Assembly (NCBI RefSeq): GCF_001428065.1 | Contig: NZ_LMSE01000002.1 | Coordinates: 1,374,628-1,430,482, forward strand | DNA length: 55,855 nt | From: Nostocoides sp. Soil756 | GTDB lineage: Bacteria > Actinomycetota > Actinomycetes > Actinomycetales > Dermatophilaceae | Direction of reading: 5' to 3' | Shown here: positions 1 to 55,855 of the stretch, one piece after another | Numbering within the stretch: the stretch's first letter is position 1 | Layout of the letters: each line of letters opens with the position of its first letter | Translations under genes and position numbers: made by a program | Notes under the pieces: generated by a model | What the model was told of the DNA's origin: nothing | The model's input: the letters and a program-made list of their open reading frames with translations, nothing else | The model's database searches: none

Positions 1-314
1 TGCCGTCGCAGACCGGGGCTCCGGGCCGATCCTGCGCACCCGGAACGGCACCCGGATGGACCGACACTGCGCCACCCGCCGCTTGCACCGGCTGGCCGAG
101 ACCGCCGGCGTGCACGCTGCCCGGATGCACCCGCACATACTGCGACACACCTTCGTCACCACCCATGCTCGACGCCGAGGTCGACCTGCGCGACGTGCAG
201 ATCGCCGCGCGCCACGCCGACCCGCGCACCACCATGCGCTACGACCGGGCCCGCAAGAACCTGGACCGCCACCCCAACTACATCCTGGCCGCGTACATGG
301 CCTCCGGAACCTGA
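1..314 (+). pseudogene. Tyrosine recombinase/integrase remnant, 5'-truncated by the window and frameshifted
   Basis: The frame entering at base 2 encodes the C-terminal catalytic part of a phage-type integrase, including an HPHILRHTF motif (HxLRH box). After the codons for VTT near 160-165 the protein continues only in the next frame, as MLDAEVDLRDVQIAARHAD, then PRTTMRYDRA with the nucleophilic Tyr, to a TGA at 312-314. Reading accacc-atg as accaccc-atg implies a single extra C. Without that base the two parts join into a normal integrase C-terminus. The N-terminus lies outside the window. The gene is probably inactive and marks the edge of an integrated element next to hicAB. A sequencing error cannot be excluded. 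Confidence 0.8.
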
Positions 315-335
315 ACGACCGGTGCCTTAGGCCTT

Positions 336-355
336 TGGTACTGCTGGTAGTACCA
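336..355. promoter_or_regulatory. Putative hicAB operator (7-bp perfect inverted repeat)
   Basis: TGGTACT (336-342) and AGTACCA (349-355) are perfect inverted copies separated by 6 nt. The right arm overlaps a TACCAT -10 hexamer (351-356) lying 6 nt before the hicA GTG at 363. HicB has a C-terminal ribbon-helix-helix segment, so binding here and autorepression is a reasonable inference. Confidence 0.6.
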
Positions 356-362
356 TTCTCTC

Positions 363-608
363 GTGGCGACCGTCGAGAAGATCCTCACCGCCATGAGGAC
401 CAACCCGAAGAACGTGCGCTACGCCGACCTGCACAAAGTGCGCGAGCACTACTTCGGGACGCCGCGCACCACCGGCGGATCCCACGCCGTGTTCCGCACC
501 CCATGGCACGGCGACCCCCGCGTGAACATCCAAAACGACCAAGGCAAAGCCAAGCCGTACCAGGTGCGGCAGGTCCTGACCGCGATCGAGAAGAAGGAGG
601 CCAACTGA
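363..608 (+). CDS. hicA: HicA-family mRNA interferase toxin
   Basis: This 81-aa protein has the HicA double-stranded-RNA-binding-like fold signature: an N-terminal helix with VRYADLHKVREHYFG, the GGSHAVF segment with the catalytic-type His, then DPRVNIQN and a C-terminal YQVRQVLTAIE helix. HicA toxins cleave mRNA and block translation until neutralised by HicB. The GTG start at 363 sits 6 nt after a TACCAT -10 hexamer and lacks an obvious Shine-Dalgarno, which suggests a leaderless transcript. Its TGA (606-608) overlaps the hicB ATG, so the two are translationally coupled. Length is normal and all core residues seem present, so the toxin may be active. Confidence 0.85.
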   Translation: MATVEKILTAMRTNPKNVRYADLHKVREHYFGTPRTTGGSHAVFRTPWHGDPRVNIQNDQGKAKPYQVRQVLTAIEKKEAN

Positions 609-955
609 TGCAGACCATGCCCACCGCAGACATCTCCCACTACACCTACCGCGTCACCTGGTCCGTGGAGGACCAGGAGTTCGTCGCCACCTGTCTGGAG
701 CTCCCCTCCCTGTCCTGGCTCGCGGCCACCCAGGTCGACGCCCTGGGCGGGCTCGAGACCCTCATCGCTGAGATCGTCCAGGACATGACCGCCAACGGTG
801 AACCCATCCCCGAACCACTCGCCGAGCGCACCTACTCGGGCAAGTTCAACCTACGAGTCGGTGAGGCGCTGCACCGACGCCTGGCCATCGAAGCCGCAGA
901 AGAGAAGCTCAGCATCAACCAGCTCATCGTCCGGCGACTCAACACCGCCAGCTGA
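608..955 (+). CDS. hicB: HicB-family antitoxin
   Basis: This 115-aa protein starts at an ATG overlapping the hicA stop (ATGA). The N-terminal part (about residues 10-75; YTYRVTWSVEDQEFVATC, LELPSLS) is the partially degraded RNase-H-like HicB domain that binds HicA. The C-terminal part (FNLRVGEALHRRLAIEAAEE to LIVRRL) is a ribbon-helix-helix DNA-binding segment expected to bind the palindrome upstream of hicA. The same reading frame is open further upstream because the frameshifted integrase runs into it, but that longer ORF is an artefact. The gene lies between the integrase remnant and a decayed transposase, so it is probably horizontally acquired. Confidence 0.85.
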   Translation: MQTMPTADISHYTYRVTWSVEDQEFVATCLELPSLSWLAATQVDALGGLETLIAEIVQDMTANGEPIPEPLAERTYSGKFNLRVGEALHRRLAIEAAEEKLSINQLIVRRLNTAS

Positions 956-971
956 TCAGATTCACACGTCC

Positions 972-1621
972 TCATGGCCGGAACACCGGCTGCTTGTCAT
1001 CCCAGCCGACCCGACGCACCTCGACCCCGTGGGCTCGGCTCAGGCCCCGGGCGGCCGTAGCGGTCCGCGGTCGACCAGCACCAGCCCCGGCCGCCCGCTC
1101 ACCCGCTGGCTGGCCAGGTGCTCCAGCATCAGCTCCGTCGTGCGGTTCTCGTGCATGGACGCGGGCACCGCCAGGGCGCCGAGGGGAAGCCCGGTCACGT
1201 CCACGGCCACGACGTGCTTGGCGCCCTTCGTGCGCCCGTAGGCGCCGCCCCGGTCGTGGAAGGTGAGCCCACCGTTGGAGGCGCCTCGGGCCAGGTGGGT
1301 GTCGATGACCACCATGGAGGGCGTGGCCTGGGCCCGGCCCTCCGCCTCGCGGGCCGCCCGATGCAGCACGGTCAGCGCCCGGGCCCATGTGCCGTTGCGT
1401 GACCAGCGCCGGAACTGCGACCACACCCGGGTCCAGGGCCCGAAGGACTCGGGCAACAACCGCCATTGGCAGCCGGTGTGCGAGATGTAGAGCATCCCGT
1501 CGACCACCCGACGCAGGTCCGGCCCGTGCTTGGGGCCGCGCTTCCCCGGGTCGTTGAACCCCGGCTCCAGCAGCGCCCCCTGCTCATCGGTCAGGTCACT
1601 GGCGTACGACATGCGCCGCAC
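972..1621 (-). pseudogene. Decayed IS5-family (IS427-like) DDE transposase
   Basis: From ATG at 1621 the minus strand encodes an IS5/IS427-type transposase: SYASDLTDEQGALLEP, GCQWRLLPESFGPW, then VVIDTHLARG with the first catalytic Asp and GLVLVDRG with the second. After LVLVDRG near 1065 the frame is broken. The family sequence resumes in another frame (SRAHGVEVRRVGWDDKQPV) and stops at 972, so the segment carrying the final catalytic Glu is missing. No terminal inverted repeats or target duplication are recognisable on either side. It is a dead IS fragment between hicB and the 3' end of metF, marking the junction between accessory and core DNA. Confidence 0.8.
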
Positions 1622-1672
1622 GGTGCCCGCCTCCTACGGCTCGGCAGTCGCCGCCCAAGGGGACACACCCAG

Positions 1673-2578
1673 TCAGAGCCCGAGGGCCTCGTGCACCTCG
1701 AGGGTGGCCGTCGAGCGGTTCATGGTGATGAAGTGCAGCCCCGGCGCGCCCTCGGCCAGCATCCGGCGCCCGATCTCGGTGGCGATCTCGACCCCCACCG
1801 CGCGCACCGCGACCTTGTCGTCCTTGACGGCCTCGAGCCGCTCGACGACCTGCGGCGGCAGCGGGGTGCCCATCAGCTGCGACATCCGCTGGATCTGGGG
1901 GAAGCTCGTCACCGGCATCAGGCCCGGGGTGACCGGCAGGTCGCGGCGCGCCGCCACCCGGTCGCGCAGCCGCAGGTAGCTGTCGGCGTCGAAGACCATC
2001 TGGGTGATGGCGAAGGTGGCCCCGGCGTCGGCCTTGCGCACCAGCACCTCGACGTCGTGGTCGAGGTCGGGGCTGTCGGGGTGGACGTCGGGGAAGGCCG
2101 CGACGCCGAGGGTGAAGTCGCCGAGCCCGCGGACCAGCCGCACGAGGTCCTCGGCGTGGTCGAGCCCCTCGGGGTGGGCGGTCCACGCGCCGCGCACGTC
2201 GCCGGGCGGGTCGCCTCTCAGGGCCAGGATGTTGCGCACGCCCGAGGCGGCGTAGTGCCCGACCACCTGGCGCAGCTGGCGCACCGAGGCCCCGACACAG
2301 GTGAGGTGCGCGAGGGGGGTCAGCGAGGTCTCGTCGGCGATCCGCCCGGTGACCCGCACGGTGCGGTCCTGGGTGGTCCCGCCGGCACCGTAGGTGACCG
2401 AGACGAAGGCCGGCCGGACCCGCTCGAGGCGCCGCAGCGCGTCCCACAGCTGGGCCTCGCTGGCGTCGTCCTTGGGGGGGAAGAACTCGAAGCTGATGGA
2501 CGGCTTCGGGTCGCGCAGCCGCGCCGGGATGGACGCCACGAGGTGCGCGGGGCGCCCTCCTCCGCCGTACTGGGCCAT
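1673..2578 (-). CDS. metF: Methylenetetrahydrofolate reductase
   Basis: This 301-aa FAD-dependent TIM-barrel enzyme reduces 5,10-methylene-THF to 5-methyl-THF for methionine synthesis. It shows the family opening SISFEFFPPKDD (about residues 27-38), SVTYGAGG, HLTCVGAS, LALRGDPP and ITQMVFDAD. The ATG at 2578 was chosen because homologous sequence begins just after it and a TAGCCT -10 hexamer sits 7 nt upstream on the minus strand. The open frame extends to 2824, but that part overlaps the divergent prenyl synthase. The stop lies about 50 bp from the decayed IS fragment. It is divergent from the polyprenyl synthase, as in the Rv2172c/Rv2173 arrangement. Confidence 0.92.
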   Translation of the reverse strand: MAQYGGGGRPAHLVASIPARLRDPKPSISFEFFPPKDDASEAQLWDALRRLERVRPAFVSVTYGAGGTTQDRTVRVTGRIADETSLTPLAHLTCVGASVRQLRQVVGHYAASGVRNILALRGDPPGDVRGAWTAHPEGLDHAEDLVRLVRGLGDFTLGVAAFPDVHPDSPDLDHDVEVLVRKADAGATFAITQMVFDADSYLRLRDRVAARRDLPVTPGLMPVTSFPQIQRMSQLMGTPLPPQVVERLEAVKDDKVAVRAVGVEIATEIGRRMLAEGAPGLHFITMNRSTATLEVHEALGL

Positions 2579-2585
2579 GGCGCCG

Positions 2586-2591
2586 AGGCTA
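2586..2591 (-). promoter_or_regulatory. Putative -10 element of metF
   Basis: TAGCCT on the minus strand ends 7 nt before the metF ATG. No good -35 is visible. Confidence 0.4.
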
Positions 2592-2672
2592 CGCGAGGCC
2601 CGACGCCGTAGGCTCGGGGCCGCCACCATCCGAACCACCGCGTCCACCCCTCCGGCCGCCCGAGGAGCCCCC

Positions 2673-3758
2673 GTGACCAGCGTGCTCGACACCGCCGACC
2701 TGCGGAGCCGGGTGCAGGCCGTGCTCGACGACGAGCTGGCCGCCCAGGCCACCGTCCTGGCCGAGCTCGGCCCCGACGTCGACGACCTCCTGGCGGCCGT
2801 CGGCGAGCTGCTGCGCGGCGGCAAGCGGCTGCGCGCGGCCTTCCTCTACTGGGGCGCCCGCGCGGCCGGGCTGCCCGACTCGCCCGCCCTGGTCCGCCTC
2901 GCGAGCGCCATGGAGCTGTTCCAGGCCGCCGCCCTGATCCACGACGACGTGATGGACGACTCCGACACCCGCCGCGGGATGCCGGCCGCGCACCGCGCGC
3001 TGGCCACGCGGCACGCCGAGCGCGGATGGTCCGGCGACCGCGAGCGCTTCGGCCTGGCCGGGGCCGTGCTGGCGGGCAACCTCTGCCTCACCTGGACCGA
3101 CGAGGTCTACGCCACCTGCGGGCTGCCCGAGGACGCCCTGGCCCGGGGCCGGTCGGTCTTCGACCGGATGCGCACCCAGCTGATGGCCGGCCAGTTCCTC
3201 GACGTGGTCGAGTCGATGCGGCCGTGGGAGGGCATCGGCGACGCCGAGCGGGTCGAGCGCGCCGGGCGGGTCATCCGCTACAAGAGCGCCAAGTACACCG
3301 TCGAGCACCCGCTGCTCATCGGCGCCACCGTGGGAGGTCTCGACCCCGCCGGGCTCGACGCGCTGTCGCGCTACGGGCTCGACCTGGGCCGGGCCTTCCA
3401 GCTGCGCGACGACCTGCTGGGCGTCTTCGGCGACCCCGGCGAGACCGGCAAGCCCGCCGGCGACGACCTGCGCGAGGGCAAGCGCACCGTGCTGCTGGCG
3501 CACGCCCTGGCCGGCTCCGACGAGGGCGGCCGGGCCCGGGTCGAGTCGCTGCTGGGGCGGGCCGACCTCGACGGCCCCCAGGTCGACGAGCTGCGCGGGC
3601 GGATCACCGGCTCGGGCGCCGTGGCGGTCCTCGAGGACGAGATCGCCCGGCTGGCCGCGTCGGCGCGCGCCGCGCTGGCCGACGCCCCGCACCTGGAGCG
3701 CGAGGCCGCCGGGGTGCTGGCCGGCCTCGTGACGACGGCGACGGCCCGCAGCGCCTGA
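2673..3758 (+). CDS. Polyprenyl (geranylgeranyl-type) diphosphate synthase
   Basis: This 361-aa trans-isoprenyl diphosphate synthase condenses IPP with allylic diphosphates to make C15-C20+ isoprenoid precursors. The first Asp-rich motif LIHDDVMDD is at about residues 88-95 and the second, QLRDDLLGVFGD, at about 243-254. GGKRLR and the RYKSAKYTVE segment are also present. The GTG start at 2673 follows a gaggag ribosome-binding site. The gene corresponds in position to mycobacterial idsA2 (Rv2173). Its stop codon lies inside the first unit of an 18-bp tandem repeat. The chain length of the product cannot be judged from sequence alone. Confidence 0.9.
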   Translation: MTSVLDTADLRSRVQAVLDDELAAQATVLAELGPDVDDLLAAVGELLRGGKRLRAAFLYWGARAAGLPDSPALVRLASAMELFQAAALIHDDVMDDSDTRRGMPAAHRALATRHAERGWSGDRERFGLAGAVLAGNLCLTWTDEVYATCGLPEDALARGRSVFDRMRTQLMAGQFLDVVESMRPWEGIGDAERVERAGRVIRYKSAKYTVEHPLLIGATVGGLDPAGLDALSRYGLDLGRAFQLRDDLLGVFGDPGETGKPAGDDLREGKRTVLLAHALAGSDEGGRARVESLLGRADLDGPQVDELRGRITGSGAVAVLEDEIARLAASARAALADAPHLEREAAGVLAGLVTTATARSA

Positions 3759-3814
3759 CCGGCCCGCAGCGCCTGACCGGGCCGCAGCGCCTGACCGGGC
3801 CGCAGCGCCTGTCC
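3743..3814. repeat. 18-bp tandem repeat, 4 copies, spanning the prenyl synthase stop codon
   Basis: Four consecutive 18-bp units (ggcccgcagcgcctgacc and close variants) start at 3743, 3761, 3779 and 3797. The first copy holds the last codons and the TGA of the prenyl synthase. Because 18 is a multiple of three, the second and third units repeat an in-frame TGA; the fourth has tgt. Confidence 0.9.
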
Positions 3815-3831
3815 GGCGCCGAGCGGCCCTC

Positions 3832-4215
3832 CTAGAAGGCCTCCTCCATGGCGCGGCGTCGGACCTCGGTCTTGAAGCCGGCCCGGATGGCGTCGAGCGG
3901 GGTACCGCCGGTCGGGAGGGTGTCGTCGGGGGTGTGCAGCCAGCGGATGATCTCGTCGTCGCGCATGCCGCCGTCGGCCAGCACGGTGAAGGTGCCCTTG
4001 AGGGCCTCGAGCGGGCCGTCGTCGTCGACGAAGCCCGCGGGGACGGCGACGACGCGCCGCTCCCCCACCCGTGCGGCCAGCAGCTCGCGGTCCTCGATGA
4101 GCCGCCGCACGTCGGCGAGCCGGAGGCCGAGGCGCTCGGCGAGGTCGGGGACGGTGGCCCACGACGGCACGAGGGTCTCGAGGTCGGGGCGGGTCTCGGG
4201 TACGGCGTCGCTCAC
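3832..4215 (-). CDS. Rv2175c-like winged-helix DNA-binding protein
   Basis: This 127-aa protein has an N-terminal helix-turn-helix region (PDLAERLGLRLADVRRLIED, about residues 23-42) and a C-terminal segment GTFTVLADGGMRDDEIIRWL followed by LDAIRAG. This matches the actinobacterial Rv2175c family. In M. tuberculosis that protein is a substrate of the neighbouring kinase PknL, and here a Ser/Thr kinase lies 1.4 kb away in the same relative position. The GTG at 4215 was chosen because upstream sequence has no family similarity. It converges on the prenyl synthase with only the tandem repeat between them. Its target DNA is unknown. Confidence 0.8.
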   Translation of the reverse strand: MSDAVPETRPDLETLVPSWATVPDLAERLGLRLADVRRLIEDRELLAARVGERRVVAVPAGFVDDDGPLEALKGTFTVLADGGMRDDEIIRWLHTPDDTLPTGGTPLDAIRAGFKTEVRRRAMEEAF

Positions 4216-4420
4216 CTGCTCAGGTTGCCACAGCAGCAGCGACCCGCGGGACCGCGGGGAGCACCGGCGGCGCGGCGGGAGCGCCGGTGGCAGCCGCCGC
4301 GGGCCACCGAGGGGGATCCGCACGAGTCCCGGGCACAACACGCGTCACTCCGGTACCTTGGCCCCCGAGAGTACGCCCGCGTCACGTCAGACCCCCGAGG
4401 CCCGAAGGACCCAGAGTCAC

Positions 4421-5551
4421 ATGGTCGCCCCTGCCACCCCACCCCCTGCCGTCATCCCGCTCGACCACGTCAGCGCCGTGGTCGCCCGCTCCTCGGGCGC
4501 GCCCTACGGCTGGACGGGCTACCGGGTCCGCCCGGGCGACACCCTCGAGGCGATCGCCGCCCGGTTCCGCACCTCGGTGGGGGCGCTGGTCGCCCACAAC
4601 CACCTGCGCTCGCCGCACCTGATCATGGCCGGGTCACGCCTCAGCGTCCCGCGCGCGGCGCCGGCCCACGCCACCCCGGCCCGCACCACCACGCGGGTCG
4701 CCGCCACCGTGCACGTCGTGCGCAGCGGCGAGACCGTGAGCGGCATCGCGGCCCGCTACCGGGTGAGCGTCCCCACCGTCCTGAAGGCCAACCACCTCGG
4801 CGTCCGCAGCCTCATCCACCCCGGCGACCGGCTGGTCGTCCGCCCGGCGCGCACCGTCACCCGCACGGCCGCGGCCCGGGCCGCCCAGGCGGCCGCCGGC
4901 CCGGCCACCCGCGCCTACACCGTGCGCTCCGGCGACACCCTGAGCGGCATCGCCGCCCGCTACGGCACGACGGTGGCCGCGGTGGCCCGGGCCAGCCGCA
5001 TCTCGAGCCGCGCCGTCATCCAGGTCGGTCAGCACCTCCGGGTCCCCCGGCCGACCTCGTCGACCCACGCGGTCGGCGACACCTTCGCGGGCGTGCGCTA
5101 CCCGGCCGCCGTGGTGGCCGCCGCCCGCCGCAACCACGCCGCGCTCGCCCACCGCGCGGTGCCGAGCCGCAGCCAGGTCAAGGCGATGGTGGTGCGCACC
5201 GCGCGCCGCCACGGGGTCGACCCCCGGCTGGCCCTGGCCGTGGCGTTCCAGGAGTCGGGCTGGAACCAGCGGGCGGTCTCCCCCGCCAACGCCGTCGGCG
5301 TCATGCAGGTCATCCCGTCCGGGGGGCAGTGGGCCTCCTCGCTCGTCGGGCGCCGCCTCGACCTGCTCGACACCGAGGACAACGTCACCGCCGGCGTGGT
5401 GATGCTGCGGGCGCTGACCCGGGCGACGCCGAGCACGCAGACGGCCGTCGCCGGGTACTACCAGGGACTGGCCTCGGTCCAGCAGCGAGGCATGTACACC
5501 GACACCAAGCGCTACGTCGCGAACATCATGCGGTTGCGCGCGAGCATGTGA
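4421..5551 (+). CDS. Triple LysM, lytic transglycosylase-like (SLT) protein
   Basis: This 376-aa protein has three LysM peptidoglycan-binding modules at about residues 34-77 (YRVRPGDTLEAIA), 97-140 (HVVRSGETVSGIA) and 165-210 (YTVRSGDTLSGIA). They are followed by a C-terminal SLT-type domain (about 257-375) with the expected catalytic Glu in FQESGWNQ and the AVGVMQVIPSGG segment. It should bind and cleave cell-wall glycan. No signal peptide or membrane segment follows the chosen ATG, and none appears in the in-frame upstream sequence, which is odd for a wall enzyme. It lies between the Rv2175c-like gene and the PASTA kinase, consistent with a wall-sensing module. Confidence 0.8.
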   Translation: MVAPATPPPAVIPLDHVSAVVARSSGAPYGWTGYRVRPGDTLEAIAARFRTSVGALVAHNHLRSPHLIMAGSRLSVPRAAPAHATPARTTTRVAATVHVVRSGETVSGIAARYRVSVPTVLKANHLGVRSLIHPGDRLVVRPARTVTRTAAARAAQAAAGPATRAYTVRSGDTLSGIAARYGTTVAAVARASRISSRAVIQVGQHLRVPRPTSSTHAVGDTFAGVRYPAAVVAAARRNHAALAHRAVPSRSQVKAMVVRTARRHGVDPRLALAVAFQESGWNQRAVSPANAVGVMQVIPSGGQWASSLVGRRLDLLDTEDNVTAGVVMLRALTRATPSTQTAVAGYYQGLASVQQRGMYTDTKRYVANIMRLRASM

Positions 5552-5588
5552 GCATCGGACGGGGATCGGGGGCACCGGCGTGACTACG

Positions 5589-5594
5589 TACACT
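5589..5594 (+). promoter_or_regulatory. Putative -10 element of the PASTA kinase
   Basis: TACACT ends 6 nt before GTG 5601. If used, transcription would begin at or beside that GTG, favouring it over the in-frame GTG at 5580. Confidence 0.45.
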
Positions 5595-5600
5595 CGTGCG

Positions 5601-7514
5601 GTGTCATCGACCGGCGACGCCCTCATCGGCCAGACCCTCGACGGGCGCTACCGCGTCCTGTCGCGGATCGCCGACGGCGGGATGGCCACCGTCTACCTCG
5701 CGGTCGACGAGCGCCTCGAGCGCGAGGTCGCCCTCAAGGTGATGCGCCCCCACCTCGTCCACGACGAGACCTTCGTCAGCCGCTTCCGGCGGGAGGCCCG
5801 TTCGGCCGCCGCCCTGTCGCACCCCAACGTGGTCGCGGTCTTCGACCAGGGCCAGGATGCCGGCTCGGTGTTCCTGGCCATGGAGTACGTCCCCGGGCAG
5901 ACCTTGCGCGAGGTGCTCACGGCCGAGGGCCCGCTGTCGCCCCGGGCCGCCTTCGACGTGCTCGACCCCGTGCTCCAGGCTCTCGGCGCGGCCCACGCCA
6001 AGGGCCTCATCCACCGCGACGTCAAGCCCGAGAACGTGATCCTCAGCGAGAGCGGGGCCGTGAAGGTCGCCGACTTCGGCCTCGCGCGGGCCGTGTCGAG
6101 CCAGACCATGACCAGCTCCAGCGGCGTGCTGCTGGGCACTGTGGCCTACCTGTCCCCCGAGCAGGTCGAGCGCGGCATCGCCGATGCCCGCAGCGACGTC
6201 TACGCGGCCGGGCTGGTGCTGCTCGAGATGCTCACCGGCGCCAAGGCGTTCACCGGCGAGACCCCCATCCACGTCGCCTACCAGCACGTGCACGGCGGGG
6301 TCCCGGCGCCCTCGAGCCGGGTCCCCTCGCTGCCGACCGAGATCGACGACCTGGTCGCCGTCGCCACCGCCCGCGACCCCGACGAGCGCCCGGTCGACGC
6401 CTCCGACTTCCTGGCGATGGTCCGCCGCACCCGGGCCGGGCTCTCGGCCGAGGTCCTCGACGGTCGGCCCGAGGGGGCCGCCGCGGTCGAGGCCGCCTCG
6501 GTCCCCACCGCCACCGCCGCGCTGCCCGTGGGCCCGCGGCCGCCCCGCGGCCCGCGCCCGCCCCGCGACGGTGAGACCGCCGCCCTCCGGGTGCCCGCGG
6601 CACCGCTCGAGGGCGTGGTCGTCGGCCCGAGCGTGCGGCGCCGGCGCAACTGGTGGCCGGCCGCCCTGGCCTCGGTCCTGCTCGCCGCGGCCACCGCGTG
6701 GTTCTTCCTGCTCGGGCCCGGCGCCACCGCCACCGTGCCCTCGGTGCTGGAGCGCCCGCAGGCGCAGGCCGTGCAGGCGGTGCAGAACGCCTCGCTCGAC
6801 CCGACCGTGGTCGAGGCCTTCTCCGAGGACGTCGCGCGCGGCATCGTCATCTCCGTCGACCCGCGCGTGGGGGCCACCGTCGGGCGCGGCAGCGAGGTCG
6901 TCCTCACGGTCTCCAAGGGCCCCGAGCGCTACCGCGTCCCGAAGCTGCAGGGGATGACCGTGGCCGAGGCCACCCGCCAGCTCGAGGAGAACACCCTGGT
7001 GGTGGGCACGGTGAAGAAGACCTTCAGCGAGACCGTGCCCGACGGCCAGGTCATCTCGTTCACCCCCGAGGCCGGCGCCAGCGTCAAGCGCGGCACCGCG
7101 GTGGCGCTCGTGGTGAGCAAGGGACGGCGCCCGATCCCGGTCACCGACTTCACCGGGAAGGACGCGAAGGAGGCGACCGCCGCGCTGACCAAGGCCGGTC
7201 TCGAGGTCGACGCGTCCGCCCAGGAGAACAGTGACACCGTCCCCAAGGGGTCGGTCATCAGCCAGTCCCCGCGCGACGGCACCCTGTTCAAGGGCGACAC
7301 GGTCACCCTGGTGGTCTCCAAGGGCCCGGTGATGGTCGATGTACCCAACGTCGTGGGCAAGCAGACGGGCGAGGCCAAGAAGATCCTGGAAGGACTCGGC
7401 TTCACCGTGAAGATCGAGAAGGCGCTGGGCGGCTTCTTCGGGACGGTGCGCTTCCAGGACCCCGCCGACGGCAAGGCGCCCAAGGGCAGCACCGTCACCC
7501 TCACCATCGTCTGA
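5601..7514 (+). CDS. PASTA-domain transmembrane Ser/Thr protein kinase (PknL/PknB type)
   Basis: A 637-aa receptor-type kinase. The catalytic domain covers about residues 13-280, with the glycine-rich loop [16 protein letters not shown] lysine, HRDVKPEN catalytic loop, DFGLARA and SPEQ. A Pro/Ala-rich juxtamembrane linker precedes one membrane helix (about 351-371). Four PASTA repeats run to the C-terminus (starting about 376, 440, 506 and 573); PASTA repeats bind muropeptides or lipid II. By position it corresponds to pknL (Rv2176), but mycobacterial PknL lacks PASTA repeats. GTG 5601 is preferred because of its -10 spacing. GTG 5580, seven codons upstream, is the alternative and has a G-rich stretch before it. 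Confidence 0.93.
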
Positions 7515-7530
7515 CCGGCGGTCGACACCG

Positions 7531-8460
7531 GTGACCTCGCCCCTTCGGCACGCCCGCGCGGCGACCCTGCTCCTGCTGCTCGTCACCTCGGTGTGGGGCT
7601 CGACGTTCTTCCTCATCCGCGACCTGGTGGCCACCCTGCCGCCGGCCGACTTCCTGGCCGTCCGCTTCGCCATCGCCGCGGTGGTGATGTTCGTCCTCTT
7701 CCGCCGCCAGACCCTGGCCCTCTCGCGTCGCGACCTGCGCATCGGGGTGCTGCTCGGGGTGCTCTACGGCCTGGCCCAGCTGCTGCAGACCATCGGGCTG
7801 CAGCACACCGACGCCTCCGTCTCGGGTTTCGTCACCGGCACCTACGTGGTGCTGACGCCGCTGCTCGGGGCGCTGCTGCTGCGCGAGCGCATCGACCAGG
7901 TCACCTGGGGCGCGGTGGCGCTGACGACCGCGGGGCTGGCCGTGCTGTCGCTGCGCGGGCTGTCGGTGGGCCTCGGCGAGGCCGTGACGCTGGCCTCGGC
8001 GGTCCTGTACGCCGGCCACATCATCGCCCTGGGGCGCTGGTCGACCCCCGGCGCGGCCGTGGGGCTGTCGACGGTGCAGGCGGCGGTGATCGCGCTCGTC
8101 ACCGGGGTCGCGGCCGTGCCCGACGGGATCTCGCTCCCGGCCGACGGCGGCCAGTGGGCCTCGCTGCTGTACATGGCGCTCGTGGCGGGCGCGCTGGCGC
8201 TCTGGGCGCAGACCTGGGCCCAGGCGCACCTGACCGCCACCCGCGCGGCCATCGTGATGGCGATGGAGCCGGTGTTCGCGGCCTTCTTCGCGGTGCTGCT
8301 GGGCGGGGAGTCGCTGACCGGCCGGATGCTGCTGGGCGGTGCGCTCGTGGTGGCCTCGATGTACCTCGTCGAGCTCCGCGGGGTGCTGGGGCGACGCCGG
8401 CGAAGCGACGTCAGCGCCGCCGCGGACCCGCCCGTCGAGGCCCTGCACCACGACGTCTGA
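7531..8460 (+). CDS. EamA/DMT-family membrane permease
   Basis: This 309-aa protein has about ten hydrophobic helices in two repeated EamA halves. It opens with [14 protein letters not shown], typical of the RhaT/YdcZ-type drug/metabolite transporter superfamily, and has the internal repeat signature [20 protein letters not shown] in the second half. It is predicted to export or import small metabolites; the substrate cannot be inferred. It starts with GTG 17 nt after the kinase stop and may be co-transcribed with it. The C-terminal tail is charged and probably cytoplasmic. It converges with the threonine-aldolase-like gene, only 14 nt apart. Confidence 0.85.
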
Positions 8461-8474
8461 CGCGCTGAGCTGTC

Positions 8475-9524
<1,050 letters not shown>

Positions 9525-9532
9525 GTCGGGCC

Positions 9533-10885
9533 TCAGTCCTGGGCCAGCATCTCGGCCACCAGGAAGGCGAGCTCGAGGCTCTGCTGGTGGTTCAGGCGGG
9601 GGTCGCACACTGACTCGTAGCGCATCCCGAGGTCGGCGTCGAGGATCTTCTCGGAGCCCCCGATGCACTCGGTGACGTCGTTGCCGGTGAGCTCGACGTG
9701 GATGCCGCCGGGGTGGGTGCCGAGGCAGCGGTGCACCTCGAAGAAGCCGCGCACCTCCTCGACGACGTCCTCGAAGTCGCGGGTCTTGAAGCCCGAGGCC
9801 GACGAGAAGGTGTTGCCGTGCATCGGGTCACACACCCAGCTGACGAGCGCGCCCGAGGCGGTGACCTTCTCGACGATGGACGGAAGGGCCTCGCGCACGG
9901 TGCCGGCACCCATCCGGGTGATGAAGGTCAGCCGGCCGGGCTCGCGGTCGGGGTCGACCAGGTCGATGATCCGCAGCAGGTCGTCGACCTCGGCGCTGGC
10001 CGAGACCTTGACCCCCACGGGGTTGCGCACCCGCGAGACGAAGTCGAGGTGCGCCCCGCCGAGGTCGCGGGTGCGCTCGCCGACCCAGATGAAGTGCCCC
10101 GAGGTGTCGTACAGCTGGCCGGTGCGCGAGTCGACGCGGGTGAGCGGACGCTCGTAGTCGAGCAGCAGCGCCTCGTGGGCCGCGAAGAACTCCGTGGTCT
10201 TCATGGCCTCGAAGTCGGCGCCGCACGCCGACATGAAGCGCATCGCCTTGTCGATGTCCTTGGCCAGGCGCTCGTAGCGGGCGAAGGCGGTGTTGCCGAC
10301 GAAGCCGCGGTTCCAGTCGTGCACGCGGCGCAGGTCGGCGAAACCGCCCGTGGTGAAGGCCCGCACGAGGTTCAGCGTGGCGCTGCTCGCGTGGTAGGCC
10401 CGCACCAGCCGGTCGGGGTCGGGGGTGCGCGCGTCAGCCTCGAACTCGTAGTCGTTGACCATGTCGCCGCGGTAGGCGGGCAGGGTGACACCCTCGCGGG
10501 TCTCGTCGTGGCTCGAGCGCGGCTTGGCGTACTGCCCCGCCATCCGGCCCACCTTGACCACCGGCATCGACGCGCCGTAGGTGAGGACGGCCGCCATCTG
10601 CAGGATGGTCTTGACCCGGTCGCGGATGTTGTCGGCCGTCGCCGAGGCGAAGGTCTCGGCGCAGTCGCCGCCCTGGAGCACGAAGGCCTCACCGCGCGAG
10701 ACGGCCGCCATGCGTTCCTTGAGGACGTCGCACTCCCCCGCGAAGACCAGCGGCGGATAGGTCGCGAGCGTCGAGGTGGCCACGTCGAGGGCGGCCCGGT
10801 CGGGCCACACCGGCTGCTGGGCGGCCGGAAGGTCGGCACCGGCGGCGAGCCGCTGGAGGGGGTCGGCGGGAGTGGTCGTGCTCAC
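9533..10885 (-). CDS. aroG: Class II 3-deoxy-7-phosphoheptulonate (DAHP) synthase
   Basis: This 450-aa enzyme condenses PEP and erythrose 4-phosphate, the first shikimate-pathway step. Class II (plant/mycobacterial type) features are clear: AAQQPVWPD, FVLQGGDCAETFA, LTYGASMPVVKVGRMAGQYA, RMGAGTVREALPSIVEKV, CDPMHGNTF, GTHPGGIHVELTG and ECIGG. The GTG at 10885 was chosen; an ATG ten codons upstream (10915) is the alternative. A TACCAT hexamer lies 8 nt before the GTG on the minus strand. In M. tuberculosis the equivalent gene is Rv2178c. Regulatory aromatic-amino-acid sites cannot be confirmed by eye. Confidence 0.93.
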   Translation of the reverse strand: MSTTTPADPLQRLAAGADLPAAQQPVWPDRAALDVATSTLATYPPLVFAGECDVLKERMAAVSRGEAFVLQGGDCAETFASATADNIRDRVKTILQMAAVLTYGASMPVVKVGRMAGQYAKPRSSHDETREGVTLPAYRGDMVNDYEFEADARTPDPDRLVRAYHASSATLNLVRAFTTGGFADLRRVHDWNRGFVGNTAFARYERLAKDIDKAMRFMSACGADFEAMKTTEFFAAHEALLLDYERPLTRVDSRTGQLYDTSGHFIWVGERTRDLGGAHLDFVSRVRNPVGVKVSASAEVDDLLRIIDLVDPDREPGRLTFITRMGAGTVREALPSIVEKVTASGALVSWVCDPMHGNTFSSASGFKTRDFEDVVEEVRGFFEVHRCLGTHPGGIHVELTGNDVTECIGGSEKILDADLGMRYESVCDPRLNHQQSLELAFLVAEMLAQD

Positions 10886-10989
10886 GGTGGTCAATGGTAG
10901 GTCGGCGCTCGGCATCCGAGACACCGGGCCCGCATCGCGATACCCCGCGTGGGTGGTGCCCCCTGGGGCGGGCGACGGGTCGGCGGCGG

Positions 10990-11727
10990 TCAGGCCCCGG
11001 CCGGGTCCTCGTCCTCGAGGCCGTGGGCCAGGGCGAACCGCACGAGCTCGACGCGGTTGTGCAGGTGGAGCTTGCCCAGGGTGTTCTGCACGTGGTTCTG
11101 CACGGTGCGGTGCGAGAGCACCAGCTGGGCCGCGATCTCCTTGCTGCCCATCCCGGTGGCGACCAGCCGGAGGATCTCGGTCTCGCGCGCGGTCAGCTGC
11201 GGGATGGGGCGCGAGCGGTCGGGGCCCTCGGGCGCGGCCTCGGGCTCGGCCCCCATCCGGCGGAACTCCCCCAGCACCAGACCGGCCAGCCCGGGGGTGA
11301 ACACCGCCTCGCCGCGCGCGGTGGCCAGCACCGCGTCGAGGATCTCGGCCGGCGAGGCCGACTTCACGAGGTAGCCGGTGGCCCCGGCCTTGATGGCGGC
11401 CAGCACGTCGTGCTGCTCGCCGCTGGCCGAGAGGATCAGGACGCGGGTGGGCATGTCGCCCAGGGCCCGGCACACCTCGTCGCCGCGCATCCCCGGCAGG
11501 TTCAGGTCGAGGACGAGAACGTCGGGGCGGGCCGCCCGGGTACGCCGCACCGCCGCCGGGCCGTCGACGGCGGTACCGACGATGTCGACCCCCCGCGCGG
11601 CGAGGTCGCGCTCGAGGGCGGCCAGCCACAGCGGGTGGTCGTCGGCCACCAGGACCCGCGGGGCGGGCGGCGCGGCGGCATCGGACGGCGCGGCGGCGGA
11701 CGGCGCGGCCTCGGTCGGCTGGCTCAT
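10990..11727 (-). CDS. NarL/LuxR-family two-component response regulator
   Basis: This 245-aa protein has an Ala/Pro-rich N-terminal 22 residues, then a receiver domain with the acidic pair in LVADDHPLW, the phospho-acceptor Asp near residue 72 (LVLDLNLPG) and the conserved Lys in GYLVKSASP. A C-terminal LuxR helix-turn-helix (about 178-235) contains LTARETEILRLVATGM and HRTVQNHVQNTLGKL. The start has a good aggag ribosome-binding site. It lies just downstream of its likely partner kinase on the same strand. Target genes are unknown. Confidence 0.9.
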   Translation of the reverse strand: MSQPTEAAPSAAAPSDAAAPPAPRVLVADDHPLWLAALERDLAARGVDIVGTAVDGPAAVRRTRAARPDVLVLDLNLPGMRGDEVCRALGDMPTRVLILSASGEQHDVLAAIKAGATGYLVKSASPAEILDAVLATARGEAVFTPGLAGLVLGEFRRMGAEPEAAPEGPDRSRPIPQLTARETEILRLVATGMGSKEIAAQLVLSHRTVQNHVQNTLGKLHLHNRVELVRFALAHGLEDEDPAGA

Positions 11728-11769
11728 CGGGTCTCCTGGCTGGTGCGGGGGTGCCGGTCGGGCCGGTGG

Positions 11770-12951
11770 TCAGCGGGGCGCGGGATGCCGGCGCGGGACG
11801 ACGAGGCGCACCGTGCATCCTGCCCCGGGCCGGGTGGTCCAGGTGGCCGTTCCGCCGAGGTCCTCGACCCGCCCGCGGATGGAGCCGCTCACGCCCATCC
11901 GGCCCCGGGCCGCGGCCGCGAACAGCTCCTCGGGCTCGGCGCCGCGGCCGTCGTCGCGCACGGTGAGCTCCACCCCGCCCGCGTCCCCCTCGAGCAGCAC
12001 CCAGGCGCGGGCCCCGTCGCCCGCGTGCCGCTCGACGTTGTCGAGCACGGCGGCCAGGGCGGCGTCGAGCTCGTGGGCCACGGCGGGGTCGACCATCAGG
12101 GGGTCGGCCGGCACCGCCGCGCTCACCCCGGGGCGCTCGTGGGCGGTGACCAGCACGCGCAGGTCGACCTCGGCGCCCTCGACCCCGTGCAGGTCGAGGG
12201 GCTCGTCCCCCGGGGCACCGGCACCGGAGACGAACCGGCGCAGGGCCCGCTCCTGGTCGGCGGCCAGCCGCCCGAGCTCGCCGGCCTCGCCGCCGAGGTC
12301 GCTGCCGCGCCGGTGGATGTAGGCGAGCGACTGCAGCACCCCGTCGTGGACGACCCGGGCGATGCGTTCGCGCTCGCGCAGCCGCTCGCGCTCGAGGAGC
12401 ACCTGCTCCTCGCGCTGCAGCCCCGAGCGGGCGAGGTCGACGGCCAGACCGACCAGCCCGCCGAGCAGCACGAGGATGACGATGTTGTGCACCGTGAGCT
12501 GGCTGGGGCGGCCGCCGATCTCGACCAGGTCGGCCACGCCCACGACGACCGCCGCGACCAGGCCGCCCCGGGCCCCGGCCACCACGGCGGCGCCGGCCAC
12601 CGAGCCGGCCGCCCACACGGTGGGGATGGTGAACTGGCCCTCCGTCACCGTCGCCATCCCGTCGGCCAGCGGGGTCGCCAGGATCGCCAGCACGGCGATG
12701 ACGACCTCAGCGGCCACGACGCCGCGGGTCCGCCGCCGCACGACGAGGAGCCCCAGCGACCAGGCGAGCATCACGCCGAGGGCGAGGGCGGCGACCCACG
12801 GCCGGACCATGGTGTCGACGCGCTGCCAGGCGAGTACCCCGGCGTAGAGCGCGGCCAGCGGCCGGAAGACGTCGAGGCCACGGTGGAAGGCCTCGACGAC
12901 GACGGGCTCACGACGCCCGGTGCGCGGCGAGCGCGGCCCCAGGGCCCCCAT
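11770..12951 (-). CDS. NarL-type sensor histidine kinase
   Basis: This 393-aa kinase has five to six hydrophobic helices in the N-terminal half (about residues 30-165), a coiled-coil linker rich in Glu/Arg (EEQVLLERERLRERERIAR), and a HisKA_3 dimerisation segment with the phospho-His near residue 200 (VVHDGVLQSLAYIH). The HATPase domain has AVLDNVERHAG, VRDDGRG and GRMGVSGSIRGRVEDLGG. No extracellular sensor domain is obvious, so the membrane helices themselves may sense. It starts 7 nt after the acyltransferase stop and precedes the response regulator, so the three genes probably form one operon. The signal is unknown. Confidence 0.88.
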   Translation of the reverse strand: MGALGPRSPRTGRREPVVVEAFHRGLDVFRPLAALYAGVLAWQRVDTMVRPWVAALALGVMLAWSLGLLVVRRRTRGVVAAEVVIAVLAILATPLADGMATVTEGQFTIPTVWAAGSVAGAAVVAGARGGLVAAVVVGVADLVEIGGRPSQLTVHNIVILVLLGGLVGLAVDLARSGLQREEQVLLERERLRERERIARVVHDGVLQSLAYIHRRGSDLGGEAGELGRLAADQERALRRFVSGAGAPGDEPLDLHGVEGAEVDLRVLVTAHERPGVSAAVPADPLMVDPAVAHELDAALAAVLDNVERHAGDGARAWVLLEGDAGGVELTVRDDGRGAEPEELFAAAARGRMGVSGSIRGRVEDLGGTATWTTRPGAGCTVRLVVPRRHPAPR

Positions 12952-12958
12952 CCGCCGC

Positions 12959-13852
12959 TCAGCTCGCGCGGCGCTGCGGGCCGTCGTCGCGGGTTCCGCC
13001 GGGGTGGGCTGCGCCGGGGTGGGCGGTGCCGGGGTCGGCGCCGCCCCCCGGGGCTGGGCCGGGGCCGGCGTCGAGGCCGCGGCCGTCGAGGGCGTCCTCG
13101 AGCTCGCTCACCGCACGGCCCGGCGTGGCGGCCTCCGCGGCCTCCTTGGCCTTGTTCTTCTTGTCGCGGGCGATGCGTTCCTTCATCGCGGTGGCGTACA
13201 TGTCGACGTACTCCTGGCCCGAGAGCTCCATCAGCGCGTACATGATCTCGTCGGTGATCGAGCGCAGGACGAACCGGTCGCCCTCCATCCCCTCGTAGCG
13301 CGAGAAGTCCAGCGGCTGGCCGATCCGGACCCCGACCCGCACCAGCTTCGGGATCTTCTTGCCGGTGGGCTGGGCCTTGTCGGTGTTGATCATGGCGACC
13401 GGGATGACCGGCACGCCGGCCTCGAGCGCCATCCGGGCCACGCCGGTACGGCCCTTGAACAGGCGCCCGTCGGGGCTGCGGGTGCCCTCGGGGTAGAGGC
13501 CCAGCAGCTCGCCACGGCGCAGGACCTTCAGCCCCGAGCTGAGCGCGGCCTCGCTCGCCCGGCCACCGGAGCGGTCGATGGGCAGCTGGCCGACACCCTT
13601 GAAGAACGCGGCGGTGAGGCGGCCCTTGAGGCCCAGCCCGGTGAAGTAGTCGGACTTGGCCAGGAAGGTCATCCGCCGGGGCACCAGGAGGGGCAGGAAG
13701 ATCGAGTCGGAGAAGGAGAGGTGGTTGCTCGCGAAGATCGCGGCCCCCGTCGCGGGGATGTGCTCCTCGCCCTCGACCCAGGGACGGAAGAGAAGGCGGA
13801 GGACCGGCCCGAGGACGACCGTCTTCAGCACCCAGTAGAACACCCGGACCAC
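12959..13852 (-). CDS. 1-acyl-sn-glycerol-3-phosphate acyltransferase (PlsC family)
   Basis: This 297-aa membrane-associated acyltransferase has the catalytic NHLSFSD box (H-x4-D, about residues 41-47), the FLAKSDYF block, the glycerol-phosphate-binding YPEGTRSPDG block (about 120-129) and the VIPVAMIN block. It should acylate lysophosphatidate in phospholipid synthesis. The C-terminal 50 residues are a low-complexity Gly/Pro/Asp tail. It corresponds to Rv2182c in the mycobacterial order. The GTG start at 13852 has an agaagg site upstream and a TAGGCT -10 hexamer 21 nt upstream. Acyl-chain or acceptor specificity is not evident. Confidence 0.88.
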   Translation of the reverse strand: MVRVFYWVLKTVVLGPVLRLLFRPWVEGEEHIPATGAAIFASNHLSFSDSIFLPLLVPRRMTFLAKSDYFTGLGLKGRLTAAFFKGVGQLPIDRSGGRASEAALSSGLKVLRRGELLGLYPEGTRSPDGRLFKGRTGVARMALEAGVPVIPVAMINTDKAQPTGKKIPKLVRVGVRIGQPLDFSRYEGMEGDRFVLRSITDEIMYALMELSGQEYVDMYATAMKERIARDKKNKAKEAAEAATPGRAVSELEDALDGRGLDAGPGPAPGGGADPGTAHPGAAHPGGTRDDGPQRRAS

Positions 13853-13937
13853 CCTTCTGCGTGTGTGCTCGGAAGCCTAGTGCACACTCGCACGCGGGGC
13901 CCGGGCTCCGCGAGCCGCGCCCCATCCCGCCCCCCAC

Positions 13938-14013
13938 CCCGCCCCCACCCCGAACGTGTGTGAAGAACGTCGGGGAGGCACGGGGTTTTCACACACGTTC
14001 GCGCGGGGGCGGG
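13938..14013. repeat. Long interrupted inverted repeat in the plsC-14107 divergent intergenic region
   Basis: A perfect 14-bp inverted repeat (cgaacgtgtgtgaa at 13951-13964, ttcacacacgttcg at 13988-14001) is extended on both sides by a second 9-bp arm pair (cccgccccc at 13938-13946, gggggcggg at 14005-14013). The arm pairs are separated by small 4-nt and 3-nt internal loops. It lies between divergent genes, so it looks more like an operator or 5' regulatory hairpin than a terminator. The rest of 13853-14106 holds the plsC -10 (TAGGCT) and the ribosome-binding site of the plus-strand gene. Confidence 0.8.
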
Positions 14014-14106
14014 CGCCCGGGGGGCGTGGGCGGTTCACCCAGTCGTGGTGGCGCCGGGGCCCTTCCGTGCGAAGATCGTCCTGCCGCACGACCCGCAGGA
14101 GGACCC

Positions 14107-14697
14107 GTGAGCGACCGCCCCGGTGAGATGGACGAGCGAGACGTCGACGAACGCTTCGCGTCCATCGTCGCGGGCTGGGACCTGAGCGACGACGGCGACC
14201 CCGACGCCGCCGGCCCGGTGGGTCCTCCGTCGTCCGAACCCCCCTCGTCGCCACGTCCCGCGTCCGACGCGACACCGGCAGCCAGCGACACCTCCACGCC
14301 GGGCGGCCCGACCACCGCCGGCCGGCCGCCGTGGGTCAACCCCTCCCCCCTCGACGGCCTCGTGCCGTCCTCCTCGTGGCGGGTGGTGCAGCCGTCCATG
14401 CCCCCTTCCGGCGCGGCCGGCACCTCGGCCTCGGCGCCCGACGAGGATGACGAGGACGACGAGCACTTCGAGCCCCCACCGGTCGAGCTCCCCCCGCAGG
14501 AGGACCTGCACTTCTGGGGCGCCGTCCTCGGCCTCGTGGCCGGGCCGCTGTGCCTGGTCTACGTGGCCATGGCGCGGCCGTTCCACAGCACGCGCTGGTT
14601 CCTCGCCGGCCTCGCCCTCTCACTCGGCGGCTTCGCGCTCCTGGTGCTGCGCCAGCCACGCCATCGCGACGACGAGGACGACGGCGTCCGTCTCTGA
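14107..14697 (+). CDS. Conserved hypothetical protein with disordered N-terminus and two C-terminal membrane helices
   Basis: A 196-aa protein of no recognised enzymatic family. The first 20 residues (MDERDVDERFASIVAGWD) look like a short conserved helix and are followed by a long Pro/Ser/Thr-rich disordered stretch and an acidic run (DEDDEDDEHFE). Two membrane helices follow near the C-terminus (FWGAVLGLVAGPLCLVYVAM and WFLAGLALSLGGFALLVL). The GTG at 14107 has an excellent aggagg ribosome-binding site and is preferred over the ATG at 14128. It is divergent from the acyltransferase across a large inverted repeat. It may be a membrane-anchored adaptor, but this is only a guess. Confidence 0.75.
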   Translation: MSDRPGEMDERDVDERFASIVAGWDLSDDGDPDAAGPVGPPSSEPPSSPRPASDATPAASDTSTPGGPTTAGRPPWVNPSPLDGLVPSSSWRVVQPSMPPSGAAGTSASAPDEDDEDDEHFEPPPVELPPQEDLHFWGAVLGLVAGPLCLVYVAMARPFHSTRWFLAGLALSLGGFALLVLRQPRHRDDEDDGVRL

Positions 14698-14717
14698 CGC
14701 CGGGGGCGCGCTCGCGG

Positions 14718-15410
14718 TCAGCCCGCGGAGACGTCGAGGTCGACCCACACGGCCCGGTGGTCACTGGCCCGCGCCCAGACCGCGTCCGGGACGGCCACCT
14801 CGCGGTGGGGCAGCACGCGCAGCCCCGGGGAGGCGAACACGACGTCGAGCCGGCGCCGAGGGGCGCGCGCCGGGAAGGTGGGGTCCGGCGGTGACACCGG
14901 CCGCAGCCGCCCGGTGACGTCGATGAGGCGCCAGGCGGCGCCGGTGTCACCCTCGTTGAGGTCACCCGCCAGGACGAGGGGCTCCCGGTCGGCGAGGGCG
15001 GCCAGGATGCGCTCGGTGTGCGCCAGCCGCTCGGGCGCCCGCAGGCTCAGGTGCACCGAGGCCACCGTCACCGCCACACCGCCCGGGGCCAGCACCCGGG
15101 CCACCGCGTAGCCACGGGTGCGGTCGGGCCAGCGCACCGGGAGTCGGGTGTGGGCGGCGGCGAGCACCTGCACCCGCGGCCCGGTGAGGACCGTCGTGCC
15201 GCCGCTCCCCCGGTGGGCGCCACCCCAGTCCATCCCGCAGGCGGCGGCGAAGCGGCGCACCCGGCCCGGGGCGAACAGGCGCCGGGGCACCTCCTGCAGG
15301 CAGAGCACGTCGGGGTCGACCGCGCGCACCAGCCGCGCCGCCAGGTGGTGGTCGTCGAGGAAGTCGCGGGTGTTGTACGACGCGACCCGCAGCACCGCGG
15401 CGCCGGGCAC
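14718..15410 (-). CDS. Endonuclease/exonuclease/phosphatase (EEP) family protein
   Basis: A 230-aa EEP-fold hydrolase with the expected blocks: VASYNTRDF near the N-terminus, DVLCLQEVP with the metal-binding Glu, SVHLSL, LVLAGDLNEGDTG (the Asp-x-Asn box) and a terminal ASDHRAVWVDL with the catalytic His. Members act on nucleic acids or phosphoesters; the substrate is not evident. No signal peptide is visible, so it is probably cytoplasmic. It starts 3 nt after the ROK kinase stop and is the last gene of a four-gene minus-strand operon. Confidence 0.85.
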   Translation of the reverse strand: MPGAAVLRVASYNTRDFLDDHHLAARLVRAVDPDVLCLQEVPRRLFAPGRVRRFAAACGMDWGGAHRGSGGTTVLTGPRVQVLAAAHTRLPVRWPDRTRGYAVARVLAPGGVAVTVASVHLSLRAPERLAHTERILAALADREPLVLAGDLNEGDTGAAWRLIDVTGRLRPVSPPDPTFPARAPRRRLDVVFASPGLRVLPHREVAVPDAVWARASDHRAVWVDLDVSAG

Positions 15411-15413
15411 GCC

Positions 15414-16451
15414 TCAGCCGGCCGGCGGGTCGGCCGGCGTCCGTCGCGGCACCAGCCGGTCACCGGCGTCGGCCCACGCGAGGTCGGCCGCCCCCACCCG
15501 GGCGAGGTCGGCGGCACCGACCATCCCGGCCTCGTTGCCGAGCTCGGCCGCCACGATGTTCGCCTCGGGCCGGTACCCCCGCCCGGTGAGCTGGCGCCGG
15601 AAGGCCTGGCGGGCGGGCTCGAGCAGCAGCTCGCCAGCGGCGCTGACCCCGCCGCCGACCACGAAGGTCCCGGGGTCGAGGGCGGCGGCGAGGTCGGCCA
15701 TCCCGACCCCCAGCCAGCGCCCGATCTCGCTGAGCAGCTCGCGGGCCAGCGGGTCGCCGTCGCGGGCGGCCTCGGTGACCAGCGGCCCGGTGAGGTCCTC
15801 GGGCTTGCCGCCGACGCGGTCGAAGAGGTCGGAGACCACCGGGCTGCCGGCCGACATCAGGGCCCGCGCCTCCCGCACCAGGGCGTTGCCCGACGCGTAC
15901 TGCTCCCAGCACCCGCGGTTGCCGCACTCGCAGCGGATGCCGTCGGGCACCACCTGCATGTGGCCGAACTCGCCGGCGATGCCGAAGCGGCCGCGCAGCA
16001 CCCGGCCGTCGAGGACGATGCCGCCGCCGATGCCGGTGCCGAGGTTGACCATCACGAGCTGGCTCTCGCCGCGGCCGGCGCCGAAGCGGTACTCGGCCCA
16101 GACCGCGGCGTTGGCGTCGTTGTCGATGAAGATGGGCAGCTCGAGCCGGCCGCCGAGCGCCTGGCGCAGCGGCTCGTTGCGCCACGACAGGTGCGGGGCG
16201 AACACCACGGTCGCGCGGTCGGCCGCCACGAACCCCGCCGCCCCGATGCCCACGGCGACCACACCGTCGTCCTGCTCGAGGAGCTCCTCGACCGCCGAGA
16301 CGATGGTGTCCTCGACGACACGCGGGCTGGTGGAGCGGTGGGGGGTGTCGCGTCGCGTCCGGCGCAGCACCGCGCCCGAGGCGTCGACCACGCCGGCGGC
16401 GACCTTGGTGCCGCCGATGTCGACGCCGATGGCGAGTGGTCCGTCAGCCAC
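15414..16451 (-). CDS. ROK-family glucokinase
   Basis: This 345-aa sugar kinase has an N-terminal phosphate-binding loop AIGVDIGGTKVAAGVV, the catalytic DNDANAAVWAE, the NLGTGIGGGIV phosphate loop, and the ROK zinc motif CECGNRGCWEQYAS. It should phosphorylate glucose at C6 using ATP; polyphosphate use cannot be excluded. The GTG at 16451 overlaps the end of the upstream gene by 8 nt. The open frame extends to 16889, but that region has no ROK similarity. The position matches the glkA region of other actinobacteria. It lies second from the end of the 17459-14718 operon. Confidence 0.9.
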   Translation of the reverse strand: MADGPLAIGVDIGGTKVAAGVVDASGAVLRRTRRDTPHRSTSPRVVEDTIVSAVEELLEQDDGVVAVGIGAAGFVAADRATVVFAPHLSWRNEPLRQALGGRLELPIFIDNDANAAVWAEYRFGAGRGESQLVMVNLGTGIGGGIVLDGRVLRGRFGIAGEFGHMQVVPDGIRCECGNRGCWEQYASGNALVREARALMSAGSPVVSDLFDRVGGKPEDLTGPLVTEAARDGDPLARELLSEIGRWLGVGMADLAAALDPGTFVVGGGVSAAGELLLEPARQAFRRQLTGRGYRPEANIVAAELGNEAGMVGAADLARVGAADLAWADAGDRLVPRRTPADPPAG

Positions 16452-17007
16452 GGGGGTCCTCCTCGGGAGCGGCGGCGCGGGGGCGACGCGGGGTGGCGGC
16501 CGGGGGCGCGGCCTCGCTGGCAGCGCCGGCAGCGCCGGCAGCGCCGGCGGCGTCCGGGGCGGGGACGCCGGTCGCGGCCTCCTCGTCCTGGCGCGCCCTT
16601 GCCCCGGCGAGGTCGGACAGCACGGCCGCGGCGACACCGGCCAGCTCGGCGAGGCCGCCGAGCGTCTCGGGGCTGAGCCGGCGCACGAACGCCGACGCGC
16701 GGCACACCGGGCACCACTGGCACACCGGGTCATCGCACGCGAACGCCGCCGAGGCCCCGGCGGCGCCGGGGCGCTCGCCCCCGGAGGGGTCGCCGTCCGC
16801 GCCGACGGGACCGACACCCTCGTCGGCAGCGCTCGACGGCGGGCGCGGGGACGGGCCGCTGGCGGCGGGGCCCGAGGACGCGCCGGCATCCGCCGCCCGG
16901 GGGCCCGGTGCCGAGGCCTCGAGGCCGGCCCGTCGCAGGCTCTCGAGGAGCCGCACGGCCTCCTCCCCGACGCTCCCCACGTCCTCGGGCCACCGCTGCG
17001 CGGTCAT
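16444..17007 (-). CDS. Conserved hypothetical protein with a Cys-rich motif
   Basis: A 187-aa protein with an N-terminal helix (MTAQRWPEDVGSVGEEAVRL), a Gly/Ser/Pro-rich linker, a compact CDDPVCQWCPVCR motif likely to bind zinc, and a helix (LGGLAELAGVAAAVLSDLAG). It ends in an Ala/Pro-rich tail partly encoded by 9-bp direct repeats. Its place between an SRPBCC protein and a ROK glucokinase recurs in actinobacteria, but no function is known to me. It overlaps the glucokinase start by 8 nt, so translation is likely coupled. Confidence 0.75.
   Translation of the reverse strand: MTAQRWPEDVGSVGEEAVRLLESLRRAGLEASAPGPRAADAGASSGPAASGPSPRPPSSAADEGVGPVGADGDPSGGERPGAAGASAAFACDDPVCQWCPVCRASAFVRRLSPETLGGLAELAGVAAAVLSDLAGARARQDEEAATGVPAPDAAGAAGAAGAASEAAPPAATPRRPRAAAPEEDPRG
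16519..16545. repeat. 9-bp tandem repeat, 3 copies, inside a coding region
   Basis: ggcagcgcc is repeated three times without mismatch and, read on the minus strand, encodes the AGAAGAAGAA run in the C-terminal tail of the 16444-17007 protein. Confidence 0.85.
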
Positions 17008-17015
17008 GGTGGCGC

Positions 17016-17459
17016 TCAGCCCTCGACGCGCTTCTTGAGCTCGGTGAGCGCGGTGCTGATGATGTGCTTCTCGGCCTTGCGCTTGAGCATCCCGATCATG
17101 GGCATCGTCAGGTCGACCTCGAGGTCGTAGGTCACCCGCGTGCCCGCTCCCGCCGCCTCGAGGGTGTAGCTGCCGGTGAGCCCCTTCAGCAGCGAGGCCC
17201 GCACCAGGTGCCAGGAGATGACGCCGGTACCGTCGCCGGCGACGTCCCAGTCGTACTCCAGGACGTACTGGTCCTTGATGGCGCCGGCGTCGAGGGTGAA
17301 CTCGACCTGGTCGGCCCAGCCGTCGCCGTCCTCGGTGAGCACGGTGCAGTCCTTGACCTGCTCGGCCCACTCCGGGTACGCCTCGAACGCGGCGATGATG
17401 TCGAGGACCTCGCCGGGGGAGGCGGCGATGTCGACGGAGGAGCGGGTGCGGTCGGCCAT
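17016..17459 (-). CDS. SRPBCC (polyketide cyclase/START-like) family protein
   Basis: This 147-aa helix-grip protein starts MADRTRSSVDIAASPGEVLD and contains the family segments AAFEAYPEWAEQVK, the central strands and a C-terminal helix LKRKAEKHIISTALTELKKR. SRPBCC proteins bind hydrophobic ligands in a central cavity. It is equivalent in position to Rv2185c, near fadD15, hinting at a lipid-related role, but the ligand is unknown. The ATG at 17459 lies 8 nt after a minus-strand TAGCCT hexamer. It is divergent from the acyl-CoA ligase and is the first gene of the ROK operon. Confidence 0.85.
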   Translation of the reverse strand: MADRTRSSVDIAASPGEVLDIIAAFEAYPEWAEQVKDCTVLTEDGDGWADQVEFTLDAGAIKDQYVLEYDWDVAGDGTGVISWHLVRASLLKGLTGSYTLEAAGAGTRVTYDLEVDLTMPMIGMLKRKAEKHIISTALTELKKRVEG

Positions 17460-17532
17460 GGCACCGCAGGCTACCGGGCGCTCGGGGCCTAGAGTTGAGG
17501 GGCCGCCCACCGAGCACGAAGGAGTCCACCCG

Positions 17533-19323
17533 GTGCACGAGACGTCGATGCCGCTGGTCCTGCCCGCGACCAGCCCCGGCACGTTGGGCGACCTGCCGCT
17601 GCGGCTCGCCGCCGAGCGCCCCGAACGGGTCGCGTTCTCGCAGCGCCATGGTGACGGCTGGCGGGATGTAACCAGCGCCACCTTCGCTGCCGAGGTGACC
17701 TCGCTGGCCAAGGGCTTCGTCGCGGCCGGGGTCTCCCCCGGCGACGCCGTCGCCATCCTCAGCTGCACCCGGTACGAGTGGACGCTGACCGACTTCGCTC
17801 TGTGGGCGGCGGGCGCCGTCCCGGTCCCGATCTACGAAACCTCCTCCCCCGACCAGATCGCGTGGATCCTCTCGGACTCCGGCGCGGTCGGGGTGGTCGT
17901 CGAGACCGAGCGGCACCTGGCTGCGGTCGACCGCGGGCGCGCCGACCTGCCCGCACTGCGGCACACCTGGGTCATCGACCACGGCGACCTCGGGTCCCTC
18001 GCGCGCGACGGTGCCGACGTCGACGACGCCGAGCTGAGCGCCCGGCGCGACGCGCTCGACCGCGACAGCCTCGCGACGGTCATCTACACCTCGGGCACCA
18101 CCGGCCGGCCCAAAGGGGTCGAGCTCACCCACGGCAACTTCCTGACCCTGGCCGAGAACACCGCCGAGGAGATCCACCAGGTCGTCAAGGCCGACGGCTC
18201 CTCGACCCTGCTGTTCCTGCCGCTCGCACACGTCTTCGCCCGCTTCATCGAGGTCCTGGCCGTCAGCGCCGGGGTGCGGATGGGGCACTCCAGCGACCTC
18301 AAGGCGCTGATGGACGACTTCGCCTCGTTCAAGCCGACCTTCATCCTGGCCGTCCCGCGGGTGTTCGAGAAGGTCTACAACTCCGCCGAGGCCACGGCCC
18401 GCGCCGGCGGGCGCGGGGCGGTCTTCGCCACCGCGGCCGCGGTGGCGGTCGCATGGTCGCAGGCCCAGGACGCCGGCTCGGTGCCGCTCGGGCTGCGTCT
18501 GCGCCACGCCGTGTTCGACCGACTGGTCTACCGCAGGCTCCGCGACGCGATGGGCGGCGACGTGCGCTACGCCGTCTCCGGCGGCGCGCCTCTCGGTACC
18601 CGTCTCGGGCACTTCTTCCGCGGCATCGGGGTCACGATCCTCGAGGGGTACGGCCTCACCGAGACCACCGCGCCGGCCACGGTCAACCGGCCCGACGCGA
18701 TGAAGATCGGCACCGTCGGCCGGCCGCTGCCGGGCGTCGACGTCCGCATCGCCGACGACGGCGAGATCTGCCTCCGCGGCATCAACGTGCTGCGCGGCTA
18801 CCGCGGCAACCCGGAGGCCACCGCCGAGGCCGTGCGCGACGGCTGGTTCCACACCGGCGACCTCGGCGAGCTCGACGACGAGGGGTTCCTGCGGATCACC
18901 GGGCGCAAGAAGGAGATCCTCGTGACCGCGGGGGGCAAGAACGTCGCCCCCGCGGTGCTCGAGGACCGGCTGCGCGCGCACCCCCTGGTCAGCCAGTGCA
19001 TCGTCGTCGGCGACGGCAAGCCGTTCATCGCCGCGCTCGTCACGCTGGACGAGGAGATGTACCCGGGATGGGCGGCCGCCCACGGCCTCGACGGGCTCCC
19101 GTTCACCAAGGCCAAGGACGACCCGCGCATCCGCGATGAGATCCAGAAGGCCGTCGACGACGCGAACAGCGCGGTCTCCAAGGCCGAGTCGATCCGCGCG
19201 TTCGCGATCCTCGACGGCGACTTCACCGAGGAGTCCGGGCACCTCACCCCGTCGCTGAAGCTCAAGCGCAACGTCGTGATGCGCGACTTCGGCGACGAGG
19301 TCGACGCGCTCTACGGTGGCTGA
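17533..19323 (+). CDS. Long-chain fatty-acid-CoA ligase (AMP-binding, FadD15-like)
   Basis: This 596-aa adenylate-forming enzyme activates fatty acids to acyl-CoA. The ATP-binding motif YTSGTTGRPKGVELTHGN is near residues 183-200, the A4/A5 region has EGYGLTETTAP, and the C-terminal domain has WFHTGDLGELDD, ITGRKKEI and VTAGGKNVAP. The GTG at 17533 follows an aaggag ribosome-binding site; a TAGAGT hexamer around 17491 could be its -10. It overlaps the downstream membrane protein by 8 nt, so the two are probably coupled. The closest positional match is Rv2187. Confidence 0.9.
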   Translation: MHETSMPLVLPATSPGTLGDLPLRLAAERPERVAFSQRHGDGWRDVTSATFAAEVTSLAKGFVAAGVSPGDAVAILSCTRYEWTLTDFALWAAGAVPVPIYETSSPDQIAWILSDSGAVGVVVETERHLAAVDRGRADLPALRHTWVIDHGDLGSLARDGADVDDAELSARRDALDRDSLATVIYTSGTTGRPKGVELTHGNFLTLAENTAEEIHQVVKADGSSTLLFLPLAHVFARFIEVLAVSAGVRMGHSSDLKALMDDFASFKPTFILAVPRVFEKVYNSAEATARAGGRGAVFATAAAVAVAWSQAQDAGSVPLGLRLRHAVFDRLVYRRLRDAMGGDVRYAVSGGAPLGTRLGHFFRGIGVTILEGYGLTETTAPATVNRPDAMKIGTVGRPLPGVDVRIADDGEICLRGINVLRGYRGNPEATAEAVRDGWFHTGDLGELDDEGFLRITGRKKEILVTAGGKNVAPAVLEDRLRAHPLVSQCIVVGDGKPFIAALVTLDEEMYPGWAAAHGLDGLPFTKAKDDPRIRDEIQKAVDDANSAVSKAESIRAFAILDGDFTEESGHLTPSLKLKRNVVMRDFGDEVDALYGG

Positions 19324-20701
19324 CCCCGACGCCCGACCCGACGCGGCGACCCGGCCCCACGTGGCAACCCGTCTCGAGGGCGCCGCCGGGCCCCCGCGGG
19401 GGTGGCTTCCCGGGCTGCTGTTCGGACTCGCGTGGCTCGCGTGGTTCGGGGTGGCCCAGTGGAGCGTGGTGCGCTTCCGGGTACCGATCCTGCTGGTGCT
19501 CACCGTCTGCACCGCCCTGCTGGCCTGGTGGCTGGGCCGGCGCGGCACCCTCCGGCTTCCCCCCTGGCTCGCTCCGGCGGTCCTCCTGGTCTCGGCGGTG
19601 CTCACCCTCACCGTCCCGCTCTTCACGTACCTGCGCGGCGGCTGGCTGACGGCCGCCCTGGCGGTGCTGACCGTCGGAGCCGTGGTCACCGCCGGGCTGC
19701 TGGCCCTCCCGCGGCCGTGGGCGGCGCCCGCCGCCGCGGGGGTGGCGGCGCTGGCCCACACGGTGCTGGCGGCGGTCGCCATCCTGGGCGACCGCGCCCC
19801 GCGCATCGACGTATGGGTCATCCTGCAGCAGTTCGCCGACGCCACCGCCCACCTCGACAACGTCTACACCCAGGTCTTCACCGGCTCCCCCGGCGTCAAG
19901 GACCACTTCACCTACCTGCCGTGGATGGGGCTGCTCACCGCGCCGGGGCGCTGGCTGGCCGGCGACGTGCGGTGGATGCTGCTGGTCTGGACCCTGGTGC
20001 TGCTCGCCGGGCTGTGGGCGCTGGCGGGTGGGCGCCGGGGCGAGCCGCTGCGGGCCGCGGCCGTGGTCGCTCTCGTGGTCTTCGCCCCCGGCACGCTGAC
20101 CCAGGTCGACCAGGCCTGGACCGAGCCGGTGCTGGCCGCGCTGCTGGTGTGGTGGGCGGTCCTCATGCGGCGCGGGCACCCCTGGTGGGCCGTGCTGCCG
20201 CTGGCGCTGGCCTGCGCCAGCAAGCAGCACCTGGTCCTGCTGGCGCCGGTGCTGCTCCTCTGGCGGCCCTTCGGCTGGCGCCGCACCGTGGCCGCCGGCG
20301 CCCTGGCGGGCGTGCTGATGCTGCCGTGGCTGCTCGCCGACCTCGCGGCCTTCGTCGACGACACCGTCACGACCCTGCTGACCTTCCACCCGATCCGGTT
20401 CGCCAACACGTGGTACCTGTACTTCCTCAACGAGCACGGGGTCGAGCTGCCGTTCGCCGTCACGGGGCTGGTGATGGTCACGGCCGTGGCCTGCGCGACG
20501 TGGGCGGTGTGGCGCCGCCAGCCCGACGTCGGCGAGGTGCTGCGCTGGTTCGCGCTCGTCCTGGCCGTCGCCAACCTGGTGAACAAGCAGGCCTTCTACA
20601 ACCAGTTCTGGCTCGTCGCGGTGCTCGTGGCGGCCTCGCTGCTGGTGCTCCCGGTGCTCAGCGGGCGAGGGCGGCCAACCGCTGCTGCCAGCGACGGGTG
20701 A
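19316..20701 (+). CDS. Polytopic membrane protein, probable GT-C (GT87-like) glycosyltransferase
   Basis: This 461-aa protein has about eleven hydrophobic helices. A large extracytoplasmic loop follows the early helices (IDVWVILQQFADATAHLDN, then VKDHFTYLPWM), reminiscent of polyprenyl-phosphate-sugar-dependent mannosyltransferases of the GT-C fold. A later CASKQHLVLLAPVL helix is also typical. The sugar, acceptor and exact family are inferred, not shown. The GTG at 19316 overlaps the acyl-CoA ligase stop by 8 nt. Its 3' end overlaps the convergent metalloprotease gene by 44 bp. Confidence 0.7.
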   Translation: MADPDARPDAATRPHVATRLEGAAGPPRGWLPGLLFGLAWLAWFGVAQWSVVRFRVPILLVLTVCTALLAWWLGRRGTLRLPPWLAPAVLLVSAVLTLTVPLFTYLRGGWLTAALAVLTVGAVVTAGLLALPRPWAAPAAAGVAALAHTVLAAVAILGDRAPRIDVWVILQQFADATAHLDNVYTQVFTGSPGVKDHFTYLPWMGLLTAPGRWLAGDVRWMLLVWTLVLLAGLWALAGGRRGEPLRAAAVVALVVFAPGTLTQVDQAWTEPVLAALLVWWAVLMRRGHPWWAVLPLALACASKQHLVLLAPVLLLWRPFGWRRTVAAGALAGVLMLPWLLADLAAFVDDTVTTLLTFHPIRFANTWYLYFLNEHGVELPFAVTGLVMVTAVACATWAVWRRQPDVGEVLRWFALVLAVANLVNKQAFYNQFWLVAVLVAASLLVLPVLSGRGRPTAAASDG

Positions 20702-21995
20702 GGCCGGCGCGGTCGGTGCCCAGGATGCCCGGCATCGCTGCGTCGCACGACCGCTCGGCCGCCTCCGCGCCGCCGGTCGCGGTGCACGCCCGCACCAGGC
20801 GCCGCAGGCCGGCCTCCCCCACCAGGTCGGCCACCGTCTGGGCGGCCTGCCACGCGGCGAGGTACCCCACCTCGATGTCGCTGACGGCGGGGTCGAGCGC
20901 GGTGTCGGTCGGCAGCGCCGTGGGGGCGGTGCCGGCGCGGACGGCAGCCACCAGCGGTGCGGCGAGGATGCGCTCGGGCAGGCCGGCGCGGGCGTAGCCC
21001 ACGTGGTCGGCGTAGCCCTCGGCCAGCCAGCGCGGGGCCGTGCCGGGCACGCTCGCGCGGACCGCGACGTGCGCCAGCTCATGGGTCAGGACGACGTCGC
21101 GGCCCACGGCGGTCAGCCGGCGCCGGGCGTCGGGGTCCAGCAGCACCCGGTCGCCGGTGGCCAGACCGGCGGCGTCGGTGGGCCCGTCGGTGGTGGCGGC
21201 GACCTGCCCGACGGCCGGGGCGGGGTCACCGCGCAGGAGGATGGCCTCGGCCGTCGTGTCCGGGACCAGCACCAGAGTGCGCGCCGGGGTCCCGGACCAG
21301 ACCCGCCGCAGCGCCGGGAGCGAGCGGTCGACCGTGGTGGCCGCCGCGTCCAGAGCGGGCGCCGGGGCCGTGCCCGCCACCACGGCGGCCGGCCCGCGGC
21401 GCACCTCGAGCCCGGGCATGGCCACCCAGGGTGGGGCGGCGTCGGTACCCGTCGCGGTCTCGGCGCCGACCAGCCACCGTCCGCCCACCCGGCGCAGGGC
21501 GTAGCGGACGGTGGCGGTGCGGTCGCCGCGGTCCACCCCGGCCACCCGGTAGTGCAGCGTCACGTCGACGGCCGCCGGGTCCTCGGCCGGGGCAGCGACG
21601 TCGTGGGACAGGTGCGAGAGCCCGAGCGCCCGGGCCGCCGCGAACGTCTGCAGCTGACGCCGGCCGGCCACGCCGGTGGGTGCCGCGACGGTGGCGCGGA
21701 AGGCGGCCGGGTCGCCGGTCCGCACGGCGGCGTCGCGGGCGCGCAGCAGCGCGTCGAGAGCGGCGGAGACGGCCGACGGGTCGGCGCCCGTGGCGCTCGG
21801 GTCGCGGCCGTTTGCGACGGACCCGCTGGGAGCGGTCCCGCTCGGGCCGGGGGCAGCCCCCGACGTGCCGGGATGACGGTCTCCGGGGGCGGCGCTCGGG
21901 GCGGCCGCCTCGGAGCAGCCCGTGAGGAGGAGCGCCACCACCAGGACCGCGCCCACGGGGCCCCGCGCGCGACGAGGGCGGGGGCGGCGGGGCAC
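20658..21995 (-). CDS. Lipoprotein zinc metalloprotease (gluzincin-like)
   Basis: This 445-aa predicted lipoprotein begins with a basic segment and a hydrophobic helix ending in LLLTGC, with the lipobox Cys at residue 27. An Ala/Ser/Pro-rich linker and an NTF2-like region (about 60-170) follow, then a peptidase domain with the zinc site VLTHELAHVAV near residue 305 and WLAEGYADHVGY about 18 residues later supplying the Glu ligand. It should act outside the membrane on peptides. The GTG at 21995 sits 6 nt after a minus-strand TACGAT hexamer. The open frame continues to 22295 but without signal-peptide character. Confidence 0.82.
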   Translation of the reverse strand: MPRRPRPRRARGPVGAVLVVALLLTGCSEAAAPSAAPGDRHPGTSGAAPGPSGTAPSGSVANGRDPSATGADPSAVSAALDALLRARDAAVRTGDPAAFRATVAAPTGVAGRRQLQTFAAARALGLSHLSHDVAAPAEDPAAVDVTLHYRVAGVDRGDRTATVRYALRRVGGRWLVGAETATGTDAAPPWVAMPGLEVRRGPAAVVAGTAPAPALDAAATTVDRSLPALRRVWSGTPARTLVLVPDTTAEAILLRGDPAPAVGQVAATTDGPTDAAGLATGDRVLLDPDARRRLTAVGRDVVLTHELAHVAVRASVPGTAPRWLAEGYADHVGYARAGLPERILAAPLVAAVRAGTAPTALPTDTALDPAVSDIEVGYLAAWQAAQTVADLVGEAGLRRLVRACTATGGAEAAERSCDAAMPGILGTDRAGLTRRWQQRLAALAR

Positions 21996-22001
21996 CGGCT
22001 C

Positions 22002-22007
22002 ATCGTA
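22002..22007 (-). promoter_or_regulatory. Putative -10 element of the lipoprotein metalloprotease
   Basis: TACGAT on the minus strand ends 6 nt before GTG 21995 and helps fix the start at the lipoprotein signal. Confidence 0.45.
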
Positions 22008-22101
22008 AGGAGCGCAACCGCCGCCGCCGCAGCCGCCGCAGGCGCTCGGCCGAGCGCCGGACCGGCCGCGCACGGCCGGCGCCCCGTGGGCCGCCAGGAC
22101 C

Positions 22102-22356
22102 TCAGCCGACGGCCAGGCTCCAGCCGGTGCCGGTGGTTCCGGGGTCGAGGCGGGCTCGAGCCGCGGTGGCGGTCTCGGCGTCGACGAGGCCGGCGCGCAC
22201 CAGGCGGGTGACGGCCGCGCGCTCCTCGGCGTCGAGGGAGGCCTCGGAGGCCCTCGTGGTGATCTCGAGCAGGACGGGCACCATGCAGTCGGCACAGTGC
22301 AGCTCGCGCACGGGGCAGGTGCGGCACTCGATGGCCAGGACGTCGGGTCGGCTCAT
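22102..22356 (-). CDS. Small Cys-rich conserved hypothetical protein
   Basis: This 84-aa protein starts MSRPDVLAIECRTCPVRE and continues LHCADCMVPVLLE, giving two closely spaced CxxC pairs likely to bind a metal. A predicted helix (AEERAAVTRLVRAGLVDAE) follows. No enzymatic domain is recognisable. A ggaagggg site precedes the ATG and a TAGCGT hexamer lies about 35 nt upstream. It is divergent from the fusion nuclease. The 253-bp space to that gene (22357-22609) shows nothing beyond these promoter signals. Confidence 0.7.
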   Translation of the reverse strand: MSRPDVLAIECRTCPVRELHCADCMVPVLLEITTRASEASLDAEERAAVTRLVRAGLVDAETATAARARLDPGTTGTGWSLAVG

Positions 22357-22596
22357 GCGTCTCACCCCTTCCAAGGTGTCGCCCACGACGCTAGAGGTGC
22401 CCACCGACAGGCCCCCCGGACCGAGGACGGACCACGTGCTCGGCGGGCGACGCGGGCGCACCGGGACGGGCGCCACCGCCCGGAGGCACCGGAGACCGCA
22501 CCGGCGCCTCGCGCGTGCGGAGCCCTCCCCGTCCCTACTGGGCGGCCTCGACGATCCCCACCCGCGCGCCTCGGAGCGGATGTCGGAGCCCCCACC

Positions 22597-22602
22597 TACG
22601 GT
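22597..22602 (+). promoter_or_regulatory. Putative -10 element of the fusion nuclease
   Basis: TACGGT ends 7 nt before ATG 22610, favouring this start over the in-frame ATG at 22580. Confidence 0.4.
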
Positions 22603-22609
22603 TCGAGGC

Positions 22610-24328
22610 ATGACGATGGTCCAGGGCACGTTCGACGACCTGGGCACCCCGCTGTCGTCGGTCACCTTCGTCGTCGTCGACCTCGAGACCACCGGCGGCA
22701 GCCCGGCCGAGTGCGGCATCACCGAGATCGGAGCGGTCAAGGTCCGTGGCGGCGAGGTCCTCGGTGAGTTCCAGACCCTCGTCGACCCGGGCGCGCCGAT
22801 CCCGGCCTTCATCGCCGTGCTCACCGGCATCACCGACGCCATGGTCGCCGGGGCCCCGCGCATCGAGGCCGCCCTCCCCGCGTTCCTCGAGTTCGCCGCC
22901 GGCAGCGTGCTGGTCGCGCACAACGCCCGCTTCGACGTCTCGTTCCTCAAGGCCGCCGCGGCCCGCACCGAGCAGCCGTGGCCCGGCTTCCCGGTCCTCG
23001 ACACCGTGCACCTGGCCCGCCAGCTGGTCCGGCGCGACGAGGTCCCCAACCACCGCCTCGGCTCGCTGGCCCGGCTGTTCCACTCGCGCACCACCCCCGA
23101 CCATCGCGCCCTGCACGACGCCCGCGCCACCGTCGACGTCCTGCACGGGCTCATCGAGCGGGTCGGCAACCTCGGGGTGCACTCGCTCGAGGAGCTGCTC
23201 GACTACACCGCGCGGGTCTCCCCCGCCCGGCGCCGCAAGCGCCACCTGGCCGACGACCTGCCCGACGCGCCGGGTGTCTACCTGTTCAAGGACGGCCACG
23301 GCCACGTGCTCTACGTGGGCACCTCGGTCTCCATCCGCACCCGGGTGCGCTCCTACTTCACCGCCTCCGAGCACCGGCGCCGGATGGGTGAGATGGTGCG
23401 CCTCGCCGAGTCCGTGAGCCCTGTCGTCTGCGCCACCACCCTCGAGGCCGAGGTGCGCGAGCTGCGGCTCATCGCCGAGCACAAGCCGCGCTACAACCGC
23501 CGCTCGCGCCATCCCGAGAAGGCGCTGTGGGTCAAGCTCACGGTCGAGCCGTTCCCGCGGCTGTCGGTGGTGCGGGCGGTCGCGGCCGACGGCGCGCGCT
23601 ACGTCGGGCCCTTCGGGTCGCGCCGGGCGGCCGAGGCCGCCGTGGCCGCGGTCCACGAGGTCCTGCCCCTGCGCCAGTGCGTCGAGCGGCTGTCGCCGAC
23701 GCGGCCACGCGCCGCGTGCGCCCTGGCCGAGATGGGCCGCTGTGGCGCCCCCTGCACCGGCGCCCAGTCGCTCGAGCAGTACGCCGAGGTCGTCGAGCGG
23801 GCGGCGCGCCTGCTGAGCGGCGGCGGGCGCGAGCTGCTGGTCGCCCTCCAGGAGCGGATGGACACCCTCGCCGCGGCCCAGCGCTTCGAGGACGCCCAGG
23901 TGGTGCGTGACCGGCTGGTCGCGTTCGTCCGCGGAGCCACCCGCAGCCAGCGTCTCGACCCGCTGGCCCGCATCCCCGAGCTCGTCGCCGCGCGCCGCTC
24001 GGTCACCGGCGGGTGGGAGGTCGTCTGCGTGCGCCACGGCCGCTTGGCGGGCAGCACCACCTCGCCGCGGGGCGCCGACCCGATGCCCTACATCGCCGCC
24101 CTGCGCGCCAGCGCCGAGGTCGTCTCGCCTCCCCGCGCCCCCGCCACCGCGGCCACGCCCGAGGAGAGCGAGAAGGTGCTGCGCTGGCTCGAGGCGCCCG
24201 GCGTCCGCATCGTCGACGTCGACGGCGCCTGGACCTGCCCCGTGGCGGGCGCGGCCGCGGTGCGCGAGGAGCTCGAGCCGCTCGAGGCGTCGCGGCGCGC
24301 CGCCGCGGGGTTCGCCGGCGTCCGCTGA
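22610..24328 (+). CDS. DEDDh exonuclease / GIY-YIG / UVR fusion nuclease (Rv2191-like)
   Basis: This 572-aa three-part protein begins with a DnaQ-type 3'-5' exonuclease (about residues 15-185) with VDLETTGG (Exo I), HNARFDVSF (Exo II) and HDARATVD (Exo III, DEDDh). A UvrC/Cho-like GIY-YIG module (about 215-300) has DAPGVYLF and VLYVGTS. Next come four cysteines spaced C-x12-C-x7-C-x3-C, like the UvrC iron-sulfur site, and a UVR helix pair (LQERMDTLAAAQRFEDAQVV). The UvrC RNase-H half and HhH are absent. It probably nicks or trims damaged DNA; the fusion is known in actinobacteria (Rv2191). Two hairpins follow it. Confidence 0.9.
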   Translation: MTMVQGTFDDLGTPLSSVTFVVVDLETTGGSPAECGITEIGAVKVRGGEVLGEFQTLVDPGAPIPAFIAVLTGITDAMVAGAPRIEAALPAFLEFAAGSVLVAHNARFDVSFLKAAAARTEQPWPGFPVLDTVHLARQLVRRDEVPNHRLGSLARLFHSRTTPDHRALHDARATVDVLHGLIERVGNLGVHSLEELLDYTARVSPARRRKRHLADDLPDAPGVYLFKDGHGHVLYVGTSVSIRTRVRSYFTASEHRRRMGEMVRLAESVSPVVCATTLEAEVRELRLIAEHKPRYNRRSRHPEKALWVKLTVEPFPRLSVVRAVAADGARYVGPFGSRRAAEAAVAAVHEVLPLRQCVERLSPTRPRAACALAEMGRCGAPCTGAQSLEQYAEVVERAARLLSGGGRELLVALQERMDTLAAAQRFEDAQVVRDRLVAFVRGATRSQRLDPLARIPELVAARRSVTGGWEVVCVRHGRLAGSTTSPRGADPMPYIAALRASAEVVSPPRAPATAATPEESEKVLRWLEAPGVRIVDVDGAWTCPVAGAAAVREELEPLEASRRAAAGFAGVR

Positions 24329-24356
24329 CCGACGCCGCTCGACACCAGGGTTGTGC

Positions 24357-24389
24357 GACGAGACAGGACCTGCCAGGTCTTGTCTCGTC
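24357..24389 (+). terminator. Hairpin 1 downstream of the fusion nuclease
   Basis: A 15-bp stem (gacgagacaggacct / aggtcttgtctcgtc, one G-U pair as RNA) with a 3-nt loop begins 28 nt after the stop. No U tract follows; a second hairpin adjoins directly. Confidence 0.7.
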
Positions 24390-24416
24390 GGCTTTTCGGG
24401 GTGACCCCGAAAAGCC
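24390..24416 (+). terminator. Hairpin 2 downstream of the fusion nuclease
   Basis: A perfect 12-bp stem (ggcttttcgggg / ccccgaaaagcc) with loop tga abuts hairpin 1. It contains T and A runs within the arms and ends 18 nt before the -10 of the next gene. Confidence 0.75.
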
Positions 24417-24434
24417 GGGACAGCGGGGCGGGCG

Positions 24435-24440
24435 TAGCGT
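24435..24440 (+). promoter_or_regulatory. Putative -10 element of the dienelactone hydrolase gene
   Basis: TAGCGT lies 7 nt before ATG 24448. The spacer is ccggagg, so a Shine-Dalgarno is also present and leaderless initiation is uncertain. Confidence 0.35.
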
Positions 24441-24447
24441 CCGGAGG

Positions 24448-25197
24448 ATGAGCGACCTGCACCTGATCGACGTCCCCGTCCCCGGCGGCACCGCCGAGGC
24501 CCACGTCTCCCGCCCCGCTTCCGGCCACGGCCCCGGCGTGCTGTTCTTCATGGACGCCATCGGTCTGCGCCCGCAGATCGCGGCCATGTGCGAGCGCATC
24601 GCCTCGTGGGGCTACGTCGTGATGGCCCCCAACGTCTTCCGCCGCGACGGCGACGTCGCCACCCTGATGCCCACCGGCGACCTGCGCACGCCCGAGGGAC
24701 GCGAGGCGTTCATGGGCCCCGCGATGTCACGGGTGCACGCGCTCACCACCGACCTCGCCGTCCCCGACATCGCCGCCTACGTCGAGGCCCTGCGCGGCCT
24801 CGACGGCGTCACCGACGGCCCGCTCGGCACCACCGGCTACTGCATGGGCGCCCGTCTGTCGATGCGGACGGCGACCGGCCACCCCGACGACGTCGCGGCC
24901 TGCGGCGGCTTCCACGGCGGCGGTCTGGCCACCGACACCCCCGACAGCCCGCACCTCGGGCTCGGCGCGGCCCGGGCCGAGTTCGCCCTCGGCCATGCCG
25001 ACCACGACCGCTCGATGCCGCCGGAGGCCGTCGCCACCCTCGGCGAGACCTTCGCGGCGCACGGCCTGACCGCGCTGAACGAGATCTTCCCCGACGCGCC
25101 GCACGGCTACACGATGGCCGACACCTCCATGTACCAGGAGGCCGGCGCCGAGCGGCACTACCGCGAGCTGCGGGCCCTGCTCGACCGCACCCTGTGA
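24448..25197 (+). CDS. Dienelactone hydrolase family protein
   Basis: This 249-aa alpha/beta hydrolase has the nucleophile Cys at about residue 132 in GTTGYCMGAR, the pattern of carboxymethylenebutenolidase-type enzymes. The likely catalytic Asp is in LGHADHDRSMP and the His in DAPHGYTM. It may hydrolyse lactones or esters; the natural substrate is not indicated. The ATG at 24448 is preceded by ggagg, and the longer open frame overlaps the terminator hairpins, so it is not used. It probably forms its own transcript, possibly running into the RAM gene 29 nt downstream. Confidence 0.87.
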   Translation: MSDLHLIDVPVPGGTAEAHVSRPASGHGPGVLFFMDAIGLRPQIAAMCERIASWGYVVMAPNVFRRDGDVATLMPTGDLRTPEGREAFMGPAMSRVHALTTDLAVPDIAAYVEALRGLDGVTDGPLGTTGYCMGARLSMRTATGHPDDVAACGGFHGGGLATDTPDSPHLGLGAARAEFALGHADHDRSMPPEAVATLGETFAAHGLTALNEIFPDAPHGYTMADTSMYQEAGAERHYRELRALLDRTL

Positions 25198-25214
25198 GCC
25201 GTGCGGTCGGTGGC

Positions 25215-25220
25215 TAGGCT
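25215..25220 (+). promoter_or_regulatory. Putative -10 element of the RAM-domain gene
   Basis: TAGGCT is followed by exactly 6 nt and then GTG 25227. No Shine-Dalgarno is visible. Confidence 0.5.
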
Positions 25221-25226
25221 GACGAC

Positions 25227-25508
25227 GTGATCACCGCCATCGTCCTCATCACCGCCGACGTCGACCGCATCCCCGAGGTCGCCCAGGCGATCGCCGACCT
25301 CGACGGCGTCACCGAGGTCTACTCGGTCGCCGGCGACGCCGACCTGGTCGCGATGGTGCGGGTGCGCCGGCACGAGGACCTGGCCGACGTCATCGCCGAC
25401 CGGCTCAACAAGGTCGACGGCGTCACGGGCACCAACACCCACATCGCCTTCCGCACCTACTCCTCCCACGACCTGGAGTCGGCCTTCAGCCTCGGCATCG
25501 AGGACTGA
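25227..25508 (+). CDS. Stand-alone Lrp/AsnC ligand-binding (RAM) domain protein
   Basis: This 93-aa protein consists only of the alpha/beta RAM (AsnC_trans_reg) domain: MITAIVLITADVDRIPEVA, GVTEVYSVAGDADLVAMV and VTGTNTHIAFRTYS. The N-terminal helix-turn-helix of Lrp regulators is absent. Such domains oligomerise and bind amino acids, and may modulate partners. It is convergent with trpD, a recurring arrangement in actinobacteria, but a link with tryptophan is only a suggestion. Confidence 0.87.
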   Translation: MITAIVLITADVDRIPEVAQAIADLDGVTEVYSVAGDADLVAMVRVRRHEDLADVIADRLNKVDGVTGTNTHIAFRTYSSHDLESAFSLGIED

Positions 25509-25546
25509 CCCCGCCGCCGGCGGTAGCGCTCACCCGTGCCCGCGGG

Positions 25547-26617
25547 TCAGCCCGCGGCGAGCTCACGGGTCGTGGCGACCCAGCGCTCGAGCAGGTCCGC
25601 GGCCGCGCCGTCGTCGAGCGCCTGCTGGGAGCGCGCCACGCCGCGTGCCAGGGCGGCCACCACCGACTCGCGGGTGGGGGTGCCGGTGGCGCCCTCGGCC
25701 ACGGCCAGCGCCATCGCGGCGTTCAGGACCACGGCGTCGCGCACCGGCCCGGTCTCGCCGGCGAGGACGCGCCGCGCCACGTCGGCGTTGAAGGCGGCGT
25801 CGCCGCCGCGCAGCGCCTCGACCGGCGCACTCGCCAGGCCGACGTCGCCGGGAGCCACCGACAGCTCGGTGACCTCGCCGCCCGCCACCCACCAGAGCGT
25901 GGACGACGTGGCCAGGGTCAGCTCGTCGAGCCCGTCGTCACCGCGGAAGACCGCCGCGGGCCGGCCGCGCCCGGCGAAGACCCCGGCGAGCAGCGGCGCC
26001 AGCCGGGCGTCGGCCACCCCCACCGCCGCGTACGTGGGCTGGCCGGGGTTGGTGAGCGGGCCGAGGGCGTTGAAGACGGTCCCGACCCCCAGGCCCGAGC
26101 GGGCGGCCGCCGCGTGCCGCATCGACGGGTGGAAGGCCGCCGCGAAGCAGAAGGTGATGCCGACCCGCTCAGCGACCTGGGCGACCTGCTCGGGCGCCAG
26201 CGTGAGGTCGACCCCCAGCGCCTCGAGGACGTCGGCCGAGCCGGACGACGACGAGGAGGCACGGTTGCCGTGCTTGACGACGCGCAGCCCGGTGGCCGCG
26301 ACGACCATCGAGGCCATCGTCGAGATGTTCACCGAGTGCAGGCGGTCACCGCCGGTGCCGACGATGTCGACGCTCGGGCCCGGGACCTCGATGCGGTGGG
26401 CGTGCTCGAGCATGACGTCGGCCAGGCCGCGCAGCTCCTCGACCGTCTCACCCTTGGCGCGCAGTGCGACGAGGAAGCCGGCCAGCTGCACCGGGCTCGC
26501 CTCCCCGTCCATGACCTGCCCCATGGCCCAGCCGGCCTGGTCGGTGCTCAGGTCCTCGCGGCGCAGCAGCGCCGCGATGAGGTCCGACCAGCTGGGGCCG
26601 GACGTGGTGGTGGCCAC
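25547..26617 (-). CDS. trpD: Anthranilate phosphoribosyltransferase
   Basis: This 356-aa enzyme transfers phosphoribose from PRPP to anthranilate, the second committed step of tryptophan synthesis. It shows [30 protein letters not shown] (PRPP and anthranilate sites), [12 protein letters not shown] and [10 protein letters not shown]. The GTG at 26617 begins 5 nt after the pseudo-receiver stop, so these two genes are probably co-transcribed. No other trp genes are in the window, matching the isolated trpD (Rv2192c) of mycobacteria. Confidence 0.93.
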
Positions 26618-26622
26618 CCGGG

Positions 26623-27072
26623 TCAGCCGACGCGGGCCCGCTCGCGGGCGAGCCGGGCGATGGCCTCGGCGACCGCGATCGGGTCGAGGGGGTGCGGGAC
26701 GGCGTCGTCGGCCAGCGACCAGCCCGCCAGCCACGCGTCCTGCGGGCGCCCGGTGAGCACCAGGATCGGGGGGCACCGGAAGATCTCGTTCTTCAGCTGG
26801 CGGCACAGGCCCAGGCCGCCGACCGGCGAGGTCTCGCCGTCGAGCACGGCGAGGTCGTACCCGCCCTCGTCCATGGCCTCGATGACGGCCTCGGCGGTCG
26901 CGCACTCGCGCCACGCCACGACCTCGACGTCGCGCGCGGGCCGGCGCCCGGCGGCGGCCCGGACGGCGTCACGGGTGGTGATGTCGTCGCTGTAGAGGAG
27001 GACACGGACCCGGTGGACGCCGTCGGCCACCGGGGTGGACGCGTGGCCGGCTGCGGCGTGGGAGTCGCTCAT
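26623..27072 (-). CDS. Receiver-like (pseudo-receiver) regulator
   Basis: This 149-aa single-domain protein has a CheY-like pattern: [15 protein letters not shown], an Asp at the expected phospho site in [15 protein letters not shown], and a late strand [10 protein letters not shown]. The invariant Lys of receivers (usually in a VKP context) is replaced, the segment reading AVPHPLDP, so phospho-signalling is doubtful. There is no output domain. The ATG at 27072 lies 7 nt after a minus-strand TACGAT. It is divergent from ctaE and directly upstream of trpD. Confidence 0.75.
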
Positions 27073-27198
27073 GGGAGGCATCGTAGCGAGCGCCGGCCCG
27101 GGACCTGGCGGTGGCCGGTCGCGCTCGGTGACGATCGCCATCCCATCGATGTGGAGGGTTTGCGGGGGGTCGCCTCGGCACGGGGTGGACGGAGTCGG

Positions 27199-27204
27199 CA
27201 TAAT
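27199..27204 (+). promoter_or_regulatory. Putative -10 element of the ctaE-qcrCAB operon
   Basis: CATAAT is followed by 6 nt and GTG 27211. It lies in the 138-bp divergent region shared with the pseudo-receiver gene. Confidence 0.45.
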
Positions 27205-27210
27205 GCCTCC

Positions 27211-27879
27211 GTGGCGTCTACTGCAGCGGCTTCGCTCAAACACTCCGGACCGGTCCCCTCCATCCCCGGCCAGGGGCCCGCGACGCGGCCCAACATGGTC
27301 GCCGTGGGCACGATGGTGTGGCTCTCCAGCGAGCTCATGTTCTTCGCGGCCCTGTTCGCGTTCTACTTCACGCTCCGGGGCAACCTGCCCGAGCTGTGGA
27401 CCGAGCGCACGGCCGACCTCGACGTGCCGTACGCCGCCGCCAACACCCTGATCCTGGTGATCTCGTCGGTGTGGTGCCAGCTCGGGGTGTGGCAGGCCGA
27501 GCGCGGCGTGCCGGCCCGGCCGGCGGGGACGTCGCTGTTCCGCGTCCGCGAGTGGGGCATGCGCGAGTGGTACGTGGTCACCTACGTCTTCGGCGCCACC
27601 TTCGTGGCCGGCCAGGTCTACGAGTACGCGAACCTCATCTCCGAGGGCGTCACGCTCTCGTCCGACTCCTACGGCTCGATCTTCTACCTCGCCACCGGCT
27701 TCCACGGCCTGCACGTCACCGGCGGTCTGCTGGCCTTCCTGCTGATCATCGGGCGCACCTTCACGACCCGCCGGTACACCCACGCGCAGGCCACCGGCGC
27801 CGTCGTCACGTCGTACTACTGGCACTTCGTCGACGTGGTGTGGATCGCCCTGTTCGCCACCATCTATCTTCTCCAGTGA
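27211..27879 (+). CDS. ctaE: Cytochrome c oxidase subunit III
   Basis: This 222-aa membrane protein has five helices, typical of the short actinobacterial subunit III of the aa3 oxidase. It shows [20 protein letters not shown], an [12 protein letters not shown] helix, the [14 protein letters not shown] helix and a C-terminal [14 protein letters not shown]. It stabilises subunit I. The GTG at 27211 fits the -10 spacing and removes a long upstream extension. It is first in an operon with qcrC, qcrA and qcrB, the order seen in Rv2193-Rv2196. Confidence 0.95.
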
Positions 27880-27928
27880 CTCTCTCCCCAGGCCGACCCC
27901 AGACCGCAGCAGACGACAGGAAGCACTC

Positions 27929-28741
27929 GTGAACGCACTGGCAGCCCGGCGCCGGCACCCGGCGGCGATCGCCGTCCTCCTGATGATCGGCCTCTTCCTC
28001 ACGGGTGCGGTCTACGCGGCCGTGGCCCCCGAGCCCGCCGACGCGACCAGCCTGGCCCTGCCGGCCCAGAGCGTCGAGGAGGGCAAGGCCCTCTTCCGCG
28101 CCAACTGCGCCTCCTGCCACGGCCTCAACGCCCAGGGGCGCCCCACCGGCAACGGCAACCAGATCGCCGGGCCCCCGCTGGCCGGTGTCGGCGCCGCCGC
28201 CGTCGACTTCCAGGTCGGCACCGGCCGGATGCCGATGACCCAGCCCGGCGTGCAGGCCTCGCGCTCCGAGAGCGTGAAGTTCTCCGACGAGGAGATCGCC
28301 GCGATGGGGGCCTACATCGCCTCCCTCGCGCCGGGCCCGGCCGTCCCGGACGCCGAGGCCGTCGACCCCACCAAGGGCGACCCCGCCCGCGGTGGTCAGA
28401 TCTTCCGCGTCAACTGCGCCATGTGCCACAACTTCGCCGGGTCCGGTGGCGCCCTGACCCGCGGCAAGTACGCCCCCTCGCTGCGCGACGTCACCGGCAA
28501 GCACGTCTACGAGGCGATGGTCACCGGCCCCCAGAGCATGCCGGTCTTCAACAACGCCAACATCACCCCCGAGGACAAGCGCAACGTCATCGCCTTCCTC
28601 ACGACCATCGACCAGGAGAAGGCGCCCGGCGGCATGACGCTGGGGTCCCTCGGCCCGGTCACCGAAGGTCTCTTCGCCTGGGTCTTCGGCCTCGGCATCC
28701 TGGTGGGCTGCGCCGTCTGGCTCGGCTCCAAGGCCGCCTGA
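27929..28741 (+). CDS. qcrC: Diheme cytochrome c subunit of the bc1 complex
   Basis: This 270-aa protein has an N-terminal membrane helix (AAIAVLLMIGLFLTGAVY), two heme c sites CASCH (about residues 61-65) and CAMCH (about 164-168), and a C-terminal anchor helix (GLFAWVFGLGILVGCAVWLG). The second heme domain replaces soluble cytochrome c and passes electrons directly to the CuA site of the aa3 oxidase in the III-IV supercomplex. It starts with GTG 49 nt after ctaE. Confidence 0.95.
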   Translation: MNALAARRRHPAAIAVLLMIGLFLTGAVYAAVAPEPADATSLALPAQSVEEGKALFRANCASCHGLNAQGRPTGNGNQIAGPPLAGVGAAAVDFQVGTGRMPMTQPGVQASRSESVKFSDEEIAAMGAYIASLAPGPAVPDAEAVDPTKGDPARGGQIFRVNCAMCHNFAGSGGALTRGKYAPSLRDVTGKHVYEAMVTGPQSMPVFNNANITPEDKRNVIAFLTTIDQEKAPGGMTLGSLGPVTEGLFAWVFGLGILVGCAVWLGSKAA

Positions 28742-28788
28742 CCAGGCCCCCGACCCCGACACCCGACGCGAGAGAAACCGGCAACCCG

Positions 28789-29934
28789 ATGAACGAGCAG
28801 GACACCCCCACCCCCGGCACCGAGGTGACCCCCGCCGACGGCCACCGTGACCCCGTGCGGCTCGACCAGGGCCACGTCGTCGGCTCCGGCGGGATCCCCG
28901 ACCGCTTCGTCAACCCCGGTCTGCCCACGCACGTCCCGCGGATGGCCGACCTCGACGAGGGTGCCGCTGCCCGGGCCGAGAAGCAGGTCGCGACCCTCTT
29001 CGGGATCTCCATCCTGTCGACGATCCTGTTCGTGGTCCTGTACTACGCCATCGACCTCAACGACACGGTCTTCATCCCGGGCGTCGGGACCACCAGCGCC
29101 TCCAACGCCGCGCTCGGGGTCACCCTGGCCTTCTCGCTGCTGGGCATCGGCTTCGGCGCGGTGCACTGGGCCAAGACGCTGATGCCCGACCAGGAGGTCG
29201 TCGAGGAGCGCCACCCGCTGCACTCCAGCGAGGCCGACCGGCACGAGGTCGTGCGCGTCCTGAAGGTGGACGGCGGGGCCTCGCAGATCACCCGTCGCCC
29301 GCTGATCAAGTACACCCTGGGCGGCGCCCTGGGCCTGTTCGCGGTGCCGCTGGTGGTGCAGGTCGCCGGCTCGCTCGGTGAGATGCCGCAGAAGAGCCTG
29401 TCGCTGACCTGGTGGAACGGTGGCCCGAGCGGCCCGGGCCAGATCCCCGAGTTCAAGCCGCTGCGCCTGATGAAGGACCCCGAGAACCTCCCCATCAAGG
29501 CCAGCGACGTCACCATCGGCTCGGTCTTCCACGTGATGCCCGAGGGCCTGCTCCCCGACCCCGAGACCAAGGAGGGGGGCGCCGAGCACCTCCTCGAGGA
29601 GAAGGCCAAGGCCGCGGTGCTCCTCATGCGTCTGGACCCCGAGCAGATCCAGTCGCAGAAGGAGCTCGACTGGGGCTACCAGGGCATCGTCGCCTACTCC
29701 AAGATCTGCACCCACGTGGGCTGCCCGGTGGGGCTCTACGAGCAGCAGACCCACCACTTGCTCTGCCCCTGCCACCAGTCAACCTTCGACGTGACGCGGG
29801 ACTGCAAGGTGATCTTCGGGCCCGCCGCGCGTCCTCTGCCACAATTGAAGATCACGGTCGACGACGAGGGCTACCTCGTCTCCGCACAGCCGTTCCGCGA
29901 AGCGGTCGGCCCGAGCTTCTGGGAGCGTGGCTGA
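28789..29934 (+). CDS. qcrA: Rieske iron-sulfur subunit of the bc1 complex
   Basis: This 381-aa protein has three membrane helices, as in actinobacterial QcrA: FGISILSTILFVVLYYAIDL, a second at LGVTLAFSLLGIGFGAVHW, and a third in the YTLGGALGLFAVPLVVQVAG segment. The C-terminal Rieske domain carries CTHVGC (about residue 307) and CPCHQS (about 326), ligands of the 2Fe-2S cluster. It shuttles electrons from menaquinol to QcrC. The ATG at 28789 lacks a strong Shine-Dalgarno. The stop overlaps the GTG candidate of qcrB. Confidence 0.95.
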   Translation: MNEQDTPTPGTEVTPADGHRDPVRLDQGHVVGSGGIPDRFVNPGLPTHVPRMADLDEGAAARAEKQVATLFGISILSTILFVVLYYAIDLNDTVFIPGVGTTSASNAALGVTLAFSLLGIGFGAVHWAKTLMPDQEVVEERHPLHSSEADRHEVVRVLKVDGGASQITRRPLIKYTLGGALGLFAVPLVVQVAGSLGEMPQKSLSLTWWNGGPSGPGQIPEFKPLRLMKDPENLPIKASDVTIGSVFHVMPEGLLPDPETKEGGAEHLLEEKAKAAVLLMRLDPEQIQSQKELDWGYQGIVAYSKICTHVGCPVGLYEQQTHHLLCPCHQSTFDVTRDCKVIFGPAARPLPQLKITVDDEGYLVSAQPFREAVGPSFWERG

Positions 29935-29935
29935 C

Positions 29936-31681
29936 ATGACGGAGCCCACCGACCGCCCCGCCGACGCGCTGCGCGAGGGCGACTCCGCACCCCAGGCCCC
30001 GGCCTCCGCCGGCGCGCGCAAGATCGGCGGCCTGGCGGGCTGGGTCGACGACCGGACCGGGGCCGCCAAGCCGGTCGGCTACCTCATGAAGAAGGTCTTC
30101 CCCGACCACTGGTCCTTCATGCTGGGCGAGATCGCGATGTACTCGATGATCATCTGCCTGATCACCGGGGCGTTCCTGACCTTCTGGTTCGTGCCGAGCA
30201 TGGGCGAGACCGTCTACGACGGCTCCTACGTGCCGCTGCGCGGGGTGCTGATGTCGGAGGCCTACAGCTCCACGGTGCACATCTCGTTCGACATCAAGGG
30301 CGGGCTGATGATCCGCCAGATCCACCACTGGGCGGCGCTGATGTTCGTCGTCGCCATCGTGGTGCACATGTTCCGCGTCTTCTTCACCGGCGCCTTCCGC
30401 AAGCCGCGCGAGATCAACTGGGTCATCGGCTCGGTCCTGGCGCTGCTGGCCATCATCGAGGGGTTCGCGGGCTACTCCCTCCCCGACGACCTGCTCTCGG
30501 GCACGGGCATCCGCGCCATGGCCGGCTTCGTGCAGACCTCGCCGGTCATCGGGACCTACCTGGTCTACGGCATCTTCGGCGGCCCGTTCCCCGGTGAGGC
30601 GATCATCCCCCGGCTCTACTCGGCCCACGTGCTGCTCATCCCGGCCATCCTGGTCGGGCTCTTCACCGCCCACATCGGCCTGGTGGCGCTCCAGAAGCAC
30701 ACCCAGTTCCCCGGCCCCGGCCGCACCAACGACAACGTCGTCGGCTACCCCGTGATGCCGGTGTACGCCGCCAAGGCCGGTGGCTTCTTCTTCATCGTCT
30801 TCGGCGTCCTGACGCTCATGGCCGCGCTGGTGCAGATCAACCCGGTCTGGGCCTACGGCCCGTACGACCCCTCCCCCGTCACCGCCGGCTCCCAGCCCGA
30901 CTGGTACATGGGCTTCGCCGACGGAGCGCTCCGCCTGCTGCCCGGCTTCCTCGAGATCACGGCGTTCGGCTACACGCTGTCGCTGAACATCATCCCGGGC
31001 GCGCTGCTGCTGCTCCCCCTGGTGTACGTCGTCATCGGGGTCTACCCGTTCGTCGAACGCTTCGTCACCAAGGACGAGCGCGAGCACCACCTCCTGCAGC
31101 GCCCCCGCAACGCGCCGGTCCGCACCGGCATCGGCCTGGCCGGGGCCACGGCCTACACCGTGCTGATGTTCGCCTCGGCCAACGACATCATGGCGATCAA
31201 GCTGGGCATGTCGATCAACGACCTCACCTGGTTCTTCCGGATCGGCTTCTTCGTCCTGCCCCCCATCGTCTTCTGGGTGACCAAGCGCGTCTGCCTCTCG
31301 CTGCAGCGGCGCGACCGCGAGCAGGTCCTGCACGGGCGGGAGTCGGGCACCATCATCCGCACTCCCGACGGCCGGTTCTTCGAGCGGCACGAGGCCGAGC
31401 TGCCGCAGGAGCAGTGGCTCCTCGTGCAGCACGAGCCCGTCGCCCCCCTCGAGATCGAGCCCGAGACCGACGAACACGGGGTGGCCCGTCCGGCCGCCCG
31501 CAAGGACCGGATCCGGGCGGCGCTGTCGCGCTTCTACTTCGCCGACGCGGTCAACCCGGTCACGCCGGCCGAGCTCGCCGCGGCCCAGCACCACGGCCAC
31601 GAGACCGAGGCCATCGACGCCCCCCGGCACGCCGGTGAGCTCGAGTCCGCGGAGGCGGCCGAGACCGCCGGACGCCGCTGA
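29936..31681 (+). CDS. qcrB: Cytochrome b subunit of the bc1 complex
   Basis: This 581-aa protein carries the heme b ligands in IHHWAALMFVVAIVVHMFR and in the SAHVLLIPAILVGLFTAH helix, with the quinol-site-like DLLSGTGIRAMAG region between. A C-terminal extension of about 150 residues beyond the last helix is typical of actinobacteria. It oxidises menaquinol. The ATG at 29936 is favoured over GTG 29927 because the ggag site lies 10 nt upstream of it. It ends the operon and is followed by a strong hairpin. Confidence 0.95.
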   Translation: MTEPTDRPADALREGDSAPQAPASAGARKIGGLAGWVDDRTGAAKPVGYLMKKVFPDHWSFMLGEIAMYSMIICLITGAFLTFWFVPSMGETVYDGSYVPLRGVLMSEAYSSTVHISFDIKGGLMIRQIHHWAALMFVVAIVVHMFRVFFTGAFRKPREINWVIGSVLALLAIIEGFAGYSLPDDLLSGTGIRAMAGFVQTSPVIGTYLVYGIFGGPFPGEAIIPRLYSAHVLLIPAILVGLFTAHIGLVALQKHTQFPGPGRTNDNVVGYPVMPVYAAKAGGFFFIVFGVLTLMAALVQINPVWAYGPYDPSPVTAGSQPDWYMGFADGALRLLPGFLEITAFGYTLSLNIIPGALLLLPLVYVVIGVYPFVERFVTKDEREHHLLQRPRNAPVRTGIGLAGATAYTVLMFASANDIMAIKLGMSINDLTWFFRIGFFVLPPIVFWVTKRVCLSLQRRDREQVLHGRESGTIIRTPDGRFFERHEAELPQEQWLLVQHEPVAPLEIEPETDEHGVARPAARKDRIRAALSRFYFADAVNPVTPAELAAAQHHGHETEAIDAPRHAGELESAEAAETAGRR

Positions 31682-31699
31682 GCCGCAGCCCTCGTCCGT

Positions 31700-31741
31700 A
31701 CGACGGAGGCCGCATCCCGACCGGGATGCGGCCTCCGTCGT
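31700..31741 (+). terminator. Intrinsic-type hairpin after qcrB
   Basis: A perfect 19-bp stem (arms 31700-31718 and 31723-31741; gacggaggccgcatccc in the left arm) with loop gacc. It lies 18 nt after the stop. There is no clear T tract, as is usual in high-GC actinobacteria. Confidence 0.85.
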
Positions 31742-31762
31742 CGTCCGGGACCTCGGCCCGCC

Positions 31763-31768
31763 TAGGCT
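31763..31768 (+). promoter_or_regulatory. Putative -10 element of the serine hydrolase gene
   Basis: TAGGCT, 6-nt spacer, GTG 31775; no Shine-Dalgarno. It lies directly after the qcrB hairpin. Confidence 0.5.
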
Positions 31769-31774
31769 GACCGG

Positions 31775-33190
31775 GTGAGCCCTGCGACGTCGCCTTCCGG
31801 CCCTCTCCTGCCCCCCAGCACCCCCGAGGAGCAGGGCGTGCCCTCAGCCGCCCTGCTGGGCCTGGTGCGGCGCTGGGAGGACCGCGGCCTCGAGCCGCAC
31901 AGCGTCACCGTGCTCCGCCACGGGCGCACCCTGGCGGAGGGCTGGTGGGCCCCGTACCACCGCGACGGGCTGCAGCTGATGTACTCGGTGAGCAAGACCT
32001 TCACCGCGTGCGCGGCCGGCTTCGCCGTGGCCGAGGGCCTGCTGGCGCTCGAGGAGCGCGTGGTCGACCTCTTCCCCGAGCACGCCGCGGAGGCCGGCCC
32101 CCGCGCGCGGGTCCTGACCCTGCACGACCTGCTGGCCATGCGGACCGGGCACCGGGTCGACACCCTGACCTGGCGTGACCACCGAGCGGGCCCCTTCCCC
32201 CAGGTGTTCCTCGGCGCCGAACCGGAGGAGGAGCGCGGGTGGTTCGTCTACCACAACGGCGCCACCTCGATGGCGGCCCTGGCGGTGCAGCGTCGCAGCG
32301 GCCAGCGTCTCGTCGACTACCTCCGCCCACGGCTGCTGGAACCGCTGGGCATCGAGGGGGCCGCGTGGAGCAGCCACGACGGCGCCGACCTCGGCTACTC
32401 GGGGCTGCACGTGAACACCAGCGCGCTCGCGCGGCTCGGCGAGCTGGTGCTGCGCGACGGGTCGTGGCAGGGCCAGCAGGTGCTGCCCGAGGGATGGGCC
32501 GCCACCATGACCGCCCGGCACACCGACACCTCGCACCACCCCGAGAAGGTGGAGTGGCAGCAGGGCTACGGCTACCAGATGTGGCGGTGCCGGTACGGCG
32601 CCGTGCGGGCCGACGGCGCCTACGGCCAGTTCGCCGTCGTCGTCCCCGACGCCGACCTCGTCGTGGCGCTCACCTCGTGCACCGAGCGCACCCAGGAGAC
32701 CCTCGACGCGATCTGGGAGGAGCTCCTCCCCCGGCTGGCCGATCGCCCGTTGCCCGCCGACCCGGGCGCGCACGCCGCCCTCACCGGCCACCTGACCTCG
32801 GCCGCCGTGGCCGCGCCGCGCGGCACCGTCACGCCCCCCGGCCCCGGACCCTGGACCTTCGTCCACAGCCCGCGCGAGGACGTCCCTGCCCTCGAGCGCG
32901 TCGAGGTCACCCCCGTCGAGCGCGGCACGGGGTGGAGGCTGGCGCTCACCGAGGGGGACACCACGCTCGAGGTGCCGTGCGGCGAGGGTGAGTGGCCCGC
33001 GCCGGCCGACTCCGGCCCGTGGACGGCCTCCGGGGGCTGGACCGCGCCGGGGGTGTTCGAGGCCCGTGTCGCGGCCGTGGAGACCCCGCACGTCCTGCAC
33101 CTGCGGTGCACCGACGGCGTCGCCACCGGCACGTGGAACGGGCTGCCGCTCAACCGGCCGGTGCTGCGCCGGCTGCGGGCCCCGGCCTGA
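31775..33190 (+). CDS. Beta-lactamase-related serine hydrolase
   Basis: This 471-aa protein has the class C beta-lactamase/esterase motifs SVSK (SxxK, about residues 72-75) and YHN (YxN, about 159-161), followed by VDYLRPRLLEPLGI and YGYQMW. A C-terminal extra domain of about 150 residues has a beta-rich character. No signal peptide is visible, so it is probably a cytoplasmic esterase or peptidase rather than a resistance enzyme. It stands between the qcrB terminator and a small zincin gene 2 nt downstream, which is likely co-transcribed. Confidence 0.88.
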   Translation: MSPATSPSGPLLPPSTPEEQGVPSAALLGLVRRWEDRGLEPHSVTVLRHGRTLAEGWWAPYHRDGLQLMYSVSKTFTACAAGFAVAEGLLALEERVVDLFPEHAAEAGPRARVLTLHDLLAMRTGHRVDTLTWRDHRAGPFPQVFLGAEPEEERGWFVYHNGATSMAALAVQRRSGQRLVDYLRPRLLEPLGIEGAAWSSHDGADLGYSGLHVNTSALARLGELVLRDGSWQGQQVLPEGWAATMTARHTDTSHHPEKVEWQQGYGYQMWRCRYGAVRADGAYGQFAVVVPDADLVVALTSCTERTQETLDAIWEELLPRLADRPLPADPGAHAALTGHLTSAAVAAPRGTVTPPGPGPWTFVHSPREDVPALERVEVTPVERGTGWRLALTEGDTTLEVPCGEGEWPAPADSGPWTASGGWTAPGVFEARVAAVETPHVLHLRCTDGVATGTWNGLPLNRPVLRRLRAPA

Positions 33191-33192
33191 GC

Positions 33193-33546
33193 ATGGAGCC
33201 CCTGGGGCCCGAGGCCTTCGACGCCATCGTCGAAGACGCCCTGGACGACGTCCCCGAGGAGCTGATGGCGATGCTCGACAACGTGGTGTTCCTCGTCGAG
33301 GACGAGCCGCCGGCCGACGACCCCGACCTGCTGGGGGTCTACGACGGCATCCCGCTGACCGACCGCGGCGACGCCTGGGCAGCCGGTGCACTTCCCGACC
33401 GGATCGTGCTGTTCCGCGGCCCCCTGTCGCGGATGTGCGCCGACGTCGAGGAGCTCACCGACGAGATCGCGGTGACCGTCGTGCACGAGATCGCGCACCA
33501 CTTCGGCATCGACGACGACGCGCTCCACGACCTCGGGTGGGGCTGA
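33193..33546 (+). CDS. Small zincin-type metallopeptidase family protein (PF06262-like)
   Basis: This 117-aa protein has the motif VVHEIAHHFGIDDDALHDLG near the C-terminus, the extended HExxHxxG site of the minimal zincin family. The N-terminal half is acidic (VEDALDDVPEELMAMLDN). It is predicted to be a soluble peptidase; the substrate is unknown. The ATG lies 2 nt after the serine hydrolase stop. It converges with ctaF across a shared hairpin. Confidence 0.87.
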   Translation: MEPLGPEAFDAIVEDALDDVPEELMAMLDNVVFLVEDEPPADDPDLLGVYDGIPLTDRGDAWAAGALPDRIVLFRGPLSRMCADVEELTDEIAVTVVHEIAHHFGIDDDALHDLGWG

Positions 33547-33558
33547 CCTCCCCGGACG

Positions 33559-33592
33559 CGCCACGGGCCGCCCCGAAGGGCGGCCCGTGGCG
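33559..33592. terminator. Bidirectional terminator between the zincin gene and ctaF
   Basis: A perfect 15-bp stem (arms 33559-33573 and 33578-33592) with loop cgaa lies between two convergent stop codons (33546 and 33608), so it can serve both transcripts. Confidence 0.85.
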
Positions 33593-33607
33593 GACGGTCG
33601 GAGTGGC

Positions 33608-34021
33608 TCAGAGGGCCTTGGGGCCCTTCCAGTACTCGAAGGTCCAGGCCACGAGGGCCGGGCCGCCGATGAACACCCCGATGAAGACCAGCCACCAGCC
33701 GACGGCCAGGCCCAGGAAGATCACCGCAGCCGAGGCACCGAGGAACAGCGGCTGCCAGCTGTGCGGGCTGAAGAAGCCGTAGTCACCCTGGATCTCGTCG
33801 ATGTCGCCGAGCGGGTCGTCGGACGGGTCACGGTCGAGCTTGCGCCGGGTCATCCAGAGGTACCAGGCGATCATGAAGCCGAGCAGGCCGGCCAGGATCA
33901 GCCCGACGACACCGACCCACTCGGTGCCGAGGACGGTCGAGTGCGTCCACGCCCAGTAGATGGCCGCGACGGTGAACCCGAACACCCCGACGAGGATGCC
34001 GATCCGTTCCATGGCGCGCAT
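33608..34021 (-). CDS. ctaF: Cytochrome c oxidase subunit IV, actinobacterial type
   Basis: This 137-aa protein has about four hydrophobic helices: IGILVGVFGFTVAAIYWAW, VGLILAGLLGFMIAWYLWM and two near the C-terminus before AWTFEYWKGP. The acidic loop DDPLGDIDEIQGDYGFF between them is typical of the actinobacterial subunit IV. The ATG at 34021 has an aaggac site; MERIG three codons later is the alternative. It follows ctaD by 5 nt and is last in the ctaC-ctaD-ctaF operon. Confidence 0.93.
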   Translation of the reverse strand: MRAMERIGILVGVFGFTVAAIYWAWTHSTVLGTEWVGVVGLILAGLLGFMIAWYLWMTRRKLDRDPSDDPLGDIDEIQGDYGFFSPHSWQPLFLGASAAVIFLGLAVGWWLVFIGVFIGGPALVAWTFEYWKGPKAL

Positions 34022-34026
34022 TGGCG

Positions 34027-35814
34027 TCAGTCCTTCGTCTTCTGGTCGGTCTCGTCGAGCAGAGCCCTCTCCTCGATATCGGCCGGGCCGAGCGCCGAGA
34101 CGAGCGAGCTCTGCTGGGAGGCCTTGGCCTCCGGGTGCACCAGGCTGGCCGGGGCCGCCTCGGGGTGGTGCAGGTCGAACGCAGGGCGCTCGGACCGGAT
34201 CCGCGGGATGCGGTCGAAGTTGTGCCGCGGCGGGGGGCAGGACGTGGCCCACTCCAGCGAGCCGCCGTACCCCCACGGGTCGTCGGACTCGACCAGGGGC
34301 GCGTACTTCCAGGTCTTCCAGATGTTGTAGAAGAACGGCAGCATCGAGGCCCCCAGCAGGAACGCGCCCGCGGTGGAGATCTGGTTGCCGAGGGTGAAGC
34401 CGTCCTCGGGCAGGTAGTCGGCGTACCGACGCGGCATCCCCTGGGCCCCGAGGATGTGCTGGACGAAGAAGGTGGTGTGGAAGCCGATGAACAGCATCCA
34501 GAAGTGGATCTTGCCGAGCTTCTCGTCGAGCATCCGGCCGGTGAGCTTGGGCCACCAGAAGTAGAAGCCCGCGAACATCGCGAACACCACGGTGCCGAAC
34601 ACCACGTAGTGGAAGTGCGCCACCACGAAGTAGCTGTCGGAGAGCTGGAAGTCCAGGGCCGGGCTGGCCAGGATGACCCCGGTGAGGCCGCCGAAGAGGA
34701 AGGTGACCAGGAAGCCGATGGCCCAGTACAGGGGTGTGGCGAACTCGAGCTTGCCGCCCCACATGGTGCCGATCCAGTTGAAGAACTTCACCCCGGTCGG
34801 GACCGCGATCAACATCGTCATGATCGCGAAGAACGGCAGGAGCACCTCTCCGGTGGCGTACATGTGGTGCGCCCACACCGAGACCGACAGCGCGGCGATG
34901 GCGATGGTGGCGTAGACGAGGGTCTTGTACCCGAAGATCGGCTTGCGGGAGAAGACCGGCAGGATCTCGGAGATCAGCCCGAAGAAGGGCAGGGCGATGA
35001 TGTAGACCTCGGGGTGGCCGAAGAACCAGAAGATGTGCTGCCACATCATGGCTCCGCCGCTCTCGGGGGCGAAGATCTGCGCCCCGAAGCGCCGGTCGGC
35101 GCCCAGCGCGAACAGCGCGGCGGCCAGGGCCGGGAACGCGATCAGGACCAGGATCGAGGTGATCAGCACGGTCCAGGTGAAGATCGGCATCCGGAACATC
35201 GTCATCCCGGGGGCGCGCATCGTCAGGATCGTGGTGATGAAGTTGACGGCGCCGAGGATGGTGCCGAAACCACCGAGGGCCAGGCCGAAGACCCACAGGT
35301 CGCCACCGACTCCGGGGCTGTAGGTGCTGTCGGAGAGCGGGGCGTAGGCGAACCAGCCGAAGGCGGCCGCGCCGTTGGGGGTGAGGAAGCCCGCACCGGC
35401 GATGAGGCCGCCGAAGAGGTAGAGCCAGTACGCGAACATGTTCAGGCGCGGGAACGAGACGTCGGGAGCACCGATCTGCAGCGGCATCAGCGCGTTGGCG
35501 AACCCGGCGAACAGGGGCGTCGCGAACAGCAGCAGCATGATCGTGCCGTGCATCGTGAACAGCTGGTTGTACTGGGTGGGGGTGTCGACGATCTGCAGGC
35601 CGGGCTCGGCGAGCTCGGCGCGGATGACCAGCGCCATCAGGCCGCCGAGCAGGAACCAGATGAACGAGGTGATGAAGTAGAGGTTGCCGATGACCTTGTG
35701 GTCGGTGGTGGTGACCCACTTGACGACGATGGAGCCCGGGGCCGTCCGGGGCCGCGCGCGCGTGGTCGTCGTGGTGGTCTCCCGGAACAGCCGGGCGTCG
35801 GAGGCGGTGCTCAT
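34027..35814 (-). CDS. ctaD: Cytochrome c oxidase subunit I (aa3 type)
   Basis: This 595-aa protein has twelve helices with the heme a/a3 and CuB ligands: [11 protein letters not shown] (low-spin heme), [11 protein letters not shown] (CuB His and cross-linked Tyr), WAHHMY (CuB His pair) and [14 protein letters not shown] (heme a3 and a ligands). The K- and D-channel regions look intact. It reduces oxygen to water and pumps protons. It begins 1 nt before the ctaC stop on the minus strand, so translation is tightly coupled. In M. tuberculosis ctaD lies elsewhere, so this three-gene arrangement differs. Confidence 0.97.
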
Positions 35815-35815
35815 G

Positions 35816-36706
35816 TCAGTTCCCTCCGGTGGGGATGGCCTGGCCGTTCATCAGCGGCGAACGGTTCAGGGTGTTGTCGAGCAACCCCGTCTGGCCGGCG
35901 GCTCGCAGGTCGGCGAGGTGGGCGTCGTACTCCTGGCGGGAGACGACCTTGACGTTGAAGAGCATCTGCGAGTGGTAGGCCCCGCACAGCTCGGCGCACT
36001 TGCCCTTGAACCCCCCCTCCTGGGTGGGCACGACCTGGAACCGGTTGACCCGGCCCGGGATCATGTCCATCTTCTGGAGGAAGGCGGGGATCCAGAACGA
36101 GTGGTTGACGTCGCGGGTGGTGAGCACGAACTCGGTGCGCTCGTTCACCGGCAGGTACAGGGTGGGGATGGTCTTCTCGGCGCCCGGCTCACCGGTGAGG
36201 ATGGCCTGGGTGCCCACCTCGTGCACGTTGGCCTCGATGTAGTTGAAGTCCCAGCTCCACTGCTTGCCGATGACGTTGATGGTGACGTCGGGCTTGGTCG
36301 AGGTGTCGACCAGCGCGGCCTCGTCACGGGCGGTGTAGTAGAAGAACACCACCACCATGAGCATCGGGACCACGGTGTAGAGGATCTCGATCGGGATGTT
36401 GTAGCGGAGCTGCACGGGCAGCTCGTGGTCGTCCTTCTTGCGGCGGTAGGCCACCAGGCACCAGACGATCAGGCCGATGACCACGAGGCCGACACCGATG
36501 AGGGTGATCCACGCGCCGATCCACAACGTGGTGACCCGCTCACCCCCCTCGGTGACGGCGTGCGGGAGCCATCCGGAGGATGCGGTACCGCGCAGGTTGC
36601 CGCTCGCACAGCCACCGAGCGCGGTGGCGGTCAGGGCGCCGACGGCGGCCCAGGTGCCCAGTCGGCGTCCGGGGCGTCGGGCCGAGATGAGGTCGTGCTG
36701 GCGCAC
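35816..36706 (-). CDS. ctaC: Cytochrome c oxidase subunit II (lipoprotein, CuA)
   Basis: This 296-aa protein has a signal segment ending in TATALGGC with a lipobox Cys at residue 33, and two membrane helices ([20 protein letters not shown] and [18 protein letters not shown]). A periplasmic-side cupredoxin domain has the CuA ligands in [13 protein letters not shown]. It receives electrons from QcrC. The GTG at 36706 has a gaaggg site. A TACTGT hexamer on the minus strand around 36750 could be the operon -10. It is divergent from the desulfurase-like gene. Confidence 0.95.
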
Positions 36707-36785
36707 CGCTTCACCCTTCGGTCGGGAGGTGGACGAACGGGTCAAACAGTACTGCACCCTCGTGAGGACGGGCAGGCAGGGGGGC

Positions 36786-36791
36786 TACCGT
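36786..36791 (+). promoter_or_regulatory. Putative -10 element of the desulfurase-like gene
   Basis: TACCGT, 6-nt spacer, GTG 36798. It shares a 91-bp divergent region with ctaC. Confidence 0.5.
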
Positions 36792-36797
36792 CGACGC

Positions 36798-37985
36798 GTG
36801 GCGCACACCAGCGTTGAACCTTCCCGCTCCGACGCGGACGGCACCGGCGCCCCCGGCGCGGCGGCCGGCCTGCTCGACGCCACCCGCGGTCCCCTGCATC
36901 CCCTCGCAGCCGCCACCCTCGCGGCCGCCCTCGACGTGGGGTGGGCCGACCCCGCCGCCCGCCACGCGCCGGGGCGCCGAGCCCGGTCGCTGCTGGACAC
37001 CGCACGGGAGGTCCTGGCCACGGCGATGGGGGTGCGCCCCGAGGAGCTGTCGGTGCACGCCAGCGCCGAGGAAGCCCTGGCGCTGGGGCTCGACGGGCTG
37101 CGGCACGCGCGGCGCCGGTCCGGCACCGCGGTCGTGGCCGCGCCGGTGGAGCGCTCGGTGGTGCTCCTGCGAGCCGGCGACGGTGAGCAGCCGTCGGTCT
37201 CGCCCTCGGGCCGGGTCGACCCCGGGTCCTTCGGTCGCGCGCTGACCGGGCCCGGCGTCGCCGCGGCGGTGCTGCAGACGGCCAACGGCGAGGTCGGCAC
37301 CCGTCAGCCGGTCGACGAGGTGGCTGCCGCGGCCCGTGCCGCGGGGGTGCCGCTGCTGGTCGACGCCACCGCGTCCCTGGGCCGCGACCCCCTGCCGCGC
37401 CTGGGCGACGTGGTGGTGGCGGACGCCGCGTCCTTCGGCGGGCCCCCGCTCGGGCTCCTCGCGGTCCGCGCCGGCACCCGGTGGGGGCTGCCCGGCCCGC
37501 GGCTGCCGGCCGAGCAGGGCCGGGCCGGGGCCTCGCCCTGGGTCCCCCTGGTGCTGGCCGCCGCCGAGGCCTGGCGCCAGTCCGAGCCCGCAGGTGCCGC
37601 CGACGCCGGCCGGGCCGCCGCGCTGGTCGAGCGGATCCGCGCGACCGCGGCGTCGGTGCCCGACGTGGAGGTGGTCGGCGACCCCACCGACCGCCTCCCC
37701 CACGTCGTCACCTTCAGCGTGCTCTTCGCCGACGGCGAGGTCCTCGTCGACGAGCTGGCGCGCCACGGCCTGGCGGTCGGGTCGGGCTCGGCCTGCACGT
37801 CGAGCGCGCTGCGCCCGAGCCACGTGCTGGCCGCGCTCGGGGTGCTGACCCACGGCAACGTGCGCGTGGTGCTGCCCACCGAGGCGGTGGCACCCGCGCG
37901 GGCCGCCGACGTCGAGCGCCTGTGTGCCCTGCTCCCCGGTGTCGTCACCGACGTCCGGCGCCGGCTCGGGACCCTCGACCTGTGA
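36798..37985 (+). CDS. Cysteine desulfurase-like (class V aminotransferase fold) protein lacking the PLP lysine
   Basis: This 395-aa protein follows the NifS/IscS plan: LLDATRGPLHPLAAATL at the N-terminus, TANGEVGTRQPVDEVAA, the cofactor-pairing region LLVDATASLGR, and the mobile-loop Cys in VGSGSACTSSALRPSHV (about residue 332). Where IscS has the His-Lys that forms the Schiff base, this protein reads ADAASFGGPPLGLLAV with no lysine, so normal PLP catalysis looks impossible. It overlaps the downstream TusA-like gene (GTGA). It may be a sulfur carrier or scaffold. A role in oxidase or Fe-S assembly is suggested only by the neighbouring ctaC. Confidence 0.8.
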   Translation: MAHTSVEPSRSDADGTGAPGAAAGLLDATRGPLHPLAAATLAAALDVGWADPAARHAPGRRARSLLDTAREVLATAMGVRPEELSVHASAEEALALGLDGLRHARRRSGTAVVAAPVERSVVLLRAGDGEQPSVSPSGRVDPGSFGRALTGPGVAAAVLQTANGEVGTRQPVDEVAAAARAAGVPLLVDATASLGRDPLPRLGDVVVADAASFGGPPLGLLAVRAGTRWGLPGPRLPAEQGRAGASPWVPLVLAAAEAWRQSEPAGAADAGRAAALVERIRATAASVPDVEVVGDPTDRLPHVVTFSVLFADGEVLVDELARHGLAVGSGSACTSSALRPSHVLAALGVLTHGNVRVVLPTEAVAPARAADVERLCALLPGVVTDVRRRLGTLDL

Positions 37986-38308
37986 GCACCCTCGACGGGC
38001 CGGTGAGCCCCCCCGTGGTGGTCGACGCGCGCGGCACCCGCTGCCCCACCCCGGTCATCCGCGCCGCCCGGGCCGCCCGCGGGAGGGCCGCCGGCAGCGT
38101 GCTCGTCCTGCTGGCCGACGACGAGGCGGCGCGCTCCGACGTCCCGGCCTGGGGCCGGATGCGCGGACACGCGGTGGTGCTCGAGAGCGAGGCGGACTGG
38201 ACGCGCTACACCGTCGTGCTCGGGGGCTCCGGGTCCGCCTGCGCGGCACCCCGGCCGGCGCGGAGCACCGACACCGGCAGCGGCTCGACCGACGCCAGGT
38301 CGACCTGA
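37982..38308 (+). CDS. TusA/SirA-like sulfur carrier protein
   Basis: This 108-aa protein has the sulfur-carrier motif DARGTRCPTPVIRAARA (CPxP, Cys about residue 21) and the alternating strands of the TusA fold (SVLVLLADDEAARSD, GHAVVLES). The C-terminal 25 residues are a low-complexity extension that overlaps the convergent aat gene. The GTG start overlaps the preceding TGA, indicating coupling with the desulfurase-like protein. It is likely a persulfide acceptor; the final sulfur acceptor is unknown. Confidence 0.85.
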   Translation: MSTLDGPVSPPVVVDARGTRCPTPVIRAARAARGRAAGSVLVLLADDEAARSDVPAWGRMRGHAVVLESEADWTRYTVVLGGSGSACAAPRPARSTDTGSGSTDARST

Positions 38309-38967
38309 GGGGCCCGCAGCGCCTCGGCCAGCCGGGCCAGGTACGTCTCGCGGGGCCACTCCTGCGCGCCCATCCGCCGCAGGTGGTCGGTGGCCCACTG
38401 CACGTCGACCAGCCGGCGCGGGTCACCGTCGGCGTGGAAGCGGGAGGCCAGGCCCACCAGGGCGACCTTGGAGGCGTCGCGGACCCGGTGGAACATCGAC
38501 TCCCCCGCGAACAGGCCCCCGATCGACACCCCGTACAGGCCACCGACCAGGCGTCCGTCCTGACGCACCTCGACGCTGTGCGCCCAGCCCAGCTCGTGCA
38601 GCGCGAGGTATGCGGCCTCGACCTCGGGGGTGATCCAGCGACCGTCGCGGGCGGGGTCGGCGCAGCCCTGGACGACCTCGGCGAACGCGGTGTCGACGGT
38701 GACGTCGAAACGGCCGAGGACCTTGCGCAGGGACGGGCGCACCCGCAGCGCCCCGGCCGGGACGACCCCGCGCGGGTCGGGCGACCACCAGCCCAGCGTG
38801 CCGTGACCGTGGCGGCCCAGCCCCATCGGGAAGAGCCCCAGCCGGTAGGCCGCGAGCAGCGTCCCGGGCTCGAGGTCGGCGCCGGCCGCCACGAGGTCGT
38901 CGCCCGGGGTGGCCCGGGCCGCGTCGAGCAGCCAGGGGCTGGGCGGCGGCTCGACCGGAGGGAACAC
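38206..38967 (-). CDS. aat: Leucyl/phenylalanyl-tRNA-protein transferase
   Basis: This 253-aa protein transfers Leu/Phe from tRNA to N-terminal Arg/Lys residues, marking proteins for ClpAP/ClpS degradation. It shows AAYRLGLFPMG, TLGWWSPDPRGVVP, GRWITPEVEAAYLALHELG, HSVEVRQDGRLVGGLYG and GLFAGESMFHR, all conserved family blocks. The GTG at 38967 is the first plausible start after the PfkB stop. The last 20 residues are a nonconserved tail overlapping tusA by 103 bp. It is likely co-transcribed with the upstream kinase gene. Confidence 0.9.
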   Translation of the reverse strand: MFPPVEPPPSPWLLDAARATPGDDLVAAGADLEPGTLLAAYRLGLFPMGLGRHGHGTLGWWSPDPRGVVPAGALRVRPSLRKVLGRFDVTVDTAFAEVVQGCADPARDGRWITPEVEAAYLALHELGWAHSVEVRQDGRLVGGLYGVSIGGLFAGESMFHRVRDASKVALVGLASRFHADGDPRRLVDVQWATDHLRRMGAQEWPRETYLARLAEALRAPQVDLASVEPLPVSVLRAGRGAAQADPEPPSTTV

Positions 38968-38981
38968 CGTCGCCGGCGCCG

Positions 38982-39965
38982 TCAGTCGCGAGCGCAGCGC
39001 ACGACGGGGGCGATCTCGGCCGCGGCGTCGTCGCCGTAGGCGGTGGCGACGCGCTCGAGGACCCCGGTGCGGGTGACGGTGTACTCCTGGGTCCCCACCG
39101 TCTCGAGGACGTAGGTGGCCAGCACCGAGCCGATCTGGGCGCAGCGCTCGTGGCCGAGGCCGCCCGCCAGCCCGACCAGGAAGCCGGCCCGGAAGGCGTC
39201 GCCCACGCCGGTGGGGTCGACCCGGGCGACATCGCCGGCCACGGGCACGTGGATGGGCTCCTGCCCGCGGGTGCGGATGTCGGCGCCGTCCTTGCCCCGG
39301 GTGATGACGCGGGTCGTCACCCGGTCGTCGATCTCGTCCTGGCTCCACCCGGTCTTGGTCGAGGTCAGGTGCGACTCGTACTCGTTGGTGAAGAGGTAGT
39401 CGGCCCGGTCGACGAGCTTGCGGATGAACGGGCCGTCGGCGAAGGCCAGCTGCTGGGAGGGGTCGGCCACGAAGGGGATGCCCCGGTCACGGCACTCGTC
39501 GGTGTGGCGCAGCATCGCGTCGGGGTCGTCGGCGCCGATGAGCACCAGGTCCATGCCCCACCGCTCGTGGATGGGCCCGAGCTCGATCATCCGCGCCTCG
39601 GACATGGCCCCGGCGTAGAACGTGGCGATCTGCGCCATGTCGTCGTCGGTGGTGCACACGAAGCGCGCGGTGTGGTGGGTCGAGGAGATGTGGACGTGTT
39701 CGGTGATGACGCCGTGGCGGGTCAGCCAGCTGCGGTAGTCGCCGAAGTCCTCACCGGCGGCGCCGATGAGCAGCGGACGCGCGCCGAGGACGGCCATCCC
39801 GAAGCAGATGTTGCCGGCGATGCCACCCCGCCGGATCTCGAGCCGGTCGGCCAGGAAGCTGACCGAGATCTTGTCGAGCTGCTCGACGACGAGGGAGTCG
39901 GCGAACCGCCCGCGGAAGGTCATGAGGTGGTCGGTCGCGATGGACCCGGTGACGGCGATCTGCAC
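38982..39965 (-). CDS. PfkB-family carbohydrate/nucleoside kinase (AdoK-like)
   Basis: This 327-aa ribokinase-fold protein begins with MQIAVTGSIATDHLMTFRGR and ends its active site with VDPTGVGDAFRAGFLVGLAG, carrying the catalytic Asp and anion hole. The segment GGIAGNICFGMAVLG is the first PfkB signature. It resembles and is syntenic with M. tuberculosis Rv2202c, an adenosine kinase, so adenosine is a reasonable substrate guess. The GTG at 39965 is 6 nt after a minus-strand TAGGTT hexamer. Confidence 0.88.
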   Translation of the reverse strand: MQIAVTGSIATDHLMTFRGRFADSLVVEQLDKISVSFLADRLEIRRGGIAGNICFGMAVLGARPLLIGAAGEDFGDYRSWLTRHGVITEHVHISSTHHTARFVCTTDDDMAQIATFYAGAMSEARMIELGPIHERWGMDLVLIGADDPDAMLRHTDECRDRGIPFVADPSQQLAFADGPFIRKLVDRADYLFTNEYESHLTSTKTGWSQDEIDDRVTTRVITRGKDGADIRTRGQEPIHVPVAGDVARVDPTGVGDAFRAGFLVGLAGGLGHERCAQIGSVLATYVLETVGTQEYTVTRTGVLERVATAYGDDAAAEIAPVVRCARD

Positions 39966-39971
39966 CCGTGC

Positions 39972-39977
39972 AACCTA
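39972..39977 (-). promoter_or_regulatory. Putative -10 element of the PfkB kinase gene
   Basis: TAGGTT on the minus strand, 6 nt before GTG 39965. It is immediately downstream of the IscA-gene hairpin. Confidence 0.45.
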
Positions 39978-39995
39978 CCCGGCCCCGGAGACGAC

Positions 39996-40034
39996 GACGG
40001 GCCCGGACCATCGCGAGGATGGACCGGGCCCGTC
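39996..40034 (-). terminator. Hairpin downstream of the IscA-type gene
   Basis: Arms gacgggcccgg and ccgggcccgtc (11 bp), an A-A mismatch, then ccatc/gatgg (5 bp) and loop gcgag. It starts 11 nt after the stop codon read on the minus strand. Confidence 0.75.
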
Positions 40035-40045
40035 GGGGCGCTGGG

Positions 40046-40414
40046 TCAGCTGAAGCTGTCGCCGCAGGCGCAGGAGCTGCCCGCGTTGGGGTTGTCGATG
40101 GTGAACCCCTGCTTCTCGATGGTGTCGGAGAAGTCGATGGTGGCGCCCTCGAGGTACGGGGCGCTCATCCGGTCGACGACGACCTCGACCCCGCCGAAGT
40201 CGCGCACGAGGTCACCGTCGAGGGTGCGCTCGTCGAAGTAGAGCTGGTAGATGAGCCCCGAGCAGCCACCGGGCTGCACGCCCACGCGGAGGCGAAGGTC
40301 GTCGCGACCCTCCTGCGAGAGCAGGGAGGCGACCTTGGTGGACGCCACGTCGGTGAGGAGGACGCCATGCGTCGCGGTCTCGGTGGCCTCGGTGGTCTGG
40401 AGCTGGTCGCTCAT
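40046..40414 (-). CDS. HesB/IscA/ErpA-type iron-sulfur cluster insertion protein
   Basis: This 122-aa A-type carrier has the three conserved cysteines in QPGGCSGLIY and SSCACGDS. It also has the family segments LTDVASTKVASLL, LRVGVQPGG, VVVDRMSAPYLEGATIDF and FTIDNPNAG. It should bind and hand over Fe-S clusters. The ATG has an aaggag site 9 nt upstream. It is single-gene between glycerate kinase and the PfkB kinase, matching Rv2204c. Its closeness to nadA, an Fe-S enzyme, may be relevant. Confidence 0.92.
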   Translation of the reverse strand: MSDQLQTTEATETATHGVLLTDVASTKVASLLSQEGRDDLRLRVGVQPGGCSGLIYQLYFDERTLDGDLVRDFGGVEVVVDRMSAPYLEGATIDFSDTIEKQGFTIDNPNAGSSCACGDSFS

Positions 40415-40548
40415 GCGAGGACTCCTTGAGTCTGTGGTGGTGATGGCCGGTGGGCCTGGTGCTGCGTCCAACCCCGGATCGGCCTCCGGTGTTCCCGGAT
40501 GGTCCCACTGTACGTCGCAGGTCCGACCTGCGCGCCGGGGGCCGCCGG

Positions 40549-41715
40549 TCAGCGGGCGGGCGACCAGGTGCGCGCCACCCGGGCGGTGCGCGCCTCGAGG
40601 GTCGCGACCGGGTCGGCGACCATGGCCTCGAGCTCGCGCGCGGTGCCGGCCACGGCGTAGCAGCCGGCCAGCCCGAGGGCCATCGTCTCGCGGCGCCCGA
40701 CCAGGGACTCGCCGGCCACGCACACGACGGGGCGGGCGGTCTCGAGGGTCGCTTCGGCGACCCCGGAGACGACCGAGCCCCGGAGCGCGGTCCAGTCGAG
40801 GCGGCCGGTACCGGTGACGACGAGGTCACTGCCCGCGGCCGCCACCGCGAAGCCGCTGACCCGCAGCACCTCCGCCACGGCGCCCACCGGCCGGGCGCCG
40901 AGGGCCAGCAGCGCGTACCCCAGTCCCCCGGCGGCGCCGGCGCCCGGCTCGCGGTCGAGCCGGCGTGGGCGCCCGGTGAGCAGGTCCAGGGGCGGGTCGG
41001 GCAGGGAGCGGGCCAGCACGTCGGTGAAGTGGCCGAGCGCGAACTCGAGGCGCTGGGCGAGGTCGGGCGAGGCGCCCTTGCGCGGGGCCTCCACGGCGCT
41101 GGTCCCCGACAGGCCGAGCAGCGGGGTCTCCTCGTCGGTGGCGAGGACGAGCTCGACCCCGGAGAGCCGGTCGAGCACCGAGGGGAGGCCGAGCAGCGCG
41201 TCGGGCGGGGCGTCGGCGAGTGCCAACCCACCGCGGGCCAGCACCGAGCTGGGCCCGGCGCCCAGGGCGGCCAGCATCCCGGCCCCGGCGTCGTTGGTCG
41301 CCCCGCCACCGACCCCCAGGACGATGCGGGTGGCGCCCTCGGCCAGCGCGGCCTCGAGCAGCTGCCCGACGCCCCAGGTGCTGGTGATGCCGGGGTCGCG
41401 CTCGTCGGCCGCGAGCAGGTGCAGCCCGCTCGCCTGCGAGGTCTCGATCCACGCCGTGCGGCGGTGGCCCTCGTCGACGACCAGGACCGCGGCCGGCACC
41501 TCGCGGCCCAGCGGGTCGCTGACCGTGGTGGCCACCGTCATCCCGCCGAGGGCCCGCTGCAGCACGTCGAGGAAGCCGGGGCCGCCGTCGGACAGCGGCA
41601 GGACGCGGACGTCGTCGTGGGGCGCCCCGGCAGCCCAGCCGGCGGCCATCGCGGTGGCCGCCTGGGTCGGGCCGAGGGCGGCCCCGAACCGGTCCGGAGC
41701 GATGAGCACGCGCAC
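40549..41715 (-). CDS. Glycerate kinase (GarK/GlxK family)
   Basis: This 388-aa kinase opens MRVLIAPDRFGAALGPTQAA and has the family blocks VLPLSDGGPGFLDVLQ, VLGVGGGATNDAGAGMLAAL, the EPGAGAAGGLGYALLAL segment and LVVTGTGRLDWTALRG. It phosphorylates D-glycerate to 2- or 3-phosphoglycerate. The GTG at 41715 is 7 nt after a minus-strand TACCCT hexamer. It is divergent from nadA; the 151-bp gap between them contains an 11-bp tandem repeat. Confidence 0.9.
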   Translation of the reverse strand: MRVLIAPDRFGAALGPTQAATAMAAGWAAGAPHDDVRVLPLSDGGPGFLDVLQRALGGMTVATTVSDPLGREVPAAVLVVDEGHRRTAWIETSQASGLHLLAADERDPGITSTWGVGQLLEAALAEGATRIVLGVGGGATNDAGAGMLAALGAGPSSVLARGGLALADAPPDALLGLPSVLDRLSGVELVLATDEETPLLGLSGTSAVEAPRKGASPDLAQRLEFALGHFTDVLARSLPDPPLDLLTGRPRRLDREPGAGAAGGLGYALLALGARPVGAVAEVLRVSGFAVAAAGSDLVVTGTGRLDWTALRGSVVSGVAEATLETARPVVCVAGESLVGRRETMALGLAGCYAVAGTARELEAMVADPVATLEARTARVARTWSPAR

Positions 41716-41722
41716 GTCAGCG

Positions 41723-41728
41723 AGGGTA
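41723..41728 (-). promoter_or_regulatory. Putative -10 element of the glycerate kinase gene
   Basis: TACCCT on the minus strand, 7-nt spacer to GTG 41715. Confidence 0.4.
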
Positions 41729-41773
41729 TCGGTGCCCGCGTGCGCGGCCGCGTCCGCATCCGGTGTCCGTGTC

Positions 41774-41817
41774 CGACGTGCGCCCGACGTGCGCCCGACG
41801 GGCGCCCGATGTCCGCC
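41774..41817. repeat. 11-bp tandem repeat, 4 copies, upstream of nadA
   Basis: Units cgacgtgcgcc, cgacgtgcgcc, cgacgggcgcc and cgatgtccgcc lie head to tail. They end 37 nt before the nadA -10, in the divergent region shared with glycerate kinase. The 11-bp period is close to one helical turn. Confidence 0.85.
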
Positions 41818-41854
41818 CGTGGCCCGTCCCGCCGGAGGTCGACGGTCCGAGGCC

Positions 41855-41860
41855 TACGAT
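41855..41860 (+). promoter_or_regulatory. Putative -10 element of nadA
   Basis: TACGAT, 6-nt spacer cggggc, GTG 41867. Confidence 0.5.
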
Positions 41861-41866
41861 CGGGGC

Positions 41867-43063
41867 GTGACGACCACGACCGGCGCGCCCCGTCCCGCCC
41901 CCCTCCCCCTGCTCGTGCTCGGGCAGGGGCGCGACCTCGAGAGCGAGCGCGGGGTCGAGTGCCCCGGCGACCTGCCCGCGCCCTCCGACCCCGGCCTGGT
42001 CGAGCGCGCCCGCGCCGCCAAGGCCGCCCTGGGCGAGCGGGTCTTCGTCCTCGGCCACCACTACCAGCGCGACGAGGTCATCGAGTTCGCCGACGTCACC
42101 GGCGACTCCTTCAAGCTGGCCAAGGAGGCCGCGGCCCGCCCGGACGCCGAGTACGTCGTGTTCTGCGGAGTGCACTTCATGGCCGAGTCGGCCGACATCC
42201 TCACCGCCGACGGCCAGACGGTCGTCCTGCCCGACCTCGCGGCCGGCTGCTCGATGGCCGACATGGCCGCCATCGACCAGGTGCAGGAGTGCTGGGAGCA
42301 GCTGGCCGAGGCCGGTGTCGCCGAGCGCACCGTGCCGGTCACCTACATGAACTCCTCGGCAGCCATCAAGGCCTTCACCGGCCGGCACGGCGGCACCATC
42401 TGCACCTCCTCCAACGCCCGTACGGCGCTCACCTGGGCCCTCGACCGGGCCGGGGAGGGCGGCAAGGTGCTGTTCCTGCCCGACCAGCACCTGGGCCGCA
42501 ACACCTACGCGCGCGACCTCGGCCGCCCGCTCGAGGACTGCGTGGTCTGGGACCCGCACCGCCCGATGGGGGGCCTCACCCCCGAGCAGCTGCGCGACGC
42601 CACGATGATCCTGTGGCGCGGCCACTGCTCGGTGCACGGCCGCTTCTCGGTGGAGGCGGTCGAGGCCGCCCGCCGCGAGATCCCCGACGTCAAGGTCATC
42701 GTCCACCCCGAGTGCCGCCACGAGGTCGTCGCGCTCGCCGACGAGGTGGGCTCGACCGAGAAGATCATCAGGACCATCGCCGCCGCGCCGGCCGGCACCG
42801 CCTGGGCCGTCGGCACCGAGCTCAACCTCGTGCGCCGGCTGGCCGCGCAGTTCCCCGAGCAGCGGATCGCCTTCCTCGAGAAGAACGTCTGCTACTGCTC
42901 GACGATGAACCGCATCGACCTGCCGCACCTGGTGTGGGCGCTGGAGTCCCTCGTCGAGGGCCGGGTGGTCAACACCATCGCTGTCGACGACGAGACCTCG
43001 CGGTTCGCGCGCGCCGCCCTCGACCAGATGCTCGCGCTACCGGGCGAGACCGCCAAGGACTGA
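41867..43063 (+). CDS. nadA: Quinolinate synthase A
   Basis: This 398-aa Fe-S enzyme condenses iminoaspartate with DHAP to make quinolinate for NAD. It shows FVLGHHYQRDEVIEFADVTG, VVFCGVHFMAESADIL (cluster Cys), TYMNSSAAIKAF, ICTSSNA (cluster Cys), FLPDQHLGRNT and VHPECRHEV (cluster Cys). It is the long actinobacterial form. The GTG at 41867 is supported by the -10 spacing; the open frame extends far upstream without similarity. nadB and nadC are not adjacent here. Confidence 0.95.
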   Translation: MTTTTGAPRPAPLPLLVLGQGRDLESERGVECPGDLPAPSDPGLVERARAAKAALGERVFVLGHHYQRDEVIEFADVTGDSFKLAKEAAARPDAEYVVFCGVHFMAESADILTADGQTVVLPDLAAGCSMADMAAIDQVQECWEQLAEAGVAERTVPVTYMNSSAAIKAFTGRHGGTICTSSNARTALTWALDRAGEGGKVLFLPDQHLGRNTYARDLGRPLEDCVVWDPHRPMGGLTPEQLRDATMILWRGHCSVHGRFSVEAVEAARREIPDVKVIVHPECRHEVVALADEVGSTEKIIRTIAAAPAGTAWAVGTELNLVRRLAAQFPEQRIAFLEKNVCYCSTMNRIDLPHLVWALESLVEGRVVNTIAVDDETSRFARAALDQMLALPGETAKD

Positions 43064-43098
43064 CCCCGGCGCGCGTCGGCGGGGGCCGGCCCGTCCGC

Positions 43099-43437
43099 TC
43101 AGGCCGGAGCGCTCCCGGCCCCCACCGACGGGTCGGGCTGGATCTCCGTCCTCGCGATGATCTCCTGGACCACCTGCTCGGGGACGTTCTCCTGCTTGGC
43201 CGCCTCCGCCTCCTCGTGCTGCTTGACCTCGACGCGGGCGGCCTGCCACGCGGACCAGTGCCCCGAGACCAGCGCCCACAGCGAGAGCGCCGAGACGTAG
43301 ACCACCGAGTTGACCCAGTGGGTGACCAGTGACACCGGGATCATCACGAGCCAGAAGATCGTGAGCCATCCGTTGACCCGTCGCATGAAGACCGGGTCGC
43401 CCTGGATGCTGGCCCACAACGACTTCACCAGTGGCAT
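43099..43437 (-). CDS. Small membrane protein, conserved hypothetical
   Basis: This 112-aa protein has two hydrophobic helices (WLTIFWLVMIPVSLVTHWV and SVVYVSALSLWALVSGHW) followed by a charged helical C-terminal tail (VEVKQHEEAEAAKQENVPEQ). No family is recognised. The ATG follows a strong aggagg site. It converges with nadA. The mobile unit at 43554 is inserted 108 bp upstream of its start, so its promoter must lie in 43438-43545 or inside the mobile DNA. Confidence 0.75.
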   Translation of the reverse strand: MPLVKSLWASIQGDPVFMRRVNGWLTIFWLVMIPVSLVTHWVNSVVYVSALSLWALVSGHWSAWQAARVEVKQHEEAEAAKQENVPEQVVQEIIARTEIQPDPSVGAGSAPA

Positions 43438-43545
43438 CAGGACCTCCTCCAGGCACGGAACGTTGCGGCCCTACTGTCCCGCAGAACCGGCCCCGCTGTC
43501 GTGCAGCATCCTGAGAGTTGCCTATGGGTATCCGTGCAGGCCAGG

Positions 43546-43553
43546 GCCATGAT
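43546..43553. repeat. Target-site duplication, left copy (gccatgat)
   Basis: The 8-bp sequence gccatgat directly abuts the left end at 43554 and is identical to 47271-47278. Eight bp is the duplication length of ISL3-family transposition. Confidence 0.85.
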
Positions 43554-43719
43554 GGCTCTTCCCAGATGAGGGTGTAGGTCGGCCGGGCGCGTCGGTCCGC
43601 AGATGGACGTCGAGGTCTCCCGACGACGGAGGTTCCTACGCCATCCATCCGAAAGACCTCGACGTGTCCGACGCTACCCCGCCGGCCGGCTTCGGCCGCC
43701 CTGACCTGACCGCCTTCGC
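43554..43719 (+). pseudogene. Left-end fragment of the ISL3 element with truncated transposase start
   Basis: This segment is nearly identical to 45832-45997: the terminal repeat, the untranslated leader and the first transposase codons (SDATPPAGFGRPDLTAF). Similarity stops abruptly after cgccttcgc at 43719. Only scattered substitutions separate the copies. It supplies the outer left terminus of the compound unit but cannot make transposase. Confidence 0.85.
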
Positions 43720-43947
43720 GTCTCATCCCCATCGACCCTGATCGAGTCTGCTGACCCCCTCGACGAGAACACAGCGACATCACAGCCACCCAACCCCGAC
43801 CGTCCGGGAAGCCGGGACACGTCACATGGCCTGTGCTGCGGGCGTGTCGAGTGGGTCGTCCAGGGGCGACGCAGGAGCGTCGACGCGACGTGCTGAGAGG
43901 TGGTTCCAGTCGAGCACTAGGACACCGGCTACAGGCATGGCGATAGG

Positions 43948-44889
43948 TCAGGAACGGCGTCGCTCCCTACGCAGGAGGGAGCGCAGAGTCTCGGCGTTCG
44001 CGTAGCCGACCCGTAGCGCGATCTCGGCGGAGGTAAGGTCCGTGGTTGCTGAGAGGTGCCGAGCTCGTTCGATGCGAAGCCGTTGGACGAAGCCGAGCGG
44101 AGTGAGGTTGAGCGCCGCACGGACTCGTCGTTCGAGGGTGCGCCGGCTGGTGCCGAGCGACTGCGCGACGAAGGCGACGTTGAACGGTTCGTCCAGGCGG
44201 GCGCGCACGAAGCGTTCGAACTCGACGACGATCGGGTCCTCGTGCCGGAGATGTTCGTAGGCGACGAAGGCCGCCTGCGACGGACGCTCGTCGATGATGA
44301 GGAGCTTGGCGACATGTTGGGCCAGGTCGGGGCTGATCGATCGCACGAGTGAGAGCGCGAGGTCGATGTGGGCGAACGCGGCGCCGGCGGTGACGAGGTT
44401 CCCGTCGACCACGACCATGGTGTCGAGATCGAGGGCGACGGTCGGATAGCGCTTCAGGAACTCCGGCCCCAGGAACCAGCTGGTCGTCGCCCGCCGATGA
44501 TGCATCCGTCCGGTCTCGGCGACAGCGAACACGCCGGTGCACGCCGCGGCGATCCGGGTGGTCGCGTCGTCGAGGCGCCCGAGCGAGGCGATGACCGAAC
44601 GAGCATCTCGGCTCTGGAGGGCGTCGTTGGTAGCGGCGGCCGTGAGGGTTCCAAGCGCAGGGACGACGACCACGTCGAACTCTGCGGACTCCGACAGCGG
44701 GTGGTCCACCGACAGGGTCATCGATGCCGTCGTGGTCACTCTCCGTTTCGGTCCGAGGATGGCGAGTTCGATCGGGTCGATCCGCGGGTCGACATCGCCG
44801 CGGGCTCCGTCGGCCACCCGCACGATGTCGATGACCGACGCGACAGCCGAACCGAAGCAGCCGTCGATCGCGATCAGTCCGATACGCAT
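43948..44889 (-). CDS. GlxA-family transcriptional regulator (DJ-1/PfpI plus AraC HTH)
   Basis: This 313-aa regulator has an N-terminal DJ-1/PfpI-like domain (MRIGLIAIDGCFGSAVASV to about residue 185), with the nucleophile-elbow Cys in RIAAACTGVFAVAETG. The C-terminal AraC domain has two helix-turn-helix units (VAFVAQSLGTSRRTLERRV and LTSAEIALRVGYANAETLR). Such proteins usually control a neighbouring gene; here the monooxygenase gene is divergent 108 bp away. The ATG at 44889 fits a TATTGT hexamer 7 nt upstream; the open frame extends to 44982. Codon use is visibly less GC-biased than in the flanking core genes, in line with transfer. Confidence 0.88.
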   Translation of the reverse strand: MRIGLIAIDGCFGSAVASVIDIVRVADGARGDVDPRIDPIELAILGPKRRVTTTASMTLSVDHPLSESAEFDVVVVPALGTLTAAATNDALQSRDARSVIASLGRLDDATTRIAAACTGVFAVAETGRMHHRRATTSWFLGPEFLKRYPTVALDLDTMVVVDGNLVTAGAAFAHIDLALSLVRSISPDLAQHVAKLLIIDERPSQAAFVAYEHLRHEDPIVVEFERFVRARLDEPFNVAFVAQSLGTSRRTLERRVRAALNLTPLGFVQRLRIERARHLSATTDLTSAEIALRVGYANAETLRSLLRRERRRS

Positions 44890-44896
44890 GGCGCGA

Positions 44897-44902
44897 ACAA
44901 TA
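44897..44902 (-). promoter_or_regulatory. Putative -10 element of the GlxA-type regulator
   Basis: TATTGT on the minus strand, 7-nt spacer to ATG 44889. It lies in an AT-richer patch that also contains a small ATAC-TGCC-GTAT dyad (44907-44918). Confidence 0.4.
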
Positions 44903-44997
44903 GCAATACTGCCGTATACGCCACTTCTCACATGCCCTTGCTCGTCATACGCTGAACTCGCTTCACCAAGAAACCTCGACACCTAGGAGAACCCCTC

Positions 44998-45309
44998 ATG
45001 TCCACACCCGCATCACTTCCGTATGCCTTCGTCGCCAAGATCGTCGCGGCCGATGGACAGCACGACGCGCTCGCCGATCTGCTCGCCGGCGCTGTCGCGC
45101 TCGCCAACGAAGAAGTAGGAACGATTGTCTGGTTCGCGGTCAGGACCCACGCCGACACCTTCTGGATCTTCGATGCATTCCCCGACGAGGCCGCTCGCGA
45201 CGCCCACGCCAACGGCGCCATCGTCGCAGCCCTGATGGCCAACCAGCACCTCCTCGGCGCAGCACCCGAGATCCTGGCGGCCGACGTCCTCGCGTCCAAG
45301 CTCCCGTAG
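44998..45309 (+). CDS. Antibiotic biosynthesis monooxygenase (ABM) domain protein, putative quinol monooxygenase
   Basis: This 103-aa ferredoxin-like protein has the ABM pattern: YAFVAKIVAADGQHDALADL, a central EEVGTIVWFAVRTHADTFWI strand pair, and FDAFPDEAARDAHANG. These small cofactor-free enzymes dimerise and often oxidise quinols or protect against reactive carbonyl/quinone compounds. An aggag site precedes the ATG. It is divergent from the GlxA-type regulator and is the only metabolic cargo of the mobile unit. The substrate is not known. Confidence 0.85.
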   Translation: MSTPASLPYAFVAKIVAADGQHDALADLLAGAVALANEEVGTIVWFAVRTHADTFWIFDAFPDEAARDAHANGAIVAALMANQHLLGAAPEILAADVLASKLP

Positions 45310-45527
45310 TCCGCCAACGCACGAGACGATCGCGCCCCGCCGAGCCGTCGCCAGGTCGCGACGCGACGCCACGCTGCGTTGCCGAGCGGTGCGAGGCCTA
45401 TCGGCACACGGACAGGATGCCGGCCGCGAGCGCTCAGCCGGCTAGGGGTCCGTCGCAGAGGAGAGCGACGTCGGTGTCGGGCAGAGCCGTGAGGCCAGCG
45501 CATCGCGCGACCACCAGAACCGAACCG

Positions 45528-45557
45528 CCCCTGCCCTGCGTTTCCGCAGGTCAGGGG
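45528..45557 (-). terminator. Hairpin just 3' of the tRNA fragment
   Basis: Stem cccctg-c-cctgcg / cgcagg-t-cagggg with loop tttc (6 bp, one mismatch, 6 bp). Read on the minus strand it begins 9 nt after the end of the tRNA-like acceptor strand, as expected of a tRNA terminator. Confidence 0.65.
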
Positions 45558-45566
45558 CTGTTCGCC

Positions 45567-45602
45567 GGAGCCGCCTGTCGGAATCGAACCGACGACCTAA
45601 TC
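45567..45602 (-). other. tRNA 3' fragment (T arm plus acceptor strand), possible attachment-site remnant
   Basis: On the minus strand, gtcgg-ttcgatt-ccgac forms a canonical 5-bp T stem with a 7-nt T loop, followed by aggcggct, a plausible acceptor 3' strand and discriminator base. The preceding variable-region sequence attaggtc also looks tRNA-like. The upstream 45603-45650 does not give a matching 5' acceptor strand (gccgcct) or an anticodon loop with U33, so this is not a complete gene. From memory it resembles actinobacterial tRNA-Thr. The rest of 45310-45831 shows nothing else convincing. Confidence 0.6.
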
Positions 45603-45831
45603 ACGTCGGCTTTGCGTCTGTCGCTTGATGCGCCCACTGGGCGAACGAGCCGCTGACCTGCGCAAACGCCGAGCGTGGGGGACGCCGCCATCCGGTGGTG
45701 ACCGACGACGACCGACCAGTACCGACCGTTTCACCGGAGCTTGCGGCGGCGTCGAAGCCGAGCAAGCTCCATTCCTTTAGCTCACCGCGCCCTCCTCCTC
45801 GCCGGTCCCGTCGTCGTCGAAGACGTTTCAG

Positions 45832-47270
45832 GGGTCTTCTCAGATGACGGCGTAGGTCGGCCGGGCGCGTCGGTCCGCAGATAGACGTCGAGGTCTCCCG
45901 ACGACGGAGGTTCCTACGCCATCCATCCGAAAGACCTCGACGTGTCTGACGCTCCCCCGCCGGCCGGCTTCGGCCGCCCTGACCTGACCGCCTTCGCTCG
46001 ACTCGACGGCCTCGGTCTGAGCGTGACCGGACAACGACGTGAACCGGATCGTGCGGTCCTCGCGTGCCGCGTGGTGGAACCAGATCAGTGGTGCCGACGG
46101 TGCGGCAGCGAAGGCGCTGCTCGTGACACCGTGATCCGGCGGTTGGCCCACGAGCCGCTGGGCTGGCGACCGACCGTGCTGGAAGTTGTAGTGCGCCGCT
46201 ACCGCTGTGCCGACTGCGGACACGTGTGGCGCCACGACACCAGCGCCGCGGCGGAGCCACGCGCGAAGCTCTCGCGCACCGGGCTGCGGTGGGCGCTGGA
46301 AGGGATCGTGGTCGCACATCTCACCGTCGCCCGTGTCGCCGAGGGACTCGGGGTCGCGTGGGACACCGCCAACACCGCGGTCCTGGCTGAAGGCAAGCGG
46401 CTGCTGATCAACGACCCCACGCGGTGTGAGGGCGTGAAGGTCATTGGCGTCGATGAGCACGTCTGGCGCCACACCAGGCGTGGCGACAAGTACGTCACCG
46501 TGATCATCGACCTCACCCCGGTCCGTGATGGCGCCGGCCCAGCAAGGCTGCTGGACATGGTCGAGGGCCGGTCGAAGGCGGCGTTCAAGACCTGGCTCGC
46601 CGACCGCGACGACGCCTTCCGTGACGCGGTCGAGGTGGTCGCGATGGACGGCTTCACCGGGTTCAAGACCGCCGCTGGAGAGGAGATCCCGGACGCGGTC
46701 ACGGTGATGGATCCCTTCCACGTCGTGCGCCTGGCCGGTGACGCCCTCGACAGGTGCCGGCGCCGGGTCCAACTCGCGATCCACGGGCACCGTGGGTTCA
46801 GGGACGACCCGCTCTACAAGTCGCGGCGCACGCTGCACACCGGCGCGGACCTGCTCACCGACAAGCAGAGCGACAGGCTACGCGCGCTGTTCGTTGATGA
46901 CGCTCACGTCGAGGTCGAGGCGACCTGGGGTGTCTACCAGCGCATGATCGCCGCCTATCGCCACGAGGACCGGCAACGTGGCCGCGAGCTCATGGAGAAG
47001 CTGATCACCGACCTCAGCGCCGGCGTCCCCAAGGTGCTCACCGAGCTCACCACCCTGGGCCGGACCCTGAAGAAGCGAGCCGCTGACGTGCTCGCCTACT
47101 TCGAACGACCCGGCACCAGCAACGGGCCGACCGAGGCGCTCAACGGACGGCTCGAACACCTGCGCGGCTCCGCACTCGGGTTCCGCAACCTGACCAACTA
47201 CATCGCCCGAAGCCTGCTCGAGACCGGCGGCTTCAGACCCCAACTCCTACACCCCCGATTGGGATGAGCC
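45832..47270 (+). mobile_element. ISL3-family insertion sequence, full length
   Basis: About 1.44 kb from gggtcttctcagatgacgg at the left to ttgggatgagcc at the right, enclosing one intact transposase gene whose stop lies inside the right terminal repeat. The internal left terminus matches the right repeat less well than the outer copy at 43554. No 8-bp duplication brackets this segment alone (left flank gtttcagg, right flank gccatgat), which supports its being part of the larger unit. Confidence 0.85.
45942..47267 (+). CDS. ISL3-family transposase
   Basis: This 441-aa transposase appears intact. An N-terminal zinc ribbon (WCRRCGSEG and RCADCGHVW) is followed by a helix-turn-helix (LTVARVAEGLGVAWDTANT). 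The DDE catalytic core has GVDEHVW (first Asp), VVAMDGFTGF and TVMDPFHVV (second Asp region) and GPTEALNGRLEHLRG (Glu). The GTG start gives the family N-terminus SDAPPPAGFGRPDLTAF. The TGA lies within the right terminal repeat. Being full length, it could still mobilise both its own copy and the larger compound unit. Confidence 0.92.
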   Translation: MSDAPPPAGFGRPDLTAFARLDGLGLSVTGQRREPDRAVLACRVVEPDQWCRRCGSEGAARDTVIRRLAHEPLGWRPTVLEVVVRRYRCADCGHVWRHDTSAAAEPRAKLSRTGLRWALEGIVVAHLTVARVAEGLGVAWDTANTAVLAEGKRLLINDPTRCEGVKVIGVDEHVWRHTRRGDKYVTVIIDLTPVRDGAGPARLLDMVEGRSKAAFKTWLADRDDAFRDAVEVVAMDGFTGFKTAAGEEIPDAVTVMDPFHVVRLAGDALDRCRRRVQLAIHGHRGFRDDPLYKSRRTLHTGADLLTDKQSDRLRALFVDDAHVEVEATWGVYQRMIAAYRHEDRQRGRELMEKLITDLSAGVPKVLTELTTLGRTLKKRAADVLAYFERPGTSNGPTEALNGRLEHLRGSALGFRNLTNYIARSLLETGGFRPQLLHPRLG

Positions 47271-47278
47271 GCCATGAT
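47271..47278. repeat. Target-site duplication, right copy (gccatgat)
   Basis: Identical to 43546-43553 and directly abutting the right terminal repeat at 47270. Confidence 0.85.
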
Positions 47279-47317
47279 CCCGGGCGGCGTGGGGCCGGCC
47301 GGTCATGACCGTCGCGC

Positions 47318-48358
47318 TCAGCGGCGGACGAGCCCGTCGTCACCCAGCAGCGGGTTGTGCGCGGTGGGCACCCGCTCGCCCTCAGGCGGCGGCCCGGGCG
47401 GGGTGCCGTCACCGAACGGGCGGCCTCCGAGTGCCTCGCGCCCGTGCGGCGTGCCCCAGCCGGACAGGTCGGGCCCCGCGGGGACGACCCCGGTCGGGTT
47501 GATGTCGCGGTGCACCTCGTAGTAGTGGCTCTTGACCTGCACGAAGTCGGTGGTGTCGCCGAAACCCGGGGTCTGGAACAGGTCGCGCGCGTAGGCCCAC
47601 AGCACCGGCATCTCGGTGAGCTTGCTGCGGTTGCACTTGAAGTGGCCGTGGTAGACCGCGTCGAAGCGGGCCAGAGTCGTGAAGAGCCGCACATCGGCCT
47701 CGGTGATCGTCTCGCCCATGAGGTAGCGCCGCTCGGCCAGCCGCTCCTCGAGCCAGTCCAGCGCGGCGAAGAGCCGGTCGTAGGCGTCCTGGTAGGCCTG
47801 CTGGGTGCCGGCGAACCCACAGCGGTAGACCCCGTTGTTGACCTCGGTGTAGACGCGCTGCATCACCGCGTCCATCTCCTCGCGCAGGGCCTGCGGGTAG
47901 AGGTCCGGGGCACCGGCGCGGTGGTGCTCGCGCCACTGGGTCGAGAAGTCGAGGGTCATCGGCGCAAAGTCGTTGGTGACGACCTTGCCGGAGGCCACCT
48001 CGACCAGCGCGGGCACGGTGATGCCCCGCGGGTAGCCGGGGAAGCGCTTCTCGTAGGCGTCCTTCAGCCGCGGGATGCCCAGCACCGGGTCGAGCCCGTC
48101 GGGGTCGAGGTCGAAGGTCCACGAGTCGCTGTCGTGGGTGGGGCCGCACAGCCCCATCGAGATGGCGTCCTCGAGGCCGAGCAGCCGCCGCACGATGATC
48201 GCCCGGTTGGCCCACGGGCAGGCGCGGGCGGCGACGAGGCGGTAGCGCCCCGGCTCGGCCGGCCACGCGTGCGCGCCGGTGCCGGCGGTGGTGACGCGGT
48301 CCTCGATGTAGGTGGTGTCGCGCTGGAAGTCGTCCTCGACGTACGTGCCCTGGGCCAT
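47318..48358 (-). CDS. Xi-class glutathione S-transferase-like protein (glutathionyl-hydroquinone reductase family)
   Basis: This 346-aa protein has the ECM4/YqjG signature: an N-terminal thioredoxin fold with the catalytic Cys at residue 47 in ARACPWANRAIIVRRL, then YPRGITVPALV, TNDFAPMTLDF and a C-terminal helical domain with FTTLARFDAVYHGHFKCN. Family members reduce S-glutathionyl-hydroquinones; actinobacteria mostly use mycothiol, so the actual thiol is unclear. The ATG follows a ggagg site. It starts 15 nt after the M20 peptidase stop. The mobile unit inserted downstream of its stop. Confidence 0.88.
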   Translation of the reverse strand: MAQGTYVEDDFQRDTTYIEDRVTTAGTGAHAWPAEPGRYRLVAARACPWANRAIIVRRLLGLEDAISMGLCGPTHDSDSWTFDLDPDGLDPVLGIPRLKDAYEKRFPGYPRGITVPALVEVASGKVVTNDFAPMTLDFSTQWREHHRAGAPDLYPQALREEMDAVMQRVYTEVNNGVYRCGFAGTQQAYQDAYDRLFAALDWLEERLAERRYLMGETITEADVRLFTTLARFDAVYHGHFKCNRSKLTEMPVLWAYARDLFQTPGFGDTTDFVQVKSHYYEVHRDINPTGVVPAGPDLSGWGTPHGREALGGRPFGDGTPPGPPPEGERVPTAHNPLLGDDGLVRR

Positions 48359-48373
48359 CGTGGTCCTCCGCTC

Positions 48374-49735
48374 TCAGTGGGGCAGCGCGCCCAGGCGGGC
48401 GAGCAGCAGGGTCTCGGCGAGGCAGACCTTCTCGAACTCGCCGAGGTGCAGCGACTCGTTGGCGCCGTGCGCGCGGGCGTCGGGGTCCTCGACGCCGGTG
48501 ACGAGGATGGCGGCCTCGGGGAACTGCTCGGCGAAGGCGGCGACGAACGGGATGGAGCCGCCCACGCCGATGTCGACGGGCTGCACGCCCCAGGCGTCGG
48601 CGAACGCGGCGCGGGCCTGGTCGTAGACCGGGCCGTGCGCGTCGGCCGCGAAGCCGAGACCGCGGTCGTCGAGGAGCACCTCGACCTTGGCGCCCCACGG
48701 GGCGTGCTCGAGCAGGTGGGCCTTGACGAGCTCGAAGGCGTGCCGGTCGTCCTCGGCCGGCGCCAGGCGGATCGAGACCTTGGCCGACGCGCTGGGGACC
48801 AGGGTGTTGGAGGAGGTGGCGACCGACGGGGCGTCGATGCCGATGGTCGTGGCCGAGGACTTGGTCCAGATCCGCGAGAGCAGGCTGCCGGAGCCGATGG
48901 TCGAGACGCCGTCGAGCAGCCCGGACTCCTCGCGCAGGCGCTCCTCGGAGAAGTCGAGGTCGGCGGCCTCGCCCTCGAGCAGGCCCGGCACCGCGACGTT
49001 GCCCTCGTCGTCGTGCAGGGACGCCAGGACCCGCACCAGGGTGGTGAGGGCGTCGGGGACGGCGCCGCCGAACATCCCGGAGTGGATGCCGTGGTCGAGG
49101 GTGGTCACGGTGACGACGATGCGGATCATGCCGCGCAGGGTCGTGGTCAGCGCCGGCTCGCCGATGGCCCAGTTGGTGGAGTCGGCCAGCACGATCGCGT
49201 CGGCGCGCAGCTTCTCGCCGTGCTTCTCGAGGATGGTGGGCAGCGAGTCCGAGCCGATCTCCTCCTCGCCCTCGACGAAGATCGTGACGCCGACCGGCAG
49301 GTCGTCGCCGTGGGCGCGCAGCGCGGCCACGTGTGCCATCACGCCCGCCTTGTCGTCGGCGGCGCCGCGCCCGTAGAGCCGGCCGCCGCGCTCGGTGGGC
49401 TCGAACGGCGGGCTGTCCCACAGGGCGTCGTCGCCGGGGGGCTGCACGTCGTGGTGGGCGTAGAGGGTGACGGTGCGCGAGCCGGGAGGGCCCGGCTTGT
49501 GGCCGATGACCGCGGGCCGGCCGCCCTCGCGCACGATCTCGACCTCGCAGCCCTCCGCGCGCAGCAGCGCCGCGGTGGCCTCGGCGCTGGCCTCGACGTG
49601 CGCCTGGTCGAAGGCGTCGAGCGAGACCGACGGGATGCGGGTCAGCGCCTCGAGGTCGGCGCGCACCTGCGGCATCAGGTCACGGACCCGGTCGCGCAGG
49701 GCGCCGGTCTGGGCATCGTCGAGTACGTCGCTCAC
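48374..49735 (-). CDS. M20-family dipeptidase
   Basis: This 453-aa zinc peptidase has the first metal site in LYAHHDVQPPGDD, the bridging Asp region GRGAADDKAGVMAH, the catalytic and metal Glu pair in FVEGEEEIGSDS, a lid-domain DHGIHSGMFGG and a C-terminal GANESLHLGEFEK His. It should hydrolyse dipeptides in the cytoplasm. The GTG at 49735 overlaps a gggaggt site and lies 8 nt after a minus-strand TAGGGT. It is divergent from the DUF3043 gene. Confidence 0.9.
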   Translation of the reverse strand: MSDVLDDAQTGALRDRVRDLMPQVRADLEALTRIPSVSLDAFDQAHVEASAEATAALLRAEGCEVEIVREGGRPAVIGHKPGPPGSRTVTLYAHHDVQPPGDDALWDSPPFEPTERGGRLYGRGAADDKAGVMAHVAALRAHGDDLPVGVTIFVEGEEEIGSDSLPTILEKHGEKLRADAIVLADSTNWAIGEPALTTTLRGMIRIVVTVTTLDHGIHSGMFGGAVPDALTTLVRVLASLHDDEGNVAVPGLLEGEAADLDFSEERLREESGLLDGVSTIGSGSLLSRIWTKSSATTIGIDAPSVATSSNTLVPSASAKVSIRLAPAEDDRHAFELVKAHLLEHAPWGAKVEVLLDDRGLGFAADAHGPVYDQARAAFADAWGVQPVDIGVGGSIPFVAAFAEQFPEAAILVTGVEDPDARAHGANESLHLGEFEKVCLAETLLLARLGALPH

Positions 49736-49814
49736 ACCTCCCGACCCTACCGACCGGCCGAGCACCGGGGCCGCCCGCCCGCGCACCCTCGACGTGGCCG
49801 GGGCGCCGAGCGCC

Positions 49815-49820
49815 TAGAGT
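49815..49820 (+). promoter_or_regulatory. Putative -10 element of the DUF3043 gene
   Basis: TAGAGT, 6-nt spacer tgaccc, GTG 49827. Confidence 0.5.
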
Positions 49821-49826
49821 TGACCC

Positions 49827-50405
49827 GTGTTCGGACGCAGCAAGACCGATGAGCAGCCCACCGCCGCCGAGCGCGCGGCCGAGCGAGAGGGCGCCAAGAA
49901 CCGTCCCACGCCCAAGCGGCGCGACCAGGAGGCCGCCCGCAAGCGCCCCCTCGTCGTGGCCGACCGCAAGGAGGCCCGCCGGCTCGACCGCGAGGAGCGC
50001 CGCGCCAAGCTCGCGCGGACGCGCAAGGCCATGGAGACCGGCGACGAGAAGTTCCTGCCGGCGCGAGACAAGGGCCCGGCCCGCCGCTTCATCCGCGACT
50101 ACGTCGACGCCCGCCGCAACCTGGCCGAGTTCCTGCTGCCGATCATGCTTGTGGTCCTGGCGCTGAGCCTGGTGCGGCAGCAGACCATCTTCACCCTCAG
50201 CGTGCTGCTGACCTGGGGCTCGGTGCTGGCCGTCGTCATCGACACCTTCGTCATGTGGCGCGGCGCCAAGAAGGGCGTCGTCGCCAAGTTCGGCGCCGAC
50301 CAGGTGCCCCGCGGCGGCTGGAGCTACGCCGCCATGCGCGCGTTCCAGATGCGGCGGCAGCGGATGCCCAAGCCGCAGGTCGCCCGGGGCGAGTACCCGT
50401 CCTGA
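49827..50405 (+). CDS. DUF3043 family membrane protein
   Basis: This 192-aa protein has a highly charged N-terminal half (many Lys, Arg and Glu; AARKRPLVVADRKEARRLDR), then RFIRDYVDARRNLAEFLLP and two membrane helices (IMLVVLALSLVRQQTIFTL and VLLTWGSVLAVVIDTFVMW). It ends with YAAMRAFQMRRQRMPKPQV, the DUF3043 pattern. This is a conserved actinobacterial membrane protein of unknown function. Its stop codon is inside a 21-bp direct repeat. Confidence 0.88.
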   Translation: MFGRSKTDEQPTAAERAAEREGAKNRPTPKRRDQEAARKRPLVVADRKEARRLDREERRAKLARTRKAMETGDEKFLPARDKGPARRFIRDYVDARRNLAEFLLPIMLVVLALSLVRQQTIFTLSVLLTWGSVLAVVIDTFVMWRGAKKGVVAKFGADQVPRGGWSYAAMRAFQMRRQRMPKPQVARGEYPS

Positions 50406-50439
50406 GGCGACGGGGCCGCGTCCTGAGGCGACGGGGCCG
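50398..50439. repeat. 21-bp direct tandem repeat spanning the DUF3043 stop codon
   Basis: Two perfect copies of cgtcctgaggcgacggggccg (21 bp) lie head to tail, then a partial third (cgtcc). The first includes the TGA at 50403-50405, and the unit length keeps the second TGA in frame. Confidence 0.9.
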
Positions 50440-50448
50440 CGTCCCGCC

Positions 50449-50664
50449 CTACGGAGCCGCCTCCAGGCTCATCGGGCCGTAGACGACCGCGCCGTCGCGG
50501 TGCAGCGTGACACTCGCGACGCCGGCCTCCGACAGCTCGTGCCAGACCTCGCCGAACCAGCTCTCGGCGTCGGACTGCGTGGGGAAGCTCGCCTCGCTCG
50601 TGGGCTCGCCGGTGACCGGTGCCCCCGAGGCGTCGGCGTAGGTCCAGGTCCACTGCTCGCTCAC
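50449..50664 (-). CDS. Small conserved hypothetical protein coupled to gcvT
   Basis: This 71-aa protein starts [19 protein letters not shown] and contains [20 protein letters not shown] and [14 protein letters not shown]. It has no recognised domain, signal peptide or helix anchor. The GTG overlaps the gcvT stop (GTGA), so it is translationally coupled to the aminomethyltransferase. It looks like a compact alpha/beta protein. Function unknown. Confidence 0.72.
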
Positions 50665-51764
50665 GACGACCGCACCCCCGCCTCGACGAACGGCGGTCTG
50701 GTGACCGTGGCGGCCACGTCGCGGCCGCGCACGTCGACCACGACCTCGTCGCCGAGCGTGACCGAGCGGTCGAGCAGCGCCAGCGCGATGCCCTGCTTGC
50801 GGCTGGGCGAGAACGTCCCGGAGGTGACCTCGCCGACCAGCGCCCCGGAGGCGTCGCGCACCGCGCAGTGCGAGCGCGGGATGCCGCGCCCGGTGACGAC
50901 CAGCCCGCGCATCAGCCGACCGTCCTTGGCGACGCGCTGGGCGACCAGGGCGTCCTTGCCCCAGAAGGTGTCCTTGTCCCACCCGACGGCCCAGGCCGCG
51001 CCGGCCATCACCGGCGTGATGTCGAGCGACAGGTCGTTGCCGTGCAGCGGGTAGCCCATCTCGGTGCGCAGGGTGTCGCGGGCCCCCAGCCCGGCCGGCA
51101 GGCCGCCCTCGGCGCGCACGGCCTCGAGCAGGGCGTCCCAGACCGAGGCCGTCACGTCCCAGGCGGGGATGATCTCGTAGCCGCGCTCACCGGTGTAGCC
51201 GGTGCGGCAGACGATGACCGGCAGCCCGTCCCAGGTGGTCTCGACGAAGCTCATGTAGTCGTGGTCGGTGGGCAGCCCGAGGCGCCGGAGCACCTCGTCG
51301 GAGCGCGGCCCCTGCACCGCCAGCACGCCGTAGCCCTCGTGCCGGTCCTCGACGAGCACACCCTCCGGTGCGGCGGCGGCGAGGCGACGCACGACCTCGG
51401 CGGTGTTGGCCGCGTTGGGGACGAGGAAGACGTCGTCGTCGGCGCGCAGGTACTGGATGAGGTCGTCGACGACGCCGCCGGACTCGTCGCAGCACATCGT
51501 GTACTGGGCCTGCCCGGGGCCGATGCGCCGCAGGTCGTTGGTGAGGCAGGCGTTGACGAACGCCGCGGCGCCGGGACCGCTGACCCGCGCCTTGCCCAGG
51601 TGCGAGACGTCGAACAGCCCGACCCGCTCGCGTACGGCCGTGTGTTCGGCGACGACACCGCCGCCGGGGTACTCGATGGGCATCGACCAGCCGCCGAAGT
51701 CGGCCATCTTGGCCCCGAGGGCGACGTGGCGGTCATGCAGCGGGGAGCGCCTGAGGTCGGTCAT
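50661..51764 (-). CDS. gcvT: Glycine cleavage system T protein (aminomethyltransferase)
   Basis: This 367-aa folate-dependent enzyme releases ammonia and transfers the methylene group to THF in glycine cleavage. It shows [65 protein letters not shown] (folate site) and [19 protein letters not shown]. The ATG at 51764 is supported by family length and a TAACGT hexamer 7 nt upstream on the minus strand. gcvH and gcvP are not in the window, as with Rv2211c. It is divergent from pepA. Confidence 0.93.
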
Positions 51765-51771
51765 GACGGGC

Positions 51772-51777
51772 ACGTTA
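51772..51777 (-). promoter_or_regulatory. Putative -10 element of gcvT
   Basis: TAACGT on the minus strand, 7-nt spacer to ATG 51764. Confidence 0.4.
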
Positions 51778-51809
51778 CCGCGCGGCCCGGACGGTGCCAC
51801 GGCCCCGGA

Positions 51810-51815
51810 TAGTGT
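51810..51815 (+). promoter_or_regulatory. Putative -10 element of pepA
   Basis: TAGTGT, 6-nt spacer ggcgcc, ATG 51822. With the gcvT -10 it packs two divergent promoters into 57 bp. Confidence 0.5.
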
Positions 51816-51821
51816 GGCGCC

Positions 51822-53345
51822 ATGACTTCACTGACCGTGACGACCAAGACCCCCGCGGACCTGCCCGTCGACGCTCTCGTCATCGGCTCCGTCCGCACCG
51901 ACGACGGCCCCGACCTCGCTGCCGGGCACGGGCTGCCCCGCAAGGCCGTCGTGCACCTGCAGGCCGTGCTCGCCGACCTCGAGGCCAGCGCCGCGACCGG
52001 TGACGTGCACCGGGTCGTCGCGGTCCCCGGGGTCAAGGCCACCTCCGTCGTCGTCACCGGGCTGGGGCCCGGCAGCACCCGCACCACCGCCTTCGACCAC
52101 GTCGCCCTGCGCGACGCCGCCGGGGCCGCCCTGCGCTCGGTGCGCACCAAGGCCCGCGTGGCCGTGGCCCTGCCCACCCCCGACGTCGACCGCCTCGGTG
52201 CCGTCAGCGACGGCGCCTTCGCCGGCGTGTACCAGTACGACAAGGCCACCTCGCGGGGTACCGCACGGGCCGCGAAGACGCCGGCCCCCTTCGCCGGCCC
52301 CACCATCACCGTGGTCTCGGGCGCCGGCTCGGGCAAGGAGGCCCGCGACGTGGTGGCTCGCTCGGCCACCCTCGGCGCGGCCCGCGACTGGGCGCGCGAC
52401 CTGGTCAACACCCCCCCGAACGTGCTCTTCCCGCAGTCCTTCGCCGACGCGGTGAAGAAGAAGGTCGCCGACTCCCCCGCCCGCATCACCGTGACGGTCC
52501 TCGACGAGAAGGCGCTGGCCAAGGGCGGTTTCGGCGGCATCGTCGGGGTCGGCCAGGGGTCGGTCAACCCGCCGCGGATCGTCACCATGCGCTACGCCCC
52601 CTCGGGCGCCAAGGCGTCGGTGGCGCTGGTGGGCAAGGGCATCACCTTCGACTCCGGCGGCCTCAACCTCAAGCCGTCCACCGGCATGGTGACGATGAAG
52701 TGCGACATGGCCGGGGCGGCGGCGGTCGCCGCCTCCGTGCTGGCCGCGGCCGAGCTCGGGCTGCCGGTGGCCGTCACCGGCTACCTCTGCCTGGCCGAGA
52801 ACCTGCCCAGCGGCACCGCGCAGCGGCCCAGCGACGTCGTGGTGATGCGCGACGGCACCAGCGTCGAGATCCTCGACACCGATGCCGAGGGCCGGATGGT
52901 GCTCGGCGACGGCATCTGCCTGGCCAGCGAGAAGAAGCCCGACTGGATCGTCGACATCGCCACCCTCACCGGCGCGCAGGTGGTCGCGCTCGGCGCCGAC
53001 GTCGCCGGCGTCATGGGCAACGACGACGCGTTCCGGGCCTCGGTCGTGGCGGCGGCCGACGCCGCCGGCGAGGGCGCTTGGGCGATGCCGCTCCCGGCCG
53101 CGATGCGCGCCAAGCTCGACACCCCCACCGCCGACATCGCCCACAAGGGCGACCGCGACGGCGGGATGCTGACGGCCGCGATCTTCCTCCGGGAGTTCGT
53201 CGGCGAGGGCATCCCCTGGGCGCACCTCGACATCGCCGGGCCGGCGTTCAACAGCAAGGGCGCGACCGGGGCGACGCCCAAGGGCGGCACCGGCTTCGGG
53301 GTCTCCACCCTCGTGGGCCTGGTCGAGCAGCACGCCCGGGGCTGA
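51822..53345 (+). CDS. pepA: Leucyl aminopeptidase (M17)
   Basis: This 507-aa dizinc enzyme removes N-terminal amino acids. The N-terminal macro-like domain (about 1-165) precedes the catalytic domain with [17 protein letters not shown] (metal Lys and Asp), [28 protein letters not shown] and the signature NTDAEGR-type [13 protein letters not shown]. Further active-site blocks are [13 protein letters not shown] and ISGPAF-like [12 protein letters not shown]. It is equivalent to pepB (Rv2213). Its transcript ends at two consecutive hairpins. Confidence 0.95.
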
Positions 53346-53351
53346 CCGGCG

Positions 53352-53372
53352 CGGGGGCGTACCGCGCCCCCG
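53352..53372 (+). terminator. Short GC hairpin after pepA
   Basis: Stem cgggggcg / cgcccccg (8 bp) with loop taccg, 6 nt after the stop. It precedes the stronger hairpin. Confidence 0.5.
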
Positions 53373-53376
53373 ACGA

Positions 53377-53417
53377 CGACGGGGCCGGACCACCGTGCAG
53401 GTGGTCCGGCCCCGTCG
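53377..53417. terminator. Strong hairpin between pepA and the DUF5302 gene
   Basis: A perfect 18-bp stem (arms 53377-53394 and 53400-53417) with loop gtgca, between convergent stop codons. It probably acts in both directions. Confidence 0.85.
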
Positions 53418-53442
53418 CGCCGCCCCGGTGCGGCGAGCGCGC

Positions 53443-53634
53443 TCAGCCGCTCTTGCGACGGAACATCTGCTGGCGAGCACTGGTCTCGGGCCCGTGCGCG
53501 TGCTCGACCTTGCCGTGCTCGGACTGGTCAGCGGCCTCGCCCCGCGCGCGGGCCTTCTTGGCGTCCAGCGCCGCCCGGAACCGGGCCTTGACGTCGTCCT
53601 CCACGGCCGGTCGGGGCTTCCCCTTGGATGACAT
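53443..53634 (-). CDS. DUF5302-like small protein
   Basis: This 63-aa highly charged protein has the DUF5302 layout: EDDVKARFRAALDAKKARAR, an acidic/His-rich middle (QSEHGKVEHAHGPE), and the terminal motif MFRRKSG. It is likely disordered apart from one helix. The ATG follows a gagaggtg site. It is conserved in actinobacteria but has no known function. It converges with pepA. Confidence 0.8.
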   Translation of the reverse strand: MSSKGKPRPAVEDDVKARFRAALDAKKARARGEAADQSEHGKVEHAHGPETSARQQMFRRKSG

Positions 53635-53712
53635 GGCACACCTCTCGTCGTCGGTCAGTCAGTGCCCCCACGCTCGCAGGTCCGTCGCCCGGGAGCGAGG
53701 GGTTTGCCGACC

Positions 53713-54036
53713 TCAGCTGCCGTTCTGGCGCTGACGGGTGGTCCACGCGCGCATCCGCGCCGGGTACCCGGTGAGGTTCACGTCGTACACCGGGATCTCG
53801 AACCCGCGGGCGACCTCGAACGCCTGGGGGCGGGTCGGCAACGCCCGCCGGGTCCACTCGCCGTCGTGCGCGATCAGCACCACGGTGGTGGCGGTGACGT
53901 TGGTGGCGGGCTCGACGTAGGCCTCGACCCCCCGGCGCGTCCGGACGAAGTCCTCCAAGTGCGAGCGCGCGCTCGCCAGGTCGCTGCCGTCGTGCGGCGC
54001 GACGTCCCCGCGCCGTCCGCGTCTCCACCACGCCAT
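53713..54036 (-). CDS. Conserved hypothetical protein
   Basis: This 107-aa protein starts MAWWRRGRRGDVAPHDG, then LASARSHLEDFVRTRRGVEA, VTATTVVLIAHDGEWTRR and a C-terminal IPVYDVNLTGYPARMRAW. It appears to be a small alpha/beta domain with no catalytic motif I recognise. The ATG at 54036 is 6 nt after a minus-strand TATCGT hexamer; an upstream open frame is not supported. The 253-bp region to lpdA (54037-54289) shows only the two promoters and the lpdA ribosome-binding site. Confidence 0.7.
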   Translation of the reverse strand: MAWWRRGRRGDVAPHDGSDLASARSHLEDFVRTRRGVEAYVEPATNVTATTVVLIAHDGEWTRRALPTRPQAFEVARGFEIPVYDVNLTGYPARMRAWTTRQRQNGS

Positions 54037-54042
54037 GGGCCC

Positions 54043-54048
54043 ACGATA
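54043..54048 (-). promoter_or_regulatory. Putative -10 element of the 53713-54036 gene
   Basis: TATCGT on the minus strand, 6-nt spacer to ATG 54036. Confidence 0.5.
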
Positions 54049-54289
54049 GGGGGTCCCGCTGTACGCGCGCTGTGTCGCCGCCCGCCCCGGGGCGCCACGG
54101 GGGTGGTCGCGCCGGGCGCGGTCGGGCGCGGGTCGGGCCCGTCCGGCCCACCGGCACCGGGATCGGTCCACCGCGCGTCGTGACCTCGTGCGACCCGCGC
54201 CGGAGTGACAGGATGCGTGTCAGCGCCTGCCGGCCACCCGTCCCGGCCGACGCGCGCCAGACGCCATCAGCGAGAGGGAGCAGCACCCG

Positions 54290-55672
54290 ATGCCGGCCAC
54301 CGCCGAGACCACCCACGACCTCGTCGTCCTCGGGGGAGGCAGCGGGGGCTACGCGTGCGCCCTGCGCGCCGCCGAGCTCGGCCTGTCGGTCGCGCTCGTC
54401 GAGAAGGACCTCCTCGGGGGGACCTGCCTGCACCGCGGCTGCATCCCCACCAAGGCTCTGCTGCACGCGGCCGAGGTCGCCGACGCCGCCCGCGAGGCCT
54501 CGCGCTTCGGCGTGCGGGCCAGCCTCGACGGTGTCGACCTGGCCGGGGTCACCTCGTACCGCGAAGGGGTCGTGGGCCGCCTGCACCGCGGGCTCCAGGG
54601 GCTGGTCAAGGCTCGCCAGGTCGAGTACGTCGAGGGCGAGGGGCGCCTCGACGGCCCGCACACCGTGGTCGTCGGCGACCGGCGCCTCGTGGGGCGGCAC
54701 GTCGTGCTGGCCACCGGTTCCTACGCCCGCACCCTGCCCGGCCTCGAGCTGGGCGAGCGCGTCGTCACCAGCGACGGCGCGCTGGCGCTCACCGAGGTGC
54801 CGGGGCGCGTGGTCGTCCTCGGGGGTGGTGTCATCGGCGTCGAGTTCGCCTCCGTGATGCGCTCGTTCGGCGCCGAGGTCACCGTCGTCGAGGCCCTGCC
54901 GCGGCTCGTGGCGTCCGAGGACCCCGCGAGCAGCGCGGCTCTCGAGCGGGCCTTCCGCAAGCGAGGCATCACCGTGCTCACCGACACCCGCTTCGCCTCC
55001 GCCACCACCTCGGCCGATGCCGTCACGGTCTCGCTCGAGGGCGGCGAGAGCCTCGAGGCCGACCTGCTGCTCGTGGCCGTCGGTCGCGGGCCGGCCACCG
55101 ACGGGCTGGGCTACGAGGAGGCCGGGGTGCGCCTCGAGCGCGGCTTCGTGGTCACCGACGAGCGCTGCGCCACCGGGGTGGAGGGCCTGTGGGCCGTCGG
55201 CGACATCGTGCCCGGGCTGCAGCTGGCGCACCGCGGCTTCGCGCAGGGCATCCTCGTCGCCGAGCAGGTCGCCGGGCTCTCCCCCGCACCCCTGGTCGAG
55301 TCCCAGATCCCGCGGGTCACCTACTGCGAGCCCGAGGTCGCCTCGGTCGGGCTCACCGAGGAGCAGGCCCGCGCCGAGCACGGCGACGCCGTGCAGACCT
55401 ACGAGTACAACCTCGGCGGAAACGGCAAGTCCCAGATCCTCGGCACCCAGGGCTTCGTCAAGCTGGTCCGCGTCACCGACGGCCCGGTCGTCGGGGTGCA
55501 CATGGTCGGTTCCCGGATGGGCGAGCAGATCGGCGAGGCCCAGCTCATCGTCTCCTGGGACGCCTTCCCCGAGGACGTCGCCGCCCTGGTCCACGCCCAC
55601 CCCACCCAGAACGAGGCGCTCGGCGAAGCCCACCTGGCGCTCGCCGGCAAGCCCCTCCACGCACACAACTAG
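54290..55672 (+). CDS. lpdA: Dihydrolipoyl dehydrogenase (E3)
   Basis: This 460-aa flavoprotein reoxidises dihydrolipoyl groups with NAD. It shows the FAD-binding LVVLGGGSGGYACALRAAEL, the redox-active disulfide in GGTCLHRGCIPTKALL, the NAD-binding VVVLGGGVIGVEFASV, GLWAVGDIVPG, and the C-terminal interface with VHAHPTQNEAL carrying the catalytic His-Glu. The ATG follows a gaggga site. It is followed by the E2 gene 39 nt later, consistent with a 2-oxoacid dehydrogenase or glycine-cleavage role. Confidence 0.95.
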   Translation: MPATAETTHDLVVLGGGSGGYACALRAAELGLSVALVEKDLLGGTCLHRGCIPTKALLHAAEVADAAREASRFGVRASLDGVDLAGVTSYREGVVGRLHRGLQGLVKARQVEYVEGEGRLDGPHTVVVGDRRLVGRHVVLATGSYARTLPGLELGERVVTSDGALALTEVPGRVVVLGGGVIGVEFASVMRSFGAEVTVVEALPRLVASEDPASSAALERAFRKRGITVLTDTRFASATTSADAVTVSLEGGESLEADLLLVAVGRGPATDGLGYEEAGVRLERGFVVTDERCATGVEGLWAVGDIVPGLQLAHRGFAQGILVAEQVAGLSPAPLVESQIPRVTYCEPEVASVGLTEEQARAEHGDAVQTYEYNLGGNGKSQILGTQGFVKLVRVTDGPVVGVHMVGSRMGEQIGEAQLIVSWDAFPEDVAALVHAHPTQNEALGEAHLALAGKPLHAHN

Positions 55673-55711
55673 AGTGATGACCGCCACCGCCCACGAAGGA
55701 GAGCACCACTG

Positions 55712-55855
55712 ATGTCCGAACGTGTACAGATGCCCGCACTCGGCGAGTCCGTCACCGAGGGGACCGTGACGCGGTGGCTCAAGAGTGTCGGTGACGAGGT
55801 CGCGGTCGACGAGCCGCTGCTCGAGGTCTCGACCGACAAGGTCGACACCGAGATC
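55712..55855 (+). CDS. sucB: 2-oxoacid dehydrogenase E2 (dihydrolipoyl acyltransferase), 5' part only
   Basis: The first 48 residues are present before the window ends: [19 protein letters not shown], then a lipoyl-domain sequence with the lipoylated Lys in [11 protein letters not shown]. This is the N-terminal lipoyl domain of E2 (succinyl or acetyl transferase; the name follows the Rv2215/sucB position). The ATG has an aaggag site. Its start overlaps the TGA of an 11-codon upstream ORF at 55677-55712. Confidence 0.88.

Follow-up and report, generated by a model that had tools for sequence, protein, structure and literature searches.

A putative ISL3-family compound transposon of 3.7 kb with a two-gene cargo in Nostocoides sp. 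Soil756 and its copies in other actinobacteria

Organization of the unit and its insertion site

The window analysed here is a 55,855-bp stretch of contig NZ_LMSE01000002.1 of Nostocoides sp. Soil756, in which positions 43554-47270 are occupied by a 3717-bp unit consisting, in order, of a solo 166-bp left end of an insertion sequence (IS), a two-gene cargo and a complete 1439-bp IS, with GCCATGAT on both sides. A previous examination of the letters alone (hereafter the sequence-only reading) had described this segment as a 3.7-kb ISL3 compound transposon with perfect 8-bp copies directly outside it, and we recovered the ends, the transposase and the outer duplication, whose left and right copies lie at 43546-43553 and 47271-47278, respectively. 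The solo outer left end (43554-43719, forward strand) opens with the terminal repeat GGCTCTTCCCAGATGAGGGTGTAGG (43554-43578). Next come the two divergently oriented cargo genes, namely, cargo gene 1 (43948-44889, reverse strand), encoding a 313-aa regulator with a DJ-1/PfpI domain and an AraC-type HTH (HTH_18), and cargo gene 2 (44998-45309, forward strand), encoding a small ABM-like protein of 103 aa. A 458-bp cargo tail (45374-45831) reaches the inner left end and contains a 37-bp remnant of the 3' part of a tRNA-Thr(CGT) gene (45567-45603, reverse strand, 97%); this tail is where some plasmid records place a hypothetical protein of 165 bp. The complete ISL3-family IS, which is ISPfr2-like (45832-47270, forward strand), starts with the inner left end GGGTCTTCTCAGATGACGGCGTAGG (45832-45856), carries an uninterrupted frame for a 441-aa transposase (45942-47267, forward strand) and closes with the right terminal repeat, GGCTCATCCCAATCGGGGGTGTAGG when read inward (47246-47270, reverse strand).

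The transposase is of the ISL3 type by both PF01610 (E-value 1.3e-55) and NF033550 (E-value 7.5e-108, 360.9 bits against a cutoff of 180). The ISL3 family is defined by imperfect terminal inverted repeats starting with GG, and its members as a rule duplicate 8 bp of the target. Both the outer left and the right terminal repeats of the unit begin with GGCTC, and an ISL3 element with an 8-bp repeat appears in the available part of PMC6305408. Where a composite transposon holds its cargo between two IS copies, this cargo has a full IS on one side and only the 166-bp solo end on the other, the outer ends being used jointly with a duplication outside only. The unit also has passenger genes lying between two ends on which its own transposase would act, the arrangement for which the term tIS is used in the available part of PMC7986276; the duplications around the short form that lacks the inner left repeat (below) bear this out.

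One neighbouring gene is GST-like, as the sequence-only reading had it (PF13410), and the small neighbouring ORF at 43099-43437, taken there for a small membrane protein gene, has no Pfam match above the cutoff. Among 12 GST loci compared, only that of the nearest relative (G002, 92% identity in the GST stretch) could be aligned on both sides of the insertion. It has one target-sized octamer, CCCATCGC, consistent with an empty site, but the single exact GCCATGAT that had been predicted was not found there, the octamer being identical in 4 of 8 positions and lying within a diverged spacer. Another genome of the same genus (G007), whose GST stretch has only 86% identity to that of the window, carries the unit (98.8%) at a different site, where it is flanked by a perfect duplication of another octamer, GCATTAGT. 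The flank of that site was absent from all of 12 same-genus genomes except G007 itself, so that no second empty site was available for comparison.

Copies in other genomes and their target duplications

Searching other actinobacterial genomes for the unit and its ends, as had been suggested, yielded copies at many different places. Complete units with 95.7-99.3% identity over the aligned part occur in many actinobacterial genera, and the two-gene cargo is present, nearly unchanged, in no fewer than five orders of Actinomycetes (Mycobacteriales, Pseudonocardiales, Micrococcales, Streptosporangiales and Propionibacteriales). The 60 compound rows of this comparison collapsed to 52 sites, with both flanks readable at 38, and a perfect 8-bp duplication was found at 30 of these 38 sites (before collapsing, 31 of the 40 rows with both flanks matched 8/8). 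None of 38,956 re-paired control flanks matched 8/8; the pattern is far beyond chance. The central target positions are mostly A or T (position 4 in 29/30 and position 5 in 27/30). A short 3.2-kb form that lacks the inner left repeat has perfect duplications at all nine readable sites, and lone IS copies have them at five of ten. A matching duplication is absent from 8 of the 38 compound sites, thus some copies have been rearranged or joined via recombination.

Identical boundaries with 8-bp duplications at 30 of the 38 sites support the main proposal of the sequence-only reading, that one transposase moves the whole segment from the solo left end to the right end of the full IS. The transposase (45942-47267) would act on the outer left repeat (43554) and the right repeat (47270), everything between them would move as a single 3.7-kb unit, and insertion into an 8-bp target, usually with A/T at the two central positions, would duplicate these 8 bp. 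Movement would probably proceed via a circle with abutted ends, an intermediate stated for ISL3 elements in the available part of PMC7986276. Sequence comparison is the basis for the ends, the duplications, the target preference, the identical boundaries at many sites and the presence in multiple genera, and we put at about 95% the probability that 43554-47270 is a truly mobile ISL3-family compound transposon.

We found no published description of the 3.7-kb unit in the texts of an open-licence library, and the comparisons that follow refer to the available parts of the papers cited. Plasmid records label the IS of the unit 'ISL3-like element, ISPfr2 family'. ISPfr2 itself, an ISL3-family element of Propionibacterium freudenreichii, is reported in all Brevibacterium aurantiacum strains of PMC6579920, but the unit adds a second, solo left end and two cargo genes, which that part of the paper does not mention; the ISPfr2 mentions in PMC6305408 and PMC2909200 proved to be ISPfr21. 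ISPst2 and ISPpu12 likewise combine an ISL3 transposase with passenger genes in one element, namely, an ArsR regulator and a permease in the 2985-bp ISPst2 isoforms (PMC6305408) and a tnpR gene plus two more ORFs in ISPpu12a (PMC4133298). Their cargo differs from that of the window unit, which still includes a complete 1439-bp IS together with the left end belonging to it, of which the short form has a remnant. The putative ISL3 composite transposon of ISAar39 and ISAar42 (PMC6579920) is also an actinobacterial segment between ISL3 elements, but it comprises two different IS and 11.8 kb with iron-uptake genes, whereas in the window unit a single IS is paired with a solo 166-bp stretch of its own left end.

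The two left ends and the origin of the unit

The outer (43554-43719) and inner (45832-45997) left ends are 96% identical over 166 bp. The length of the outer fragment and the match of its terminal repeat to the right end (20/25) are as previously given, and so is the greater drift of the inner repeat, which agrees with the right one in 16/25. The inner left end also lacks a duplication of its own, as had been noted (2/8 matching bases), and an 8/8 match of the inner flank to the right flank was found in none of 43 compound rows. It is possible, though on balance doubtful, that the inner end is dead, so that the IS can no longer part from the cargo and the whole is locked as a unit transposon. 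Such a reading would fit the state of the inner ends, which among the 60 compound rows have GGG in place of GGC in 42, are deleted in 11 and are intact in 7; outer left ends are nearly uniform, reading GGCTCTTCC in 47 of 48, and lone IS copies in the set examined have a left end of this type in 11 of 12 cases. The triple change of the window's inner end (G3, T9 and C17) recurs in 26 of 49 inner ends but in none of the lone IS ends (0/12 in the set and 0/2 in G622). On the other hand, the two lone IS copies of G622 have an inner-type end (G3 and T9) and yet are flanked by perfect duplications, CGATTGGA and ACTTTTCC, and perfect duplications also accompany two outer ends with C17 (L105 and L118) and seven with A17. 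Since the G3/T9 and position-17 variants keep perfect duplications, no single change appears to kill the inner end, and the changed end is not proven dead. In the forms that have lost it by deletion, the anatomy itself implies the lock.

The compound transposon probably had a single origin, in which the regulator/ABM pair would have lain between two IS copies of the same orientation, the left of which would then have lost everything past base 166. The 166/167 junction is common to the 46 units examined, and in these units, all of which have an outer left end, 34-40 of 40 bases at the junction between left end and cargo are identical. The supposed ancestor, with two complete same-orientation IS copies around the cargo, did not occur among the loci compared; one plasmid (L187) has a second IS copy adjoining the cargo, but inverted. 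The cargo tree has uneven supports, and the inner-end states are scattered over it.

The sequence-only reading had also offered a secondary insertion of the cargo into an IS copy. In the form of a later insertion into an IS that already stood at the window site and whose left end was thereby split or doubled, we reject this as very improbable for the window copy: although the unit contains the left end twice and G005 holds cargo DNA without IS ends (99%), the same unit and junctions recur at many unrelated sites, each with its own duplications, and in G005 other DNA interrupts the cargo, whose edges (unit bases 321 and 1821) are internal to the unit, as expected of a remnant. Such an insertion could only describe the birth of the first unit. 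That the unit owes its spread solely to larger plasmids or to homologous recombination among IS copies, with no transposition of its own, is scarcely credible, for although large plasmids carry many copies and eight sites lack a matching duplication, exact ends and 8-bp duplications are found at 30 distinct sites, and two identical copies of 3713 bp occur on separate plasmids of a single Tsukamurella strain, with the duplications TTCAAGCC and AGTAACGA. Plasmids may nevertheless carry the transposon between cells.

Cargo genes and significance

A longer GTG frame of cargo gene 1 extends to 44982, while public records use the 313-aa start. In the longer, 344-aa frame 5 copies have stops and 35 have indels, as opposed to none with the 313-aa start. 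Cargo gene 2 is labelled 'antibiotic biosynthesis monooxygenase' in public records; it matches PF03992 with an E-value of 0.001 and 19.6 bits, under the cutoff of 23.1, and PDB 2pd1 with an E-value of 3.7e-23. With repeated copies merged, an indel or stop was found in none of 73 near-full regulator genes and none of 83 near-full ABM genes, whereas the transposase gene has one in 14 of 72 copies (regulator versus transposase, Fisher p 2.7e-5). The dN/dS ratios are 0.248 (0.156-0.377) for the regulator and 0.250 (0.129-0.419) for the ABM gene, thus about 0.25 for the cargo; since the ratio of the transposase is similar, 0.305 (0.205-0.472), the cargo does not stand out by a low value alone. These gene sequences suggest that selection maintains the cargo, and therefore the regulator/ABM pair probably gives its hosts something useful.

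Relatives of the cargo without an IS are found in G317 (89%) and in G460 and G449 (81%). Pfam hits of nine neighbouring ORFs in these genomes included an alpha/beta hydrolase and a mycothiol-S-transferase-like gene for G449 and a LysM/PASTA protein for G317 (ORFs of G460 were not part of the set); three ORFs had no match, and these neighbours gave no functional clue. The tRNA-Thr remnant was considered as an integration site, but no tRNA-Thr gene was detected in the 19 loci scanned, where a tRNA-Met of L176, separated from the cargo by more than 3 kb, is the sole tRNA gene detected. The remnant is most simply captured chromosomal DNA.

With inner left ends intact, point-changed and deleted side by side, we tentatively suggest, at somewhat less than even odds, that a broad-host actinobacterial transposon has been caught shifting from a composite to a unit transposon while spreading through a selectable, so far unrecognised regulator/ABM trait. 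As the plasmid records compared annotate the IS and the two cargo genes as separate items, the mobility of the gene pair is easily missed, and the unit flags a two-gene cargo that has stayed nearly constant over this range of hosts. It also offers a compact natural series for how IS-flanked cargo turns into a stable transposon.

Structure and target sites of the compound element

The element at window 43554-47270 is a 3717-bp compound transposon of the ISL3 family. As delineated by sequence comparison, its outer, solo left end (166 bp) starts at window 43554 and is followed by about 2.1 kb of cargo and a complete ISPfr2-like IS of 1439 bp, which makes up the right part and encodes an ISL3-type transposase. 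The direct duplication GCCATGAT lies immediately outside both ends, which bears out the 8-bp duplication claimed around the unit in the sequence-only reading. The first cargo gene encodes a regulator with DJ-1/PfpI and AraC-type HTH domains, for which the nearest curated models score far under their cut-offs; the second encodes a divergent ABM-like protein of 103 aa, whose nearest solved structure carries the name 'hypothetical'. The cargo tail also contains a remnant of tRNA-Thr(CGT), namely, 37 bp of its 3' part (window 45567-45603). Since the similarity at this piece continues past the tRNA end in genomes G006 and G005, the cargo may have been captured next to a tRNA-Thr gene.

We compared ends and flanks in the window and at loci L002-L198, excluding L001, L006, L012, L039, L155 and L158 as overlapping, as well as loci fetched later. 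The 60 compound copies correspond to 52 sites after merging doubles of one genome (e.g., L083/L173, L106/L177 and L092/L161), 14 of which are without an end or a flank. A perfect 8-bp duplication was found at 30 of the 38 readable sites; no matching duplication was seen at the other eight (L190, L103, L188/L189, L101, L169, L170, L191 and L176). When the flanks were re-paired as a control, none of 38,956 pairs was identical. The duplicated octamers have A/T at position 4 in 29 of 30 cases and at position 5 in 27, the A/T share at the remaining positions and in the flanks being 0.20-0.53. IS copies without cargo (15 copies at 14 sites, 10 readable) show a perfect duplication at five sites, to which genome G622 adds two more. 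Perfect duplications were seen in the named genera Agrococcus, Cryobacterium, Brevibacterium, Pseudarthrobacter, Mycetocola, Microbacterium, Brachybacterium, Arthrobacter, Nesterenkonia, Gordonia, Hoyosella, Tsukamurella, Dietzia, Nocardiopsis, Nocardioides, Serinicoccus and Pseudonocardia.

Evidence for transposition of the whole unit, and states of the inner left end

Two individual cases are the strongest. In Tsukamurella tyrosinosolvens NCTC13231 the unit resides on two plasmids, identical at 3713 of 3713 bases, at separate sites that each have a different duplication. In a 3.2-kb short form, alignment with the inner left end starts no earlier than base 28 or 35, thus the terminal repeat of this end is gone; perfect duplications are present at 9/9 readable sites. 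On these comparisons, only the outer left end can have served in this form.

The inner left end (window 45832) starts with GGG in 42 of the 60 compound copies and is deleted in 11, the intact GGCTC being retained in seven. This distribution pointed to a dead inner end, a reading with which two results disagree. First, when 396 genomes of the order were searched for the inner-type end (G3, T9), 12 places in 11 genomes came up, 10 of them preceded by the cargo tail; the other two, in G622, belong to lone IS copies with perfect duplications. Second, the third common change, C or A at position 17, is carried by 10 outer ends, of which nine have perfect duplications and the tenth is unreadable. All three changes together, G3-T9-C17 as in the window, are present in 26 of 49 inner ends and absent from the lone IS copies examined (12, and the two in G622). 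In the phylum sample of 396 genomes, the window itself is the sole match to the inner-type pattern.

A 5.4-kb unit in Pseudonocardia oceani (L118 1909-7329), with an intact inner left end and the perfect duplication AGCAAACC, has about 1.7 kb extra at unit base 1797; additions of about 360 bp occur at that base in several other units.

Distribution and decayed copies

Among 12 same-genus genomes, own counted in, the sole other whole unit is that of G007 (98.8% identity), which is at a different location, bordered on both sides by GCATTAGT; the GST-like gene stretch of G007 is 86% identical to that of the window. G005 in this set has the cargo solely in broken-up form, a remnant (L073 6459-9561) without IS ends and interrupted by about 1.6 kb holding other ORFs. 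At the family level, an E-value of 1e-20 or better is reached by some match in 54 of 186 genomes, in many of them by IS ends alone at 70-85% identity; query 1-2497 is covered over its whole length, at no less than 98%, in seven, own counted in. In the phylum sample, 7 of 396 genomes have a match, and the left end and whole cargo occur together in the own genome and G480 only, hence the unit is widespread but not common. Matches were found in 113 plasmid records, 15 of which hold no less than 80% of the unit at a single location (Rhodococcus, Tsukamurella, Pseudonocardia, Dietzia and Cryobacterium). A transposase-based scan kept at least 79 loci from the best 80 matches and is biased to copies resembling the window unit most; 49 of these match the transposase region over >1000 bp at >88% identity, 37 compound and 12 lone IS among the matches listed. 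The search of other actinobacterial genomes for the element and its ends, proposed earlier, thus returned complete units in many genera, 95.7-99.3% identical to the window unit over the aligned part, the short form aligning over 86% of that unit.

Some copies are decayed or rearranged. In G118 the unit stops exactly at the expected IS start, and the junction has TTCAG, also the last bases of the left target octamer, consistent with a deletion between short repeats. At L131 7238-9534 (the same record as L164), a unit cut at base 2222 abuts, in inverted orientation, the right end of a different ISL3 IS, possibly forming a second-generation element. The own genome (C4; L069 863-913 and 1001-2425) harbors a second ISL3 IS, 76% identical. 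Located 87 bp past the right end of this IS is a solo right end (87% over 54 bp); over its first 25 bases it agrees fully with the right repeat of the window element, and it may be a scar that a former copy left behind.

Cargo genes and relation to known elements

We counted near-full copies (at least 97% of length and at least 90% identity), merging doubles with identical surroundings. None of the 73 regulator and 83 ABM copies has an indel or stop, while 12 of the 72 transposase copies have indels (causing a net frame shift in 7) and two have a stop (regulator vs transposase, Fisher p 2.7e-5); the unmerged counts are 0/75, 0/88 and 14/74, respectively. The dN/dS values for unmerged unique sequences are 0.248 (regulator), 0.250 (ABM) and 0.305 (transposase). 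Since draft assemblies may contribute false indels, truncated copies fall outside the count and the native relative G317 is included in the set, these values support, but do not prove, that the cargo genes are kept under selection.

ISL3 elements carrying passenger genes (PMC6305408, PMC4133298) and a putative ISL3 composite (PMC6579920) have been described, and circle intermediates are stated for ISL3 (PMC7986276). In the open-licence literature, mostly judged from titles and with ISfinder outside the scope, we found no description of the window element.
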